Positions 1 through 64,000 of a stretch of 64,000 bases of DNA are shown here, piece by piece. The notes under the pieces are model-generated. The model was not told the DNA's origin and searched no databases. It worked only from the letters and a program-made list of their open reading frames with translations. The stretch lies in the NCBI GenBank assembly GCA_019635795.1, contig JAHBYV010000011.1, positions 62,001 through 126,000 on the forward strand, written 5' to 3'. The stretch comes from Rhizobiaceae bacterium (GTDB lineage Bacteria; Pseudomonadota; Alphaproteobacteria; Rhizobiales; Rhizobiaceae). The translations under genes and the position numbers were made by a program. Each line of letters starts with the position of its first letter. Within the stretch, counting starts at the first letter, position 1.

Positions 1-1740
1 TTCAATACCCGGCCAACCCAGAATCCGGCTTTCGGCTTGCCGCGTAGCCGCGTCCATCTCCTCAAGCGAGAGGTTGCCGCGCGCATGAACGTAAAGCAGG
101 CCGTAATCCGGTTCGACGTTGGGGAAGAATTCTACGCCTCGTCCAAAATGCGAGTAGGCGTAAGGAACGGCAATCAGCAACGCGACAGTGAGTGCCAAAG
201 CTGTTTTCGGATAGTGAACTGCCTTGTTGACAGCGGCCATATACAGGCCGTCCCTGTGTTTCTCCTCATGTTCAGGAGCTTTCGCGAACATGGCACCAAG
301 GGTAGGCGCGAAGATCAACGCATAGGCCATGGAAGCCGCCAATGTCACAATCAGCGTGATCGGCAGGTATTTCATGAAATCGCCGATGACGCCCGGCCAG
401 AAAAGCAGGGGTGAAAACGCGGCAATGCGGGTCATGGTAGCGGCGATAACCGGCCCCGCCATGCGCTTTGCTGCCAGTTCGAATGCCTGTTCGCGCCGCA
501 TACCTTCCGACATTCGCCGTTCTGCGAATTCGGTTACGATAATCGCGTCATCAACCAGCATTCCCACCGCCAGAATGAGGCTGAACAGCACGATCATGTT
601 GATCGTGTAACCCATCAGTGCAAGCGCCAGAATGCCCATCAGGAACGATGCAGGGATCGCGATGCCAATGAGTAGGGAAGCGCGGCCAGACAGGGCGTAA
701 AGGATAACGATGAAAACGAGTATGACGGCAATCAGGACGTGGTTTTGCAGGTCCGACAGAAGCTGGTTCACGAACACGGACTTGTCCTGAGTGTAGGTGA
801 CAACCATGCCCTGCGGCGCAGTTTTCATGAACTCGTCGGCGACCTTCTTGGCACCGTCGATCGTTTCGACAATGTTCGCGCCGATGCGCTTTTTGACCTC
901 GATTGCAATTGCATTTCGTCCGTCCAGACGGGTGATGGTTTGCGCATCTTCAAATGTGGACCGCACTGTCGCAATGTCCTGCACCCGCACCACCGCATTC
1001 GGACCGGCCACAACGGGCAGGCGCGCCACGTCCTCAGGCGTTTCGATCAAAGCTGGAACCTTGATCGCATATTTGCCTTCGGCACCTTCCATGGCGCCAG
1101 CCGCAACGAGGTTATTCGATTGGCCGACGCCCTGAATAAGCTGGTCGAGACGCAGGCCGTAGGAGGCAAGGCGCATCGGGTCGATGATGGCTTCCACAAG
1201 CTCATCGCGTGAGCCTTGCAGCGTGCCTTCAAGAACGCCCGGCACTTCCTCGATACGGTCGCGCAATTCCTTCGCCGCAGCAGTCAGAACACGTTCCGGC
1301 ACGTCACCTGAAAGTGTCACCACAAGAACAGGGAATTCCGACAGGTTGATTTCGCTGACCGTCGGCTCGTCCACACCCTGAGGCAAATCGCGCTTGGCGT
1401 CCTGCACCTTGTTGCGTGTGTTGATGAGTGCGTCGCCAAGGTCCGTTGACGGATCAAACTCCACCAGCACGTACCCGCCGCCCTCATATGCGGCTGACCG
1501 CAACTCTTTCAAACCCTTCAGGTTTTTGAGTTGGGCCTCGACCGGCCGCAGTAGCAGGCGCTCGGAATCCTCAGGAGAAATACCCTGATAGTGCAGGGCG
1601 ACATACATGATTGGAATGGCAACGTCGGGCTCTGCCTCCTTCGGCACAGCGCGATAAGCCAGTGCCCCTGCAATGATCAGAAAAATCAGGACGGAAAGCG
1701 TGAGCCGCGCATTGCGGATCGCAAGTTTGACAATATCCAT
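1..1740 (-). CDS. RND efflux pump inner-membrane permease, N-terminal part (runs off the left edge)
   Basis: Proton-driven exporter of the RND (AcrB/MexB-like) superfamily in the inner membrane. Only residues 1-580 of an expected 1,000 or more are present; the frame is open to base 1. The start MDIVKLAIRNARL is followed by TM1 (about residues 12-32) and then KEAEPDVAIP, usual at the start of the first porter loop. TM4 carries the adjacent aspartates of the proton relay in AVGMLVDDAIIV (D397-D398). The ATG lies one base after the stop of the adaptor gene, so the two form one operon. The outer-membrane partner is not in view. Substrate cannot be told; the short adaptor-pump pair is typical of drug or hydrophobic-compound exporters. 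Confidence 0.93.
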   Translation of the reverse strand, partial: MDIVKLAIRNARLTLSVLIFLIIAGALAYRAVPKEAEPDVAIPIMYVALHYQGISPEDSERLLLRPVEAQLKNLKGLKELRSAAYEGGGYVLVEFDPSTDLGDALINTRNKVQDAKRDLPQGVDEPTVSEINLSEFPVLVVTLSGDVPERVLTAAAKELRDRIEEVPGVLEGTLQGSRDELVEAIIDPMRLASYGLRLDQLIQGVGQSNNLVAAGAMEGAEGKYAIKVPALIETPEDVARLPVVAGPNAVVRVQDIATVRSTFEDAQTITRLDGRNAIAIEVKKRIGANIVETIDGAKKVADEFMKTAPQGMVVTYTQDKSVFVNQLLSDLQNHVLIAVILVFIVILYALSGRASLLIGIAIPASFLMGILALALMGYTINMIVLFSLILAVGMLVDDAIIVTEFAERRMSEGMRREQAFELAAKRMAGPVIAATMTRIAAFSPLLFWPGVIGDFMKYLPITLIVTLAASMAYALIFAPTLGAMFAKAPEHEEKHRDGLYMAAVNKAVHYPKTALALTVALLIAVPYAYSHFGRGVEFFPNVEPDYGLLYVHARGNLSLEEMDAATRQAESRILGWPGIE

Positions 1741-1741
1741 T

Positions 1742-2881
1742 TTACAGCGTTCCAGCCGCGTCCTGGGTGAGGCGCTTCAAAAGCGCGGGGTCAGCCTGAA
1801 CGGGCTTGACCTCATCGCCTTCCTTCACCAGATCCTGGCCCGCCATGATAACGCGAGTGCCGGCCGGAATCCCTGCCAGCAACAGGCCGGCGGGCGTGTC
1901 ATCGACAAGATCAATCGGGTAGAAAACTACTTTGTTCGATTCATCGACGGCCCGGATGCCGAGGTCGCCACTTGCGGAAAGAGTAACCACTGAACGGGGC
2001 AGTGCCACAGCATCCACAGGCACGCTGCGAAGTGTCAGTTCCGCTGTCATGCCCGCAGCAATGGTGTCTTGCGGGTTCGGAATCGCAATCTCCACCTTGT
2101 ATGTGCGCGTCGCTTCCGTGGCCTCGCGGCTGATATAGCGGAGCGTACCTTGTGCTGTTGAACCGTTTACAAGCTGAACATCGGCATTGTCTCTCAATGC
2201 TATGTGCGACAGGTCGCGTTCGCTGACTTCACCTTTCACGATCATCGGATCGAGACTCAACATGACTGCAACCTCAGCACCTTGTTGAACGGAGCTGCCA
2301 ATTTCCACCGATATGGCATCCACCACGCCATCAAAAGGCGCGACAATGTTGGTGCGCTGAAGCTCTGCCTGTGCAGTTTCAAGCTGGGATTGCGCCTGCG
2401 CCAGCGCAGAAACTGCCGTCGTGAGTTGCAGCTTCGCGAGCGTACCGGTTTTTGAAAGTTGTCTTGCTGCTTCGAGCTCGGCTTCACGCTGTATCACCAA
2501 TTGCCGTGCGGTTTCGACGGCGGCAGGCTTCTCCTCGGAATCAAGGCGCATGATCAATTGTCCAGCCTTGATATGGTCGCCCTGTTTGATAGGCAAATCC
2601 TTGATTATGCCCGAAGTACGCGTTGTGATGACTACGCGCTTGTCGGCCTGCGTCAGCCCGGAAATCCGTATGGCGCGCGCATGGGAAATGCGCGGCGGTT
2701 CAATCACCGCAACCGTGCGAATGACGGCCCCTGTGTCTGCAGCTTGCTTCTCTGATGCCTTTTTTGAATCGCCTTCTTCGGAGGCGCTGCCCACGGAAGA
2801 GAACTTCCCTGTTCCCATCCAGATGGCGAAGGCTACTAACACGGCAACCGCCGCGACTTTATGAAATCTGTATTTGGCCAT
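1742..2881 (-). CDS. RND efflux periplasmic adaptor subunit (membrane fusion protein, HlyD/AcrA type)
   Basis: A 379-residue periplasmic adaptor that links the RND permease downstream to an outer-membrane channel. An N-terminal anchor (about residues 8-25, AVAVLVAFAIWMG) is followed by the split barrel-sandwich lipoyl domain (GIIKDLPIKQGDHIKAGQL and NIVAPFDGVVDAISVEIG), which flank an alpha-helical hairpin rich in Ala, Gln and Glu (about residues 120-165). A beta-barrel region and membrane-proximal domain end the protein. It is the first gene of the operon. Divergent from an MFS gene across about 330 noncoding bases. Confidence 0.93.
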   Translation of the reverse strand: MAKYRFHKVAAVAVLVAFAIWMGTGKFSSVGSASEEGDSKKASEKQAADTGAVIRTVAVIEPPRISHARAIRISGLTQADKRVVITTRTSGIIKDLPIKQGDHIKAGQLIMRLDSEEKPAAVETARQLVIQREAELEAARQLSKTGTLAKLQLTTAVSALAQAQSQLETAQAELQRTNIVAPFDGVVDAISVEIGSSVQQGAEVAVMLSLDPMIVKGEVSERDLSHIALRDNADVQLVNGSTAQGTLRYISREATEATRTYKVEIAIPNPQDTIAAGMTAELTLRSVPVDAVALPRSVVTLSASGDLGIRAVDESNKVVFYPIDLVDDTPAGLLLAGIPAGTRVIMAGQDLVKEGDEVKPVQADPALLKRLTQDAAGTL

Positions 2882-3214
2882 TGCCTGTTATCCGTTTGTC
2901 GTCGGGTCCGCGCATCGTCAAGGACGCGTGATGTGGGGTCGGGCCGACAGGTCTTCAATAAAAATTCCGTACATGTCCGAAGTTTTCTGCTTCTTATACG
3001 AATTCTGTGCAGCTAAACAGACACATTATATAAGACAATTCTGAAATTTCCGTATGCTTAACAGTGATCATGCAGGCAGTTTCCTTAGCGGGCGGATGGA
3101 TCTGCATCTTGTGATTGTGGTGTGAATTTGACCTTCACAACGACGGCGGGCATAAGTCATTGCGCTGTCCAGAATTTTGCAAGGTCATGCCCAGCATTAC
3201 GTCGCGTTCCCGTC
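2882..3214. promoter_or_regulatory. Divergent intergenic region between RND operon and MFS gene
   Basis: Noncoding stretch that must hold both divergent promoters. On the minus strand a perfect TATAAT lies at 3025-3030, about 145 bases before the adaptor start. A partly symmetric TTCCG-N7-CCGAA element around ACATGT lies at 2965-2981 and could be a repressor operator, as RND operons are often controlled by a TetR- or MarR-type repressor; no such regulator gene is next to it here. AT-rich DNA spans about 2955-3050. No terminator or RNA gene seen. Confidence 0.4.
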
Positions 3215-4855
3215 ATGGATGAAACTTTGAAAACACGCCAATCGGCGTTGGCGCCGCTGTCTCATCGCACATTCCGTGCGGTATGGCTGGCGAGCCTGGT
3301 TTCGAATTTTGGCGGTCTGATCCAGTCTGTCGGCTCGGCATGGCTGATGACCGACATCACGACATCCAGCGATATGGTTGCACTCGTTCAGGCCTCGACG
3401 ACTTTGCCGGTCATGCTGTTTTCGCTGGCATCGGGCGCGATTGCAGACAATTTCGACCGAAGACGAGTTCTCCTGGTTGCGCAAGGCTTTATGCTCGTCG
3501 TCTCTGTCTCGCTCGCGGTTTGCGCGTGGTTTGGGCTCATTACCCCTTGGTCGCTGCTGGCTTTCACATTCCTTATCGGTTGTGGCACCGCGCTCAACAG
3601 TCCTTCCTGGCAGGCCTCGGTTGGGGACATGGTGCCGCGTGATCATTTGCCTGCTGCGGTGGCACTCAACAGTGTCGGCTTCAATCTTACCCGCAGCGTG
3701 GGTCCGGCCATCGGCGGTGCCATCGTAGCTGCTCTTGGCGCGGCCGCGGCCTTCATCATCAATGCTCTGAGTTATATCCCGCTTCTCATCGTGCTTGCCA
3801 GATGGAAGCCGAATGTTGCCAGAAGCACCCTGCCGCGCGAGACGCTTGGTCGCGCAATGACCGCTGGCCTGCGCTACATTGCAATGTCCCCTCACATCGA
3901 AATTGTGTTGTTTCGCGCCTTCCTGTTTGGCCTCACAGCCATCGTTGTCCTCGCGCTACTGCCCTTGGTTGCACGTGATCTTTTGAAAGGTGCCGCGTTC
4001 ACCTATGGTGTTGCGCTGGGATGTTTCGGGGCCGGTGCGGTGTGCGGGGCCTTCATTGTGGGCCGTGTGCGTCATAAATTGTCGAATGAGGCCATTGTCC
4101 GCCTGGCTTTCGCGGGGTTCGCGCTTTGCTCGATCATCTGCGCTTATGGCACGCAGATCTGGGTCACCGGATTTGGATTGCTTCTGGGCGGCGCATGTTG
4201 GGTCATGGCCCTTTCCCTGTTCAACGTCACGGTTCAGCTTTCCACCCCGCGTTGGGTGGTCGGCCGGGCGCTCGCTCTTTACCAGGCATCGGCATTTGGC
4301 GGCATGGCGGCAGGATCATGGATCTGGGGTGTGATAGCAGAATCGCAAGGCGTCGCCGTTGCGTTACTTTATGCGGCGGGGGGCATGCTGGTTGGTTTGT
4401 TGGCGGGCTTCAGATTTCCTATGCCAGCCCAACAGGTCCTTAATCTTGATCCTTTGAACCGGTGGAAGCAGCCGAACGTGGCTCTCGATCTCAGGCCGCA
4501 AAGTGGTCCGATATTCATCATGATCGAGTACGTCATCAGGGAAGCCGATCTGCCTGCTTTCATGGATGCGATGGCGGAGCGCCGTCGCATTCGCTTGCGC
4601 GACGGAGCGCGGCAATGGGAACTGATGCGCGATCTGGAGAACCCTGAAATATGGCGGGAGACATATCATACTCCGACCTGGGTCGAGTATGTCCGGCACA
4701 ACCAGCGTGCAACCCATGCTGATGCAATGATCGGAGAGACGTTGCGCGCCCTTCATGCCGGGCCTGGTGGTCCTAAGGTGCAGCGTATGGTCGTTCGGCC
4801 AACAGACTGGACAGAGGCCCTGCAACAGATAAAACAGCCCGTGGACCTGCACTAG
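3215..4855 (+). CDS. MFS exporter of the MFS_3 (EntS-like) type with C-terminal soluble extension
   Basis: Twelve-TM major facilitator of the Transmembrane secretion effector (MFS_3, formerly DUF894) family, 546 residues. The first half has the conserved loop-2/3 motif GAIADNFDRRRVLL. After the last TM a soluble region of roughly 100 residues (from about IMIEYVIREADLPAFM) resembles a small ferredoxin-like/ABM-type domain; this extension is common in MFS_3 proteins rather than a new fusion. The frame stays open upstream to a GTG at 3122; I prefer the ATG at 3215 because MDETLKTRQSALAPL leads straight into TM1, but neither start has a clear ribosome site. Substrate unknown. Confidence 0.88.
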   Translation: MDETLKTRQSALAPLSHRTFRAVWLASLVSNFGGLIQSVGSAWLMTDITTSSDMVALVQASTTLPVMLFSLASGAIADNFDRRRVLLVAQGFMLVVSVSLAVCAWFGLITPWSLLAFTFLIGCGTALNSPSWQASVGDMVPRDHLPAAVALNSVGFNLTRSVGPAIGGAIVAALGAAAAFIINALSYIPLLIVLARWKPNVARSTLPRETLGRAMTAGLRYIAMSPHIEIVLFRAFLFGLTAIVVLALLPLVARDLLKGAAFTYGVALGCFGAGAVCGAFIVGRVRHKLSNEAIVRLAFAGFALCSIICAYGTQIWVTGFGLLLGGACWVMALSLFNVTVQLSTPRWVVGRALALYQASAFGGMAAGSWIWGVIAESQGVAVALLYAAGGMLVGLLAGFRFPMPAQQVLNLDPLNRWKQPNVALDLRPQSGPIFIMIEYVIREADLPAFMDAMAERRRIRLRDGARQWELMRDLENPEIWRETYHTPTWVEYVRHNQRATHADAMIGETLRALHAGPGGPKVQRMVVRPTDWTEALQQIKQPVDLH

Positions 4856-4878
4856 CGGGCGCTTTTGAAGCGCGCTTT
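4854..4878. repeat. GC-rich hairpin after the MFS gene
   Basis: An AGCGGGCGCTT arm pairs imperfectly with AAGCGCGCT around a TTG loop and is followed by TTTACGG. It begins inside the MFS stop codon. The 3' arm plus TTTACG resembles a hairpin at 54525-54544 in front of rpmJ. It may help end MFS transcription ahead of the stronger terminator 40 bases on. Confidence 0.35.
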
Positions 4879-4913
4879 ACGGTTTTTACGACCGTATTTT
4901 TGCCATCAGAAAC

Positions 4914-4942
4914 AAAAATAGCCGGCATAGGCCGGCTTTTTT
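4914..4942. terminator. Bidirectional intrinsic terminator between MFS gene and rpmF
   Basis: AGCCGGC-ATAG-GCCGGCT stem followed by six T on the plus strand; the minus strand reads out into TATTTTTG. It lies between two convergent genes, so it can end both transcripts. Confidence 0.85.
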
Positions 4943-4967
4943 CGTAAGAAATGAGCCTAGGATTAGC

Positions 4968-5150
4968 TCAGTTTCCCTTAGGCTCAAGAACCTGACGACC
5001 GCGATACATGCCGGTCTTCAGATCGATATGGTGCGGGCGACGCATTTCGCCAGAGTTCTTGTCCTCAACATAGGCCGGAGCCTTGAGAGCATCTGCTGAA
5101 CGACGCATTCCACGCTTTGCCGGCGAGGTTTTCTTTTTAGGGACTGCCAT
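4968..5150 (-). CDS. rpmF: 50S ribosomal protein L32
   Basis: Sixty-residue basic protein of the large ribosomal subunit. It begins [18 protein letters not shown], the L32 hallmark, and continues with the alphaproteobacterial [16 protein letters not shown] tail. The frame runs four codons further up, but the ATG at 5150 has a GGAG ribosome site seven bases before it and gives the family N-terminus. No zinc-binding cysteine pairs are present, as usual in this group. Transcribed alone toward the shared terminator. Confidence 0.97.
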
Positions 5151-5289
5151 TTTAAGCTCCACTCAATTCTTCAATGCCTCGCCAGCCCTGTAAGAGCCGT
5201 TCATGAGGCTGAAATCCGGTAAATCGGGCGTGCCTATACACGGCTTACGAGGCTTTGACCAGCACTTGGCCCAAATATTTTCGCATTTC

Positions 5290-5997
5290 CTACTGCACAC
5301 ACCCCACATAAGCACCCGCCCGGCTTGCGCGCCGCTCTACAATGCGCGCCAGACTGCGCAAACCTGCTTTGGCTTTCGTCGGATTGCGCGCAATCGGATT
5401 AGGCAGGGCGACTGTCAACAAAGCAGCCTGCCGCGCACTCAATTTCTTTGCCGAAACCCCGAAATAATGCTGCGCTGCCGCTTCGATGCCATAAATATTG
5501 GGACCCCACTCGGCAATGTTCAGATAAATTTCCAGAATACGGTCTTTTGGCACCACAAGGTCGAAATAGACGGCCAAGGGAAGCTCAAGTGCCTTGCGAA
5601 GGAAGGAACGCCCGTTCCAGAGATACAGGTTCTTTACGGTCTGCATTGGAATGGTGGAGGCCCCACGAACCGGTTTTCCTGCCACCAAATCCTTGAATTC
5701 ACCTCGTAATTCGCCAAGATCAACACCGTGGTGTCGGCAGAACTGGCCATCTTCAGACATGATGACCGAACGACGCATTACGGGCGCTACATCCTCAAGT
5801 GCGACCCACTGCCTGTCGTAGCCGGTTAATGTCACAAGGTCCTTGAGCATCAGTGTGGATACAGGATGCACAAAGGACGGAATATAAAGAATGGTCAGCA
5901 CAAGAGGTATGAGCACCGCAATGCACACAGCCTTTATCAGGCGGCGCAACCAGACCCGCATCCGGCTGGTCCCCAGAAGTTTGCGAATTGCGGCCAT
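5290..5997 (-). CDS. mtgA: Monofunctional biosynthetic peptidoglycan transglycosylase
   Basis: Polymerises lipid II into glycan strands on the outer face of the inner membrane (GT51 family). One N-terminal TM segment ([16 protein letters not shown]) precedes the GT51 domain with the catalytic block [14 protein letters not shown] (Glu in SEDG), then [17 protein letters not shown] and [20 protein letters not shown]. From the ATG at 5997 the protein is 235 residues, the usual size for MtgA. The frame stays open to 6141 with other ATGs at 6060 and 6141, but the upstream part looks unconserved and would overlap the divergent ispA start. There is no transpeptidase domain. Confidence 0.92.
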
Positions 5998-6139
5998 ATC
6001 CCGCTTTCCCGGATCGGGTTCGGTGCCTGCCACCGTCTCTCCGGCAATCCCTGTCTCCATTCCATTCGCATAGCGGCGCGCCGCGCAATGTGCAACGTCT
6101 GCTTGACCCCCGCGTGGTTTGCCGTCAACGGTGCCAGAC

Positions 6140-7057
6140 ATGTTGGAAGCGACTCAAACAGATTTTGAAATTGCGCTCGGGCGACGTGCCCGCATGGTCG
6201 AAGCGGCACTGGACACAATCCTTGCTGCGATGCCGCAGGCCGGCGAAATTGCCCGCCCGGAAAGGCTTCTGGCTGCCATGCGTCACGGCGTTCTAAATGG
6301 CGGAAAACGTCTGCGCCCTTTCCTTGTGCTTGAAAGTGCAGCGCTTTTTGGTGTCAAGCAGGATGCCGCGCTGCGCGTTGCGGCGGCGCTGGAATGTATC
6401 CATTGCTATTCGCTGGTACATGACGATCTGCCCGCAATGGATGATGACGATCTGCGTCGGGGCCAGCCGACCGTGCACAAGGCTTTTGATGAGGCTACGG
6501 CAATTCTGGCCGGCGATTCCTTGTTGACGCTGGCGTTCGACATTCTGGCCTCACCGGAGACAGAGCTTCCGGCACAAGCGCGCCTCGACCTTATTCAGGC
6601 GCTATCTCGTGCTGCAGGCTTTGGCGGAATGGCTGGCGGACAGGCGCTCGATCTGGCGGCTGCGCGTGACCTGCCTGACGAAGCCGGGATTATTCGCCTG
6701 CAAGCCATGAAGACAGGAGCCTTGATCCGTTTCGCCTGTGAAGCCGGTGCCATTGCCGGAAAGGCATCCAGCGCTGATCGGGAGCGTATGGCAGAGTTCG
6801 GTTCTGCAATCGGCTTGGCTTTTCAGCTTGCCGATGACCTTTTGGACCTGACGTCAGATGCCCAGACAATGGGCAAGGCAACCGGCAAGGATGCGCAAGC
6901 CGGGAAGGCAACGCTGGCTTCGCTGCACGGGCCTGACTGGGCAAGGAGACAACTGCGCGGATTGGTTCTGCAAGCTGAGGAACTGCTGTCACCTTATGGC
7001 GAGAGCGCTAATCTTCTTCGTGCGGCGGCCAGGTTCGTAGCCGAGCGAAGTCACTGA
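6140..7057 (+). CDS. ispA: Polyprenyl synthetase: farnesyl (or geranylgeranyl) diphosphate synthase
   Basis: Condenses isopentenyl diphosphate with allylic diphosphates to make C15 or C20 precursors for quinones, undecaprenyl phosphate and hopanoids. Both aspartate-rich motifs are present: [15 protein letters not shown] (about residues 94-108) and ADDLLDLT (about 231-238), plus [11 protein letters not shown] for IPP binding. At 305 residues it fits IspA. The frame extends to a TTG at 6119, but the ATG at 6140 is the likelier start. Chain length cannot be settled by eye; a small CYSLVHDD stretch upstream of the first motif favours C15. Divergent from mtgA. Confidence 0.92.
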
Positions 7058-7068
7058 CGCCATTTTGG

Positions 7069-7926
7069 CTAACGATTCCGCATGACGATGCAGGAGCCGC
7101 CCGCCCCGCGTAATTGCTGACAGATGATATTTGCGTTGGCGCGGTCATCAACGCCAATACGCACTGCATATATGCCGCGCCTGCCTATCGGCGTGCGTGT
7201 GCGGCTGACAACCGGATCGTATTCCTTAAGCAGCGCAGGGAAACGGCCGCGTATGCGTTGCCATTGGGCGATTGCCGCTGATCGCCTGAAATTGCCTGCC
7301 ACCTGAACGCCCCACGGTTTGGTATTGACGGTCGCCATTGCGACGGTCGAGGTGCGGATAATTGGCAGACGGCGACAAGACTCGGTAAAGCTGCGTTTCT
7401 CTTCCAGGGGGCTGACGATGCCGGAATAACCGGCATTCGTGAAATTGTCGGCTGGCTCGCCCATAATGTCGAGAACATAGTCTTCTGTCTCAAGCGGCAG
7501 AAAGCCGCCAGAGGAAAGCCAGCGTGCAACCCTGTTCTCGCCTGCGTTGTATGCCGCCGCAGCAAGTCCAAGATTCCCATATTTGCGCTTCATCTCGGCA
7601 AGATATTCGGCCGACGCCGCAATTGCCTTTTGCGGATCGAAAGGATCGTCCAGACCGCGCATTTCTGCTGTTCCCGGCATGAATTGCGCAATGCCTTCCG
7701 CACCAACGGGGCTTACGGCGTTCTGGTCGAATCTGCTCTCTTTCCATATCAGTCGCGCGAAAAATGCGCGTGGAATACCGTTGAGGTCCGCATGCGTTTT
7801 TATCAGCTTGCAAATCTGGTGAATTGGTTCGGGGACGGCGACCCGGTCGTCCAGCTCGGCGGCGCGAACGGTGCAGGACAAGGCTAGTGCAAAGAATAAT
7901 GTGAGCGCGGTTCGCAATGTGTCCAT
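7069..7926 (-). CDS. Lytic murein transglycosylase, SLT family
   Basis: Secreted enzyme that cleaves peptidoglycan glycan strands. A signal peptide (about residues 1-22, ending VRAAE) precedes an SLT domain with the catalytic glutamate in IWKESRFDQNAVSPVGAEG (E63), the GIAQFMPGTA motif and the AAAYNAGENRV motif. The last 80 residues have short repeats like a degenerate SPOR-type domain (YAVRIGVDDRANANIICQQL) that might bind glycan. It starts 12 bases after the ispG stop, so the two genes are co-transcribed. Convergent with ispA. Confidence 0.88.
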   Translation of the reverse strand: MDTLRTALTLFFALALSCTVRAAELDDRVAVPEPIHQICKLIKTHADLNGIPRAFFARLIWKESRFDQNAVSPVGAEGIAQFMPGTAEMRGLDDPFDPQKAIAASAEYLAEMKRKYGNLGLAAAAYNAGENRVARWLSSGGFLPLETEDYVLDIMGEPADNFTNAGYSGIVSPLEEKRSFTESCRRLPIIRTSTVAMATVNTKPWGVQVAGNFRRSAAIAQWQRIRGRFPALLKEYDPVVSRTRTPIGRRGIYAVRIGVDDRANANIICQQLRGAGGSCIVMRNR

Positions 7927-7938
7927 TGCGCCTCGTGC

Positions 7939-9189
7939 CTATTCTGCCGCTTCGCGCCCGCGGCCGTAGCGACGTTCAATATATTCTGCGACCATCCGCT
8001 CAAAATCGCGAGCAATGTCAGGACCGCGAAGCGTCGCAGCCTTCTGGCCGTCAACATAGACCGGGGCAGTTGGTGTTTCGCCCGTACCGGGCAAGGAAAT
8101 GCCGATGTCAGCATGTTTGGACTCGCCGGGACCGTTCACGATGCAACCCATGACAGCAACCTTGAGCTCCTCAACGCCGGGATAGCGTTCGCGCCACACA
8201 GGCATGTTGCGCCGGATATCTTCCTGAATCGTTTGCGCGAGTTCCTGAAACACGGTCGATGTCGTGCGCCCGCAGCCGGGACATGCGGCAACAATCGGTA
8301 TGAATTGCCGAAAGCCCATAGTCTGGAGCAGCTCCTGCGCGACCTGCACTTCGCGCGTACGGTCGCCGTTCGGCTCAGGCGTCAATGAAATCCGGATGGT
8401 GTCGCCAATGCCCTGTTGCAGCAATATGCCCATTGCCGCCGACGAAGCCACGACCCCCTTGGAACCCATTCCAGCCTCTGTAAGGCCAAGATGCAAGGCA
8501 TGGTCGGAGCGGCTGGCCAGTTCGGTGTAAACCGCGATCAGGTCCTGCACCTGGCTGACTTTCGCGGACAGAATGATCTTGTCGCGTCCAAGCCCGATCT
8601 CTTCGGCCGCATCGGCCGAGATGAGCGCCGACTGGACAATCGCCTCACGCGTCACCTGTTGCGCTGTCAAAGGGGAGCCGGTGCGGTTGTTCTCATCCAT
8701 CAGTCGCGTCAGCAATTCCTGATCGAGCGACCCCCAATTTACGCCGATACGAACAGGCTTGTTGTACCGGATTGCCATTTCGACAATCTCGGCGAACTGC
8801 CTGTCCTTTTTGTCTTTGAAGCCGACATTGCCCGGATTTATGCGATATTTTGCCAACGCTTCGGCGCATGCGGGATGGTCGGCGAGAAGCCGGTGGCCGA
8901 TGTAGTGAAAGTCTCCGACCAACGGCACGTTGATGTTGAGCCTGTCCAGCCTTTCGCGGATGGCGGGAACGGCTGCTGCGCTTTCATCGCGATCAACCGT
9001 AATGCGCACAAGCTCCGATCCTGCGCGATGCAGCGCTGCGACCTGAGCCACCGTTTGATCGATATCGGCAGTGTCAGTGTTGGTCATGGATTGCACGACG
9101 ACGGGCGCATTGCCGCCGACCATAACGCCGCCAACGTCAACGCCAACGGAATTGCGGCGCGGGAAAGGTGTCGAAAAATATCCGGACAT
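7939..9189 (-). CDS. ispG: 4-hydroxy-3-methylbut-2-enyl diphosphate synthase
   Basis: The [4Fe-4S] enzyme of the penultimate MEP-pathway step, turning MEcPP into HMBPP; cytoplasmic. The 416-residue protein has the TIM-barrel start [16 protein letters not shown] and the cluster-binding cysteines in [12 protein letters not shown] and in [11 protein letters not shown]. The insert-bearing longer form is normal for alphaproteobacteria. The prenyl synthase that uses its end products lies 900 bases away on the other strand. The start [12 protein letters not shown] is the only sensible ATG. Confidence 0.96.
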
Positions 9190-9283
9190 GAGCCGGTTTG
9201 CTCCGTTTCGGAATATGCAATGTCAGGTGGCGGATGCAGCGCCTGATGTCAATGGACCAGTTTGCATGTAGTTACCGTTGCGC

Positions 9284-9311
9284 AAAAAGCAAAGCCCCGC
9301 CGCAGCGGGGC
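9284..9311 (-). terminator. Intrinsic terminator of phaR
   Basis: GCCCCGC-TGCG-GCGGGGC stem read on the minus strand followed by TTTGCTTTTTGC, 22 bases past the phaR stop. Confidence 0.85.
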
Positions 9312-9333
9312 CTACCAAACGAAACGGCGTGAT

Positions 9334-9942
9334 TCACGACAGGGAATCGATCTTTCGCTGCATGGCGGCGATCTGCTCTTTCAGCTCCTTGATGTCATCG
9401 GACTTGTCAGAGCCAGACTTCTTTTCCGGTTCATCGGTGCCCGGCTGCGCAGCCATACCGACCGGGAAGGGCGTGAACATGCGCATGGCATTTTCGAAGA
9501 GTTCAACATTGCGCCGGGTCTGCTCTTCCAATGCTTTCATCGAGGTCGGCAGATTGTCCATCATGTCCAGCGGCGTCTTGCCGAAGCTTGCTTTCATCTG
9601 CTCGCGAAAGCGTTCCTGCTCTTTGCTGAAAGCACTCATGGACTGTTCGAGAAACCGCGGTACGACCATCTGCATCTGATCGCCATAAAAAGCGATGAGC
9701 TGGCGCAGGAATGGAATAGGCAGCATATTCTGCCCGTCCTTGTTCTCCAGTTCAAAAATGATCTGCGTGAGTACCGGATGCGTTATGTCATCGCCGGTCT
9801 TCGCGTCCTGAACGACAAATTCCTCGTTGCGCTTAACCATTTCTGCAAGGTCTTCCAGCGTTACGTAAGTGCTGGTGCCCGTATTATAGAGACGGCGGTT
9901 GGCGTATTTTTTTATCACCACCGGTTCGTCTTTTGCTGCCAT
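9334..9942 (-). CDS. phaR: Polyhydroxyalkanoate synthesis repressor PhaR
   Basis: DNA-binding protein that senses PHB granules and represses phasin and its own gene; in rhizobia the homolog (AniA) also redirects carbon flow. The N-terminal PHB/PHA accumulation regulator domain is clear: IKKYANRRLYNTGTSTYVTL, then EFVVQDAKTGDDITHPVLTQ. The C-terminal half is helical and charged, ending in a coiled-coil-like KELKEQIAAMQRKIDSLS. It is divergent from phaA-phaB across 265 bases, the classic arrangement for a regulator of that pathway. Confidence 0.95.
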   Translation of the reverse strand: MAAKDEPVVIKKYANRRLYNTGTSTYVTLEDLAEMVKRNEEFVVQDAKTGDDITHPVLTQIIFELENKDGQNMLPIPFLRQLIAFYGDQMQMVVPRFLEQSMSAFSKEQERFREQMKASFGKTPLDMMDNLPTSMKALEEQTRRNVELFENAMRMFTPFPVGMAAQPGTDEPEKKSGSDKSDDIKELKEQIAAMQRKIDSLS

Positions 9943-10028
9943 TATCCTGCCTCCCGAGCCGGTTTCGTATCGTTTTTGGCTCTCTGGGTGCAGGATAGGC
10001 GTAAACTCGCTCCGATTCCAAGTACTTT

Positions 10029-10086
10029 GTGCAGTGCGATACCTGTGTTGGATATCCGCAGCTTACGCTGGTCACGGTGCAGCGCA
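10029..10086. promoter_or_regulatory. Candidate PhaR operator: two GTGCAGYGC repeats
   Basis: GTGCAGTGCG at 10029-10038 and GTGCAGCGCA at 10077-10086 are direct copies 48 bases apart inside the phaR-phaA intergenic space. PhaR proteins are known to bind TGC-rich sites near their own and phasin promoters, so these are natural candidates. Assignment is inference from position and base content. Confidence 0.35.
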
Positions 10087-10207
10087 AAAAAACCCGCATT
10101 TCGCGTTTGACTTGCGCCCGGAAAGGTGAAGAAACTCAATGTGACCCATCTTAATAGCTGCCGGAAACGTTCTGTGCGGGAACGGCAATCATCTGGAGGT
10201 TTACTAC

Positions 10208-11392
10208 ATGTCCGCTTCATCAATCGTTGTTGCAAGTGCAGCCCGCACGCCAGTCGGCTCTTTCAACGGCTCTTTCGGCAATCTGCCAGCACATGAACTC
10301 GGCGCGGTTGCCATCAAGGGCGCGCTGGAACGCGCAGCTGTGGACCCAAAGGAAGTTGACGAGGTTATTCTCGGTCAGATCCTGACGGCAGGACAGGGCC
10401 AGAATCCGGCTCGTCAAGCGGCGATCAAGGCAGGTATACCGGTCGAAGCCACATCGTGGGGCCTTAACCAGCTCTGCGGTTCAGGACTCCGCACAATCGC
10501 CATCGGGATGCAGCAAATCGCGACTGGTGATGCAAAGATCATCGTCGCGGGCGGACAAGAGTCTATGTCCATGGCCCCTCACTGCCAGCATTTGCGCAGT
10601 GGCGTGAAGATGGGCGATTTCAAAATGATCGATACCATGATCAAGGACGGCCTGACCGACGCCTTCTACGGCTATCACATGGGCAACACAGCAGAGAATG
10701 TCGCTCGCCAGTGGCAGTTGACGCGTGAGGAGCAGGATACCTTCGCAGTAGCCTCGCAAAACAAGGCCGAGGCCGCCCAGAAGGCCGGAAAATTCAAGGA
10801 TGAGATTGTTCCCGTTACCGTCAAGGGGCGCAAGGAAGATGTGGTCGTTGAGGCCGACGAATACATTCGCTACGGCGCTTCGGTTGACGCAATGGGCAAA
10901 CTGCGCGCTGCCTTTGACAAGGAAGGAACAGTCACGGCCGGTAACGCATCGGGTATCAATGACGGTGCGGCTGCGGTGGTACTCATGACGGAAGAAGAGG
11001 CTGCACGGCGCGGCATTACGCCGCTGGTGCGCATCGTTTCCTGGGCAACCGCCGGTGTTGATCCGCAGATCATGGGAACTGGCCCGATCCCGGCTTCGCG
11101 CAAGGCGCTTCAGAAGGCTGGATGGAAGGTTGACGATCTGGATCTCGTAGAAGCCAATGAAGCCTTTGCGGCGCAGGCCTGTGCGGTGAACAAGGAACTG
11201 GGATGGAACCCGGAAATTGTGAACGTCAATGGCGGGGCTATTGCCATCGGTCACCCTGTCGGGGCATCAGGTGCGCGCATCTTCAACACACTCGTTTATG
11301 AAATGGGTCGTCGGGGCGCAAAGAAAGGCTTGGCGACACTTTGCATTGGCGGAGGCATGGGAATCGCCATGTGTGTTGAATCAATGAAATAG
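10208..11392 (+). CDS. phaA: Acetyl-CoA acetyltransferase (beta-ketothiolase)
   Basis: Joins two acetyl-CoA into acetoacetyl-CoA, the first PHB step; cytoplasmic homotetramer. The 394-residue thiolase has nucleophile Cys90 (NQLCGSGLR), His349 ([14 protein letters not shown]) and Cys379 ([10 protein letters not shown]), matching the biosynthetic thiolase of Zoogloea almost position for position. A strong TGGAGG ribosome site precedes the ATG. phaB follows after 74 bases; phaC is not in this window. Divergent phaR probably tunes the pathway. Confidence 0.96.
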
Positions 11393-11466
11393 AACAGAGA
11401 AGGCGCGGATAGAGGGCTGCGCCAATACTGTCTGAACATAACAATATAATGGAGGAGTCAGGTAGT

Positions 11467-12192
11467 ATGCCAAGAACTGCAATTGTTACGGGTGGGTCGC
11501 GCGGGATAGGTGCGGCCATATCCATTGCCTTGCAAAAGGCTGGTTACAACGTTGCCGCGAACTTTGCGGGCAATGACGAGGCTGCCAGCAAATTTACGGC
11601 AGATACTGGTATCAGGACTTATAAATGGTCGGTTGCTGACTATGATGCCTGTGCTGCCGGCATCAGGCAGGTTGAAGCCGATCTGGGCCCGGTCGATATT
11701 CTGGTGAATAATGCCGGCATCACCCGCGACGCCATGTTTCATAAAATGACGCCGCAGCAATGGAAGGAAGTTATCGACACGAACCTTTCCGGCGTTTTCA
11801 ACATGACGCATCCGGTTTGGAGCGGGATGAGGGACCGCAAGTTCGGCCGTATTATTACAATCTCTTCGATAAACGGCCAGAAGGGTCAGGCAGGGCAGGC
11901 GAACTATTCGGCTGCCAAGGCTGGCGATATCGGGTTCACCAAAGCGCTGGCGCAGGAAGGTGCGCGGGCGGGCATTACGGTGAATGTTGTTGCGCCCGGC
12001 TATATTGGCACGGAAATGGTGCGGGCAATTGACGAGAAGGTTCTTAACGAGCGCATCATTCCACAAATTCCGGTCGGTCGCCTCGGCGAGCCAGAGGAAA
12101 TTGCGCGCTGCGTGCTGTTTCTGGCCGCAGACGATGCCGGGTTTATTACCGGATCAACAATAACCGCCAATGGCGGGCAGTATATCGCCTGA
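11467..12192 (+). CDS. phaB: Acetoacetyl-CoA reductase
   Basis: NADPH-dependent reductase making (R)-3-hydroxybutyryl-CoA for PHB; short-chain dehydrogenase fold. TGGSRGIG (residues 8-15) binds cofactor, NNAG sits at 81-84, and the catalytic set is Ser133/134, Tyr147 and Lys151 (NYSAAKAG). It has 241 residues. The frame starts six codons earlier at 11449, but GGAGGAG at 11452-11458 is the ribosome site for the ATG at 11467. Second gene of the phaAB operon, ended by a strong hairpin. Confidence 0.95.
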   Translation: MPRTAIVTGGSRGIGAAISIALQKAGYNVAANFAGNDEAASKFTADTGIRTYKWSVADYDACAAGIRQVEADLGPVDILVNNAGITRDAMFHKMTPQQWKEVIDTNLSGVFNMTHPVWSGMRDRKFGRIITISSINGQKGQAGQANYSAAKAGDIGFTKALAQEGARAGITVNVVAPGYIGTEMVRAIDEKVLNERIIPQIPVGRLGEPEEIARCVLFLAADDAGFITGSTITANGGQYIA

Positions 12193-12210
12193 GTCTGTCC
12201 AGAAATGAAA

Positions 12211-12237
12211 AAACCCGGCTTTGAGCCGGGTTTTTTT
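12211..12237. terminator. Strong bidirectional terminator between phaB and carD
   Basis: AAACCCGGCT-TTG-AGCCGGGTTT, a ten-pair stem with T tracts on both strands, between convergent phaB and carD. Confidence 0.92.
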
Positions 12238-12254
12238 GAAGGAAGAAGCGACTA

Positions 12255-12836
12255 TCAGGCCGCTTCTTCCTGCTCTGTCTCTTCATTGTCAGCCTTGGCA
12301 CCGCGCTTGGGGCCTTTTGCGAGATTGGCTTCAATCAGCCGCACGGCTTCAGTGTCAGACATCTTGTTAACTGCAGCAATTTCGCGAGCCATACGGTCAA
12401 GCGCAGCTTCATAAAGCTGACGCTCCGAATAGGACTGTTCAGGCTGCGTGTCGGCACGGAAAAGGTCGCGCACGACTTCCGAGATCGAGATCAGGTCGCC
12501 CGAATTGATCTTTGCATCATATTCCTGGGCGCGGCGCGACCACATGGTGCGCTTGATACGCGCGCGGCCCTGCACAACCTTCAATGCGCGATCCACATAA
12601 TCCGTCTCGGAAAGCTTACGCATTCCAATGGATTGCGCCTTTGCTACCGGCACCTTGAGGCGCATCTTATCTTTCTGAAAATCAATCACAAACAGTTCCA
12701 GCTTGTGCCCGGCCACTTCCTGCTCGTCGATTGACACGATCTGTCCAACCCCGTGCGCAGGGTAGACAATAAACTCGCCGGTCTTGAAACCGTGACGCGC
12801 GGGCGAGGGCTTTTTCTGCTGGGTAGGCGTTGCCAT
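12255..12836 (-). CDS. carD: CarD-family transcriptional regulator
   Basis: Binds the RNA polymerase beta subunit and steadies the open complex at rRNA and other growth promoters. The N-terminal CarD/TRCF-like Tudor fold is seen in GEFIVYPAHGVGQIVSI and DKMRLKVPVAKAQSIGMRKL, then a helical C-terminal domain (about residues 75-160) and an acidic tail ending EETEQEEAA. The 193-residue form from the ATG at 12836 has an AGGAG site ten bases upstream; the frame runs 17 codons further up with no support. Its long leader carries an inverted repeat at the promoter. Confidence 0.93.
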   Translation of the reverse strand: MATPTQQKKPSPARHGFKTGEFIVYPAHGVGQIVSIDEQEVAGHKLELFVIDFQKDKMRLKVPVAKAQSIGMRKLSETDYVDRALKVVQGRARIKRTMWSRRAQEYDAKINSGDLISISEVVRDLFRADTQPEQSYSERQLYEAALDRMAREIAAVNKMSDTEAVRLIEANLAKGPKRGAKADNEETEQEEAA

Positions 12837-13164
12837 TCGCTTATGACTCCTGTTGGGTACTATCTGCGAAAAAACACGAGCCGCCACACACGGTCGTCAA
12901 AATCTGTCCCAGAACAGTCGATAAAGATTGCTTCCACCGGCGAGGGCCATATATAGGCCGCAACATCCAGATCAGACACCAGTCACACTGGTGCAAAATT
13001 ATGGGAAACGACCTTTCAGCGAGTAGACCTGAGCGCCAATTTAGACGATATGCCGACGGCATTTGTTAGACAGGTAACATAAAACCTGCCAAGAATCAAG
13101 GTTTTTGCTGCAGGCGCGAACATTCGCGCGTCAAGTGCCTAAATTGTGTGCGAAAGTTGAACTT
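12837..13164 (-). promoter_or_regulatory. carD promoter region with inverted repeat
   Basis: The 328-base noncoding stretch upstream of carD. On the minus strand a CTATAT -10 element lies at 12951-12956, implying a start near 12945 and a leader of about 108 bases. A perfect inverted repeat, CACCAGT-N3-ACTGGTG (12977-12993), overlaps the expected -35 position, a typical repressor or activator site. The far end holds the fdxA terminator. Confidence 0.5.
13081..13105 (-). terminator. Possible fdxA terminator
   Basis: AAAACCT-N11-AGGTTTT: a seven-pair AT-rich stem that ends in four T on either strand, 60 bases past the fdxA stop. Weak stem, wide loop. Confidence 0.4.
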
Positions 13165-13500
13165 TCAGTCCCCGGTGCCCGGCTCAGGCGAAAAATATTG
13201 CAGCTTGTCTGACACGCCGTCGAATTCCTTGGCTTCCGGCAATTCCGGCTTCTTTTGCGTGATATTAGGCCACTTGGTGGCATATTCGGTGTTGAGCGCC
13301 AACCAGGCGTCCAAACCCGGCTCTGTATCGGGCTTGATCGCATCAGCAGGACATTCCGGCTCGCAAACGCCACAATCGATGCATTCATCGGGATGAATGA
13401 CGAGCATATTCTCGCCTTCGTAGAAGCAATCGACCGGACAAACCTCCACGCAATCCGTGTACTTGCACTTGATGCAATTGTCGGTGACGATATAGGTCAT
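13165..13500 (-). CDS. fdxA: Seven-iron ferredoxin FdxA
   Basis: Small cytoplasmic electron carrier with one [3Fe-4S] and one [4Fe-4S] cluster. The cysteines lie in [17 protein letters not shown] and [15 protein letters not shown], the FdxA pattern. The C-terminal extension (residues 60-111) matches the long FdxA of alphaproteobacteria. The [12 protein letters not shown] is the family start. Its physiological partner is not indicated by the neighbours; it follows the S4 and helicase genes on the same strand with about 125 bases between. Confidence 0.95.
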
Positions 13501-13624
13501 TCTTCATGCATTCCGGTTCTGCTTGGCCGTGAGGTATAGCCTTTAAGCGGCCCTTGCAAGGGCAAGACATATTCCAAAATGTCGCGATTGCGGAACGATT
13601 TTGCGTTGTCGCGCTGTGGGCTGA

Positions 13625-13918
13625 TCAATCCTTGCCGGCTGGCACAGCATCTGGCGAAAGATCCTCATAAAGCAACCTGGCCTCGGAAGCAGGGCCGCGC
13701 CTCTCGCCAAGCGCCAGAACGCGGTAGACCAGAATCCGGCGATCCAGCGTTATTGTGAGCACGTCGCCAAGCTTCACATAGTCGGATGCCAGCGAAGCCT
13801 TTTCGCGGTTCACGCGCACACGTTCGGCCTGTACCAGCTTTGCTGCCAGTGATCGCGATTTCACGGCGCGCGAGAAAAACAGCCACTTATCTATGCGCTG
13901 CTTTTCTGCCTGAACCAC
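13625..13918 (-). CDS. S4-domain RNA-binding protein (Hsp15-like)
   Basis: A 97-residue protein dominated by an S4 fold: QRIDKWLFFSRAVKSRSLAA, then VQAERVRVNREKASLASDYVK (the start is split here only for length). Hsp15 homologs bind stalled 50S subunits that carry peptidyl-tRNA and help recycle them. It starts with GTG, with AGGGAC just upstream, eight bases past the helicase stop, so the two RNA-related genes are an operon. The symbol hslR is used for such proteins but orthology is not certain. Confidence 0.85.
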   Translation of the reverse strand: MVQAEKQRIDKWLFFSRAVKSRSLAAKLVQAERVRVNREKASLASDYVKLGDVLTITLDRRILVYRVLALGERRGPASEARLLYEDLSPDAVPAGKD

Positions 13919-13926
13919 GTCCCTGC

Positions 13927-14640
13927 CTATTTGCGCAGTTGGTCGCGCAACGCAGCGAGCTTGGCGAACGGAGAATCAGGGTCAAGGCGAACGGGCTGCT
14001 CCTCACGCGGCTTGTGCTGAAATCCGGGCTTGCCCTTGGTGTTGTCATGGCGCTGCGGTCGGTGCCCGCCTTCGTGCTGCTTGGCATGGTCGGGGCGGCG
14101 GGGCTTTCCATGGCGGGGTTGTTGCTCCCGGTTCTGCTGACCGTCCCGCTTGTACTTCTGGCCCTCGTGACGGTTGCCCGATGCATGGCGTGGACGGTGG
14201 TCGAAACGCTGTGGACGCCACAAGACGACAGGCTTTGGCGCTTCTTCTGCTTCCCCGGCGGTTTCGGCGCCAGGGGCGGATTCGACGGCTGCAGTCACTT
14301 CCGGCTGAGCAACTTCGGAAACAGGCACTGCGGCTACGGCTTCTTCCGTTGTTCCATCGGCCTGTGCATCTTCCACCGGAGCGTCGCTCTGCTGTTCAGC
14401 TGCGGGCTCTGGAGCCTCGCTAACGGGGCTTGCGTCGAGAGCATCCAGCTTGGCTTTCACCTCCTCGGCAGGGCGCGGTTCGCCACGATAGCCGAGCCCC
14501 TTCAGTATCTGATCCATATCGTCGGCTGTGGCACCAAGGATAGACATCATTGCGGGCGTTACCATGAAAGCGTTCCCGTCAAACGCGCCATCAGGGCGAG
14601 TTCCGGTTCCTGCTTTCCACGCCAGAGCCGGGCGAATGAG
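13927..14640 (-). pseudogene. Displaced C-terminal part of the SUV3-like helicase (after a one-base frameshift)
   Basis: From about 14640 down, this frame continues the helicase: LIRPALAWKAGTGTRPDGAF, then MVTPAMMSILGATADDM and a ILKGLGYRGEPR segment, all normal in the C-terminal region of rhizobial homologs. It then becomes an Ala/Glu/Pro-rich linker and a strongly basic His/Arg/Lys/Gln tail (about 100 residues, e.g. QQNREQQPRHGKPRRP), probably disordered and RNA-binding. It lacks its own start and ribosome site. The distance from the helicase ATG to this stop is 3,001 bases, exactly one more than a whole number of codons; removing one base gives 999 residues. Confidence 0.8.
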
Positions 14641-16927
14641 GGTCTGCCAATCTTTCCAGAATGTCGACGCGCACGGCGCGCTTGCCAAGCACGCGATAAC
14701 CCGCAAGGCGGTAAAATTCAGGTTCAAATGCGGGATCGACCACGAGCGAGGTCCGTCCGGTGGAAAGCGCGTTTACCACATCGCCGAAGCCTGTTTTGTA
14801 CTTCCCATCATTTTTGAGTGCCCATAGCAGCGTCACCAAGCCCGCTGGAGCGGGCTTCAAAAGAGCCGGCACAAAAATGTGGTATGCGCCAAACCTCACA
14901 CCCAGACGCCGCAGGGCTGCACGGCCATCCTGATCGAGCGACTTCATGTCTTCGGCGATTTCCCGACGATTTATGATGCCAAGGTTCTCAACCAGACGGA
15001 AAGCTATGCCGCGCGCAATGCCTGAGAGCTGCTCGGCCTGCTTCAGGTCAAGCAGCGACTTGAGTTGGGATTCAATCTGATAGTTGACGAAGCGCTCTGC
15101 ACGGGCAGCAACCTTGTCGCGGGCCGGGCCGGTCAACTGCTCGTCTGCAAGAAGAACAAGGCGAGGCTTAAGTATATCTTCGCCATCTGTAAGCGTAGCG
15201 ATTGGCGCACCGATCCAGCGGATCGTTCCATCAAGCGCCAGGGCGATGTCACCATTCGGGCCCGAAGAGAAGCGCTCAGCGCGCGTTTCGAATTCAGTTG
15301 CGAGCGCTTTTTGCGCTGCGTTACGCACTGCTTTGGCATCTTCCCCGCCAGCGCTCTGGTCGGCGGTAAAACGAAAGCCCTGTAGTTCTCCAACATGGTG
15401 ACCTTCTACCATGACGGTTCCTGCAGCGTTTATTTCAGCTTCAAGCATAATGTTCTCTCTGAGGCGGCGCATGAGCACGGAAGTCCTGCGGTCTACAAAG
15501 CGTTTCGTCAACCGCTCATGTAACGCATCAGACAATCGATCCTCAATTTCTCGCGTCTTTTCTTGCCAATGGAGCGGATCGGCGAGCCAGCGGGGCCGGT
15601 TTGAAACAAAAGTCCACGTTCTGATCTGTGCAATTCGATGCGACAAGGTGTCGATGTCGCCTTCGGTCGTGTCGGCACGGCGCACCTGTTCGGCCATGTA
15701 ATCTTCATCAACATGACCGCGCTTTGCCAGATCGAAATAAAGATTCGCGATGATGTCCGCATGTTGTGCGGGCGCTATCTTGCGATAGTCGGGCAGGGCG
15801 CAAACTTCCCAAAGAAGAGCTACGCGCTCGCGCGTGGCAGCCAGCGCCTTTACGTCCCCATCTTTCGACAATTGTTCCAGCGCCTGCGCGTCCACGGCAG
15901 GCGGCGCGCGCGTAAGACCCTCGACGGGCGCATTCGTTTCAATTGAACGTTTGAGCGCATCGATGCTGGCATAGTCAAACTGCGCGGTGCGCCACTGGAG
16001 CACCTTCACCGGGTCGAAATCATGAGATTCCAGCCGCTGCACCAGTTCTTCATCGAATGGATCGACCCGACCCGTGACGCCGAATGTTCCGTCGCGCGTA
16101 TGGCGACCGGCACGGCCTGCAATCTGACCGAGTTCGGCAGGGGTCAACTGCCGGTACTGATACCCGTCAAACTTCCGGTTCTGTGCAAAGGCGACGTGGT
16201 CAACGTCGAGGTTGAGGCCCATGCCGATTGCATCGGTCGCGATCAGGTAATCGACGTCGCCAGATTGATAAAGGGCAACTTGCGCATTGCGGGTTCGCGG
16301 GCTCAGCGCGCCCAGCACCACCGCGGCACCGCCCTGCTGGCGCCGGATAAGTTCTGCAATGCCGTAAACTTCATCAGCAGAGAAAGCCACCACAGCCGAG
16401 CGCCGCGGAAGGCGGGTCAGCTTCTTTGACCCGGCATAGGCGAGGTGGGAAAGGCGCGGGCGTGTCAGCACTGAAACGCCGCGAAGCAACTTTTCCAGAA
16501 TGCCGCGCATCGTCGGCGCGCCCAGCAACAGGGTTTCCTGACGCCCTCGCAAATGCAGAATGCGGTCTGTGAATATATGGCCGCGTTCGAGATCGCCCGC
16601 CAATTGCACTTCATCGATTGCAACGAAAGCGGCATCCGTTTCGCGCGGCATGGCTTCTACCGTGCAAACCGAATATTTCGCGCCCACCGGCTGAATCTTC
16701 TCCTCGCCGGTAATCAGGGCGACCTTGTTTGCGCCGACCTTTTCGCAAACCCGCTGATAGACTTCTCGCGCAAGCAGGCGCAGCGGCAAGCCAATGACGC
16801 CACTTTCATGGGCCACCATGCGTTCGATTGCCAGATGCGTCTTGCCCGTATTGGTGGGGCCAAGAATGGCAGTGACGTCGCGCCCCGACAAAATAAGGGG
16901 CTGGTTGCGTGCGGTCTGAACGTTCAT
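14591..16927 (-). CDS. SUV3-like DEVQ-box RNA/DNA helicase, truncated by frameshift
   Basis: ATP-driven helicase of the SUV3/MgpS-like group in alphaproteobacteria, probably acting on structured RNA. Walker A GPTNTGKT (residues 23-30), DEVQ box (105-108), and motif VI within LGQIAGRAGRHTRDGTFGVT are intact, so the motor is complete. A SUV3-type C-terminal helical domain follows. After VDILERLAD the frame changes: 18 non-native residues (PHSPGSGVE onward) lead to a stop at 14591, while the true continuation is in another frame. The extra base lies in the G run at 14640-14642. Either a real mutation or an assembly error. Confidence 0.85.
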   Translation of the reverse strand: MNVQTARNQPLILSGRDVTAILGPTNTGKTHLAIERMVAHESGVIGLPLRLLAREVYQRVCEKVGANKVALITGEEKIQPVGAKYSVCTVEAMPRETDAAFVAIDEVQLAGDLERGHIFTDRILHLRGRQETLLLGAPTMRGILEKLLRGVSVLTRPRLSHLAYAGSKKLTRLPRRSAVVAFSADEVYGIAELIRRQQGGAAVVLGALSPRTRNAQVALYQSGDVDYLIATDAIGMGLNLDVDHVAFAQNRKFDGYQYRQLTPAELGQIAGRAGRHTRDGTFGVTGRVDPFDEELVQRLESHDFDPVKVLQWRTAQFDYASIDALKRSIETNAPVEGLTRAPPAVDAQALEQLSKDGDVKALAATRERVALLWEVCALPDYRKIAPAQHADIIANLYFDLAKRGHVDEDYMAEQVRRADTTEGDIDTLSHRIAQIRTWTFVSNRPRWLADPLHWQEKTREIEDRLSDALHERLTKRFVDRRTSVLMRRLRENIMLEAEINAAGTVMVEGHHVGELQGFRFTADQSAGGEDAKAVRNAAQKALATEFETRAERFSSGPNGDIALALDGTIRWIGAPIATLTDGEDILKPRLVLLADEQLTGPARDKVAARAERFVNYQIESQLKSLLDLKQAEQLSGIARGIAFRLVENLGIINRREIAEDMKSLDQDGRAALRRLGVRFGAYHIFVPALLKPAPAGLVTLLWALKNDGKYKTGFGDVVNALSTGRTSLVVDPAFEPEFYRLAGYRVLGKRAVRVDILERLADPHSPGSGVESRNRNSP
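14638..14644 (-). other. Frameshift site in the helicase gene
   Basis: Minus-strand GACCCTCATTCG codes Asp-Pro-His-Ser in the first frame. Dropping one C gives GAC-CTC-ATT-CGC, Asp-Leu-Ile-Arg, joining ILERLAD to LIRPALAW. The change is in a three-base homopolymer (plus-strand GGG at 14640-14642). Confidence 0.75.
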
Positions 16928-17046
16928 CGGAAAGGGTTTTGCCGAACTCCTGCGGCGCTATCGGGTTTTTCCACACATAGGCATTTGTGTGCCTTCGTGA
17001 AAGCATATTCTTTGCCGGTGCCGCTCCGGACTTTAACAAATGGAAC

Positions 17047-17091
17047 GAGTCTGGAACGAATCAGCGACGAATCACTGACTCCGCACGATTC
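17047..17091. promoter_or_regulatory. Five phased GANTC (CcrM) sites in 45 bases
   Basis: GAGTC, GAATC, GAATC, GACTC and GATTC start at 17047, 17058, 17069, 17077 and 17087, spaced 11, 11, 8 and 10 bases, close to one helix turn. By chance one site in about 256 bases is expected. Confidence 0.8.
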
Positions 17092-17346
17092 CTGCTTTGT
17101 TCACCGCTATATGTAGTTAGCGTTGTCGTGTGGTTCACCAGATGCTGAATCGCTATCGATGCTTGTGACACGAATTCACTGTCTGGCATTAACCTTTAGG
17201 GAAATTTTTCGGTGTCTCCCCTTGGGTGCGATTACAACCAATTGAAAAATAAAGAAAATCTTAATCGAGTTTAATGGCGTGTTAAGCGTTCGGCGCCAGC
17301 TCTGTTAACACTTCGAACCAAGGCGGAACGAATCGGCGACGAATCA
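17053..17346. repeat. 22-base direct repeat, two copies with one mismatch
   Basis: Copies at 17053-17074 and 17325-17346, both GGAACGAATC-R-GCGACGAATCA, each with two GANTC sites 11 bases apart. Only one base differs (A or G). Confidence 0.85.
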
Positions 17347-17423
17347 GATAAAGCTTGTTGTTCTTTATTTGTTCGATACCAGATGTAGTGGTGCAGGCTG
17401 CTTATAGGCCTAAAATTCACAGT

Positions 17424-17432
17424 TTATCCACA
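17424..17432 (+). promoter_or_regulatory. DnaA box
   Basis: TTATCCACA matches the high-affinity DnaA-binding consensus exactly. Single perfect copy in this noncoding stretch. Confidence 0.55.
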
Positions 17433-17504
17433 GGCTGACTTGGTGCGGAGACCGGCAAACAAGCCCAAACGTTAACTTTTAAGGGAAAGCTTTGCGAGCG
17501 GCTG

Positions 17505-19037
17505 CTAACGATCGGTGACGATCTTGACCTTGAAGCCGGCAGGAATCTGGTTGCCTGTCGGCATGCCGTTCAGAACCCGGAAGAGTTCTTCCTTGCGATC
17601 GACGCCAACCATACGGCTGGCAAGAGAGCCAACTGTGTCGCCCGCTCTGGCGGTGACAATCTTGATCCGCAGCGGCTTTAGCGCTGCTTTTTCGCTGGCC
17701 GAAAGCAAGCGGAAACTATCACTGACGGCGCGAGCGACCGTCTCCAGTTTGTCCGAAGCAACGGGAGCGGCTGTGAGCAGCCGGTAAACCTGCGAACCAG
17801 CCCGTATAACTGCGATGTCGAATTGCCAGTTGTCAGCCCGTGCCCGTGCTATTGCCGCCTCATTGCCGTTGATGGTGACTGTGCGTATCGTTTCAGGCTC
17901 AAGTCCCGTGACCCAGCCGCTGCGCAGGTAGTCGGGCAATGAGATGCTGCTTTGTAACGCTACCCCGTCAAACCGGATGGCAATATTTCCCGGCCCGTTC
18001 GCCGTAACGGCTGCTGCACTGTTGTCGATGACAAAACCTTGCGGCACCGAAAAGGAGACGCCCAGCTCAGGATGCAGGAATGTGTGCCCGCGCACATAGC
18101 CTTCTTCGGCCGTGTCGCCAAACAAAAGCCCGTCAATGCCAGCCAGATAAGCATCGCGATCAACCGTACCGACACCTTTTGCGCCAATGTCCCGTGCATG
18201 GCGCTCTGCCAGATCAATGCGCTGGGGTGTATTGGGATGGGTCGCGAGAAAGTCGAGGCTTGCGTCAGTTGCGCCGGATACACTGCGCAAATTGCTGTAG
18301 GCGGCCATCGACTGAAGGAAGCGCACTGCTGCATAGGGATCGAATCCGGCCTGACCGGCAGAGCGGATGCCGATTACATCTGCCTCCAGCTCCTGATTGC
18401 GCGAAAATTGTGCCAGCCGGAGCTTGCCGCGTAATGCGGTTACTTCTGCGACGGGGCTTGCGCCAAACAATTCCGTTGCGGCCTTTGTGGCAAGCTCTGC
18501 CTCTGCCTCCGCCTGCTGGCGTGCGATACCGTGGTTTGCAGTGACGTGCCCCATTTCGTGGGCGAGAACGGCAGCGAGTTCTGCTGAATCGTTTGCCAGC
18601 GCCAGAAGCCCGCGCGTGACGTAGAGATAGCCGCCGGGCAGCGCGAATGCGTTGACGTTCGGTGAGTTAAGTATGGTGATGCGATAGGCCTGCCCAGGAT
18701 TTCCGGCGACCGTCGTGAGATTGCCCACCACCTTCGCCACCATGCGTTCAAGCTTGGGATCGGAATACTCGCCGCCATAGGTGGCCAGAATCCGGGGATG
18801 CTGGGCGCGGGCCAGCGCCGCCAGCTTGTTGTTCCGCTGGACTGAGTCGACGGTGACCGGGTTGTTCGAGGGCTGAAACGCAGATTCGTCAACGCGATTT
18901 GGGTAGACATCAATGCCCTGGCACGAAGCGAGGAGCACCGCCATTCCAGCCGCTATCGTGCCGCGACGCCATGCGCCGCAGCCTGCCAGCCTGTTCCCAA
19001 ACTTGCGGGAAATGCCCGCCACGCTGTTCCCTTCCAT
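17505..19037 (-). CDS. M48-family metalloprotease lipoprotein (BepA/LoiP-like) with C-terminal LysM-like part
   Basis: Periplasmic zinc protease probably tending outer-membrane protein assembly. The N-terminus has a signal with lipobox LLASC (Cys39). Zinc ligands are HEMGH (160-164) and Glu216 in NQELEAD. A central region after residue 300 (about 130 residues, LGVSFSVPQGFVID) is of unknown role, and the last 50 residues (ARAGDTVGSLASRMVG ... IPAGFKVKIV) look like a LysM-type glycan-binding fold. An alternative start would shorten the pre-lipobox part, as 38 residues is long. Minus-strand, 83 bases past thiQ. Confidence 0.88.
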   Translation of the reverse strand: MEGNSVAGISRKFGNRLAGCGAWRRGTIAAGMAVLLASCQGIDVYPNRVDESAFQPSNNPVTVDSVQRNNKLAALARAQHPRILATYGGEYSDPKLERMVAKVVGNLTTVAGNPGQAYRITILNSPNVNAFALPGGYLYVTRGLLALANDSAELAAVLAHEMGHVTANHGIARQQAEAEAELATKAATELFGASPVAEVTALRGKLRLAQFSRNQELEADVIGIRSAGQAGFDPYAAVRFLQSMAAYSNLRSVSGATDASLDFLATHPNTPQRIDLAERHARDIGAKGVGTVDRDAYLAGIDGLLFGDTAEEGYVRGHTFLHPELGVSFSVPQGFVIDNSAAAVTANGPGNIAIRFDGVALQSSISLPDYLRSGWVTGLEPETIRTVTINGNEAAIARARADNWQFDIAVIRAGSQVYRLLTAAPVASDKLETVARAVSDSFRLLSASEKAALKPLRIKIVTARAGDTVGSLASRMVGVDRKEELFRVLNGMPTGNQIPAGFKVKIVTDR

Positions 19038-19120
19038 CTGCTGATTGCCCTGCGGGCGATCACATCATTGACCCTGTGGCGACAAATTATGTCCGCTTCC
19101 GGGCAGCCGCGTCCGATTCG

Positions 19121-19831
19121 TTAAACTCCTATATATCGTCGGAAAGCCTGTGGTGCATCGGGTCCGAAGAAAAGATTTGCGTTGCCGGTGGCTGCTACCT
19201 TCCCTTCCTCGACAAATATCATCGACTGCGCGATTTTCCGGGCGTCGTCGGGCTGGTGTGTGACCATCAGCACAGTCATATTCTGCTCCCGGTGAAGGTC
19301 GATCAGAAGTTCAAGCATGTCTTCCCGCAACGCAGGGCCAAGGGATGCGAATGGTTCGTCCAGCAGCAGGACGGGCCTGTTGCGTACCAGGGCACGGGCA
19401 AGAGCAACACGCTGGCGCTCGCCGCCGGACAGTTCGGAAGGCAATCGCGCTTCCTTGCCCTCCAGACCTGTTCGCGCAAGGGCTCCGCGGATCGCTATTC
19501 GATCGGCGTCGGTCAGGCGCAGGGAAGGTGAGCGCCCAAGGCCGACATTCTGCTCAACCGTCAGATGCGCAAACAGGTTGTTTTCCTGAAACACCATTGA
19601 AACCGGACGATCGGCGGGGCCGATGCCTGTAACATCGGAATTTCCTATCCATACACTACCGGATTCGGGCCGCTCGAAGCCTGCTATCAGGTTGAGCAGC
19701 GTGGTTTTTCCCGCACCGCTTGGCCCCATGACGGCGGCTATCGTCCCGGCCTGTATTTCGACGTTGAAGAGGACGCGTGTTTCGTCATAGCCGAACGACA
19801 CATTTTCCAGTTTGACCGCAGCGCCTGTCAT
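19121..19831 (-). CDS. thiQ: Thiamine ABC transporter ATP-binding protein
   Basis: Cytoplasmic ATPase driving thiamine (and thiamine phosphate) uptake through ThiP. Walker [10 protein letters not shown] (about residues 37-45), signature [15 protein letters not shown] and Walker [13 protein letters not shown] are present; 236 residues. The ATG at 19831 overlaps the thiP stop (ATGA), fixing the start; the frame is open 16 codons further inside thiP. Last gene of thiBPQ, controlled by the TPP riboswitch upstream of thiB. Confidence 0.95.
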
Positions 19832-21453
19832 TTGGCCGTTCTCCCCAATCTGTCGGCAAGCAGCATCAGGCCAAGGCACAATATGCCAAGAAGAAGCGCT
19901 ATGCCCGCAGCGTCATCTGTCCGGTAGCTGCCCATCCTTCCCAGTAGAAGATAGGGCAGGGTTTGAACGGCATCGCTTCCAAACAGCGCAATCACACCAA
20001 GGTCGCCAAGCGAGAGAGCCATTGCAAAGGCCAGGGCAGTTGCCATGGGCCTGCGCACCACCGGCCAATCAATCAGCCTCAGCCGATTCCAGCCGGAAAT
20101 TCCGAGCTGTGCGGAAAGCTTGTCGTGACGCAATGCGGCTGCGTCAAAAGCGGGGCGAATGGCGCGTATTGCAAATGGCATCGCCATCACCGCGTTCACG
20201 GCGGCAACCATGATCGGCGCGACGCTGAAAACGTCTATGTGATTGCGCAACAGCAGGAACCAGCCGGACCCGATGACAATTGGCGGCACGATCAGCACAT
20301 AGCCTGCACCTGTATCGAACATGCGTTCAAGCAGGCTCGTGGGGGATTTCCGTCGCGCCGCAGCCAGCTTTTGCCGTCCGGCCACAAGCGACCATGACAT
20401 GGCCAGACAAAGAATGGAGGAGCAGGTGGCCAGACCTAGGCTGGTCAGCGTGGCGGACTGTACGGCAGGCTCGCCCGCAAGCCGCATCAGATCAGCCTTC
20501 AGGCCGTATATGACTGTCGCGGCCATGGGTGAAAGAACAAGCACCACGGCAACCGCAAGAACCATTGCATTAAACAGTGTTTCCGAAAGGCGAGGCGAAA
20601 CCGCCGCTCGACGGGAGACGGCGAGGTTTGCGTCGCCCGCAACATTTGCGCCAAGCCGGGCGAGGACGGCCAGCACGAGCGCAGTCAGCACGATCTGTAA
20701 AGTGGTGACGGCAACAGCACGTGCGGGGTCGAAATCAAACCGCAACGATTGATAGATGGCTACTTCCAGCGTGGTCGCGCGCGGGCCGCCGCCAAGCGTC
20801 AGCACGATTGTGAATGATGTGACGCAAAGCATGAATACGAGCCCGGCAACGCCCGGCAGTGCGCGGCGCATCGCAGGCCATTCGACCAAACGGAACGTTG
20901 AGCGTGCATTCATACCAAGCTGTGCGGCAAGCCGCCATTGATCGGCGGGAACTGTTTCGAGCGCTTCCAGCAAGAGGCGGGTCGCCAGCGGCAGGTTGAA
21001 AAACACGTGGGCGATCAGAATGCCTGACAGACCATAAATGCCCGGCCATCCCGGACCCCAGAGCGGTGCGATCAACCCGGCGCGACCGAGCAGGGCAAGG
21101 ATGCCAAGTGCGGCGACGATTGCGGGCAGGGCCAGCGGGAGGGCAAATAATCTCAGAATGAGCGCTCGGCCCGCAAATGCGGGATGGCGAGACAATGCCC
21201 GCGCAACAAGAATAGCCGGTGCTACTGACAGAAGCGTTGAAAGCAGCGCCTGCCAAAGCGTGAACCGCGCTATGCGAAAAAGCCAGGAATCAAATGCGCC
21301 GATGGCGGCGGGCAGATTGCCAAACCCTTCCGCAATGAGACCTGCGAAGGCGCCGCCGATTAATAGCGCTATCCCCCCGAGCGCTGCGAGCCCGGGAGTT
21401 ATGGCTTTGAGGGTGCTGAAGGTGATGGCTATTGGCCCATCACGGACAGCCAC
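19828..21453 (-). CDS. thiP: Thiamine ABC transporter permease
   Basis: Fused two-domain permease (541 residues, about 12 TM) with an ABC-permease EAA loop in each half: [19 protein letters not shown] in the first half and a related stretch with [17 protein letters not shown] in the second. This duplicated form is typical for ThiP and iron permeases; the riboswitch and ThiB/ThiQ neighbours settle thiamine. It starts with GTG inside the last codons of thiB (25-base overlap), so translation is coupled. Overlaps thiQ by four bases. Confidence 0.94.
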
Positions 21454-22424
21454 TCATCTGTCCATGCCTTCCGGTTTTGCTGAACAACTTCAGGCGACAG
21501 CAGCAAAGGTTTTACAGGTTCCGGCAGTGTGTCGAAGGCAGGGTCCAGCGGGCCGGATGTTTTGGCAGCCGGATACATCCAGTTCGTCTGCGGAATAATG
21601 TCCTGAAATGCGGGGCTGGTCATGAATGAGATGAATTTTTGCGCGAGCGGGTTGTTTGCGCCGGTCGTGGTGATGCCCGCAACCTCGACCTGCATATAGT
21701 TGCCTTCCTGAAATGCGGTCGCCTTGTAAGTGTCATCCTTCTCGGCAATCAGGTGGTAAGCGGGCGATGTGGTGTAGGATAAAACCATGGGCGCTTCGCC
21801 CTTGGTGAAAAGACCGTAGGCTTCGCTCCAGCCGGGCGTGACCGTCAACACGCGATCCTTCAGCTTGTTCCACGCCTCGCCAGCATCTTCGCCATAAACG
21901 GCGCGCATCCACAGAACGAGACCCAGACCGGGCGTTGACGTGCGTGGGTCCTGAATAACGATCTTATCGTTCGGATTGCCGTTTACCAGTTCATGCAAGC
22001 TTTTGGGCGGGTTTGGCAATTTGTCCTTGTTGTACACAACGGAGAAATAGCCGTAGTCATAAGGGACGAAAACATCGTCGTTCCAGCCGCCCGGTATGGT
22101 GAGTTCTCCCGTCGTGCCATGCGGGGTGAACAGTCCGCTGCCTTTTGCTTCGGCAATCAGATTTGTATCGAGCCCCAGCACAATATCTGCCTTGGTGGAT
22201 TTGCCTTCGAGCTTTAGCCGGTTGAGCAATGCAACGCCGTCGGCGACCGAAACAAATTCGAGATCGCATTTGCACTCAGCCTCGAATGCCTTTTCCACCT
22301 GAGGGCCAGGACCCCATTCGGCATTGAAGCTTTCATAAGTGTACACTGTCAGCTTGTCGGCGGCGCCGGCTGGCGCGACCATTACAAGAAGTGCAGCAGA
22401 AACAGAGGTCATCAGGTAACGCAT
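21429..22424 (-). CDS. thiB: Thiamine-binding periplasmic protein
   Basis: Periplasmic solute-binding protein that hands thiamine, its phosphate or diphosphate to ThiPQ. A signal peptide (about residues 1-22, ending PAGAA) precedes [18 protein letters not shown], the ThiB opening, and the type-II binding fold. The CKC in [12 protein letters not shown] is the family cysteine pair. 331 residues. First gene after the TPP riboswitch, with 50 bases between aptamer end and ATG. Confidence 0.95.
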
Positions 22425-22472
22425 TCATTCCATCCTTCTGTTTCGGAGTGAATGTGCGTCGGTTTACCGAGC

Positions 22473-22557
22473 ATCTAATCCCTCCGCCGGTACAAACCGG
22501 ATCAGGTTCAGCGGGTTGGCCTTGTGCCTCTCAGCCGCATGTGCGGCACCCCGTTAG
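22473..22557 (-). ncRNA. TPP riboswitch (THI element) controlling thiBPQ
   Basis: On the minus strand the conserved aptamer blocks appear in order: GGGGTGCC, GGCTGAGAGGC, CCCGCTGAACCTGATCCGG, and GCGGAGGGA. Binds thiamine diphosphate in the nascent mRNA. The GGAGGGA arm and the short distance to the thiB start suggest control of translation initiation, as no clear terminator hairpin with a T tract follows. Confidence 0.95.
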
Positions 22558-22649
22558 AGCGAAAAAAGTCATAGGACGGTTCGCTTGCCTTCGCAAGCCC
22601 GTTATCAACCCTCTGGCCTAGCAGCCATTGGCCTGATAGAGCCGCGCCA

Positions 22650-23294
22650 ATGAGCCGTTTTACTGTTCTTCTGGGCGGGGAGCTTACCGTAACTCCCCGC
22701 GTACTATCTCAGGTGACAGGCACTCGCCTGATCGCCGCCGATGCAGGTATTCGCCATGCCGCTGCGTTGGGTGTGGTCCCGGAGCTTTGGGTTGGTGATT
22801 TCGATACGCCTCTGACCGGGGTGGACGGTTGGGTCGCAGACGTTGAGCGGCGAACCTTTCCCAAGGCGAAAGACCAGACTGATGGCGAACTTGCCGTGGC
22901 AGAGGCCCTGAGCCGCGGCGCGAGTTCCATCGTGATGGTCGGTGCATTTGGTGGGCCGCGTTTCGATCACAGTTTCTTCCATGTGGCGCTTGCCGCCCGC
23001 CTTGCCGGGCAAGGGGTTGAAGTGCTGCTGACAAGCGGAGCGCAGGAAGGTGTAGCGCTGAAGCAGGACCTGCAGACGTTCGACTATGCTGACGGCACGG
23101 TTTTCAGCGTGTTGGGACTTACGGACCTTGAGGATCTGACCGTTGAAGGCGCGCGGTGGCCGCTCAACAGTGTCCATGTCCCGCTGGGCTCATCCTGGAC
23201 CATTTCCAACGAAGTATCCGGCACATTGCGTGTCTCATTGAAATCCGGGCGGGCGATGTTGCTCGCGCATCCATATCCGGCAGAAGGTTTCTGA
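22650..23294 (+). CDS. Thiamine diphosphokinase
   Basis: Makes thiamine diphosphate from thiamine and ATP (thiN/tnr family), so it acts directly on what the divergent ThiBPQ imports. Conserved motifs are AADAGIRHA, ELWVGDFDT and KAKDQTDGELAV (catalytic Asp-rich set), then GAFGGPRFDH; the C-terminal beta domain ends LLAHPYPAEGF. 214 residues. The riboswitch lies on the opposite strand and probably does not act on this gene. Its stop overlaps the next start. Confidence 0.93.
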   Translation: MSRFTVLLGGELTVTPRVLSQVTGTRLIAADAGIRHAAALGVVPELWVGDFDTPLTGVDGWVADVERRTFPKAKDQTDGELAVAEALSRGASSIVMVGAFGGPRFDHSFFHVALAARLAGQGVEVLLTSGAQEGVALKQDLQTFDYADGTVFSVLGLTDLEDLTVEGARWPLNSVHVPLGSSWTISNEVSGTLRVSLKSGRAMLLAHPYPAEGF

Positions 23295-25096
23295 TGGCTC
23301 CGCCGCTACTCAATCTCGATGGTATCAAACTGACATTCGGCGGAACGCCGCTGCTCGACGGCGCTTCCATAGCCGTGGAGGCAGGGGACCGCGTTGCGCT
23401 GGTTGGCCGTAACGGTTCAGGCAAATCCACTTTGCTGAAGATCGCGGCCGGATTGGTCGATGCACAGGATGGCGTGGTGTTTCGCCAGCCAACGGCAACT
23501 ATTCGCTATCTGCCGCAATTGCCGGATATGGAAGGCTTTGCGACTGTCCGCGACTATGTGGAAGCGGGACTCGGGCCTGCCGACGATCCGCATCGCGCGG
23601 CCTATCTGCTCGAACATCTGGGGTTGAGCGGCGAGGAAAGCCCGACGAACCTTTCCGGCGGAGAGGCAAGGCGCGCGGCGCTGGCGCGCGTGATGGCGCC
23701 ACAGCCCGATATTCTGCTGCTAGACGAGCCGACAAACCATCTCGACCTTTCGACAATCGAATGGCTGGAAGAGGAGTTGGTGCGGGGCTCATCAGCGCTG
23801 ATCGTGATTTCGCACGATCGCCGGTTCCTTGAGCGGGTTTCCAAATCCACGATCTGGCTTGATCGCGGGCAGACGCGCCGGATGGATCGCGGTTTTGCGC
23901 ATTTTGAAGAATGGCGCGACCGGGTGCTGGAAGAAGAAGAGCGCGAACAGCACAAGCTTGGCAGGCAGATCGTGCGCGAGGAACATTGGTTGCGCTATGG
24001 CGTCACCGCCCGGCGCAAGCGCAACATGCGCCGCCTTGGCGAGTTGCAGTCCATGCGTCAGAAATTCCGGGCACATCGTGGTGCGGAAGGAACCGCGACA
24101 CTTGCGGCCAGCGATTCTACAGAATCCGGCAAGCTGATCGTCGAGGCTAAGGAAATTTCGAAGGGCTTTGGCGAAAAGCTGGTTGTCGATCGTTTTTCGA
24201 CCCGCATCCAGCGCGGCGACCGGATCGGATTTGTCGGGCCAAACGGTGCCGGCAAAACAACATTGCTGAAAATGCTCACTGGTGTGCTGGAGCCGGATTC
24301 GGGCAGCGTGCGGCTCGGCGTCAATCTGGAAATTGCGACGCTCGACCAGAAGCGGGAATCGGTGGACCCCAACGAGACGCTGGCAAACTTTCTGACTGAC
24401 GGACGCGGGGAGAACCTCATCGTGAACGGCGAACAGAAGCACGTCGTTTCCTATATGAAGGATTTTCTGTTCAAGCCCGAACAGGCGCGTACACCGGTGC
24501 GGGAACTATCGGGCGGCGAGCGCGCCCGCCTTATTCTCGCACGAATGCTTTCGCGGCCTGCAAACCTTCTGGTTCTCGACGAGCCAACCAACGATCTGGA
24601 CATGGAAACGCTGGATCTGTTGCAGGAGCTTGTTGCCGGGTTTCCCGGCACTGTCCTTCTTGTCAGCCACGATCGCGATTTCCTCGACCGCACGGTGACG
24701 AGTGTCATTGCGCCGGAAGGAAATGGGCGCTGGGTAGAATATGCTGGTGGTTACACCGATATGCTGGCGCAGCGTGGTTCGCGCAAGCTGGATGAAAAGC
24801 CGGTGAAGAAGGAAGCTGCGCCTGCCGCTGCGAGAGCAGAACAGCCCAAACAGGCGGCGCGCAAACTCTCTTTCAAGCAGAAATTTGCGCTGGAGAGCCT
24901 TCCCGGCAAGATGGAAGCTTTATCGACTGCAATTTCCACCCTTGAGGACAAGCTCGCCGACCCGGCATTCTATGACCGTGATCCGAAAGGCTTCGCGCAA
25001 ACCATCGCAATGCTGGACAAGGAGCGGGCATCGCTTGCTGCGATGGAAGAAGAGTGGCTGGAGCTGGAGATGCTGCGGGAAGAACTGGAAAGCTAG
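23294..25096 (+). CDS. ABC-F family ATPase (Uup-like)
   Basis: Soluble tandem-ABC protein without TM segments, of the kind that acts on ribosomes; Uup-type members influence ribosome function and transposon excision. Walker A motifs GRNGSGKST and GPNGAGKTT, signatures LSGGEARRA and LSGGERARL, Walker B LLLDEPTNHLD and LVLDEPTNDLD, plus a C-terminal coiled coil (about residues 530-600) typical of Uup. The start ATG at 23294 overlaps the thiN stop (TGATG), so translation is coupled; the frame runs 46 codons into thiN without support. Stop shares CTAG with the opposite gene's stop. Confidence 0.93.
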   Translation: MAPPLLNLDGIKLTFGGTPLLDGASIAVEAGDRVALVGRNGSGKSTLLKIAAGLVDAQDGVVFRQPTATIRYLPQLPDMEGFATVRDYVEAGLGPADDPHRAAYLLEHLGLSGEESPTNLSGGEARRAALARVMAPQPDILLLDEPTNHLDLSTIEWLEEELVRGSSALIVISHDRRFLERVSKSTIWLDRGQTRRMDRGFAHFEEWRDRVLEEEEREQHKLGRQIVREEHWLRYGVTARRKRNMRRLGELQSMRQKFRAHRGAEGTATLAASDSTESGKLIVEAKEISKGFGEKLVVDRFSTRIQRGDRIGFVGPNGAGKTTLLKMLTGVLEPDSGSVRLGVNLEIATLDQKRESVDPNETLANFLTDGRGENLIVNGEQKHVVSYMKDFLFKPEQARTPVRELSGGERARLILARMLSRPANLLVLDEPTNDLDMETLDLLQELVAGFPGTVLLVSHDRDFLDRTVTSVIAPEGNGRWVEYAGGYTDMLAQRGSRKLDEKPVKKEAAPAAARAEQPKQAARKLSFKQKFALESLPGKMEALSTAISTLEDKLADPAFYDRDPKGFAQTIAMLDKERASLAAMEEEWLELEMLREELES

Positions 25097-25767
25097 CCTA
25101 ACAGCGCCGCAAGCGTGATTATCAGCTGGGCGGCATAGTAAAGCACCCACACAGCGTGGCGTGCGGCCCATCTGCCCGGACCAAGTGTGCTCATAACAAA
25201 ACGCTCGAAGCCCAGTACAGTGTCCGACAGCATGAACAGAACCGCGCCGATTATGACCCAGATATGACCAGTGGTGAGCGCGGCAAGCCCCATGACGCCA
25301 ATTGCCAGACCATATGCAAGCACCGGCAGGCGCAAGGCGGGCGGAACTCTTCGCAAAAGAATGTTCAGCGTTGCAGCGGTCGTCAACACAATGACAAGCG
25401 CCATAATGGACAAAAGCGCGCTTGATTGGATGGGGCCAATCAAGCCGTTTCCATGGCTGAGAAACAAGGCGATGTAAGCAACATGCGCAACAAGGAAGCT
25501 CGCCAGTCCGCCAACAAAAGCTTCATCCCCATCGTGGGACAGCAGCGCATCACCCACCGCGCTAAACGCTAGCGCAACGACGAGCAACCAATGCGCACCC
25601 TCGATGAAGGCCAGCAATGCAAGCAGCGCAACCGCGCAGGTTTTGATCAGGGTTCGGCGGATGGATGGCTGCGCCTCAACGACGAACAGATAGAGCAGGC
25701 CCGCGCCTGCCGAAAGAATCAGAGCGCCATTCGCGGTACTCTCCAGACCGCCTGCAAAGGGCATCAT
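25093..25767 (-). CDS. Lysoplasmalogenase, YhhN family
   Basis: Integral membrane protein of about eight TM segments, 224 residues. YhhN/TMEM86 proteins hydrolyse the vinyl ether of lysoplasmalogens; whether this bacterium has such lipids is unclear, so the true substrate may differ. Conserved polar residues lie in FSAVGDALLSH and FMLSDTVLGFERF, the two family signatures. Its start overlaps the EamA gene stop by four bases, forming an operon. Its stop overlaps the ABC-F stop in a palindromic CTAG. Confidence 0.87.
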   Translation of the reverse strand: MMPFAGGLESTANGALILSAGAGLLYLFVVEAQPSIRRTLIKTCAVALLALLAFIEGAHWLLVVALAFSAVGDALLSHDGDEAFVGGLASFLVAHVAYIALFLSHGNGLIGPIQSSALLSIMALVIVLTTAATLNILLRRVPPALRLPVLAYGLAIGVMGLAALTTGHIWVIIGAVLFMLSDTVLGFERFVMSTLGPGRWAARHAVWVLYYAAQLIITLAALLG

Positions 25768-26630
25768 GGTTCATCCTTGAAGAGCAGGGACTTTGCCGCC
25801 AGAACGGCACCTCCGGTAATGAGCAGGCAGGCGATAAATATACGAGCTGACGGCTCGGCGAAACCCGCTGCAATCAGTACGAGGGTCGAAAGCAATGGTG
25901 AGGCATAGCTGGCCGCACCCAACACCTGAATGTTTCCGTGCTTCACCCCATAGTCCCATGCGTAAAAGGCTGCTCCCACCGGCATAAGCCCCAACCCGAG
26001 TACCGCCAGCCATTGGGTTGTCGTGGCAGGCAGAACCGTTTGTTCCAGCGCAAAATGGCAGATGAACGACAATACCGAGGTTCCAGCGCAAAACCATGTG
26101 ACAACGCTGGTTGGAACTGATTGGTACCTGCGCGACAAAAGCGAATAGCCGGACCAAAGAAACGCACAAACAAAGGCCATGGCATAGCCAAAGCCGTAGC
26201 GCGCATCGAAAGAGAGCGAACCGCCTTTCGTCACAATCAGCCCTGTTCCAACAAGGCCCAGAAGCGCGCCAGCTACGTGAAACCAGCGCAATCTTTCGCC
26301 CGGCATCAAGGCGGAGCCGACCACAATGAACAGCGGCCACAGATAGGCGATAAGGCTGGCGTCAACGGCAGGCGCGTTACGCAGCGCGGTGAAATAGAAA
26401 AAGTGATAGCCGAACAGCCCGCCTATTCCGATCAGCCACACCACTGCCGGGACGTTCGCCTTTTCAGTGGGAGGCGAAACTACGCGTGCGACAAGGCCAA
26501 CTGCCGTGCCGACTGCAAATGTCATGGCTGTCAGCAGGAATGGCGGTACATTTCCCGTCGCGTCTGTTAGCAGCGCGAGCAATGCCCACATGGCAACGGC
26601 GGTGAAGCCGATCGACGTGGCTTTCGCCAT
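25764..26630 (-). CDS. EamA-type exporter (YddG-like, drug/metabolite superfamily)
   Basis: Ten-TM DMT-superfamily protein of 288 residues with two EamA repeats. The pattern FYFTALRNAPAVDASLIAYLWPLFIVV is typical of YddG-type aromatic amino acid exporters (quoted here in two parts: FYFTALRNAPAV and DASLIAYLWPLF). Exported substrate is inferred from the family only. Co-transcribed with the YhhN gene downstream; a DUF3108 gene ends 16 bases upstream. Confidence 0.85.
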   Translation of the reverse strand: MAKATSIGFTAVAMWALLALLTDATGNVPPFLLTAMTFAVGTAVGLVARVVSPPTEKANVPAVVWLIGIGGLFGYHFFYFTALRNAPAVDASLIAYLWPLFIVVGSALMPGERLRWFHVAGALLGLVGTGLIVTKGGSLSFDARYGFGYAMAFVCAFLWSGYSLLSRRYQSVPTSVVTWFCAGTSVLSFICHFALEQTVLPATTTQWLAVLGLGLMPVGAAFYAWDYGVKHGNIQVLGAASYASPLLSTLVLIAAGFAEPSARIFIACLLITGGAVLAAKSLLFKDEP

Positions 26631-26646
26631 GAATTCCCCCTCAAGA

Positions 26647-27414
26647 TCACTCGGCAGAACGCCGCGCAGTCACTGTAACTGTGCCAATTTTGGTGCCAAC
26701 CGTAGCATGGACCGGAGCGTATATTCCGGTCTGGCCAAGAGGAGCAAATGAGATTGTGATCTCGGAGCGGTTTTTCAGATAGGCCAGAGAGCTGGAATCT
26801 GGCCGGTATCCCGAAACAGGAACAAATTTTGCCGAGCAGGTCACCGCCTCGTCATTATAGCCGGGAACCTTGCCAACGCTCATATGGCGCAACACAATGT
26901 TTGCGCGCATCTCGCCATCGTAGATCTTGATCGTGCGATTGCAGACATGGCGTTGCGATTTCGTGCGGATCAGGGTGGCAGATATAGGGTCCGAGACGGC
27001 GCGCAGATCGCCAGAACGCAAAGGAACCCACCGCCGCCGCTTTTTCGTCGGCGGCACGTTCACCGTTTTGGCGACGTTGCCATCAACAAAAGTGATACTG
27101 GTGCGTTGTGATTTCTTGCCGGATTTATAGCTGGTCGTGAAGGACGCTGGAACGACGCCTTGTTGGCTGATATTTCCGGAAAATGAGCTCGAACCGGTCG
27201 TGCTGTCGAATATTTTCGCAATCCCCGCGCTGCTGACCGTGCCTGAAATGCGGATTCGTTCGCCTTCAATCCTGCTTGTAAATATTGATCGGGCAATCGG
27301 CAGGCCGAGATAGCTGACCGTGTATTCGCCAGAGAAGGTTTCAGCCGCACCTGCGACGCTGGGCAACAGGAGCGTTGTCAGGAATGCTGCACTGACCTTC
27401 GAAAACTTTCTCAT
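26647..27414 (-). CDS. DUF3108 domain protein, exported
   Basis: A 255-residue secreted protein with a signal peptide (about residues 1-23, ending AGAAE) and a DUF3108 beta-sandwich start, YTVSYLGLPIARS. DUF3108 proteins are periplasmic or outer-membrane associated, without a proven function. Two cysteines (HVCNRT and VTCSAKF) may form a disulfide. ATG at 27414 gives the signal peptide directly and has GGTGAT upstream; the frame is open 30 codons further. It precedes two membrane-protein genes on the same strand. Confidence 0.82.
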   Translation of the reverse strand: MRKFSKVSAAFLTTLLLPSVAGAAETFSGEYTVSYLGLPIARSIFTSRIEGERIRISGTVSSAGIAKIFDSTTGSSSFSGNISQQGVVPASFTTSYKSGKKSQRTSITFVDGNVAKTVNVPPTKKRRRWVPLRSGDLRAVSDPISATLIRTKSQRHVCNRTIKIYDGEMRANIVLRHMSVGKVPGYNDEAVTCSAKFVPVSGYRPDSSSLAYLKNRSEITISFAPLGQTGIYAPVHATVGTKIGTVTVTARRSAE

Positions 27415-27513
27415 ATCACCGCTTCCGCTTGCTGTCTTTTCAGATAGAAAGCACAACCTGTCGCTTCTGAAGCGATAATTCCGGCCAGAATATGGTTTGG
27501 GCAAGTACTCACG

Positions 27514-27542
27514 CTTGACGCATCGCTAAATTCACACTATGC
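27514..27542 (+). promoter_or_regulatory. rpmB promoter
   Basis: CTTGAC (27514-27519), 17-base spacer, CTATGC (27537-27542): close to the alphaproteobacterial housekeeping pattern CTTGAC-N17-CTATAT, 95 bases before rpmB. Confidence 0.5.
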
Positions 27543-27636
27543 AGCCCGCAACTTTTCATGAGGCCGCTGGCTTGATCGCGCGCCCTGCGGCGCGGCGGGA
27601 TTGTTTGGCCCCAGAGGATTAATAAAGGTACACAAA

Positions 27637-27930
27637 ATGTCCCGCACTTGCGAACTGACCGGCAAAGGCGTCCAGTCTGGCAACAATGTCAGCCATGCGA
27701 ACAACAAGACGCGTCGTCGCTTCTTGCCGAACCTCGTCAATGTGACGCTGATTTCCGAAGCTCTGAACCAGAATGTGCGCTTGCGTGTTTCCGCACACGC
27801 GCTGCGTTCGGTTGAGCATCGTGGCGGCCTTGACGCATTTTTGGCAAAAGCTGACGCTGCCGAGCTTTCACAGAAGGCTCGCCTGCTCAAGAAGCAGATT
27901 GCCAAGAAGCAGGCTGAACAGGCTGCTTGA
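27637..27930 (+). CDS. rpmB: 50S ribosomal protein L28
   Basis: Ninety-seven-residue large-subunit protein, starting [20 protein letters not shown] and containing [10 protein letters not shown], both standard for L28. The extended lysine/alanine-rich C-terminus ([11 protein letters not shown]) is usual in rhizobia. ATG at 27637 chosen over a TTG 36 bases upstream because it gives the family N-terminus and AAAGG lies before it. A weak AAGGCGG/CCGCCTT hairpin follows the stop at 27937-27958. Confidence 0.97.
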
Positions 27931-28055
27931 GTCTTTGAAGGCGGGGGACGACCGCCTTGGAGCTTGGTCGCTCGCGATCAGGCTCCATTTTATTTGAGAT
28001 CGTGCGGTAGCTATTGCTGCCGCAAATGGCTGGTTCCATCACCCAGGATAAAAAA

Positions 28056-28733
28056 ATGCAGCGATCATCGCTCTACGTTCCATTCGTGTTGGCCATGGCA
28101 CTCGTTGTCGTGGCGTCAAACATTCTGGTGCAATTCCCTGTACAGGGCGAAATTGCCGGACTGCATCTCGCCGACATTCTGACCTGGGGCGCGTTTACCT
28201 ATCCGTTTGCCTTTCTGGTCACCGATCTGGCGAACCGACGACATGGGCCGGTTATCGCGCGGCGCATCGTGTTCGTCGGCTTCATGGTGGCCGTCGCAAG
28301 CTCGATAATAGTTCCGCCGCTGCTCTACGGGCTTGGGCTGATTGAGTTCAGCACCGCGTCCGCGCGTCTGGTGCGCATTGCATTTGCATCGGGCGCTGCA
28401 TTTTTGACGGCGCAACTGCTCGACGTGACAGTATTCAACTGGTTGCGGCGTCAAAGCTGGTGGCGCGCTCCAATATTCGGAACGCTTGCGGGTTCGCTGT
28501 TCGATACTGCAATTTTCTTTTCCGTCGCGTTTGCGGCGAGTTTTGCATTTGTCGGCCCAAACGATGAGTTTGCGCTGGAAGCTGCGCCGTTGCTGGGGTT
28601 CCTAAGTGTTGATGCGCCCCGGTGGGTGTCATGGGCGGTTGGTGATTTCAGCGTGAAGCTGATGATTGCGGTCTTTGCGCTAATTCCTTACCGCCTGATC
28701 GCTGCCCGTTGGACCCAGCCAGTAGCCGTCTAA
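28056..28733 (+). CDS. Queuosine precursor transporter, YhhQ/VUT family
   Basis: Membrane protein with six or so TM segments that imports preQ0/preQ1 for tRNA queuosine. The motif HLADILTWGAFTYPFAFLVTD (first 12: HLADILTWGAFT) and the polar LAGSLFDTAIFF match YhhQ. Start chosen at 28056, where AGGAT lies eight bases upstream; ATG at 28026 and TTG at 28014 are in frame. 225 residues. The stop overlaps the opposite gene's stop by four bases. Confidence 0.88.
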   Translation: MQRSSLYVPFVLAMALVVVASNILVQFPVQGEIAGLHLADILTWGAFTYPFAFLVTDLANRRHGPVIARRIVFVGFMVAVASSIIVPPLLYGLGLIEFSTASARLVRIAFASGAAFLTAQLLDVTVFNWLRRQSWWRAPIFGTLAGSLFDTAIFFSVAFAASFAFVGPNDEFALEAAPLLGFLSVDAPRWVSWAVGDFSVKLMIAVFALIPYRLIAARWTQPVAV

Positions 28734-29749
28734 TCGAGCAGACGAAACTCAAGATAAAGATTTCGCTGCAAAATCGACTGGTTGTCGTCAGACATCAACG
28801 AGATGATGGTTGCGCCGTCTGAGCGCTGCCAAACGTCCATCGCCTCCATATTGTCAATCTGATAGGCCATATCTGCTTCAAGCAGTATGGGGCCATCCAG
28901 CGCACGCGCTCCGCCTTTGATCGCTTCACCTGAAATGCGCCGCAAGCGCAAACCCACGCCCTGCATTACGGAGTAGGAGCGTTCAAGCAGAAGCAGATCA
29001 CCATCAGGAAGGAACGCGCCATCCGTCACGTCGAATGGATCATGTCGCTTGACGGTAAAAACGCCTTTGCGCAGGCCGGCGAGAACCGCACCGAACATGT
29101 TGCCTTCAGGGTCAAGACTGCGTTCTGAGACAATCACGATCGCCCCTTCCAGCGGGCTATTTGACGGTGCGTGAGTAACGGCCTCGAATCCGCGATTGAG
29201 CCGCAGTTCATGGCGGGGGACCAGAAAGTCCAGATCGCGGAACGCGCTACCCATTTTGCCAGGTTCGATCCTGTATTGCGCCAGTCGGTGTTCGCGCTCA
29301 AATCCAACCGTTGCCACTCCGTCGCGAATCGCCAGCCCCTCCGCGTCTGACAGCCACTTTTTAATGATGGGCATACCTTGGGCGTCGGCGAAAGGCTGAA
29401 GTGTGTTGTGTGTAAACCCCGCCGGGCGCATGTCGGCGTCGCGCACTACGGTTCCGAATACCCAAAAGCCGGTATCGGCGACGGCAATAAAATCTGTACC
29501 GGGCTTGGTGAAACGAAAGGCCGAGATGGAGCCGAAATCACTCGCATCCGAGGTCAGTTCAAGACCGCCTACAAACTCAAGCTTGCCGAAGCGCGTTTCG
29601 TCCTGGCCGATCTGGAAATGAGAAACAGGCCGCGTTTCGACTGCGATATTCTGTAGCTCGCTACGGCCAATCGTTGGCCATATGAGCGCGCAGATTATCA
29701 GCGCGGGAATCGCAAGGGCAAGCCAGCGATAGCCCCGCAATCGGGTCAT
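28730..29749 (-). CDS. Esterase-like activity of phytase family protein
   Basis: A 339-residue exported protein with an N-terminal signal/TM (about residues 8-25) and a beta-propeller-like Phytase-like domain: [46 protein letters not shown] and [12 protein letters not shown]. Such proteins are predicted calcium-binding esterases or phytases; no activity is proven. Its start overlaps the cobT stop (four bases), so it is made with cobT and cobS, a linkage that recurs in rhizobia but lacks an obvious metabolic logic. Confidence 0.82.
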
Positions 29750-31644
29750 CCCGCCCGCCGCAAGCCTTGAATGCTGCGGTCGCGCGGCGTTTCTTCGGCA
29801 AACAGGGAGGCAAGCTGTTCGGTCATTGCGCCTGCCAGCTCTTCCGCGTCCACAATCGTTACGGCGCGGCGATAATAGCGGGTGACATCATGGCCAATGC
29901 CGATAGCCAAAAGCTCGACCGGCGAACGCGTTTCGATCAACTCGATGACGGCACGAAGATGCCGTTCGAGATAATTGCCGGGATTCACTGAAAGCGTCGA
30001 GTCATCCACTGGAGCGCCATCGGAAATCATCATGAGGATCTTGCGCTGCTCTGGTCGGCCAATCAGGCGGTTATGCGCCCACAACAGCGCCTCACCGTCG
30101 ATGTTCTCTTTAAGCAAGCCCTCACGCATCATCAGTCCCAGATTGCGCCTTGAACGGCGGTAGGGCGCATCCGCGCTCTTGTAAATGATATGCCGCAGAT
30201 CGTTGAGCCGTCCCGGGGAGGGAGATTTGCCTTCCTTCAGCCATTTCTCGCGGGATTGGCCGCCTTTCCAGGCGCGCGTCGTGAACCCCAGAATTTCGAC
30301 CGAAACACCGCAACGCTCAAGCGTGCGCGCGAGTATGTCCGCGCAAGTTGCTGCCACAGTAATGGGTCGCCCGCGCATTGATCCGGAATTGTCCAGTACA
30401 AGCGAAACCACGGTGTCGCGAAACTTCGTATCGCGTTCCTGCTTGAAGGACAGTGGTTGCATCGGGTCAATGATCACACGCGAAAGACGCGCAGGGTCCA
30501 GATAGCCTTCCTCAAGGTCGAAGTCCCATGAACGGTTCTGTTGTGCCATCAAGCGCCGCTGGAGACGATTGGCGAGGCGACCGACAACGCCTGAGAGATT
30601 GGCAAGCTGCTTGTCCAGAAAGGCGCGCAGGCGGTCCAGCTCGTCTTCGTCACAAAGCTCTTCCGCGCCAACGGTTTCATCGAAAGCCGTCGTGTAAACC
30701 TTGTAGTCCACGTCCTTATTGACGTTCGAGAACGGGTTCTCAGGTCGCTTCGCTTCTCCCGGCGTTTCCGCTTCGGTGTCATCATCGTCGGAAAAGTCGT
30801 CGGCGTCAGCCTCGGCAGCTTCGGTCTCACCCGCAGCTTCGTCTTCTTCGGAACCCTCGGATTGTTCGGATTCGCTGTCCTGAGCGCCCGAATCGTCCTC
30901 ACCACCTTCTTCGGACTGCTCTTCGCCCTGAGGTTGGTTGTCTTCCTGATCCTCGGTGTCGTTGGCTTCCTCGTCATCGCCGAGCTCTTCGGCCATTTCC
31001 ATGGAAACCAGCATGTCGCGCACAAGCCGGGCAAATGCCTGCTGGTCGTTCAGCTTCGATTCGAGATTATCAAGGCTCGTTCCGGCCTTTTCCTCTATCC
31101 AGTCACGCCAAAGGTTGACGATCTGCTGGCCGCTTTTGGGAACAGCGCGTCCGGTAAGCTTTTCGCGCACAACCATCGCAACCGCTTCCTCCAGCGGCGC
31201 ATCTGCCCTGTCGCGCACATCTGCGAGCTGCGCCTTGGTGTAACGGTCCTCAAGCATCAGGGAGATATTGTCGCCGACGCCCTGCATTGCGCGCGAGCCG
31301 ATTGCCTCAACGCGTGCCTGTTCCACAGCATCGAATATAGCGCGAGCCTGCTTGCCTTCCGGAGCCATGCGCGCGTGAAGGCGCAAATCGTGCCGGGCAC
31401 GCTTCAGCGCCATCGAGTCGCCGAGGCCGCGAGTCACGCCTATATCCGTAGTGGTTGGCTTCTTTGGCAATTCCGGCAGGCGGGCGAGATTCCCCGCCAG
31501 CGCCGGGCGGTCCTTGGCGAACGAAACTTCCAGTTCGTTGTCGCCAGAAATTGCGCGCACACATACGCTGATCGAACGCTTCAATGCATCCAGATCATTG
31601 CCCGTTTTTGGCTTGCTGCGGGTGTTGTCGCCTGGTCCGGCCAT
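29746..31644 (-). CDS. cobT: Cobaltochelatase subunit CobT
   Basis: Partner of CobS and CobN in the aerobic pathway, inserting Co2+ into hydrogenobyrinic acid diamide. 632 residues: an N-terminal helical part, a very acidic linker (about residues 215-300, [16 protein letters not shown] and the like), and a C-terminal von Willebrand A domain with MIDAS motif LDNSGSM (about residues 417-423). CobT and CobS form a chaperone-like ATPase ring. Downstream of cobS by 17 bases; cobN is not in view. The downstream esterase-like gene overlaps it. Confidence 0.97.
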
Positions 31645-31661
31645 GCCTTTAGCCGCCTAGC

Positions 31662-32648
31662 TCAGCCCAAGACCACATTCGCGGCGCTCTCCGGCAAATC
31701 TTCGCCAAATGCCCGCTGGTAGAACTCCGCGACCACGGTGCGCTCCAGCTCGTCGCACTTGTTCAGGAAGGTCAAGCGGAAGGCGAGACCCACATCCCCG
31801 AAAATTTCCGCGTTTTCCGCCCATGTAATAACGGTGCGCGGGCTCATGACAGTGGACAGGTCGCCATTGATGAAGGCCTGACGGGTCATATCAGCCACCC
31901 GCACCATCTTGTTGACGATCTGCTTGCCCTTGTCGTTGCGATAGTGCTTCGCCTTGGCAAGAACAATGTTCACCTCATTGTCATGAGGCAGATAGTTAAG
32001 CGTCGTGACGATCGACCAGCGATCCATCTGCGCCTGATTGATCTGTTGCGTTCCATGATAAAGGCCGGTTGTGTCTCCCAGACCGACCGTGTTGGCGGTT
32101 GCAAAGAGCCGGAAGGCCGGATGCGGCCGCAACACGCGACTTTGGTCCAGCAGGGTCAGGCGGCCTGATGATTCCAGCACACGCTGAATGACGAACATGA
32201 CATCCGGGCGACCCGCATCATACTCGTCAAAGCAAAGCGCAACATTATGCTGATAGGCCCAGGGCAAAATGCCGTCCCTGAATTCCGTGATCTGCTTGCC
32301 GTCTTTTAAAACGATGGCATCCTTGCCGACCAGATCGATACGGCTGACATGGCTATCAAGATTGACGCGGATGCAAGGCCAGTTCAGGCGCGCCGCGACT
32401 TGCTCGATATGAGTTGATTTGCCGGTTCCGTGATAGCCGGAAACCATGACGCGGCGATTGAAGGCGAACCCGGCCAGAATCGCGAGCGTTGTCTGGCGAT
32501 CGAACAAATAATCCGGATCGAGATCCGGCACATGCTCACCGGTTGCGGAATAGGCCGGCACGACCATGTTGGAATCGAAGCCGAATGTGTCTTTAACCGA
32601 CACCGTTGTGTCCGGCAGATTTGCAATGTCGCGGTCGACCTTGTTCAT
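31662..32648 (-). CDS. cobS: Cobaltochelatase subunit CobS
   Basis: AAA+ ATPase ring subunit (MoxR-like) powering cobalt insertion. Walker [10 protein letters not shown], Walker [11 protein letters not shown] and sensor region [14 protein letters not shown] are all present. 328 residues from the ATG at 32648, where AGAGG is correctly spaced; ATGs at 32654 and 32669 are in frame. First gene of the cobS-cobT-esterase run. I see no cobalamin riboswitch in the 90 bases upstream. Confidence 0.96.
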
Positions 32649-32742
32649 GTTCATCCTCTGTGTCCACATACGCGGACATTAACCCAACCCCGTCGCGGGT
32701 GTTCCTTAGAACCTTTTTTCCATCCGGAACAGCCAGAAAACC

Positions 32743-33360
32743 TCAGCAGAGGCCAGCCTGCTTCAGCATTCGATAGGCCTGCAGAACCTCGCGGAAACGT
32801 TCTTCCGATCCGCGGTCGCCGCCATTGGCGTCGGGATGGTGCTGTTTCACCAGTTCCTTATAGCGCGCCTTTATCGCCTCGCCAGTCGCATTTGCATCAA
32901 GACCAAGCGTTTCCAGCGCTTTGGCCTCAAGCGGGCGCGCTTTTCGGGGCCTTGCAGCGCGTTGATCCTGCCCCGTACCGAAAAGGTTGAAGGGGTCGCG
33001 CATCCGATTCTGGTAGGCCGCGCGCCCTGAACGATGCTGAGCGAAGTCGGGCGATGATTTTGCGCCGCTGCTGGTTCCCATCTTCCAGGTGGGCCTGTGT
33101 CCCGTCAAAGCCTCCTTCTGGAACCGCGCGATGTCGCTATCGGGGACGCCTGAGAAATAATTGAATCCGCGATTATATTCGCGCACATGGTCAAAGCAGA
33201 AACGGAAATACTCGCCCTCGCGCATACGTCCGACCGGAGCGCGATGTGTTCCCGGTTCCTTGCATCCGTCCCATTGGCAAACAGGCGCGTTTGTGCGCTG
33301 CTCAGCTTTGGGGTCGGGGCGAACACGGATGCGTTCAAAATATTTCGAGTATGCGGTCAT
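32743..33360 (-). CDS. J-domain (DnaJ-like) molecular chaperone
   Basis: A 206-residue protein with a C-terminal J domain (about residues 150-205) that has the HPD tripeptide in VKQHHPDANGGD; it would stimulate a DnaK-type partner. The N-terminal part has two Cys/His pairs (CQWDGCKEPGTHRAP and FRFCFDHVREYN) that look like a small metal-binding fold, common in this rhizobial family. The ATG at 33360 is chosen; an upstream start at 33396 is in frame. Same strand and upstream of cobS; divergent from bolA. Confidence 0.88.
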   Translation of the reverse strand: MTAYSKYFERIRVRPDPKAEQRTNAPVCQWDGCKEPGTHRAPVGRMREGEYFRFCFDHVREYNRGFNYFSGVPDSDIARFQKEALTGHRPTWKMGTSSGAKSSPDFAQHRSGRAAYQNRMRDPFNLFGTGQDQRAARPRKARPLEAKALETLGLDANATGEAIKARYKELVKQHHPDANGGDRGSEERFREVLQAYRMLKQAGLC

Positions 33361-33490
33361 CGATTCGAGTTTGAAGCGCTTCGCAGTGCGAAACAAGAAT
33401 TGACATTTTCAGATTGTGGCGCTTAGCGGCGATTTGCGGCAGCGTTCGGGCGAAGCGACGGTTGGCCCTATATGGTAGCAAGAGGTTGAA

Positions 33491-33793
33491 ATGTCCATTC
33501 AGGAACGTATCGAAGAGAAGCTTAAACTGGCTTTTTCGCCGGAAAGAGTGGCTGTCATCAATGAAAGCCACCTTCACGCCGGTCATCACCATGGCGACTC
33601 AGATCACCACAGCGGGTTCGATGGGACAGGTGAAACGCACTTTCGGGTACGAATTGTCGCAGCGCATTTTGCGGGCATGAGTCGGGTAGAGCGCCACCGG
33701 GCCGTAAACATACTGCTGGCCGACGAGTTGAAGGGCGGGGTTCACGCCCTTGCCATTGAGCCGAGCGCTCCCGGCGAAACTGTGCGGTGGTGA
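33491..33793 (+). CDS. bolA: BolA-family protein
   Basis: Small cytoplasmic protein (100 residues) of the BolA fold that teams with monothiol glutaredoxin to handle [2Fe-2S] clusters; some members affect cell morphology. The conserved ESHLHAGHH and HFRVRIVAAHFAGMSRVERH blocks are seen. The loop HAGHHHGDSDHHSG is rich in histidine, which could bind metal or iron-sulfur. A stop adjacent to hpt's stop (one base apart), convergent. Confidence 0.9.
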   Translation: MSIQERIEEKLKLAFSPERVAVINESHLHAGHHHGDSDHHSGFDGTGETHFRVRIVAAHFAGMSRVERHRAVNILLADELKGGVHALAIEPSAPGETVRW

Positions 33794-33794
33794 A

Positions 33795-34337
33795 TCAGGC
33801 GTCGCCCTTCACGATGCCGACAAAGGGCAGTTCGCGGAAAGCGTGCCCAACGTCCATGCCGTAGCCCACCACAAAATAATCCGGGCATTCGAACCCGACA
33901 TAGTCGGCTTCAAGATCGGTCTGGCGACGCATACGCTTGTCGAGGAGGACAGCTATCGAGCAGCTCTTGGCTCCGCGTTCCATCATCAGGTTGCGCGTAA
34001 ATTTGAGCGTCTTTCCTGATTCCAGAATGTCGTCGATCAACAGGACATCACGACCCTTCACCTCATTATCGATGTCGCGCAGCACGCGCACCTCGCCGCT
34101 GGTGGTTCCCGCGCCGTAGCTGGAGATAAAGATGAATTCGACTTCCGGGGAAAGCCCGGCGTCGTGCATGGCGCGGATCAGGTCGCCAGCGAAGATAAAC
34201 GACCCCTTGAGGACCGAGATAACAAGCAGATCTTCATATTCCCGGCTAGCAATCTCGTTTGCCAGCTCGGTGTTACGCCGCGCAATGGTGGATGCGCTGT
34301 AAAGAACTTCGATTTCTTTTCCCCGGACGACGGGCAT
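33795..34337 (-). CDS. hpt: Hypoxanthine phosphoribosyltransferase
   Basis: Purine salvage enzyme converting hypoxanthine (and guanine) with PRPP into IMP/GMP. The PRPP motif VLLIDDILESGKT is at about residues 98-110, and the SYGAGTTSGEVRV flexible loop lies before it. 180 residues, normal size. It ends the minus-strand pair after a membrane protein gene, starting nine bases past that gene's stop. Confidence 0.94.
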   Translation of the reverse strand: MPVVRGKEIEVLYSASTIARRNTELANEIASREYEDLLVISVLKGSFIFAGDLIRAMHDAGLSPEVEFIFISSYGAGTTSGEVRVLRDIDNEVKGRDVLLIDDILESGKTLKFTRNLMMERGAKSCSIAVLLDKRMRRQTDLEADYVGFECPDYFVVGYGMDVGHAFRELPFVGIVKGDA

Positions 34338-34346
34338 GGTGTTTTC

Positions 34347-34910
34347 CTATTGCGCGAAGCTGACCGTAATAGTCTCTATACCGTCCTTAGGCAGATGCAG
34401 TCGTCCGGAAAAGGGAAAAGTGCCACGTTGCGCGATGGAGGCTTCGCCTGTCCCCAATTTGTAGCGCGTAATCGCGCCATTTGGCGAAAAGACCGCGATC
34501 TCCAGGGCAGGTAACGTTGCATCGGCGGGGCCGTCATTTACGATCTGCCCATCAACCAGCAGCGTCGGATTCGTGCCGGTCGAATCTATACGACTGTCCC
34601 AGCCGGCTATTCGGATATGTCCTGAGCCGCTGGTGTGCGGTACATCAGACATGCCGGAAAAGATTGCGCTGCCACCAGAGATCCAGAATGCAAGCGCTGC
34701 AAGGGAAAGCGCGCAAGCCCAGAATCCGAATGGGCTGCGTTTCCCGACCTGTCCCGCCATGCTTTGCCTGCGAAGCGATTCGATATGGCTGCGCGGCGCA
34801 AAGTTCAGCTCGGCCGCGCTCGATGGGCCCGTTTTGGTGTCAGGAAGGACAGTCTCATATTCGGCATCGATGTAATCTGTTGCCTTGCCGAAGGTCGCCT
34901 GTGCCGCCAT
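34347..34910 (-). CDS. Conserved single-TM protein of unknown function, upstream of hpt
   Basis: A 187-residue protein: cytoplasmic N-terminal region (residues 1-60), one TM segment (FWACALSLAALAFWIS), then a beta-rich outer domain (about 95-187) with VNDGPADATLPALEI, resembling the Ig-like beta domain found C-terminal of MJ0042-type zinc-ribbon membrane proteins. Such proteins often lie next to ftsE in alphaproteobacteria; here the zinc ribbon cysteines are absent. It is divergent from ftsE across 183 bases holding a CtrA-like box. Function unknown. Confidence 0.72.
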   Translation of the reverse strand: MAAQATFGKATDYIDAEYETVLPDTKTGPSSAAELNFAPRSHIESLRRQSMAGQVGKRSPFGFWACALSLAALAFWISGGSAIFSGMSDVPHTSGSGHIRIAGWDSRIDSTGTNPTLLVDGQIVNDGPADATLPALEIAVFSPNGAITRYKLGTGEASIAQRGTFPFSGRLHLPKDGIETITVSFAQ

Positions 34911-34995
34911 TGGTGGCTCTCCTCAAGTTCTGGTTACTCAAATGTAAACAGGAATGGTTAATCGTTCCTCAAAATCTCGTTGAAACTTCGATATT

Positions 34996-35012
34996 TTAAC
35001 CAGCGATTAACC
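34996..35012 (+). promoter_or_regulatory. CtrA-type binding site upstream of ftsE
   Basis: TTAA (34996-34999), seven bases, TTAACC (35007-35012): the full CtrA consensus TTAA-N7-TTAAC, 80-100 bases before the ftsE start. Confidence 0.6.
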
Positions 35013-35093
35013 GTATAGGCCGATGGTCGGGGTTGCGGTCAGTGCCATGAGGCGCTGGCCATCAGGTTTCATTCACGCAGCAGGTATCTCACA

Positions 35094-35753
35094 GTGATCC
35101 GCTTCGAAAATGTCGGGCTGAGATACGGGATGGGTCCGGAAATCCTGCGCGACGTGTCGTTCACGATTCCGCAGCGCTCATTCCAGTTTCTGAGTGGCCC
35201 ATCCGGCGCGGGCAAAACGTCATTGTTGCGCCTGCTTTTCCTTTCGCTAAAGCCGACGCGCGGCTTGGTCAACGTTTTTGGCCGTGACCGGGCAACCATT
35301 ACCCGCTCGGACCTGCCCATGTTTCGCCGGCGCATAGGCATTGTGTTTCAGGATTTTCGCCTGCTCGACCATATGACGACCTATGAGAATGTGGGTTTGC
35401 CCCTTCGCGTGCGCGGGCGCTCGGAAGCGAGCTACAAGGGCGATGTGATCGAGCTGCTCAAATGGGTTGGCCTTGGTGACAGGATGCACGCAATGCCGCC
35501 GGTGCTGTCCGGCGGTGAAAAGCAGCGGGTGGCAATCGCCCGCGCTTTGATCGAACAGCCGGAAATCCTTTTGGCGGACGAGCCGACCGGCAATGTTGAT
35601 CCGCCGCTCGCGCGGCGGCTTTTGCGGCTGTTTATCGAGCTGAACCGGCTTGGCACGGCGGTGGTGATAGCCACCCACGATATTGCGCTTATGGAGCAGG
35701 TGGATGCGCGCCGTATGATCCTCGCCGATGGGCGGCTGCACATCCATGACTGA
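35094..35753 (+). CDS. ftsE: Cell division ATP-binding protein FtsE
   Basis: ABC ATPase that with FtsX at the septum activates periplasmic peptidoglycan hydrolases. Walker [10 protein letters not shown] (about residues 36-44), signature LSGGEKQRVAIARAL and Walker B ILLADEPTGNVD are intact; 219 residues. The start is GTG (MIRFENVGLRYG). It overlaps ftsX by eight bases, so the two are translationally coupled. A CtrA-like site upstream suggests cell-cycle timing. Confidence 0.96.
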   Translation: MIRFENVGLRYGMGPEILRDVSFTIPQRSFQFLSGPSGAGKTSLLRLLFLSLKPTRGLVNVFGRDRATITRSDLPMFRRRIGIVFQDFRLLDHMTTYENVGLPLRVRGRSEASYKGDVIELLKWVGLGDRMHAMPPVLSGGEKQRVAIARALIEQPEILLADEPTGNVDPPLARRLLRLFIELNRLGTAVVIATHDIALMEQVDARRMILADGRLHIHD

Positions 35754-36741
35754 TGTCGCGACAGATGATCTGGACGAATTCCGCGCCGAGCCGATGCCTG
35801 CGCGGAACAGGTCTGCATCGCGGCGTAAACCCACACCGATCGTCCCGCCGCGCAATGTTGCGGGAACGGCGCTGGCGATCGTCATAGGAATCATGACCTT
35901 CCTTTCCTGCCTGACGCTTGGTGCGGTCAGTCTGGTTCGCGATTCCGCGTCCCGGTGGGAAGTCCAGATTGCAAGCGAAGCAACGATCCAGATCAAGCCC
36001 GCCGACGAGCTGGACATGGAAGCGGCTCTCGAAAAGGCAGCCGCAATCGCTTCTGGCTATGCCGGAGTGACCGAGGCGCGAATTGTTGACCGCGCGGCGA
36101 CCGCCCGTTTGCTGGAGCCTTGGCTTGGTGAGGGGCTTGATCTTGATCAGCTACCAGTGCCGCGCCTCGTGGTGGTAAAAATAGACAAGCAACATCTGCC
36201 TGATTTCACCGGGTTGCGCATTGCTCTGGCTGATGCGTTGCCAACAGCCTCGCTTGACGATCACCGGACATGGGTGGACCGGCTTGTTGCCATGGCACAT
36301 ACGACCGTCGCGATTGGATTTGCGGTGCTTTCCCTGATGCTGGCGGCGACGGTTTTGTCGGTCGTTTTTGCCACGCGCGGTGCGATGTCGGGCAATAACG
36401 GGATCATCGAAGTGCTGCACTTCGTGGGCGCAGAAGGGCGCTATATTGCCGGGCAGTTTCGCAGGCACTTTCTGGTGAACGGATTTCGCGGCGCTGCGAT
36501 TGGTGGCTTGGCAGCGGCAGCGACCTTCGCCGCGTTTTCCCTATGGTCCGCGCGTAACCTTGCAACACCTCAGGGAGATCAGGCCAACGCATTGTTCGGC
36601 TCATTCTCGATTGGAGTAAACGGCTATCTGGGCGTGTTGCTGATCGTTCTCGTGGTATCGTTCCTGACGGCGGCAACGTCCCACATAACGGTTTTGGCCT
36701 ACCTGTCGGAACTCGACTCTAAAAGCGCGAGCGAGGACTGA
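35746..36741 (+). CDS. ftsX: Cell division protein FtsX
   Basis: Inner-membrane partner of FtsE (331 residues) with a cytoplasmic N-terminus, TM1 (about residues 40-62, ALAIVIGIMTFLSCLTLGAV), a periplasmic loop of about 110 residues that would contact hydrolase regulators, and three more TM segments toward the C-terminus. The ATG at 35746 lies inside the end of ftsE. A YdcF-type gene follows after 81 bases. Confidence 0.93.
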   Translation: MTDVATDDLDEFRAEPMPARNRSASRRKPTPIVPPRNVAGTALAIVIGIMTFLSCLTLGAVSLVRDSASRWEVQIASEATIQIKPADELDMEAALEKAAAIASGYAGVTEARIVDRAATARLLEPWLGEGLDLDQLPVPRLVVVKIDKQHLPDFTGLRIALADALPTASLDDHRTWVDRLVAMAHTTVAIGFAVLSLMLAATVLSVVFATRGAMSGNNGIIEVLHFVGAEGRYIAGQFRRHFLVNGFRGAAIGGLAAAATFAAFSLWSARNLATPQGDQANALFGSFSIGVNGYLGVLLIVLVVSFLTAATSHITVLAYLSELDSKSASED

Positions 36742-36822
36742 TTGCGCATTTAAGGCTTGCCTTATATATTAACTTGACTCAAGGTCATAAATTGGGCGGT
36801 TCGGGTGAGTAGCGGCATACAG

Positions 36823-37491
36823 ATGGATAATATGCGCTTCGCGCCATATGATGAAGAAACGCACGGCAAGGCCGCGCCTTTACCGAACCGGCGCTCGCGC
36901 AATCGCGGGCTGCGGTTTTTGCTGCTTCTGTTCTTTGTTCTGTGCGGTCTCATCGCAGGTGGTTTTGCCGCGTTTGCCCACTATGTCAGCGGGCTTCGCA
37001 CGCCTGCCAATGTTTCCAAGGCAGATGCAATAATTGTTCTGACCGGCGGGCAGTGGCGGCTGGAAGCGGCGCTCGATCTCCTGAAAGAGGGGAAAGCGAA
37101 GCGGCTGCTTATAAGCGGTGTTCATCCCTCCACAGGCCCCAACGCGATTCGTGCCGCAACCGGAAGCGACATCGGGCTTTTCTCCTGTTGCGTCGATATA
37201 GATCGCGAGGCGCTGGACACGATAGGCAATGCGCAAGAGAGCGTGAAATGGTTGCGGGAGAACCGGTTCGAAAGCGCGATCCTTGTAACGAACAACTACC
37301 ATATGCCGCGCAGCCTGCTGGAAATAAACAGAATTGCGGGGGATGTTGAGGTGACGCCATACCCGGTAGTCAACACACGTCTGGACAATGGCCGCTGGCT
37401 TGCCGAGCCGGGGGCGTTGCGGGTTCTGGTTACTGAATACGTCAAATATGTTGCTTCGCTTGCGCGTGGAATGTTGCCCCTGCAAGGATGA
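36823..37491 (+). CDS. YdcF family (DUF218) protein, membrane-anchored
   Basis: About 222 residues, with one N-terminal TM (FLLLLFFVLCGLIAGGFAAF) and a DUF218 domain: ADAIIVLTGGQWRLEAAL, AKRLLISGVH, ESAILVTNNYHMPRSLLEI. Members such as SanA/ElyC influence the envelope and bind nucleotides or glycans; the reaction is unknown. Placement between ftsX and plsC is conserved in rhizobia, supporting an envelope role. Starts at 36805 (GTG) and 36832 (ATG) are alternatives. Confidence 0.86.
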   Translation: MDNMRFAPYDEETHGKAAPLPNRRSRNRGLRFLLLLFFVLCGLIAGGFAAFAHYVSGLRTPANVSKADAIIVLTGGQWRLEAALDLLKEGKAKRLLISGVHPSTGPNAIRAATGSDIGLFSCCVDIDREALDTIGNAQESVKWLRENRFESAILVTNNYHMPRSLLEINRIAGDVEVTPYPVVNTRLDNGRWLAEPGALRVLVTEYVKYVASLARGMLPLQG

Positions 37492-37555
37492 ACCTCTCCG
37501 TTGCTTTTCGCGCTTCATGGTGTAACCACGAACGCAACGGCAAATCGGTTTCGGC

Positions 37556-38338
37556 ATGCTTCAGATACGTTCGATCGTTTTCAATGTGGTGTTTTATGTC
37601 AACCTCATCGTGCAGATGCTGGTTTGGGCACCGTTCTATTTTCTGGCGCCGAGAAAGATGGCGTGGATCGTCCCGAAGTTCTGGGCCAATTCCAGCCTCT
37701 GGCTGCATGACAGGATTACCGGAACGCGCAGGGAAATAACCGGTCAGGAAAATCTTCCCGAAGGTTCGTTCATTCTCGCACCGAAACATCAGTCGTTCTG
37801 GGACGTGATGTCCTTTTTTCCCTACCTCGACGACCCGCTTTATATTCTGAAGCGCGAGCTGACATGGATACCTTTGTTCGGCTGGTACATTATGAAGATG
37901 CGGCTGATCCCGGTTAATCGCGGAACGCGGTCGAAGGCGCTGCGTCAGGTTGTGAAGGCGACAAAAGCGGAACTCGCACGCAATCCGCGCCAACTCATCA
38001 TATATCCTGAGGGGACGCGCCGCCCGCCGGGTGCTGAGCCAGTCTATAAATGGGGTATTGTTGAGCTTTACACGCAGCTCAACCTGCCGGTCGTGCCCGT
38101 GGCTCATCAGGCCGGATTATTCTGGCCAAGGCGGAAGTTCTTGCGTTATCCCGGCACGATCCGCGCCGAATTCCTTCCCGCAATCCCTCCGGGACTGGAC
38201 AAGAAAACATTCATGGCGCGGCTGATTGGTGAAACAGAAGCTGCGGCAGATCGCATTCTGATCGAAACTTCCAAAGATGCTGTTAAACCGCCATATCATT
38301 CACCGGCAAAGGAGCGGCTGGCAGAGCTGGAAAAATAA
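37556..38338 (+). CDS. plsC: 1-acyl-sn-glycerol-3-phosphate acyltransferase
   Basis: Inner-membrane enzyme that acylates lysophosphatidic acid to phosphatidic acid. The HX4D motif is in LAPKHQSFWDVM, and IIYPEGTRRPPG is the phosphate-binding block; 260 residues with one or two N-terminal TM segments. The start at 37556 (MLQIRSIVFNVVF) gives the TM directly. Convergent with zapA, two bases between stops. Confidence 0.93.
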   Translation: MLQIRSIVFNVVFYVNLIVQMLVWAPFYFLAPRKMAWIVPKFWANSSLWLHDRITGTRREITGQENLPEGSFILAPKHQSFWDVMSFFPYLDDPLYILKRELTWIPLFGWYIMKMRLIPVNRGTRSKALRQVVKATKAELARNPRQLIIYPEGTRRPPGAEPVYKWGIVELYTQLNLPVVPVAHQAGLFWPRRKFLRYPGTIRAEFLPAIPPGLDKKTFMARLIGETEAAADRILIETSKDAVKPPYHSPAKERLAELEK

Positions 38339-38340
38339 AG

Positions 38341-38706
38341 TCAGCTTTTGCGAACGACCAGTTTCTCCGAGAGCGCTTCCATGCGGGTCGCAAGCCCGGA
38401 AAGAGCGCCAGTCAAGGCTGCATCGCTCTTGTCAGCCTTTTGCAAAGCCTCGTCGCGTGTCTTGCGCAATGTGCTGATTTCGCTCTCCAGCCCCTTCATG
38501 CGCTTCTGGAGTTCAGTCAGCTCGTCCATGACCATGATACCGGCCATTACAGTCAGGCGCTGATCACCGATTTCCCCGAAGGAATCCTTGAGATGGGAAA
38601 CGTAACGGTCAAAGCGTTGGGCAAGATCAATCAGATGTTCTTCCTGACCTTCGTCGCAGGCCATACGATAGGCCTTGCCGTCGATTGTAACCGTAACTTG
38701 CGCCAT
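38341..38706 (-). CDS. zapA: Cell division protein ZapA
   Basis: Cytoplasmic FtsZ-ring stabiliser, 121 residues: an N-terminal ZapA domain (VTVTIDGKAYRMACDEGQEE, then LIDLAQRFDRYVSHL) and a coiled coil (about 65-100). It follows, by 17 bases, a small coiled-coil gene likely made with it. Sits beside tkt, the arrangement seen in many alphaproteobacteria. Confidence 0.93.
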   Translation of the reverse strand: MAQVTVTIDGKAYRMACDEGQEEHLIDLAQRFDRYVSHLKDSFGEIGDQRLTVMAGIMVMDELTELQKRMKGLESEISTLRKTRDEALQKADKSDAALTGALSGLATRMEALSEKLVVRKS

Positions 38707-38723
38707 TACCTTACTCCATACGG

Positions 38724-38996
38724 TCAGCGATCAAGCACAGCCCGGATCGTCTCCATCGCGGTCACCAGCCTGCGCGAGACTTCCTTATTCGTCTCTTCAA
38801 GCCTTTCGGCGCGGGCTTCTGAATTGTCCAGTTCCTGAGCCAGCCGCGCACGATCAGCGTTCATGCGCTGAATTTCGGCATCCGCGTCAGAATAATCCTG
38901 TTCATGCTCCAACCGTGCGTTGGCAGCATGTTCCAGAGCCTCAATGGCTTTTCCCAGACGTGCTATCACTTCCTTGAGCGTGGACTCCCCGGCCAT
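38724..38996 (-). CDS. Small coiled-coil protein, DUF4164 family
   Basis: Ninety-residue protein that is almost one long coiled coil (LKEVIARLGKAIEALEHAAN to the end). DUF4164 proteins are found upstream of zapA in rhizobia and probably share its role at the FtsZ ring (inference from linkage; analogous to ZapB-type partners). The ATG at 38996 (MAGEST) is chosen; the frame is open 21 codons further. A CATGGTT follows with no strong ribosome site. Confidence 0.82.
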   Translation of the reverse strand: MAGESTLKEVIARLGKAIEALEHAANARLEHEQDYSDADAEIQRMNADRARLAQELDNSEARAERLEETNKEVSRRLVTAMETIRAVLDR

Positions 38997-39150
38997 GGTT
39001 CTCCACCCACTCCGAATCGAAACGCGTTCATAATGCGTTACAGGTGAAAGATTAGGCAACAGATTAAACGGCCGTCAATAAACAGCGATGCTCTTTCCCC
39101 TGTTAATCGATTGAGGACGGGAAATCCGGGGCGGTTTGGAGTCGGGTTTT

Positions 39151-39178
39151 GTTGACAGCACCCTTGCAGGTGCTATGA
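39151..39178 (+). promoter_or_regulatory. tkt promoter with inverted repeat in the spacer
   Basis: GTTGAC (39151-39156) and CTATGA (39173-39178) with a 16-base spacer. A perfect inverted repeat AGCACC-N6-GGTGCT (39157-39174) fills the spacer, where a repressor would block polymerase. Confidence 0.5.
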
Positions 39179-39222
39179 ACCCTCCAACCTTTCCAGCCTC
39201 TCAAAAAGACCGGCGTGAGATC

Positions 39223-41211
39223 ATGAGCAACCGCGAAAAACACGACCGCATGGCAAATGCCATCCGCTTCCTCTCCATAGATGCGATCGAAAAGGCCAAT
39301 TCCGGCCACCCCGGTCTGCCTATGGGTTGCGCTGACATAGCAACTGTCCTGTTTACGCGGTTTCTGAAATTTGATCCCAAAGCGCCAAACTGGGCAGACC
39401 GTGATCGCTTCATCCTGTCGGCCGGCCATGGCTCCATGCTGCTTTATTCGCTCCTCTACCTCACCGGTTATGAGGACATGACGATCGACCAGATCCGGAA
39501 TTTCCGCCAACTTGGTTCCAAAACTGCCGGCCACCCGGAATATGGGCATGCAACCGGAATTGAAACCACCACCGGCCCACTGGGGCAGGGGCTGGCAAAT
39601 TCCGTGGGCTTCGCGCTCGCCGAACGCATCATGAATGCCGCTTATGGCGATGATCTGGTGGACCATTATACCTATGTGCTCGCTGGCGACGGCTGCCTTA
39701 TGGAAGGTATCAGCCAGGAGGCAATTTCACTTGCTGGCCATCTCAAGCTGAACAAGCTCATCGTGATTTGGGACGATAACGGCATTTCCATTGATGGTTC
39801 CGTCTCGCTGACCGATTCCACGAACCAACGTCAACGGTTTGAGGCGTCGGGCTGGAATACGCTCGCTTGCGACGGCCATGATCCGGAGGCGATTGCGGCG
39901 GCGCTTGAGGCGGCGAAGAAATCTGACAGGCCGACCCTGATTGCTGCAAAGACGACGATCGGATTTGGCTCGCCGCACAAGGCTGGCACGAACAAGGTGC
40001 ATGGCTCAGCGCTGGGCAAGGATGAAGTCGCTGCTACCCGTGAGGCGCTGGGCTGGAAATATTCGCCATTTGAAGTGCCATCTGACGTTCTGGACGCCTG
40101 GCGCCTGGCCGGGCTGAACGCAGCCAAACCCCGAGCCGATTGGGAAAAGCGCCTTGCGGCCGCTCCTAATGAGAAGCGCGCCGAGTTTGAGCGCCGTATG
40201 CGGGGTGAACTGCCTGGCGATTTCGACGATGCAATCAATGCCTACAAGGAAAAGCTCGTCGCCGAAAAGCCGAAGGTTGCCACGCGTAAGTCGTCTGAAA
40301 TGGCCCTTGAGGTCATTAATGGGGTGGTTCCGGAAACGATCGGCGGCTCTGCTGATTTGACGGGTTCAAACAACACGCGCACCAGCCAGACCGGCGAAAT
40401 AGCGGCTGGCAAGTATGGCAACCGATATGTGCACTACGGCATTCGCGAGCACGGAATGGCCGCAGCAATGAACGGAATGGCGCTTCATGGCGGCGTTATT
40501 CCTTACGGCGGAACATTTCTTTGCTTCTCTGACTATGCGCGCCCGTCGATGCGTCTGGCATCCTTGATGGGCATACGCTCCATCTTCGTCATGACCCATG
40601 ATTCTATCGGTTTGGGAGAAGATGGTCCGACCCACCAGCCCGTGGAGCATATGGCGGCATTGCGCGCGATCCCCAACCATCTGGTGTTCCGTCCTGCCGA
40701 TGCTGTTGAAGCTGCCGAGTGCTGGCAGATTGCGCTGGAAAGCCGCAAGACGCCGTCGACACTGGCGCTCACCCGCCAGAATCTGCCGACGGTTCGCACC
40801 GAAAATAGCAGTGAAAATCTGTGCAGCCGCGGAGCCTACGAATTGGCGAAGGCGGATGGTGAAGCTGCCGTAACAATCTTCGCGACCGGCTCGGAAGTCG
40901 AGATCGCACTTGGCGCGCGTGCTCTGTTGCAGGCTCACGGGCATCCGACGCGTGTAGTTTCGGTTCCCTGCTTCGAATTGTTTGAGGCCCAAAGCGAAGG
41001 CTACAGGCTCGATATTCTGGGTTCGGCTCCGGTCCGGATGGCAATTGAAGCTGGCATTCGTCAGGGATGGGACCGGTTTATCGGCACTGACGGTATTTTT
41101 GTCGGGATGAACGGCTTTGGAGCGAGCGGCGATATAGCTGACCTCTACAAGCATTTCGGAATAACTGCAGAAGCTGCGGCTGCCGCTGCCGAAAAAGTTC
41201 TGCACGGTTAA
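39223..41211 (+). CDS. tkt: Transketolase
   Basis: Thiamine diphosphate enzyme of the pentose phosphate pathway that moves two-carbon units between ketoses and aldoses. ThDP motif [13 protein letters not shown] starts at about residue 150, with IVIWDDN after it; substrate-binding [10 protein letters not shown] (about 25-34) and catalytic-region [17 protein letters not shown] are intact. 662 residues. Start at 39223 ([10 protein letters not shown]) gives the family N-terminus; the frame is open 29 codons further. Head of the tkt-gap-pgk carbon cluster; its cofactor links it to thiBPQ/thiN. Confidence 0.96.
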
Positions 41212-41277
41212 GCGCATTGATTGCAATTCAGCCCTGTCGGTTGTGGCGGCAGGGGTCTATCTCCCAAGGAGGATTTC

Positions 41278-42288
41278 ATGGCTGTAAGAGTAGCGATTAA
41301 CGGGTTCGGTCGCATCGGGCGCAATATTGTTCGGGCGATCTACGAGTCGGGCCGCAAGGACATCGATGTCGTGGCTGTCAATGATCTCGGACCGGTTGAA
41401 ACCAATGCGCATCTCATGCGCTATGACAGTGTGCATGGCCGTTTCCCGCACGAAGTTTCTGTGAAGGGTGATACGATCAGCGTCGGTTCGGAAAGCTTCA
41501 AGGTTACGGCAATCAAGGACCCGTCACAGCTTCCCTGGAAAGAACTTGGCATTGACATCGCCCTTGAGTGTACCGGTATCTTCACGGCGCGCGATAAGGC
41601 TGCAGCTCATCTCACCGCCGGCGCCAAGCGCGTGATCGTTTCGGCACCTGCTGACGGCGCTGATTTCACAGTGGTTTACGGCGTCAATCACGACCAGCTT
41701 TCAAAAGATCACGTCGTTATCTCCAACGCGTCCTGCACGACCAACTGTCTCGCGCCGATGGCGAAGATCCTGCACGACACGGTCGGCATCGAAAAGGGCA
41801 TGATGACGACGATCCACTCCTATACGGGTGATCAGCCGACACTGGATACGCTGCACAAGGATTTGTATCGCGCGCGCGCTGCTGCCCTGTCGCAGATTCC
41901 GACCTCGACAGGTGCGGCGAAGGCAATTGGCCTGGTGCTGCCTGAGCTGAAGGGCAAGCTGGACGGAATTTCCATTCGTGTTCCGACGCCTAACGTTTCC
42001 GTTGTCGATCTGAAGTTTATCGCCAAGCGCGACACGACCGCCGAAGAGCTGAACGAAGCAATGATTGCTGCTGCAGCCAATGGCCCGCTCAAGGGCGTAT
42101 TCAACGTCACGCACGACCCGAACGTTTCCATCGACTTCAACCATGACCCGCATTCCTCGACCGTTGCGCTTGACCAAACCAAGGTTATGGGCGGCAATCT
42201 GGTTTCGGTTCTGTCGTGGTACGATAATGAATGGGGTTTCTCGAACCGCATGGCCGATACGGCTGTGGCCTTCGCCAAGACCATCTAG
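41278..42288 (+). CDS. gap: Glyceraldehyde-3-phosphate dehydrogenase, type I
   Basis: Oxidises G3P to 1,3-bisphosphoglycerate. The NAD-binding start NGFGRIGRN and catalytic SNASCTTNC (Cys153) are present; 336 residues. AAGGAGG sits eight bases before the ATG at 41278, fixing the start. It lies 66 bases after tkt and is ended by a clear terminator, so tkt-gap may be one transcript. Confidence 0.97.
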
Positions 42289-42321
42289 GACAAGGGGCGC
42301 AAGCCTCCATATTTGAAAAGG

Positions 42322-42346
42322 CGGGGGGCAGTGCCTCCCGTTTTTT
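42322..42346 (+). terminator. Intrinsic terminator after gap
   Basis: CGGGGGGC-AGTG... pairing with GCCTCCCG (one G-T wobble), followed by six T. Confidence 0.88.
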
Positions 42347-42442
42347 GTTGGCTGGCCTGACTATGTGATGCCGGGGGAATTCGCTTCATGGCGCTCAGTT
42401 GCGTGCGAAGTGTTGAGTTTTCTGCGCGATGCGTGGCATCAG

Positions 42443-42471
42443 CTTGAATCACGCACATGTGCTTGTATTGT
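42443..42471 (+). promoter_or_regulatory. pgk promoter with palindrome
   Basis: CTTGAA (42443-42448), 17-base spacer, TATTGT (42466-42471), 25 bases before pgk. The spacer has the perfect palindrome GCACATGTGC (42453-42462), an operator-like place. Confidence 0.45.
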
Positions 42472-42496
42472 CGCCACTGAATTACAGGAGAGACTG

Positions 42497-43696
42497 ATGG
42501 CGCGTTTCAGAACGCTTGACGACATTGGAGATGTGAAGGGGAAGCGCATCCTGGTTCGCGTGGACCTGAATGTGCCAATGGAAGATGGCAAGGTGAGCGA
42601 TCTGACGCGTATCGAACGCGTTGCTCCAACCATCCTTGAACTGTCTGGCAAGGAGGCCAAGGTCATTTTGCTGGCTCACTTTGGCAGGCCAAAGGATGGG
42701 CCGAATCCAGCTCTTTCGCTTGAGCCGATTGCGCGCGCTGCGAGCGATGTTTTTGGTCGTCAAGTTGCTTTCGTTGGTGATTGCATTGGCGAAAAAGCGC
42801 GAGGGGCAATCTTTTCGCTTAACCCGGGTGACGTTCTGCTTCTGGAAAATACCCGCTTCTACAAGGGGGAGGAGAAGAACGATCCCGAGTTTGCAAAGCA
42901 ACTGGCCGCAGACGGCGACATTTATGTCAACGATGCTTTCTCGGCGGCGCATCGCGCTCATGCTTCCACCGAGGGGCTGGCGCATTTGTTGCCGGCCTAT
43001 GCCGGGCGCACCATGCAGGCCGAGCTTGAGGCGCTGGAGAAGGGCCTTGGAAACCCGGCAAAGCCGGTCGTGGCTATTGTGGGCGGCGCTAAGGTTTCGA
43101 CCAAGATCGATCTCTTGATGAACCTCGTCAAGAAGGTTGATGCATTGGTGATCGGCGGCGGCATGGCGAATACTTTTCTTGCCGCCCGCGGCGTTGATGT
43201 GGGCAAATCGCTATGCGAACACGATCTGGCCGCGACAGCCAAGCAGATCATGATCGAGGCCGCAGGTGCTGGGTGCGCGATTATCCTGCCGTCGGATGCT
43301 GTCATTGCCCGAGAGTTCAAGGCAGGCGCGGCAAATGAGATCGTTTCAGTGGATGCCGTACCGGCCGATGCCATGATTCTCGATGTCGGTCCCAATACGA
43401 TTGGCACGATCAACGGCTGGATCGACCGGGCAGAAACGCTCGTGTGGAACGGGCCGCTGGGCGCTTTCGAAATTGATCCTTTCGACAAGGCAACTGTTGC
43501 CGCTGCAAAACATGCTGCGAGCCGCACCAAGGCTGGAAAGCTTGTTTCTGTGGCAGGCGGTGGTGATACGGTAGCAGCGCTAAACCATGCGGGCGTTGCA
43601 GATGATTTCACCTACGTTTCGACTGCTGGCGGTGCCTTCCTCGAATGGATGGAAGGCAAGGAGCTTCCCGGCGTTGAAGTCCTGAAGCTCAAGTAA
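42497..43696 (+). CDS. pgk: Phosphoglycerate kinase
   Basis: Glycolytic and gluconeogenic enzyme forming ATP from 1,3-bisphosphoglycerate. [13 protein letters not shown] (residues 20-33) and the Gly-rich [11 protein letters not shown] near the C-terminus are signatures; 399 residues. CAGGAGAGACTG precedes the ATG at 42497. The frame is open 44 codons upstream, which is unsupported. It follows gap but has its own promoter after the gap terminator. Confidence 0.96.
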
Positions 43697-43701
43697 GCGC
43701 T

Positions 43702-43866
43702 TCATGCGCCCCAATGTCCGATCGCGGCGGTCAGCGAGATGGCCGCGATCGCAATCAGGGCCAGTTTCCAGAAATCCGTTCGCTTGCGCAATCCCGGCAG
43801 TCCGAGCGGCTTGACGATCTGGATTGCCATCAGCACCAGCATCAAGAGTGAAAAAGCTTTTGACAT
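43702..43866 (-). CDS. Small membrane protein of unknown function (54 residues)
   Basis: Encoded between pgk and prpE on the opposite strand. It starts MSKAFSLLMLVLMAIQIVKP and ends ALIAIAAISLTAAIGHWGA, giving two hydrophobic segments joined by a basic stretch (GLRKRTDFW). The amphipathic hairpin pattern and a clean stop are consistent with a real small membrane protein, but no Shine-Dalgarno is seen and I do not recognise a family. An in-frame TGA lies 21 bases upstream, so it starts at this ATG or further in. Confidence 0.55.
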   Translation of the reverse strand: MSKAFSLLMLVLMAIQIVKPLGLPGLRKRTDFWKLALIAIAAISLTAAIGHWGA

Positions 43867-43985
43867 AATGCGTTTTGAGCAAGTTCAAACGCGCGTGTCA
43901 AAGGCCTTGTCATGTGACGAATGGCTGATGGACGAAGGTTGGTCTTAAGGTCTAAATACCGCTCGCACCTTGAGAGGAGTGAGCG

Positions 43986-45890
43986 ATGTCGTCCCGATAT
44001 TTCGATGTTTATGCAGAATGGCAACGTGATCCGGAAGGATTTTGGGCCAAAGCAGCGGCGGACATCGATTGGTTCAAGTCTTGGGACAAGCTGTTTGACG
44101 AAAATGCAGGAGTGTACGGGCAGTGGTTCGCCGGCGCACAGTGCAACACCTGCTACAACGCTGTTGATCGACATGTCGTCTACGGCAGGGCAGACCAGCC
44201 TGCGCTGATTTACGACAGTGCCATGACCGGCACCAAGCAGACTTACACATATGCTGAGTTGAAGCAGGAGGTGGTCGCGCTGGCGTCCGTGCTGAAGAAC
44301 ATGGGCGTTCGCAAAGGCGACCGGGTTATCATTTACATGCCGATGATCCCGCAGGCCGTTTTTGCCATGCTCGCCTGCGCACGTCTTGGGGCCATTCATT
44401 CGGTCGTGTTTGGTGGTTTTGCAGCGCGCGAACTTGCCACGCGTATTGACGACGCCAAGCCGGACGTCATCGTTTCAGCATCCTGCGGGCTGGAGCCGGG
44501 TCGTGTGGTTGCCTACAAGCCGCTTCTCGATGGCGCAATTGAAATGGCGCACCATGAAGTGAAGCGCTGCCTTATCGTGCAGCGCCCGCAACTCGGTTGT
44601 GAGCTCATAGAAGGACGTGATCTTGACTATGCGGATCAGTTAGCCCGCGAACGGGCGGCCGGAGCCAATGTCGATTGCGTTCCTGTTGCGGCAACTGATC
44701 CGCTCTACATTTTGTACACATCTGGCACGACGGGCCAGCCAAAGGGCGTTGTTCGCGACAATGGCGGGCACATGGTCATGCTCAAATGGTCAATGCAGAA
44801 CGAGTTCGGCATCTCGCCGGGCGAGGTGTTCTGGGCTGCCTCGGATGTCGGCTGGGTGGTCGGCCACTCCTACATTGTTTACGCGCCCTTGTTGCATGGC
44901 TGTACGACCGTATTGTTTGAAGGCAAGCCGGTCGGCACTCCAGATGCGGGAACCTTCTGGCGGGTGATTGAAGAGCATGATGTTGTTGCGCTGTTCACCG
45001 CGCCAACGGCGTTTCGTGCAATTCGCAAGGATGATCCTGATGGCGAGTTTATCGCCAGGCATGATCTTTCCAGATTCCGGACGTTGTTTCTGGCCGGAGA
45101 ACGTGCTGACCCCGACACAATCAAATGGGCCGAGCGGCAACTTGACCGCCCGGTGATCGACCATTGGTGGCAGACGGAAACGGGCGCTCCGATCAGCCAG
45201 AACCCGATTGGCCTCGGACAATTGCCGGTCAAATATGGCTCGCCCTGTGTGCCGATGCCCGGTTTCGACGTTCAGGTGCTTGATGATGCGGGCCATGAAG
45301 TTCCCAACGGCACTCTTGGCAATGTGGTCATTAAACTGCCCCTGCCACCCGGCTGCCTGCCAACGCTTTGGAACGCAGATGAGCGTTTCTACAACACCTA
45401 TCTCGCTGAATTTCCAGGCTATTACAAAACTGCGGATGCCGGGATTATCGACGAGGACGGCTATCTGTTCATCATGGCGCGCACGGATGATATCATAAAT
45501 GTTGCAGGGCACCGGCTATCGACTGGCGGCATGGAAGAGGTGCTGGCGGAACATCCTGATGTTGCAGAATGCGCGGTTATCGGAATTGCCGATGACATGA
45601 AGGGCCAGTTGCCTCTCGGCTTCGTTGTGCTGAATGGCAAGGTGGCGCGCGAATTCGAGCTGATTGAACGTGAAATCGTTCAACTCGTGCGTGAAAGGAT
45701 TGGCCCTGTTGCTGCGCTCAAGACGATCGTTTCCATCAAACGACTTCCCAAGACACGTTCGGGCAAGATTTTGCGTGCAACGATGCAGAAGATCGCCGAC
45801 CGGGAAGACTGGAAAATGCCGGCGACGATTGATGATCCGATCATTCTTGAGGAGATAACGATTGCGCTCAAGGAGCGCGGTCTGGGGTAG
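43986..45890 (+). CDS. prpE: Propionyl-CoA synthetase (acyl-CoA synthetase, PrpE type)
   Basis: AMP-forming ligase activating propionate (perhaps acetate or other short acids) to its CoA ester. The adenylate motif YTSGTTGQPKGVVRD, the WWQTETGAP motif and the C-terminal lysine in KTRSGKILR are present. The start MSSRYFDVYAEWQRDPEGFW matches PrpE rather than Acs. 634 residues. AGAGGAGTGAGCG precedes the ATG. No methylcitrate genes nearby; propionyl-CoA would go to the methylmalonyl route, which needs the cobalamin made with CobST (inference). Confidence 0.9.
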   Translation: MSSRYFDVYAEWQRDPEGFWAKAAADIDWFKSWDKLFDENAGVYGQWFAGAQCNTCYNAVDRHVVYGRADQPALIYDSAMTGTKQTYTYAELKQEVVALASVLKNMGVRKGDRVIIYMPMIPQAVFAMLACARLGAIHSVVFGGFAARELATRIDDAKPDVIVSASCGLEPGRVVAYKPLLDGAIEMAHHEVKRCLIVQRPQLGCELIEGRDLDYADQLARERAAGANVDCVPVAATDPLYILYTSGTTGQPKGVVRDNGGHMVMLKWSMQNEFGISPGEVFWAASDVGWVVGHSYIVYAPLLHGCTTVLFEGKPVGTPDAGTFWRVIEEHDVVALFTAPTAFRAIRKDDPDGEFIARHDLSRFRTLFLAGERADPDTIKWAERQLDRPVIDHWWQTETGAPISQNPIGLGQLPVKYGSPCVPMPGFDVQVLDDAGHEVPNGTLGNVVIKLPLPPGCLPTLWNADERFYNTYLAEFPGYYKTADAGIIDEDGYLFIMARTDDIINVAGHRLSTGGMEEVLAEHPDVAECAVIGIADDMKGQLPLGFVVLNGKVAREFELIEREIVQLVRERIGPVAALKTIVSIKRLPKTRSGKILRATMQKIADREDWKMPATIDDPIILEEITIALKERGLG

Positions 45891-45965
45891 TCCATACCAC
45901 GACACACCGGGGAGGGTTTCACGTTTTCCTGCCTCGGCGGGATAAAAGTTCACATTCTGTTCACG

Positions 45966-45989
45966 CTGCTGACTCAGGGCTGTCAGGAG
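45966..45989 (+). promoter_or_regulatory. Candidate WYL-regulator operator, copy 1
   Basis: CTGCTGACT-N6-TGTCAGGAG: right arm identical to copy 2 (46353-46376) and left arm differs at two of nine bases. It lies 41-64 bases before the DUF1127-like gene. Confidence 0.55.
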
Positions 45990-46029
45990 CACTGTGCGAT
46001 AGTGCCTTCCAATTCAGGAGGCACCCGAA

Positions 46030-46359
46030 ATGTCAGCTTTTATCCTCAAGCCGTTTGCCGCTGTTGTTCGCATCGTGCGGACAATGAAAATCCAAAGGGA
46101 GCAATTCAGATCGCAGCGCGCGCTCGACAGCTTGCCGCTGCATGTGCGCAAGGATATCGGTTGGCCCGACCGTTACCTCGCCCCGGAAGCACGTATTCAA
46201 CCCGAAGATTGGGAAAAGTTGACGAAGCGGAATATCGATCTTGAGTGCACAATAGTGCCATTGCCGGAAAAGCGCGCAGCTACACGTCATTTGAGCGACC
46301 AAGAAAACGCCGAAATGATCCGTAACTATAAGAGCGAAGCTTACGCCAAAGCCTCCTGA
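46030..46359 (+). CDS. DUF1127-like small protein
   Basis: A 109-residue, moderately basic protein. Residues about 15-50 (RTMKIQREQFRSQRALDSLP) resemble the DUF1127/YjiS region of short arginine-rich proteins linked to RNA binding and stress or phosphate metabolism in alphaproteobacteria; the rest is unique. A GGAGG ribosome site sits 12 bases upstream. An operator-like inverted repeat lies before it and another overlaps its stop codon, just upstream of the WYL regulator. Likely regulated by that protein; function unknown. Confidence 0.75.
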   Translation: MSAFILKPFAAVVRIVRTMKIQREQFRSQRALDSLPLHVRKDIGWPDRYLAPEARIQPEDWEKLTKRNIDLECTIVPLPEKRAATRHLSDQENAEMIRNYKSEAYAKAS

Positions 46360-46376
46360 CAGTATGTTGTCAGGAG
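46353..46376 (+). promoter_or_regulatory. Candidate WYL-regulator operator, copy 2
   Basis: Perfect inverted repeat CTCCTGACA-N6-TGTCAGGAG, overlapping the stop of the DUF1127-like gene and 50 bases before the regulator start. YafY-type WYL regulators are known to bind such TGACA-N6-TGTCA sites. Confidence 0.65.
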
Positions 46377-46390
46377 CGTTGTGGCATGTT

Positions 46391-46406
46391 GCACAGTTCA
46401 CTGTGC
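46391..46406 (+). repeat. Second palindrome in front of the WYL regulator
   Basis: GCACAGT-TC-ACTGTGC, perfect inverted repeat 20 bases upstream of the ribosome site; ACTGTGC also follows operator copy 1 at 45991-45997. Confidence 0.45.
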
Positions 46407-46425
46407 CGGATCGATGGAGGGGAAA

Positions 46426-47145
46426 ATGCGGCGAGCTGACAGATTGTTTCAGATCGTCCAGCACTTTCGCGGCGGACGTTTGGTAACGGCGCAAAAGCTG
46501 GGGCAATGGCTCGAAGTATCAGAACGCACGATCTATCGCGATATTGCCGATTTGCAGGCGAGTGGCGTTCCGATCGATGGCGAGGCGGGCGTCGGCTATA
46601 TGATGAGGGAAGGGTTCGACCTTCCGCCCCTTATGTTTACACGAGATGAGATTGTGGCGCTGGTGGCAGGCGCGCGGATGGTGCGCGCGTTTGGCGGCGC
46701 GGCGATGGCGCGGGCAGCTGAAGAGGCACTCGTCAAGATCGGCTCCGTTCTGCCGGACCATGAGAAAGCGCGCATAGAGCGCACTGAGATACATTCGCCG
46801 ATGTGGGTTGTCTCGGATTCAGATCGTAAGGTCATTGATGCTCTCGAACGCGCGGTGGAGGAGCGCAAAGTTCTCATGCTGAAATATCGCGACGAATCCG
46901 GACAGTCATCGTCGCGCGATGTCCGCCCGCTAGGCTTGTGGTTTTGGGGAAGAGTGTGGACGTTAGTGGCATGGTGCGAAATGCGGGAGGATTTTCGAAC
47001 CTTCCGCATCGACCGGGTCGAATCGCTTGCTTGTTCTGGCCGCACGTTCAAGCCTGAGCGCGGCCGGCAGCTTGGCGATTTTTATCGGGCAATGGAGCAA
47101 AGCGAAGTGCGCGACGGCATGGGCCGTCGCAACTATTACGCCTGA
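46426..47145 (+). CDS. YafY-type transcriptional regulator (HTH plus WYL domain)
   Basis: A 239-residue regulator: an N-terminal winged HTH_11 (about residues 5-55, LGQWLEVSERTIYRDIADLQ) and a C-terminal WYL domain (about 140-235) with the motif LVAWCEMREDFRTFRIDRV. Such proteins often sense nucleic acid ligands or damage signals. GGAGGGG precedes the ATG at 46426. It probably regulates itself and the DUF1127-like gene through the paired operators. Convergent with trcR, six bases apart. Confidence 0.88.
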   Translation: MRRADRLFQIVQHFRGGRLVTAQKLGQWLEVSERTIYRDIADLQASGVPIDGEAGVGYMMREGFDLPPLMFTRDEIVALVAGARMVRAFGGAAMARAAEEALVKIGSVLPDHEKARIERTEIHSPMWVVSDSDRKVIDALERAVEERKVLMLKYRDESGQSSSRDVRPLGLWFWGRVWTLVAWCEMREDFRTFRIDRVESLACSGRTFKPERGRQLGDFYRAMEQSEVRDGMGRRNYYA

Positions 47146-47151
47146 ATCGAC

Positions 47152-47853
47152 TTACTCGTCTTCGTCATTGTCCGTATTTGTCGATTTCAGCGCCGAAAGC
47201 TTTGCAAAAACGGCGTTTGCGTCGAGTTCTTCGTCCTCTTCGCGTGTGCGGGGCGCTTCATCGGCCGCAGGCAGACGCTCGGTAAGTGCAGCTGGCAACA
47301 GCGTCTCGCCGCTTGGTGCTGCTGGCGGACGGTTTGCCGAAGCGCGCTGGACTTCAATATCCAGGTCGATCTGCGAGCAAAGGCCCAGCGTTACCGGGTC
47401 CATTGGCTGAAGATTAGCGATGTTCCAGTGGCGGCGCTCGCGGATTTGCTCAATCGTTGATTTCGTGGTTCCCACGAGGCGCGAGATGGCCGCATCCTTG
47501 AGTTCCGGGTGATTTCGTACCAGCCACAAGATCGCGTTCGGGCGGTCTTGCCGCTTCGAAAGAGGCGTATATCGCGCGCCGCGCCGCTTCGTTTCAGGCA
47601 CACGCACCTTGGGCTCTGAAAGCTTGATCTTGTAATCAGGGTTTTGCTCGCCGCGCTTGATTTCATCACGGCTTAGCTGGCCGGTAATCACCGGGTCCAT
47701 GCCCTTGATGCCCTGTGCGGATTCACCATCCGCGATAGCCTTAACTTCAAGCGGATGCAGGCTGCAAAATTGCGCAATCTGGTCAAAGGACAACGCTGTA
47801 TTGTCAACCAGCCATACGGCAGTAGCCTTTGGCATGAGAAGCGTATTTGCCAT
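47152..47853 (-). CDS. trcR: Cell-cycle transcriptional regulator TrcR (DUF1013)
   Basis: Alphaproteobacterial DUF1013 protein that associates with RNA polymerase and affects cell-cycle genes in Rhodobacter/Caulobacter relatives. The core is AVWLVDNTALSFDQIAQFC, then LHPLEVKAIADG, and LWLVRNHPELKDAAISRLVG. 233 residues with an acidic C-terminal tail. It ends in NTDNDEDE. The leader RNA has two hairpins; its promoter is a textbook alpha-type pair. Confidence 0.9.
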   Translation of the reverse strand: MANTLLMPKATAVWLVDNTALSFDQIAQFCSLHPLEVKAIADGESAQGIKGMDPVITGQLSRDEIKRGEQNPDYKIKLSEPKVRVPETKRRGARYTPLSKRQDRPNAILWLVRNHPELKDAAISRLVGTTKSTIEQIRERRHWNIANLQPMDPVTLGLCSQIDLDIEVQRASANRPPAAPSGETLLPAALTERLPAADEAPRTREEDEELDANAVFAKLSALKSTNTDNDEDE

Positions 47854-47873
47854 GCGATAATATCCTCTCGTTC

Positions 47874-47911
47874 GCCCGCGTCCCCCACGCGGGCGGTGGT
47901 ACGAACCACCA
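47874..47911 (-). repeat. Tandem hairpins in the trcR leader
   Basis: GCCCGCGT/ACGCGGGC around a five-base loop (47874-47893) and GGTGGT/ACCACC around a short loop (about 47895-47910) lie between the promoter and the start, in the 5' untranslated RNA. Confidence 0.5.
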
Positions 47912-47932
47912 TTTTGGGAAAATCACCGTTGC

Positions 47933-47961
47933 ATATAGTCGCAAAAGGCCGGCGACGCAAC
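47933..47961 (-). promoter_or_regulatory. trcR promoter
   Basis: On the minus strand GTTGCG (47956-47961), 17 bases, CTATAT (47933-47938), a good alphaproteobacterial -35/-10 pair; start near 47926. Confidence 0.6.
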
Positions 47962-47972
47962 GGCCATCCGGA

Positions 47973-49160
47973 TCAAGTTCTACGGCGAACCATTGAAGCA
48001 AGGACGGCAACCAGAACGACATTGAGAATCATTGCGACGGACAGGCACTTCAATGTGCTGTCTGCGCCCATTGTTTCTATCAAAAGCGCGCCGACCGAGG
48101 GGGCAAGTGCGTATGCAATATATCCGGGTCGCGCCAGCATACCGATGATCGTTGCGAATTTCTGGGGGCCAAACAGGGCAAGCGGCAGCGAGCCGCGGAC
48201 AATGGAGTAGACCCCATTTCCAGCCGAGAAGGTGACAATGGCTATTGAGAGAATTGGGAAATCGAGCGCAAAAAGCGTTACGCCAACCGCGCATCCGGTA
48301 ACTGCGGCAAGGTACGTCCATATCGGGTGGTGCCTGTGGCCCAAAACCAGATCAAGGGAACGGGCAGCGACCTGACCAGGGCCAATCAAGGCCCCAAGCG
48401 CAACGGCGGCGGCCAGCTCCAGGCCGCGCGATTGGAGCAGCTCAATCAGATGAATATAAACAATAGACATGCCGAGCGAGAGCACAACAAATGTGGTCAC
48501 GATCAGCATGTAGAGCGGGCGATCCTTGCTTTCAAGCAAAGCCGTTTTCGTGTTGACGACTGGTGCCGGTATAATTTTTCCGCGCAGACCCCATAGGACC
48601 AGCGGAATGCACGCTCCCAGCAGCACAAGCGCATAAAATGCGCAAATGCCGCGCCAGCCCAGATATGGCATCAGCAGCGCTGAAAGCGGCCAGCACACTG
48701 TGCTCGCAAAGCCGCCCCATAGAGTGACCGTAGCCATTGCCGGTCTGGCACTTGCACCATACAGTCTGCCAAGGGAAGCAAATGCGGCATCATAGAGCGA
48801 AGCTCCCATTCCCGCGCCCATCAGCAGCCAGCCGATAATGAATACCGCCTTATGCTGGGCGAGGGACAGCATGAGCAGCCCGCACGCCAGCAACGCGACG
48901 CCGACGCTCATCACATATCTGCCGCCATCACGGTCGATGGTTCGCCCGACGCGCGGGGATACGAGTCCAGCCACCAGCATGCCTGCAGATTGTGCGCCGG
49001 ACATGAAGGTCAGTGGCCAGCCTGTTTCAGCGTTCACCGGGCCGCCTAGAACGCCCAGAAGGTAGTATGTCGTGCCAAATCCGAAGATTTGTGTGGCGCC
49101 AAGCGCCGAAGCTGCGATCCATGGAGGCGTCGGTTTTTCGGCAGGTTCGGCAACGCTCAT
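47973..49160 (-). CDS. MFS transporter (OFA/UhpC-like, function unassigned)
   Basis: Twelve-TM major facilitator, 395 residues. Loop 2/3 has SPRVGRTIDRDGGRYV and the second half LIGPGQVAARSLDLVLGHR. Substrate is not indicated by sequence or neighbours. The ATG at 49160 (MSVAEPAEKP) is chosen over an upstream GTG at 49178. Divergent from nothing directly: the quinone oxidoreductase ends 110 bases upstream on the same strand. Confidence 0.85.
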   Translation of the reverse strand: MSVAEPAEKPTPPWIAASALGATQIFGFGTTYYLLGVLGGPVNAETGWPLTFMSGAQSAGMLVAGLVSPRVGRTIDRDGGRYVMSVGVALLACGLLMLSLAQHKAVFIIGWLLMGAGMGASLYDAAFASLGRLYGASARPAMATVTLWGGFASTVCWPLSALLMPYLGWRGICAFYALVLLGACIPLVLWGLRGKIIPAPVVNTKTALLESKDRPLYMLIVTTFVVLSLGMSIVYIHLIELLQSRGLELAAAVALGALIGPGQVAARSLDLVLGHRHHPIWTYLAAVTGCAVGVTLFALDFPILSIAIVTFSAGNGVYSIVRGSLPLALFGPQKFATIIGMLARPGYIAYALAPSVGALLIETMGADSTLKCLSVAMILNVVLVAVLASMVRRRT

Positions 49161-49269
49161 GCTTATTCGTCTCGGCACAGTCTTGTTTGTGCGTCTGGCA
49201 TATCAGGCGCGCGCCGAGATTGTTAGCCGGTTGAGAAACGAACCTTCTGCTCTGTATCAATTGCCGGGA

Positions 49270-50280
49270 TCAGGCGACATCAAGCATGATTTTGCCGATA
49301 TGATCGCCTTCTTCCATCCGCTCATGCGCCCGCCAAGCTTCCCTGAACGGAAAGATCATGTCCAGAACGGGGGCGATTCGACGCGAGCCGAGCAAAGGCC
49401 AGACATTCAGTTCCAGCGCTGAGGCAACTGTCGCCTTGAATTCATTGCTGCGCGGCCTGAGTGTAGACCCGGTGTGCACAAGCCGTTTTGTCATCAGCCG
49501 CGAAATGTCAACGTTTGCGAGTGCGCCTTCCTGAACTGCAATCTGAACTATGCGCCCCTCCACAGCCGCTGCATGATAATTGCGCGTGACATAATCGCCG
49601 CCGACCATATCGAGAATCACATTCGCGCCGCGTCCCTCAGTGGTTTCCTTCACCACCTGAACGAAATCTTCCTGCCTGTAGTTTATGGCTCGCACTGCCC
49701 CGAGGCTGACGCAGGTTTCGCACTTTTCCGCCGATCCTGCTGTCGCGATAACCTTGCTGCCCAATGCTGTTGCGATCTGGATGGCGGTGGTGCCAATGCC
49801 GGAGGAGCCGCCATGGACGAGTAAAGTTTCACCGGGCTTGAGCGCGCCGCGCTCAAACACATTGTGCCAGACGGTAAAGTAATTTTCCGGCAGGGCGGCA
49901 GCCTCGGTGAAGGTGAAGCCGCTAGGTAAAGGTAGAGCGCTTCCAGCGTGGCACTTGACGAATTCAGCGTATCCGCCGCCAGGGGTTAAGGCGCAAACGG
50001 CATCACCAATGCGCCAGCGCTCCACATTTTCCCCAATCGCTGCAACTGTTCCGGACACTTCGAGGCCGGGCAAATCAGAGGCATCCGGCGGAGCGGGATA
50101 TAGTCCCTTTCTCTGCATGACGTCAGGGCGATTTACCCCTGCCGCCTTTACCCTGATCAGGATTTCGTTCGCGGCGATTTGCGGCAAGTCGCGTTCTTCT
50201 GGCCGCAGCACCATCGGGCCACCCGGCCCGGTGATGGCGATAGCGGTCATCCGTTCTGGCAATTTTCCCGTTTCCGCCAT
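49270..50280 (-). CDS. NAD(P)H-quinone oxidoreductase, zinc-independent MDR family
   Basis: Cytoplasmic reductase of 336 residues in the quinone oxidoreductase branch of medium-chain dehydrogenases. GroES-like N-terminal half (ILIRVKAAGVNRPDVMQRKG) and Rossmann half with LVHGGSSGIGTTAIQIA; no structural-zinc cysteine set. The long upstream frame would add 78 residues of non-family sequence, so ATG 50280 (MAETGKLPERM) with GAGTAAAG upstream is preferred; MTAIAIT at about 50250 is another choice. Confidence 0.88.
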   Translation of the reverse strand: MAETGKLPERMTAIAITGPGGPMVLRPEERDLPQIAANEILIRVKAAGVNRPDVMQRKGLYPAPPDASDLPGLEVSGTVAAIGENVERWRIGDAVCALTPGGGYAEFVKCHAGSALPLPSGFTFTEAAALPENYFTVWHNVFERGALKPGETLLVHGGSSGIGTTAIQIATALGSKVIATAGSAEKCETCVSLGAVRAINYRQEDFVQVVKETTEGRGANVILDMVGGDYVTRNYHAAAVEGRIVQIAVQEGALANVDISRLMTKRLVHTGSTLRPRSNEFKATVASALELNVWPLLGSRRIAPVLDMIFPFREAWRAHERMEEGDHIGKIMLDVA

Positions 50281-50354
50281 TTCTTTACTCCATTCATTTG
50301 TAAGTTTTTTCTTGTATTCTGCGAACGCACGCAAAGGCAAACGGGAGGAATGGA

Positions 50355-50546
50355 ATGGCGCTCTTTGACGATGAACCCAGGTCCGCGCCAAAGTCCCATT
50401 TGATCGGACAGGACCTCTCGCTTTTGTCTGTCGAAGAGTTAAGGGAGCGAATCGGGCAATTGCAGGCCGAAATCCTGCGATTGGAAACCGAACTGAAAGC
50501 AAAAGGCGCGACAAAGGCTGCGGCCGAGGCGCTTTTCAAGTCCTGA
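50355..50546 (+). CDS. DUF1192 family small protein
   Basis: A 63-residue protein: LIGQDLSLLSVEELRERIGQ, then a short coiled coil (AEILRLETELKAKG). DUF1192 is common in rhizobia and lies divergent to a quinone oxidoreductase, as here. No known function. Ribosome site GGGAGG nine bases before the ATG. Confidence 0.88.
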   Translation: MALFDDEPRSAPKSHLIGQDLSLLSVEELRERIGQLQAEILRLETELKAKGATKAAAEALFKS

Positions 50547-50589
50547 TTCTTTGCCATTTGTCAGGTAATTCCAGATCTGAAGGATATTC

Positions 50590-51828
50590 ATGTTTGCCGC
50601 CTATCGTCCGATTCTCGCGCTCTTGCGTGGCACAGCGTTTTTGTTGGCTGCCTCTGGATTGCATGGACTGCTTCTTCCTCTCAGGGGGCAGGCGGAAGGA
50701 TTTTCGACGGGTGTTCTGGGCTTGCTGGGCACCGCCTGGGCTGCGGGCTTCATTTCAGGATGCTTTTTCGCACCGCGGCTTGTCCGGCAGGCAGGTCACG
50801 TGCGTGCATTCGGAACCTTTGCCGCAGCGGGCGCAATTGTAGCGCTGCTGACCGGATTGTTCATCGACGAGACAATCTGGATCATATTGCGGGCGTTCAC
50901 CGGTTTTACGATGGCCGGGTGCTTCATGATCATCGAAAGCTGGCTGAACGAGCGCGCGAACAATGAGAATCGCGGCACTGTGTTCGGCCTGTATATGATG
51001 GTTACATATGCCTCTATCATGGCTGGGCAGATGGCTGTTGCTGCCGGAGATGTGACGACCGAGTCGCTCTTCATGGTGACCGGCATTCTGTTTTGCTGCT
51101 CGTTAATTCCGACAGCAGTTTCGTCTCAGGCAAGTCCTACACCACTTCAGGATGTGTCGCTTGATCTAAGGGCGCTTTACAAAAATTCACCGGTCGCTTT
51201 CGGAGCCTGTCTGCTCATTGGCGTTGCCAACGGTGCCTGGGGCACACTCGGCGCAGTGTATGGCGCGCGCATAAATCTCACGACGGGCGAGATTGCGTTG
51301 ATGATGAGCCTTGTCGTGATAGCAGGCGGGGCGCTGCAAATGCCCATTGGTCGCATATCCGATCGCATGGACCGGCGATATGTGCTGGCCGCGACGGCGT
51401 TCGGCGCGGCTTTGCTGGGGCTCGCAATATTCATTATCAGGCCCCACAACAGCACTGCGGTCATTGCTATGACGGCAGCCTATGGCGCAATGGCCTATAC
51501 GCTGTATTCCATTGCTGTTGCACACGCCAACGACCATGCGCGGCCAGAGGATTTCGTAAAAATATCCGGCGGGCTGTTGCTGCTGTACGGCTTTGGCACG
51601 ATGGTTGGCCCAATGATCGGCGCTGGGTTGATGAGCCTGCTCTGGCCGGAAGCGTTGCTGCTTGCAACCGCGCTCGCCCACGCTTCAATGGCCGGATACA
51701 CGCTATTGCGTATCAGGCGCCGGGCACCTGTTCCGGTTGAAGACAAGGAAGCTTTCCAGACCATGCCATCCGACAGGGCTGTAACCCCCGAGGGTGCAAA
51801 ACTCGACCCACGCGTTGCTGCCGAATAG
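50590..51828 (+). CDS. MFS transporter, YcaD-like
   Basis: A 412-residue major facilitator of about 12 TM segments. Family marks are the FMIIESWLNERANNENRG block (loop 4/5) and GRISDRMDRRYVLA in the centre loop. YcaD-type carriers have no proven substrate. It follows the DUF1192 gene by 43 bases and may be co-transcribed with it. The C-terminal 30 residues are soluble and charged. Confidence 0.85.
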   Translation: MFAAYRPILALLRGTAFLLAASGLHGLLLPLRGQAEGFSTGVLGLLGTAWAAGFISGCFFAPRLVRQAGHVRAFGTFAAAGAIVALLTGLFIDETIWIILRAFTGFTMAGCFMIIESWLNERANNENRGTVFGLYMMVTYASIMAGQMAVAAGDVTTESLFMVTGILFCCSLIPTAVSSQASPTPLQDVSLDLRALYKNSPVAFGACLLIGVANGAWGTLGAVYGARINLTTGEIALMMSLVVIAGGALQMPIGRISDRMDRRYVLAATAFGAALLGLAIFIIRPHNSTAVIAMTAAYGAMAYTLYSIAVAHANDHARPEDFVKISGGLLLLYGFGTMVGPMIGAGLMSLLWPEALLLATALAHASMAGYTLLRIRRRAPVPVEDKEAFQTMPSDRAVTPEGAKLDPRVAAE

Positions 51829-51864
51829 GTAGTTGAGATTTTTCGCTTCTTACGTCACAAATGC

Positions 51865-52131
51865 ATGATGGCTGCTACAGATGCATTCACAGCAATTGCG
51901 GATCCGCATCGCAGGCACATATTGGAAGAGTTGCGGCGCGGACCCAAATCGGTAAACGAACTCGCCACCGGTTTGCCGGTGTCGCGGCCCGCTGTTTCCC
52001 AGCACCTCAAGGTTCTGCTGGACTCTGGCCTGGTGAACTCTTCAGCATCAGGGACGAAACGTATTTACGAATTGTCCAGCGGCGGATTTCTCAAGGTCCA
52101 TTTGTGGCTCGATCAGTTCTGGAACGCCTGA
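51865..52131 (+). CDS. ArsR-family helix-turn-helix regulator
   Basis: An 88-residue winged HTH: AIADPHRRHILEELRRGPKS, then VNELATGLPVSRPAVSQHLK (recognition helix). No metal-binding cysteine pair, so it is not a classical metal sensor; it resembles the short ArsR type often fused or linked to SRPBCC-domain proteins. Start could be either of the tandem ATGs at 51865 or 51868. Target unknown. Confidence 0.85.
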   Translation: MMAATDAFTAIADPHRRHILEELRRGPKSVNELATGLPVSRPAVSQHLKVLLDSGLVNSSASGTKRIYELSSGGFLKVHLWLDQFWNA

Positions 52132-52140
52132 ACTGGTAAG

Positions 52141-52171
52141 TAAAAGGCCGGCGACCAAAAGATCGCCGGCC
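52141..52171 (-). terminator. Terminator of the DUF465 gene (52202)
   Basis: GGCCGGCGA-N8-TCGCCGGCC stem read on the minus strand into TTTTAC; it also lies past the ArsR stop on the plus strand. Confidence 0.75.
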
Positions 52172-52201
52172 CATAGTGATTCCGCACTCGCACCGCCCCA
52201 A

Positions 52202-52378
52202 TCAGTGAGTCGTTTGTACCCTCAGCTTCTCGATTTCATCTTTCAGCAGCAGCTTGCGGCGTTTGAGCGAAACGATTTCGAGACCGTCCACAGAGGGATG
52301 GTTCATAGCTTCGTCAATCTGGCGCTCAATCTCGCCGTGTTTGCGCTGAAGTTCTTCGAGGTGGCTGGCAAGAGACAT
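52202..52378 (-). CDS. DUF465 family protein (YdcH-like)
   Basis: A 58-residue helical protein: MSLASHLEELQRKHGEIERQ, then LEIVSLKRRKLLLKDEIEKL. DUF465 proteins fold as a helical hairpin; role unknown. GGAGAAC sits upstream with six bases to the ATG. Too short for many ORF screens. A second DUF465 gene diverges from it. Confidence 0.87.
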   Translation of the reverse strand: MSLASHLEELQRKHGEIERQIDEAMNHPSVDGLEIVSLKRRKLLLKDEIEKLRVQTTH

Positions 52379-52618
52379 TTACAAGTTCTCCTTTTATCGT
52401 CGTACAACGGTGCCGTCTTCCACCGCCTCGATCACCCGCCGAGGCGATGTGACGAAACAGTGACAATGTGCCACCACTTGTTTCTCTTGTCTAATATGAC
52501 GTAGTAGGATTCCACCGCTCCCCAAAATGTGATAAAGGCGCTCGCGCTGGTCACTACTGGCAAGAGTACCCTCCAGAGTGTCGCGTGCAATGCAGGCGCA
52601 GGAATTCAGACGGTGAAT

Positions 52619-52822
52619 ATGTCGGAACAGGATCAGGCGGAAATTCGGCTCGAGTTTGCGCGGCTGAAACAGGAACATGCAGATTTCGACGCGGCAATCA
52701 ACGCAATGATTGCAACCGGCTGCGACCCCTTGCAAATTCAGCGCATGAAAAAGAAAAAGCTGGTTCTGAAAGACCGGCTGAAAGCGCTCGAAAGCAGCAT
52801 CATACCGGACATCATTGCCTGA
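52619..52822 (+). CDS. Second DUF465 family protein
   Basis: A 67-residue helical hairpin protein: MSEQDQAEIRLEFARLKQEH, then IQRMKKKKLVLKDRLKALES. The KKKLVLKDRL core is shared with the neighbour (KRRKLLLKDEI). The start is the ATG at 52619; the frame is open 30 codons further with no support. Divergent from the first copy across 240 bases; purE begins 72 bases downstream. Confidence 0.85.
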   Translation: MSEQDQAEIRLEFARLKQEHADFDAAINAMIATGCDPLQIQRMKKKKLVLKDRLKALESSIIPDIIA

Positions 52823-52894
52823 CTGCTGCTGGTTGCGAGCTTGCGGTTTGCACCAAATTCGGTTAATCGCGCCGCTTGCAGCGGGGGACCCGTC

Positions 52895-53389
52895 GTGCCA
52901 GTGAAATTTGATGTTGCCATAATCATGGGAAGCCGGTCTGACTGGGCGACCATGCGCCATGCAGCCGAAACGCTTTCGGCGCTCGAAATCAAACACGAAT
53001 CTTTGATCGTTTCCGCGCACCGCACGCCGGACCGCCTTTATGAATTTGCCAAGGGAGCTAAAGCTGCCGGGTTCAAAGTCATAATTGCAGGGGCGGGCGG
53101 CGCCGCGCATCTTCCCGGCATGACAGCGGCGATGACGCCCTTGCCGGTGTTTGGTGTGCCCGTCGAATCCAAGGCTCTATCAGGTCAGGACTCGCTGCTT
53201 TCTATCGTGCAGATGCCGGGTGGCATACCTGTCGGAACGTTGGCAATCGGCAAGCCGGGTGCGATAAACGCTGCTCTGCTTGCTGCTTCCGTGCTTGCCC
53301 TGAATGATCCTGCGCTCGCCGATCGTCTTGACCGTTGGCGCGAGGCCCAGACAAGCACGGTTTCGCTCAAACCGTCGGATGACGCATAA
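52895..53389 (+). CDS. purE: N5-carboxyaminoimidazole ribonucleotide mutase
   Basis: De novo purine step converting N5-CAIR to CAIR, in concert with PurK. Signature IIMGSRSDW (residues 8-16), [12 protein letters not shown] and [13 protein letters not shown] are present; 164 residues. GTG at 52895 (MPVKFDVA) is the best start, with GGGGGACCC upstream; the frame opens earlier at a TTG (52841) inside poor sequence. Stop overlaps purK's ATG. Confidence 0.94.
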
Positions 53390-54468
53390 TGGCTTCCCTG
53401 CCAATCGGTTCGACTATCGGAATCATTGGAGGCGGGCAGCTTGGCCGTATGCTGGCAATGGCTGCGGCCCGTTTCGGATTCAAAACCATAATTCTTGAGC
53501 CCCAAGTTGATTGCCCTGCTGCACAGGTAGCGAATCGTCAGATTGTCGCCGCGTATGACGATGAAGCGGCTCTTTCAGAACTCGCGCGCGATTGCGCCGT
53601 TGTGACATATGAATTCGAGAACGTTCCTGTACTGGCTGCCGAGCGCGTTGCAAAATCGACGCCAGTGTTTCCATCTGCCCGCGCGCTGGAAGTTTCTCAG
53701 GATCGATTGACCGAAAAGACCTTCATCAATTCAGTGGGTCTCAAGACCGCAGCGTTCAGACCTATCGATTCGGATGGTGATCTGGAAGCGGGGCTGGCGG
53801 CTTTCGGCGGCAATGGCGTGCTGAAAACGCGCCGGCTGGGTTATGACGGCAAAGGCCAGATCGTATTCAGGCAATCATCAAAGACACCCGTTTCGGGCTC
53901 TTGCGCATCGCTCGGCTCGGTGCCGCTGATATTGGAATCGCTTGTAGATTTCGAGCGCGAGATTTCGATCATCGCCGCGCGGGCCGAAGACGGGTCGCTG
54001 GCAGCGTTTGATCCCGCTGAAAACGTTCATCGAAAGGGCATTCTGCATAGCTCTACGGTTCCTGCGGCGATTTCGGAGCGAACCGCAGCGGCCGCGCGAA
54101 GCGCGGCTTTCGCGATTTTGCGTGCGCTTGGTTATGTGGGTGTCATTGGTGTGGAATTTTTTGTGCTGCGGGATGGCGGGCTGGCGATTAACGAGATTGC
54201 GCCGCGCGTACATAATTCGGGGCATTGGACTGAGGCTGCATGTGCGATTTCTCAGTTTGAGCAGCATATCCGGGCCATCGCTGGCCTGCCAATGGGGGAT
54301 TGCGCGAGGCACTCAGATTGCGTGATGGAAAACCTGATTGGCAACGATGTTGAACGCGCTGCTGAATTGTTGGCCGAGCCGGGGCTGGTGCTCCACCTCT
54401 ACGGAAAGACCGAGGCACGTTCAGGCCGCAAGATGGGGCATTTTACCCGCCTGACGCGGCGCTGTTAG
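53389..54468 (+). CDS. purK: N5-carboxyaminoimidazole ribonucleotide synthase
   Basis: ATP-grasp enzyme carboxylating AIR with bicarbonate, feeding PurE. N-terminal GGGQLGRMLAMAAARFGF, ATP-grasp segment VLKTRRLGYDGKGQIVF and AINEIAPRVHNSGHWT are the family blocks. 359 residues. Coupled with purE by a one-base overlap (ATAATG at the stop). Terminated perhaps by the hairpin in the rpmJ leader. Confidence 0.95.
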   Translation: MASLPIGSTIGIIGGGQLGRMLAMAAARFGFKTIILEPQVDCPAAQVANRQIVAAYDDEAALSELARDCAVVTYEFENVPVLAAERVAKSTPVFPSARALEVSQDRLTEKTFINSVGLKTAAFRPIDSDGDLEAGLAAFGGNGVLKTRRLGYDGKGQIVFRQSSKTPVSGSCASLGSVPLILESLVDFEREISIIAARAEDGSLAAFDPAENVHRKGILHSSTVPAAISERTAAAARSAAFAILRALGYVGVIGVEFFVLRDGGLAINEIAPRVHNSGHWTEAACAISQFEQHIRAIAGLPMGDCARHSDCVMENLIGNDVERAAELLAEPGLVLHLYGKTEARSGRKMGHFTRLTRRC

Positions 54469-54480
54469 CGCGTTCTGGTG

Positions 54481-54509
54481 TTGACAGGCGGTTCGCTCCT
54501 CGTCTATGA
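54481..54509 (+). promoter_or_regulatory. rpmJ promoter
   Basis: TTGACA (54481-54486), 17 bases, CTATGA (54504-54509), right after purK. Start near 54516, giving a 70-base leader. Confidence 0.6.
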
Positions 54510-54524
54510 GCAACCTCGATTTCG

Positions 54525-54566
54525 GGCGCGCTGTGAAGCGCGCCTTTACGTTAGGCCCTCAGGGCC
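54525..54566 (+). repeat. Two hairpins in the rpmJ leader RNA
   Basis: GGCGCGC-TGTGAA-GCGCGCC with TTTA after it (54525-54547), and GGCCCT-C-AGGGCC (54554-54566). The first has a short T run and could end purK transcription or attenuate rpmJ. Confidence 0.5.
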
Positions 54567-54585
54567 AAACCCGACAGGCCAGACT

Positions 54586-54711
54586 ATGAAGATCAAGAAC
54601 TCGCTCAAAGCTCTCAAAGCCCGCCATCGTGACAACCGCCTGGTTCGCCGCAAGGGCCGCATTTATATCATCAACAAATCTGACCCACGCTACAAAGCGC
54701 GTCAGGGTTGA
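54586..54711 (+). CDS. rpmJ: 50S ribosomal protein L36
   Basis: Forty-one-residue L36 of the type without zinc cysteines: [20 protein letters not shown], then [20 protein letters not shown]. The upstream frame (36 codons) is unconserved. Its own strong promoter lies 80 bases upstream with a structured leader. A GGGAGC/GCTCCC hairpin at 54718-54732 follows the stop without a T run. Confidence 0.96.
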
Positions 54712-54956
54712 TTGCGCGGGAGCCTCGCTCCCATTAGCCAAACTATTGGTTTGACGTCGTGCAATGGGAAGCTTTCTCGTTGCGCGGCGTTTTGCTGTGC
54801 GTGGTCAACCGTGTGACTGCGATAGTGCCGAATCGGGAATAGCGTCATGCCAGCCCTTGGGTGCAAGTAGTGATTACGTCCGAGGACATGCAGCGCGATT
54901 CGCCCGCTCACATCGATTTTCATTGACCACTTTTTCTGCGGGTCTACATTCTGCTC

Positions 54957-55541
54957 ATGCGATATGGCCCGGCCATTCTGGCTTTCATGCTTGCTTTGGT
55001 GACCCCAACCTTTGCGTTGGGGCAGCAAGGTATGCCGGTCGACAAGGGGGAACTGACCCATCAGCAAAAGCTGGACAGGCTCTTCAGTGAGTTGAAGCGG
55101 TCGCAAAACGAGAAGGTGGCTACCCGTATTGCCTCACGAATCGGTCAGGAATGGGCGGCTTCAGGCAGCGCAAGTGTTGACCTGATGATGCAGTGGGCAG
55201 GTAAGGCGCTGGAAGAGCGCAAGTTCGATGTTGCGCTCGATTTTCTGGATCAGGTTGTTGCAATGCGCCCGGATTATGCTGAAGGCTGGAACCGTCGCGC
55301 TACAGTGCATTTCATGATGCAGAACTTTGCCAAGTCGATGGCGGATATCGAGCAGACGCTGGAACTTGAGCCACGCCATTTCGGAGCGATTTCCGGCATG
55401 GCGCAAATCTTTATGGCTGGTGGTAACAAACAGCTCGCGTTCAATGCCTATCAGCGCGTGCTCGAAATCTACCCCATGATGCGAAATGCACAGAATGAAG
55501 TAGTGACGCTTTCCGAAGAACTGGAAGGCGAGGCAATCTGA
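54957..55541 (+). CDS. Tetratricopeptide-repeat protein, exported
   Basis: A 194-residue protein with a signal peptide (about residues 1-22, FMLALVTPTFALGQQ) and three or so TPR motifs (residues 65-170: ALEERKFDVALDFLDQVVAM and similar). TPRs bind partner proteins; a periplasmic scaffold role is likely but unspecific. ATG 54957. Its stop is three bases from the pyk stop (convergent). The 245 bases upstream, after rpmJ, hold no gene I can support. Confidence 0.83.
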   Translation: MRYGPAILAFMLALVTPTFALGQQGMPVDKGELTHQQKLDRLFSELKRSQNEKVATRIASRIGQEWAASGSASVDLMMQWAGKALEERKFDVALDFLDQVVAMRPDYAEGWNRRATVHFMMQNFAKSMADIEQTLELEPRHFGAISGMAQIFMAGGNKQLAFNAYQRVLEIYPMMRNAQNEVVTLSEELEGEAI

Positions 55542-55544
55542 GCT

Positions 55545-56963
55545 CTATTCGTTGACGTAAGCGATCCGCAGCATATTTGTTGCGCCGGGCGTACGCAACG
55601 GAACGCCGGCCATGATGATGATGCGCTCGCCAGCCTTGCTGAACCCCTCGGTCTTGGCGATCAGGCAGGCGCGCTCCACCATATCGTCGAGATCGGTTGC
55701 GTCGGGCGAAACCACGCAATGCGTGCCCCACAGCAGCGAAAGCCGGCGCGCAGTCTCGACGATGGGCGAAAGGGCGATAATTGGCACCTGCGGCCGCTCG
55801 CGGGCAGCGCGGAGGCCTGTATTGCCAGAAGCCGTATAAGTCACGATTGCTGAAAGCTTCAAGGTTTCAGCAATTTCGCGCGCTGCCAGCGAGATGGCAT
55901 CCGGGCCGGTCGGCTCTGGCTGGGAGCGCTGCGCGTTGATAATGGCCGGGTAGGTCGGGTCCTGCTCGACGCGTTCGGCAATGCGGTTCATCATTGCGAC
56001 AGCTTCGACCGGATACTGGCCAGCAGCTGATTCCGCAGAAAGCATAATGGCATCAGCACCTTCGAACACGGCGATGGAAACATCCGACACTTCGGCGCGC
56101 GTTGGCACGGGCGCGGTGATCATGGATTCCAGCATCTGCGTTGCAATCACAACCGGTTTGCCAGCGCGGCGCGCGGCACGGGTGATCTGCTTCTGGATTC
56201 CGGGAACCGCTTCAATTGGCATTTCCACGCCAAGGTCGCCGCGCGCCACCATCAGGGCGTCAGAAAGATCAATGATTTCCTTCAGGCGCACGACCGCTTG
56301 CGGCTTTTCAATCTTGGACAGGAGCAGGGCGCGTCCAGCTACCAGCTTGCGTGCTTCCATCAGATCTTCCGGACGCTGGATGAAGGACAAGGCGATCCAG
56401 TCCACACCGGCCTCAACGGCTGCATGAAGGTCGCTTCTATCCTTTTCGGTCAGCGCGCCAACAGGAAGGTCTGTGTCGGGCAGGCTTACGCCCTTGCGAT
56501 CGGATATACCGGTGCCTGCGACCACCGTCGTAACAATTTTCCTGCCGTCGCAGGTTACAGCGTTGAGTTGCAGTTTCCCGTCGTCGATGAGCAACCTGTC
56601 ACCGGGCTGGACGGACGCCAGGATTTCAGGGTGCGGAAGTTGAACGCGGGTTGCATCACCTTCTGTTGGGTCATCGTCCAATGTGAAGGTTTGACCGAGT
56701 GTAAGTGTTTCGCGTCCTTTCGCAAATTTGCCGACGCGAAGCTTGGGGCCCTGCAAATCCGCCAGAATGCCGATTGGCCTTCCGGTATCATCTTCGATTG
56801 CCCGGATTCTTCCAACCAGCGTGCGCATGAGGTCGTGATCGGCATGGCTCATATTGATGCGGAAAACATCTGCACCAGCGTCCACGAGCTTGCGTATCAT
56901 TTCGGGCTCGGAAGAGGCCGGACCAAGCGTTGCCAGAATCTTGACTTTGCGACTGCGTCTCAT
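55545..56963 (-). CDS. pyk: Pyruvate kinase
   Basis: Final glycolytic step, making pyruvate and ATP from PEP. N-terminal KILATLGPASSEPEMIRKLV, the metal and PEP site MVARGDLGVEMP, and KPVVIATQMLESMI are intact; 472 residues. The start overlaps the stop of the DUF1036 gene by four bases (ATGA), so translation is coupled. Cell role: entry to acetyl-CoA, supplying phaAB and the TCA cycle. Confidence 0.95.
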   Translation of the reverse strand: MRRSRKVKILATLGPASSEPEMIRKLVDAGADVFRINMSHADHDLMRTLVGRIRAIEDDTGRPIGILADLQGPKLRVGKFAKGRETLTLGQTFTLDDDPTEGDATRVQLPHPEILASVQPGDRLLIDDGKLQLNAVTCDGRKIVTTVVAGTGISDRKGVSLPDTDLPVGALTEKDRSDLHAAVEAGVDWIALSFIQRPEDLMEARKLVAGRALLLSKIEKPQAVVRLKEIIDLSDALMVARGDLGVEMPIEAVPGIQKQITRAARRAGKPVVIATQMLESMITAPVPTRAEVSDVSIAVFEGADAIMLSAESAAGQYPVEAVAMMNRIAERVEQDPTYPAIINAQRSQPEPTGPDAISLAAREIAETLKLSAIVTYTASGNTGLRAARERPQVPIIALSPIVETARRLSLLWGTHCVVSPDATDLDDMVERACLIAKTEGFSKAGERIIIMAGVPLRTPGATNMLRIAYVNE

Positions 56964-57472
56964 TGTTCGCTTTCATCTGTCTGATCGGCGCCGGTTATAG
57001 GCGACGTTGGCGTTGCGCCCGGCAGCGGAGTTGGCTCATCTGTAAGTTGAACCATCCAGCTTGCCTGCTCCCCGGTGTCATATTCGCGGAAGCCTGCGCG
57101 CTGATAGCCGCGCGCGAGACACTCACTAACCCCCGAGATATTAAATTCCTTGTCTGTCACGCACATGTTTATCGGGCCGTCCCAACGCCCGCCCCGCTCG
57201 GAATCTTCCGCATAGAGGTAATAGAAACGGGAAGACAAAGCGCCTTCGATGAGGGTTTTGCATGTGGAGCCTTCAATGTGCCACCACCCTTCGGATTTCC
57301 AGCCATCTGCGGCCCTGTAGCCAATGGCCACACCAACAAGCCCCTGCGTTGCGTTGCAGACGCGGAAATCCGCGCGGGCGGGCGTGCTGAACACTGCGCT
57401 GGCCGCCATCGCCAGACATACAGCGGCCACTGAAGGCCCAACGCGCAACCGCCAGCCTCCTGCAAATTTCAT
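56960..57472 (-). CDS. DUF1036 domain protein, exported
   Basis: A 170-residue periplasmic protein: a signal peptide (about residues 1-35, SAVFSTPARAD) and a DUF1036 domain with FRVCNATQGLVGVAIGYRAA and GWWHIEGSTCKTLIEGAL. Four or so cysteines (VCNA, STCK, NMCV, ECLA) may pair. Start at 57472 (MKFAGGW); an ATG at 57493 is in frame. It is the first gene of a pair with pyk, a linkage common in rhizobia; function unknown. Confidence 0.86.
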   Translation of the reverse strand: MKFAGGWRLRVGPSVAAVCLAMAASAVFSTPARADFRVCNATQGLVGVAIGYRAADGWKSEGWWHIEGSTCKTLIEGALSSRFYYLYAEDSERGGRWDGPINMCVTDKEFNISGVSECLARGYQRAGFREYDTGEQASWMVQLTDEPTPLPGATPTSPITGADQTDESEQ

Positions 57473-57692
57473 ATGCTTGCCCCTTTTGCACAAATCGCCT
57501 GCCGGCTCTTTTCGGCAATGTGGTGCGCCGTGTCAACGAGACCGGAACCCTCATCCAATCGATTTAACCGATTTGTCCGGACATTGGCACGTCAATTTGC
57601 ATAGTTCCAGCCATGCAGCATTATTTTCACTGTTGTTTCGGCGGGCGGGCTGTGGTTCACAACTTGAAGCTGGGAAGCTGCTGGGAATTGTT

Positions 57693-58490
57693 ATGGCACG
57701 TTCGGAGTTCTTTCGTCCCTTCGAAATCATAGAAGGAGACCGGAATCTTGGAATGGTTGTGATTGCCGATCACGCCGGGCGTTCCTTGCCGGATGAATAT
57801 GGCACCCTTGGACTGCCGCAGAGCGAGTTCGATCGCCACATTGCCTATGATATCGGGGTTGAGCCGCTCACACGGGAGTTGGCCCGAATGACGGGCGCCC
57901 CGGCTGTTTTGGCAAGTTTTTCGCGGCTTCTCATCGATCCCAATCGTGGGGAAGACGACCCGACGTTGATTCGCCAGCTCTATGACGGGACGGTGGTTCG
58001 TGCCAACTACCCTCTGTCGGACATCGAACGGGAAAAGCGGCTTGAAGGTTTTTACCGCCCATACCACGACGCGGTAGGGTCCATGATTTCTTCGGTTGTC
58101 CAGACAACGGGATCTGCGCCGTTCATCGTTTCACTGCATTCGTTCACGCCTGTCATGCAAGGACGTGCCAGGCCGTGGCATGTGGGTATCTTGTGGGATA
58201 AGGATGATCGTGCGCCTTTGCCGATGATTGAAATGCTGGCCAGTGATGCGTCGATTGTCGTCGGCGACAATGAGCCGTATGATGGCGCTCTCCGCGGCGA
58301 CACCATGTATCGGCATGCGATTGTTAACGGCTATGCCCATGCGTTGATCGAGGTGCGGCAAGACCTGATTGCAGATGCAGGTGGTGTCGCAAGCTGGGCG
58401 AATCGCCTCCGCCCGATCCTTGAAGAGCTGAATAGTCGTCCCGATATGCACATTGTGAGGCAATTTGGTTCGCGCACGGGACCGGTTTGA
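57693..58490 (+). CDS. N-formylglutamate amidohydrolase family protein
   Basis: A 265-residue zinc hydrolase of the FGase/HutG2 fold. Family blocks are IADHAGRSLPDEYG, FSRLLIDPNRGEDDP, and VSLHSFTPVM with RPWHVGILWD. Without hut genes nearby the exact amide substrate is not shown. The frame extends 123 codons upstream, but the ATG at 57693 starts the conserved domain; an AAGCTGGGA stretch precedes it. DUF1244 follows nine bases after the stop, so an operon. Confidence 0.87.
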   Translation: MARSEFFRPFEIIEGDRNLGMVVIADHAGRSLPDEYGTLGLPQSEFDRHIAYDIGVEPLTRELARMTGAPAVLASFSRLLIDPNRGEDDPTLIRQLYDGTVVRANYPLSDIEREKRLEGFYRPYHDAVGSMISSVVQTTGSAPFIVSLHSFTPVMQGRARPWHVGILWDKDDRAPLPMIEMLASDASIVVGDNEPYDGALRGDTMYRHAIVNGYAHALIEVRQDLIADAGGVASWANRLRPILEELNSRPDMHIVRQFGSRTGPV

Positions 58491-58499
58491 GGATTGACG

Positions 58500-58805
58500 A
58501 TGGTTGAGTTTACCGACGAGCAGAGGCGGGATTTTGAAGCGGCAGCGTTCCGCAAACTGTTGCAACATCTCAGCCAGCGCAGCGATGTGCAGAATATCGA
58601 CCTCATGAATTTGGCCGGGTTTTGCCGCAACTGTCTCGCCAATTGGTATCAAGAGGCCGCAAAGGCGCAGGGTACTGAACTGACCAAGGAAGAAGCGCGC
58701 GAAATCGTGTATCGAATGCCGTACGCTGACTGGCAGGAAAAGCACCAGCGACCGGCGAGCGAGGAGCAAAAGGCGGCGTTTGAACGTAACCGGCCGCAGC
58801 ATTGA
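58500..58805 (+). CDS. DUF1244 domain protein
   Basis: A 101-residue protein: FEAAAFRKLLQHLSQRSDV, LMNLAGFCRNCLANWYQEAA, REIVYRMPYADWQEKHQ. The C-x2-C in GFCRNCLANW may hold metal or a redox pair. DUF1244 is widespread in alpha- and gammaproteobacteria with unknown function. Starts at the ATG nine bases past the previous stop. GapR lies 97 bases downstream. Confidence 0.88.
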   Translation: MVEFTDEQRRDFEAAAFRKLLQHLSQRSDVQNIDLMNLAGFCRNCLANWYQEAAKAQGTELTKEEAREIVYRMPYADWQEKHQRPASEEQKAAFERNRPQH

Positions 58806-58902
58806 TCGATTCAGCGGCTTGACCGTGCTTTCGGCGTGAGGCATCGAACGCGCCGGATTTTCAGGCTGCGACTCACGCGGCTTCCAATTTCAGGAGAGTT
58901 TC

Positions 58903-59163
58903 ATGGCGGACGACATCACCGACAATGCCCAGACCTTTGCCGCCGGGCAATTGCGTGCCTTGATCGAGCGCATTGAGCGTCTCGAAGAAGAAAAGAAGAC
59001 CATCGCCGACGACATCAAGGATGTGTATGCGGAGGCGAAGGGCAATGGTTTCGACACCAAGGCCATCCGCGCAATCGTTCGCCTGCGCAAGATTGATCAG
59101 GCTGAACGCGAAGAAGCCGAGACGATCCTGGAATTGTACAAGGCTGCTCTCGGTATGGCGTAA
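58903..59163 (+). CDS. gapR: Nucleoid-associated protein GapR (DUF2312)
   Basis: Small helical DNA-binding protein, 86 residues, that clamps overtwisted DNA ahead of polymerases and aids topoisomerases in Caulobacter. Residues about 10-45 form a long coiled helix ([20 protein letters not shown]) followed by [20 protein letters not shown], the family signature. GGAGAG upstream of the ATG. Followed by a perfect GC hairpin before convergent msrB. Confidence 0.94.
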
Positions 59164-59170
59164 GGGCGCT

Positions 59171-59193
59171 GCGCCGTGCGCTCTGCACGGCGC
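59171..59193. terminator. Hairpin between gapR and msrB
   Basis: GCGCCGTGC-GCTCT-GCACGGCGC, perfect nine-pair stem between convergent genes, no T run on either strand. Confidence 0.45.
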
Positions 59194-59204
59194 GCGCGAA
59201 GCTG

Positions 59205-59606
59205 TCAGGCTTGCGTGAAGTTCAGCGCAACGCCGTTGATGCAGTAGCGCAGGCCGGTCGGCGGCGGTCCATCGTTGAAAACGTGGCCCAAATGGCTGCC
59301 GCACCGCGCGCAGTGAACTTCGGTGCGAACCATCCCATGTGACCGGTCCGTCGTGGTTTCGACGGATCCCGGCACCGGGTCGTTAAAGCTTGGCCAGCCC
59401 GTGCCGCTTTCAAACTTCAGCTTTGATTCAAACAGGGGCTGGTCACATCCCGCGCATGTGAAGGTTCCTGCCCGCTTTTCATAGAGCAGTGCACAGCTTC
59501 CGGGGCGCTCCGTGCCGTGCTCGCGCATGATGTAATATTGCTCGGGTGTAAGTCGCGCTCGCCATTCGGCTTCCGTTCGTACAACGGGGAATGTGTGTTG
59601 TTCCAT
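59205..59606 (-). CDS. msrB: Peptide-methionine (R)-S-oxide reductase
   Basis: Repairs methionine-R-sulfoxide in proteins. The catalytic RYCINGVAL cysteine, the two zinc CxxC pairs (TCAGCDQPLF and HCARCGSHLGHVF) and GTGWPSF are all present. 133 residues. Start MEQHTFPVV, with GGAGATACAAA upstream. Convergent with gapR. Confidence 0.95.
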   Translation of the reverse strand: MEQHTFPVVRTEAEWRARLTPEQYYIMREHGTERPGSCALLYEKRAGTFTCAGCDQPLFESKLKFESGTGWPSFNDPVPGSVETTTDRSHGMVRTEVHCARCGSHLGHVFNDGPPPTGLRYCINGVALNFTQA

Positions 59607-59696
59607 TTTGTATCTCCATGCTGGGCCGGTTGCTGCCCTGACATATCAATTGGTCGCCATGAGGCATAATGTTACGCAGATTCCTTCACCATGCCA

Positions 59697-59725
59697 GTGG
59701 CGCACGGGGTTAGACGGTTCTATAT
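59697..59725 (+). promoter_or_regulatory. Promoter of 6S RNA
   Basis: Perfect CTATAT -10 at 59720-59725; the -35 region (59697-59702, GTGGCG) is weak. Start expected near 59731. Confidence 0.5.
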
Positions 59726-59729
59726 AGGT

Positions 59730-59890
59730 ATTGGCGCTCTGGGCTTCCCGGCAGGAGTAATATTTCCCCGGGGCCTTATTGATCTCGAAGGGAGCTGTCC
59801 CTGATTGGACCCGTGGGTTCTTTCATATGGCGCCCACCTACTTTGTAGGTTCCCGGGATCAACCTCTCCACCGGTTGTCTGGACGCCACT
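59730..59890 (+). ncRNA. ssrS: 6S RNA
   Basis: About 160 bases in front of the 5-formyltetrahydrofolate cyclo-ligase gene, the same neighbour as in E. coli and many alphaproteobacteria. The ends pair (GGCG at 59733-59736 with CGCC at 59884-59887; CCGGCAGGAG with CTCCACCGG), leaving a long stem with an open central bubble. The middle has the expected paired arms (CGAAGGGAGCTGTCCC). 6S RNA holds the housekeeping RNA polymerase in slow growth. Ends are estimates. Confidence 0.75.
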
Positions 59891-59946
59891 CTTCCATGTC
59901 GCGGGTGGAACGGTGCCTTGCATTTTCTGCACATAATTTCTGCCAG

Positions 59947-60555
59947 ATGACCACAGCCAGAGAGCAGAAACGCGAACTGCGGAAGCAGGCCCTTGCACGG
60001 CGCGACGCGCTTGATCCCGTATGGCGCGTGGAAGCCTCCCTTCAAATGGCTGAAACTGCCCTTGCGCAGATAGCAATTGATGAGGGCACGGTCGTTTCCG
60101 GCTTTTGGCCGATGCGCTCGGAAGTTGACGTGCGTCCATTGATGTTCGGTTTGGCTTCACGCGGCGCGCGCCTTTGCCTCCCCGCAATACTGGACAAGAC
60201 CACGATGATTTTCCGTGGGCTAGTGCGCGAGGTGCCGCTGGTGGATATGGGGTTTGGAACATTTGGACCGGGGGAGGGGGCTGCTGTGCTGGATCCTTTC
60301 CTGATGCTTGTTCCACTCGCGGCATTCGACGATCGCGGACATCGCATTGGCTATGGCGCAGGCTATTATGACCGGGCAATTGAACAGCTGCACAACAAGG
60401 GCATACAGCCGCGATTGATCGGTATCGCGTTTGACTGTCAGGAGGTTGCGCTGGTGCCGAACGAACCCCATGACGTCAATATCCCTGAATTACTTACGGA
60501 AAGCGGGTTACGCCGCTTCCATCCCGTGGGGAACGGCACTAGAAGCGGTGCATGA
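59947..60555 (+). CDS. 5-formyltetrahydrofolate cyclo-ligase
   Basis: Converts 5-formyl-THF plus ATP to 5,10-methenyl-THF. C-terminal GYGAGYYDRAI is the phosphate loop and RREALDPVWR-like sequence at the start (KQALARRDALDP) marks the family; 202 residues. The ATG at 59947 is chosen because the upstream frame runs into 6S RNA. Stop overlaps the next start (ATGA). The usual gene names are ygfA/fthC. Confidence 0.93.
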   Translation: MTTAREQKRELRKQALARRDALDPVWRVEASLQMAETALAQIAIDEGTVVSGFWPMRSEVDVRPLMFGLASRGARLCLPAILDKTTMIFRGLVREVPLVDMGFGTFGPGEGAAVLDPFLMLVPLAAFDDRGHRIGYGAGYYDRAIEQLHNKGIQPRLIGIAFDCQEVALVPNEPHDVNIPELLTESGLRRFHPVGNGTRSGA

Positions 60556-61373
60556 GGCTTCTATTTTTGGGTGATATGGTTGGCCGGACAGGCCGAACAG
60601 CGGTTTGGGAAAAACTTCCCGGCCTCATTTCGGATTTCAAGCTGGATTTCGTGATCGTCAATGGCGAGAACGCCGCGGGCGGCTTCGGTATCACTGAAGA
60701 CATTTTTCTGAATACGCTTGCTGCCGGGGCGGATGTGGTCACAACCGGCAATCATGTATGGGACCAGCGCGAGGCGCTTAGCTTTGCGGGTCGTCAGGAT
60801 AGATTTTTGCGACCTGTAAATTTTCCTGTCGGTACGCCGGGCAAGGGTTCTGGCGTCTATGTCGCGCGCAATGGCGCACGCATTCTCGTATCCAACATAA
60901 TGGGCCGGGTCTTTATGCACCCCGAACTCGACGATCCGTTCCAGGCTGTTGAGCGCGAGCTTGCCGCATGTCCACTGGGAGAGCAGGCGGACGCTGTGGT
61001 TATTGATTTCCACGCCGAAGCCACCAGCGAAAAAATGTGTTTCGCCCATTTCGTCGATGGTCGTGTCAGCCTCGTGGTTGGCACGCATACACATCAGCCG
61101 ACCGCCGATCACCAAATCTTGAACGGTGGTACGGCCTACATGACCGATGCGGGAATGTGCGGTGATTATGACTCCTCGCTAGGCATGGACAAGGAAGAAC
61201 CACTCAACAGGTTTCTCTCAAAGGTGCCAAAAAGCCGGTTTGAAGCCGCAACGGGGCCGGCTACATTGTGCGGTGTTGGCGTAAATATATCGGATAGAAC
61301 GGGTCTCGCGGAACAGATCGGCGCATTGCGCATTGGTCCGCGTCTGGAAGAAACTGTGCCGTCGTTCTGGTGA
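60552..61373 (+). CDS. YmdB-family metallophosphoesterase
   Basis: A 273-residue phosphoesterase of the TIGR00282 group, with LFLGDMVGRTGRTAV, NGENAAGGFG, TGNHVWDQ and VGTHTHQPTAD as metal-binding blocks. Bacillus YmdB hydrolyses cyclic nucleotides (mainly 2',3'-type); the substrate here is inferred. Translation is coupled to the folate gene by a four-base overlap. Confidence 0.9.
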   Translation: MRLLFLGDMVGRTGRTAVWEKLPGLISDFKLDFVIVNGENAAGGFGITEDIFLNTLAAGADVVTTGNHVWDQREALSFAGRQDRFLRPVNFPVGTPGKGSGVYVARNGARILVSNIMGRVFMHPELDDPFQAVERELAACPLGEQADAVVIDFHAEATSEKMCFAHFVDGRVSLVVGTHTHQPTADHQILNGGTAYMTDAGMCGDYDSSLGMDKEEPLNRFLSKVPKSRFEAATGPATLCGVGVNISDRTGLAEQIGALRIGPRLEETVPSFW

Positions 61374-61442
61374 TGGCGTTGAAGGCGCGCTACGCTCTTC
61401 CTACTTGTGCCGGACTTTGCTTTTTGAACAAGACGGGGACAC

Positions 61443-62195
61443 ATGGAATTTCTGCTGCCTTTTTTTGCCTGGACTTCTGACCCGACGGCCTGGATAGCGC
61501 TGATCACGCTTGTTGTGCTGGAAATCGTACTCGGCATTGACAACCTGATCTTCATTTCCATCCTCACCAACAAACTGCCCGAGGCCCAGCGCGGCCCGGC
61601 GCGTCGTCTTGGCATTGGCGCGGCGCTGGTCATGCGCCTCGTTCTGCTCGCCACGATCTCCTTTATCGTACAACTCACCACGCCGGTTTTCTCGGCATTC
61701 GGTCACGATTTTTCATGGCGTGATCTTATTCTGATTGCTGGTGGTCTCTTTCTTGTGTGGAAGGCTACCAAAGAAATTCACCACACCGTGGACCCTGACG
61801 ACCACAAGGATTCAATGGTCGGCAGTACGCTGCAATTGAGTCTGGGCGGGGCGATCTTCCAGATACTGTTGCTGGATCTCGTTTTTTCGATCGACTCCAT
61901 CATTACGGCCGTCGGTATGACCGATCACATCGCAATCATGTACATCGCAGTTATTGCGGCGGTTTCAGTGATGCTCGCAGCGGCTACGCCACTGGCAAAC
62001 TTCATCGAGAAAAATCCGACGATTGTGATGCTGGCGCTTGGCTTCCTGCTGATGATCGGCATGACACTGATAGCAGATGGCATGGGTTACCACGTGCCGA
62101 AGGGATATATCTATGCGGCAATGGGCTTCTCGGCGCTTGTTGAAGGGCTGAACATGCTGGCTCGTCGCCGCAAGGATGCCAATAGGAAACATTGA
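61443..62195 (+). CDS. TerC family integral membrane protein
   Basis: A 250-residue protein with seven to eight TM segments. The paired acidic residues in [17 protein letters not shown] and in [15 protein letters not shown] form the family's candidate metal site; TerC/Alx proteins export manganese or protect against tellurite. ATG 61443. Followed by a strong inverted repeat before the convergent MBL gene. Confidence 0.9.
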
Positions 62196-62205
62196 TCGAA
62201 ACTTG

Positions 62206-62228
62206 GTGGGCCGGTCTGACCGGCCCAC
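62206..62228. terminator. Hairpin between TerC and MBL genes
   Basis: GTGGGCCGGT-CTG-ACCGGCCCAC, perfect ten-pair stem between convergent genes; T runs are poor. Confidence 0.55.
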
Positions 62229-63034
62229 TATACGCCGTCCAGCACAACGATAGTCGGTCGGGATGGCAAAGTTTTCAGCGATACCGTCAAGCTGTTGCTG
62301 GTGCGAATATCCACCGCAAAGCCATCTCCCATCCTGCTCGTGTAAGCGGAAAGCGGCGTGGCATGGCGGTGCATTGGCAAGATCATCGACGAATAGAGCC
62401 GTGTGGTGATTTCGCTCATGGCTTCCACCGAAAGCGTCATGCCGCCGTCGATGGGCGCCATCACGATATCCAACCTGCCGATTGCCCCGTAATGTTCGCT
62501 TTCCAACCTGTGGTGCAGATGGCCAAGATGGCCAATGCATAGACCTGCAACTTCGAATATGAATATGGAATTCCCATCTTTTTCCATTTCATCCCCGTGC
62601 CGAATGTCGGTGGGAACGTTGCGCACGGTAACATCCTCTACCTCCAGCGCATGGTGCGCCGGGCCACCCTCGGGGTTCCAACCGCGCAAGACGAATTCAG
62701 CACTGATAGGCGGATGGTCGGTATAGTGCGTGCGATGTGCCTTATTCATAGTCACGATGCGCGGGTTGAACTCGCTGCCGTAGACACCGCTGAAATCGGT
62801 CGCGATGCGAACACCGCCGGGAGTTTCGATCAAATAGGTCGAATGTCCGGCATAGGTGATCTGTACGCTTTCTGCGGGTGCTGAAGCGAGCATCGTGCCC
62901 TTGTCAAAGCTCGCATAGGTGATGCCGGGTATTGCTTCGGCAATTGCCATACATTTGGAAACAATCCTGGTTTCCTGCGCCATGGCAGGCGCGGGGAGTA
63001 GCAGGATCAGGGCAAGCAAAGAGGGCCGGTTCAT
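62228..63034 (-). CDS. MBL-fold metallohydrolase, exported
   Basis: A 268-residue protein with a signal peptide (about residues 1-20, ending APAMAQE). The fold is of the UlaG-like Lactamase_B_2 type: [21 protein letters not shown], then KAHRTHYTD in place of the usual HxHxDH, and IGHLGHLHH. The altered motif leaves metal binding uncertain but several His and Asp remain. Start 63034 ([10 protein letters not shown]) has GGAG nine bases upstream. Substrate unknown. Confidence 0.83.
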
Positions 63035-63211
63035 CCCGTGCATCTCCGTGGTGCTCCGCCCGTCTCGAACTATCGAGGCCATATTGGCTGGTGCGAAGTC
63101 ACATTCGCGCGAGCAAATGCGATGGTACGACGGTCGAGATGCTGGACGTTTGGCCGCAATTTATCTATAAGCCCGCGAAATCTAACAGATTTGGCATTCA
63201 TAGAGGGCGCA

Positions 63212-63961
63212 ATGGCCGGCCATTCCCAATTTAAAAACATTATGCATCGCAAAGGTCGCCAGGACGCGGCCCGCTCAAAGATTTTCTCCAAGCTTGCCCG
63301 TGAAATCACGGTTGCCGCGAAGCAGGGCATGCCCGACCCGACGATGAACCCGCGCCTGCGTCTGGCTATCCAGAACGCCAAGGCCGAGTCCATGCCGAAG
63401 GATAATATCGCCCGCGCTATTAACAAGGCAGCCGGTGGCGATACGGAAAATTATGAGGAAGTACGCTACGAGGGCTATGGTCCCGGCGGTGTTGCGGTGA
63501 TTGTCGAGGCATTGACCGACAACCGCAATCGCACGGCCTCGAATGTTCGTGCTGCTTTTACAAAGGCAGGCGGCGCGCTGGGCGAAACTGGATCGGTTTC
63601 CTTCATGTGGGATCGTGCGGGCGAAATTCGTTATCCGGCAAGCGTTGGTGATGCAGACAAGATAATGGAAGCGGCAATTGAAGCCGGCGCAGAGGATGTG
63701 GAATCCGATGAGGAAGGTCACACAATACTTTGCGGCTTTGAGGACGTGAATGAAGTTTCGAAGGCGCTTGAAACTGCGCTAGGTGAAGCGGAGAGCGTCA
63801 AGGTTATCTGGAAGCCACAGAACAATGTGCCGGTTGACGAAGATCGTGCGCAATCGCTGATGAAGCTCGTCGCTACACTTGAAGACGACGACGACGTGCA
63901 GAACGTCTATGCGAATTTCGAAGTCGATGAAGCGACGATGGCGAAGCTGAGCGCAGCGTGA
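63212..63961 (+). CDS. YebC/PmpR family protein
   Basis: A 249-residue protein: [20 protein letters not shown] and the Asp-rich C-terminus ([13 protein letters not shown]) mark YebC. Members bind DNA as regulators or help ribosomes at proline stretches. The ATG at 63212 is chosen; the frame is open 58 codons further. The next gene starts inside its stop (GTGA). Confidence 0.94.
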
Positions 63962-64000
63962 GCGAGCGCAAGCCGATTATTCGCATTACCTATTGCACGC
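63958..64000 (+). CDS. SelW/SelT/SelH-type (Rdx) protein, first codons only
   Basis: Starts GTG overlapping the yebC stop by four bases. The visible residues [14 protein letters not shown] match the opening of Rdx (SelW-like) proteins, whose redox CxxC begins at this cysteine; the second cysteine lies past the window. Too short to be sure. Confidence 0.55.

Follow-up and report, generated by a model that had tools for sequence, protein, structure and literature searches.

Upstream of a gene for a Suv3-like helicase in a Rhizobiaceae bacterium lies a conserved element which combines a rigid core of inverted half-sites, a near-invariant CCGAATC and boxes about three helical turns apart, and which stands divergent to the helicase gene in many families. 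It carries a dense array of GANTC, the cell-cycle methylation motif and target of CcrM. Our tentative reading is that it controls the helicase gene from upstream as a composite region, sensing the replication state through CcrM methylation together with an NrdR-type repressor; we give this slightly less than an even chance.

A GANTC cluster within one intergenic region

The DNA analysed (the window, 64,000 nucleotides) was initially annotated as containing a cluster of eight GANTC sites in 299 bases (17047-17345), which lies within a single intergenic region (Table 1). The eight sites start at 17047, 17058, 17069, 17077, 17087, 17147, 17330 and 17341, and the annotated chance expectation of about one agrees with our value of 0.72 (Poisson P for eight = 9e-7). 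Five sites do fall within 45 bases at spacings of 8-11 (Poisson P = 8e-8). GANTC is scarce in the window (156 observed versus 266.5 in shuffles), and therefore both densities are far beyond chance. When the intergenic region was shuffled 5000 times (first-order Markov), neither was ever reached. Among other gapped palindromes of the same form (n = 15), only CGNCG and GCNGC, which are about 4-5 times commoner than GANTC, also attain five in 45 bp (with 9 and 11 in 299 bp, respectively); the remaining ones have at most three in 45 bp and at most eight in 299 bp.

Equal density elsewhere would have made the cluster unremarkable. None was found when 864 kb of the 3.26-Mb genome (26.5%; the window and 40 further 20-kb stretches) were ranked for GANTC density, the runners-up (six in 299 bp and four in 45 bp) being both located at hemE. 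The cluster upstream of hemE (G000:C23:114050-114314; L294 14050-14314) has six sites in 265 bp, four of them at spacings of 9, 8 and 10; its GACTC-TTA-GAATC is also found upstream of hemE in three Mesorhizobium records. Since hemE is accompanied by nearby parS sites, we take this region to be oriC of the genome.

The proposal that the methylation marks would face the same side of the DNA holds for the array, whose five sites, calculated with 10.5 bp per turn, occupy a sector of about 100 degrees on one helix face, but not for the sixth site, which is on approximately the opposite face. Beyond the five-site array, helical phasing is carried by one family: with it, P = 0.003; without it, the phasing vector length drops from 0.271 to 0.155 (null mean 0.097).

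Table 1. Features of the window and their coordinates
Feature	Positions	Strand	Remarks
Suv3-like DEXQ-box helicase gene	14591-16927	-	Pfam DEXQc_Suv3, E 7.8e-27; Helicase_C, E 2.8e-9
Intergenic region	16928-17504		577 bp; contains the GANTC cluster
Candidate helicase promoter, CTTTCA-N17-CTATGT	16975-17003	-	CTTTC and CTATGT columns kept in 74-81 of 81 rows
Element copy 1	17040-17119	+	profile match 74.7 bits, E 1e-20 in own genome; G000:C3:79040-79119
GAAC-N7-GAAC direct repeat	17043-17057	+	LexA-box-like; each GAAC half unchanged in all 81 rows
Five-site GANTC array	17047-17091		spacings 11, 11, 8, 10
Rigid core, GAACGAA ... CGAATC ... TTTGTTC	17054-17102	+
GAATCACTGACTC	17069-17081		two GANTC sites 8 bp apart; first (17069) near-invariant
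Box 1, CTATATGTAG	17107-17116		NrdR-operator-like
Box 2, CCAGATGCTG	17138-17147		spaced 31 bp from box 1; deviates twice from the box pattern
Element copy 2 (tandem)	17314-17392	+	43.8 bits, E 4.6e-11; about 272 bp from copy 1
DnaA-box-like TTATCCACA	17424-17432	+	beyond copy 2; read directly
M48 peptidase gene	17505-19037	-	its end bounds the intergenic region
TPP riboswitch	22462-22563	-	upstream of thiamine transporter-like genes
6S RNA	59733-59888	+

Architecture and conservation of the element

The core follows the pattern GAACRAA, CCGAATC, TTYGTTC and measures 49 bp from GAAC to GTTC. Its outer half-sites, GAACRAA and TTYGTTC, are inverted and 42 bp (four helical turns) apart. Of the 22 diverse rows in alignment A1, 20 show the core free of gaps; a 1-base insertion is found in one of the others, and the remaining row (L118) is incompletely covered. 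The distance from CGAATC to GTT is 25 bases at 89 of 103 loci and 26 bases at the other 14, and even a stretch with 36% G+C (L154) retains the core. The two copies in the window, a duplication that went unmentioned in the initial annotation, share a 42-nt direct repeat at 79%. Among the matches listed, tandem units about 130-310 bp apart are present in many genomes and number up to five if weak matches are counted. By eye, GTTAAC is seen 3' of the tandem units in L239, L241, L244, L249 and L258, often together with a GTYYC-N5-GRRAC inverted repeat. A repeat family or transposon finds no support in the genome under study, where the 18-base repeat (up to two mismatches) is confined to this locus.

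Judged by the helicase, the closest named relative is Mesorhizobium denitrificans (92% identical, among the best 80 of 262 loci). Of 262 loci that encode a relative, the named set comprises the best 80 and hence close kin, mostly Mesorhizobium and Aminobacter. Within these best 80, the exact 11-11-8-10 array lies upstream of the same Suv3-like helicase at 72 and the first three array sites are present at 77, with 121-254 bp separating the three-site array from the helicase start codon. In an alignment of 81 rows (window included) the eight sites are GANTC in 80, 80, 80, 76, 77, 81, 57 and 67 rows, so that six of the eight are kept in at least 76 and the cluster has not been lost in close relatives.

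Outside this circle, a pattern search allowing up to three mismatches retrieved the element from 24 of 397 genomes of the host order, order and class being assigned here from the nearest named relatives. The exact five-site array upstream of the same helicase also occurs in families f18, f20 and f44, whose helicases are 66-73% identical over the aligned part. The element profile matches at least 122 of 160 genomes of the host order and 30 of 241 genomes of the host class, several of the latter weakly (E up to 0.0096); the helicase is within the fetched stretch at 26 of these 30 class loci. Of the 122 element loci fetched, 110 have a divergent helicase gene, 12 have none and no other arrangement was seen; at the level of genomes, 97 of 103 possess a divergent element-helicase copy. 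Six copies from three families (L239-L244) have no helicase within 4 kb, their genomes carrying a helicase-linked copy as well; two of them (L239 and L240) sit between convergent genes. L182 and L171 likewise have no helicase near the element. Because at least six copies occur without it, the element is not strictly a helicase element. By eye, a glutathione-S-transferase-like gene is located near the copies in L242, L243 and L244; in L182 the element is upstream of an acyl-CoA-dehydrogenase-like gene, and a similar gene starts after the element in L165 and L175. The RAMA domain (CcrM-type) was found in 24 of 25 genomes with the element and in 48 of 52 where no element was reported; these near-equal proportions make the presence of CcrM/RAMA uninformative as a co-occurrence test.

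One best-scoring copy per family (31 families) was used for the counts of LexA and DnaA motifs, box offsets, phasing and site conservation. The family counts (31, then 48) omit L088, L089, L100-L107, L187, L188, L190 and L239-L244, and the count of gene arrangements includes all loci.

Apparent selection on GANTC sites

The element profile was built from 22 mostly GANTC-rich rows, and the element loci are mostly its best matches. GANTC enrichment was therefore recounted using the lowest-scoring copy per family after the addition of 20 weaker loci. In 36 families of the host order the core has 99 GANTC sites versus 21 expected, and the poorly conserved 300 bp downstream of it have 97 versus 46 (about 2.1-fold). 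There is no excess toward the helicase (27 versus 33), and the more distant flanks are depleted (11 versus 66 and 26 versus 65, or 0.17-0.40 of expectation). The excess in the core is due in part to conservation of the core as such; the downstream excess is less ambiguous, although GANTC is in general commoner in intergenic DNA (PMC3973325). As enrichment in the host order extends to poorly conserved sequence, selection there seems to act on the GANTC sites themselves. At the fifth site of the array, the middle base in 19 families of the order is T in 13, A in five and G in one, and the four defining bases are kept in 14-18.

Outside the order (12 families) the core again shows an excess of GANTC (20 versus 4.6 expected), and the downstream region does not (10 versus 14). 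The CCGAATC site, equivalent to 17069, reads GANTC in nearly every family, both inside the order (18 of 19) and outside it (11 of 12), where the other array sites occur in 0-4 of the 12. The element is thus not merely a methylation cluster: in the host order, an older core with one near-constant GANTC seems to have been extended by the array and the downstream sites. The support for selection on GANTC agrees in part with the initial annotation, whose methylation-sensed switch or structural site stays a hypothesis.

NrdR-like boxes

Downstream of the core is a box of the palindromic pattern CWANATNTWG, often followed by a second one 31 bp further on. Box 1, taken at the best of the offsets tried, scores at least 8 of 10 in 27 of 31 families, and in 42 of 48 families when the lowest-scoring copies are used. 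For the second box, a score of at least 8 is attained at the 31-bp offset in 11 of 31 families, compared with at most two at each of 39 other offsets; with the lowest-scoring copies the figures are 11 of 48 families at 31 bp and four at the next best offset, 30 bp. Box 2 is weak in the genome under study and scores at least 8 at 31 bp in only 11-13 of the 48 families. The final G of this box doubles as the first base of the GANTC at 17147, a site kept in all 81 aligned rows. In eight of 31 families, among them f1, box 2 ends where a GANTC starts, and in a ninth (f20) the site is offset by two bases. In two non-helicase copies of one family (L242 and L243) the stretch between the boxes looks unrelated by eye, and the spacing is the same.

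The nrd locus of the same genome carries AACACTATATTTAGTGTT and AACACAAGATAGAGCGTT, also 31 bp apart. Spacers of 15-16 bp, corresponding to three turns from centre to centre, are the common case for NrdR box pairs according to PMC12051234. Two palindromic boxes about three helical turns apart, as in NrdR operators, are what the 31-bp peak across families represents. An adjacent ribonucleotide reductase gene was not found, the single reductase match in the genome being on contig C1 and the element on C3. NrdR is encoded in all 35 genomes tried, which says nothing about binding.

Possible functions of the element

We infer methylation, binding and regulation from this conserved architecture as follows. 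CcrM would methylate the GANTC array, and passage of the replication fork would leave its sites hemimethylated. Hemimethylation could alter the binding of at least one protein, be it a factor recognising GAACRAA, a box-binding NrdR or NrdR relative, or possibly GcrA, and transcription of the helicase gene would then track replication and the deoxynucleotide state. Methylation and the box-binding protein would be physically connected most directly at the GANTC overlapping box 2. Against such a control region stand the copies without a helicase, the distance of a candidate promoter devoid of GANTC, the weakness of box 2 and the missing downstream excess of GANTC outside the order. A main rival is a stand-alone nucleoprotein locus, where the phased GANTC platform would bind a reader of (hemi)methylation and report or titrate the replication state, the helicase being a frequent and not a necessary neighbour. 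Tandem repetition, up to five units among the matches listed with weak ones counted, copies between convergent genes, and the fact that the sole comparable cluster in the 864 kb, with spacings of 8-10 bp, is at hemE/oriC all point in this direction. Yet the helicase gene is adjacent in a single orientation at 110 of 122 loci and a DnaA-box array is absent, leaving this explanation unlikely, if worth keeping in mind. Titration of DnaA was rejected, since exact boxes occur downstream in only three of 31 families (0.2 expected), with 10 one-mismatch boxes versus 4.6 expected. Rather unlikely, too, is that throughout the order each tandem unit (phased GANTC, inverted GAACRAA pair and NrdR-like boxes with a CcrM site) forms one replication-state sensor independent of the neighbouring gene, in which fork passage and deoxynucleotide level would be sensed at the same nucleoprotein complex, possibly through a new reader of GANTC methylation.

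The element might instead be an ordinary GcrA/CcrM-dependent promoter, either of the helicase gene or of an opposite transcript. In CcrM-regulated promoters GANTC lies within the -35/-10 region. Here, the array is about 44-88 bp upstream of the conserved candidate -35 of a sequence which we take, from its form, to be the helicase promoter; the candidate itself (16975-17003) has no GANTC, the nearest being at 17047, and the NrdR-like boxes are more than 100 bp upstream of it. There is a precedent for GANTC conserved upstream of a gene, as it is in 57-81 of the 81 aligned rows: in Caulobacter, according to PMC3973325 and PMC3708114, conserved GANTC near genes marks methylation-controlled promoters. 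On the other hand, predicted GcrA control of replication and division genes is described in PMC7987155 as well conserved within Caulobacterales and not well conserved outside them, parC and gyrB being scored for it in all 23 species compared. On balance we consider an ordinary promoter of this type quite improbable. The GAAC-N7-GAAC repeat suggests another alternative, a LexA/SOS-type operator with incidental GANTC, at which LexA or a relative would bind and DNA damage would induce the helicase. The alphaproteobacterial LexA box is GTTC-N7-GTTC, and 22 of 31 families have the perfect direct repeat in their core (1.0 expected); six of 10 genomes have such a repeat within 500 bp upstream of recA. 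However, it was not found upstream of recA in the genome under study, the copies from outside the order that were looked at keep one GAAC and not the direct repeat, and the downstream GANTC and the box pair would be left unexplained; such an operator is distinctly unlikely. A small structured RNA gene or leader is very improbable: GAACGAA and TTYGTTC could pair, and a distant copy (L175) folds better than its own shuffles (z -2.65), but neither the element in the window (z 0.55 and -0.98 for the two strands) nor L174 (z 1.46) does so, the covariation term of RNAalifold is 0.03, no Rfam match was obtained at E up to 1, and the sequence between the boxes is by eye not conserved, so that folding, covariation and Rfam provide no support. 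As to a chromosomal replication origin, GANTC, a DnaA-like box and AT-rich stretches would be in keeping with one. The chromosomal oriC adjoins hemE/parS, though. In three relatives hemE and the parS sites are grouped some 0.2-0.5 Mb from the element, and in the genome under study they are on a different contig, so that an origin here is extremely improbable.

Relation to known systems and significance

A description of the element was not found in one library of open-access papers. It resembles the ftsZ and mipZ promoters of Caulobacter in having conserved GANTC upstream of a gene; there, methylation raises promoter activity, and the key site is formed by a conserved CGACTC on which the promoter critically depends (PMC3708114). 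The present element differs in having up to five phased sites plus more, located upstream of the candidate promoter, often in tandem and in tens of families. With NrdR operators, as at the nrd locus of the same genome, it shares paired CWANATNTWG-type boxes 31 bp apart. Unlike them, it has no adjacent reductase gene, its boxes are degenerate and preceded by a 49-bp core, and a CcrM site lies at box 2 in 8-9 of 31 families. The GANTC run at hemE/oriC is likewise dense and short-spaced (9, 8, 10), but its sequence is different and AT-rich and it is not among the matches of the element in the genome. SeqA binds clustered GATC at oriC of E. coli, where methylation sites are also close and roughly in helical phase; the methylase is different, and the locus described here is not an origin.

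The element provides a specific, rigid and often repeated GANTC arrangement in an order other than Caulobacterales (at least 122 of 160 genomes), next to the gene for a bacterial Suv3 relative. It thereby offers a defined fragment for asking whether anything besides GcrA reads GANTC methylation, and the same fragment may show whether a single operator combines methylation with NrdR control.
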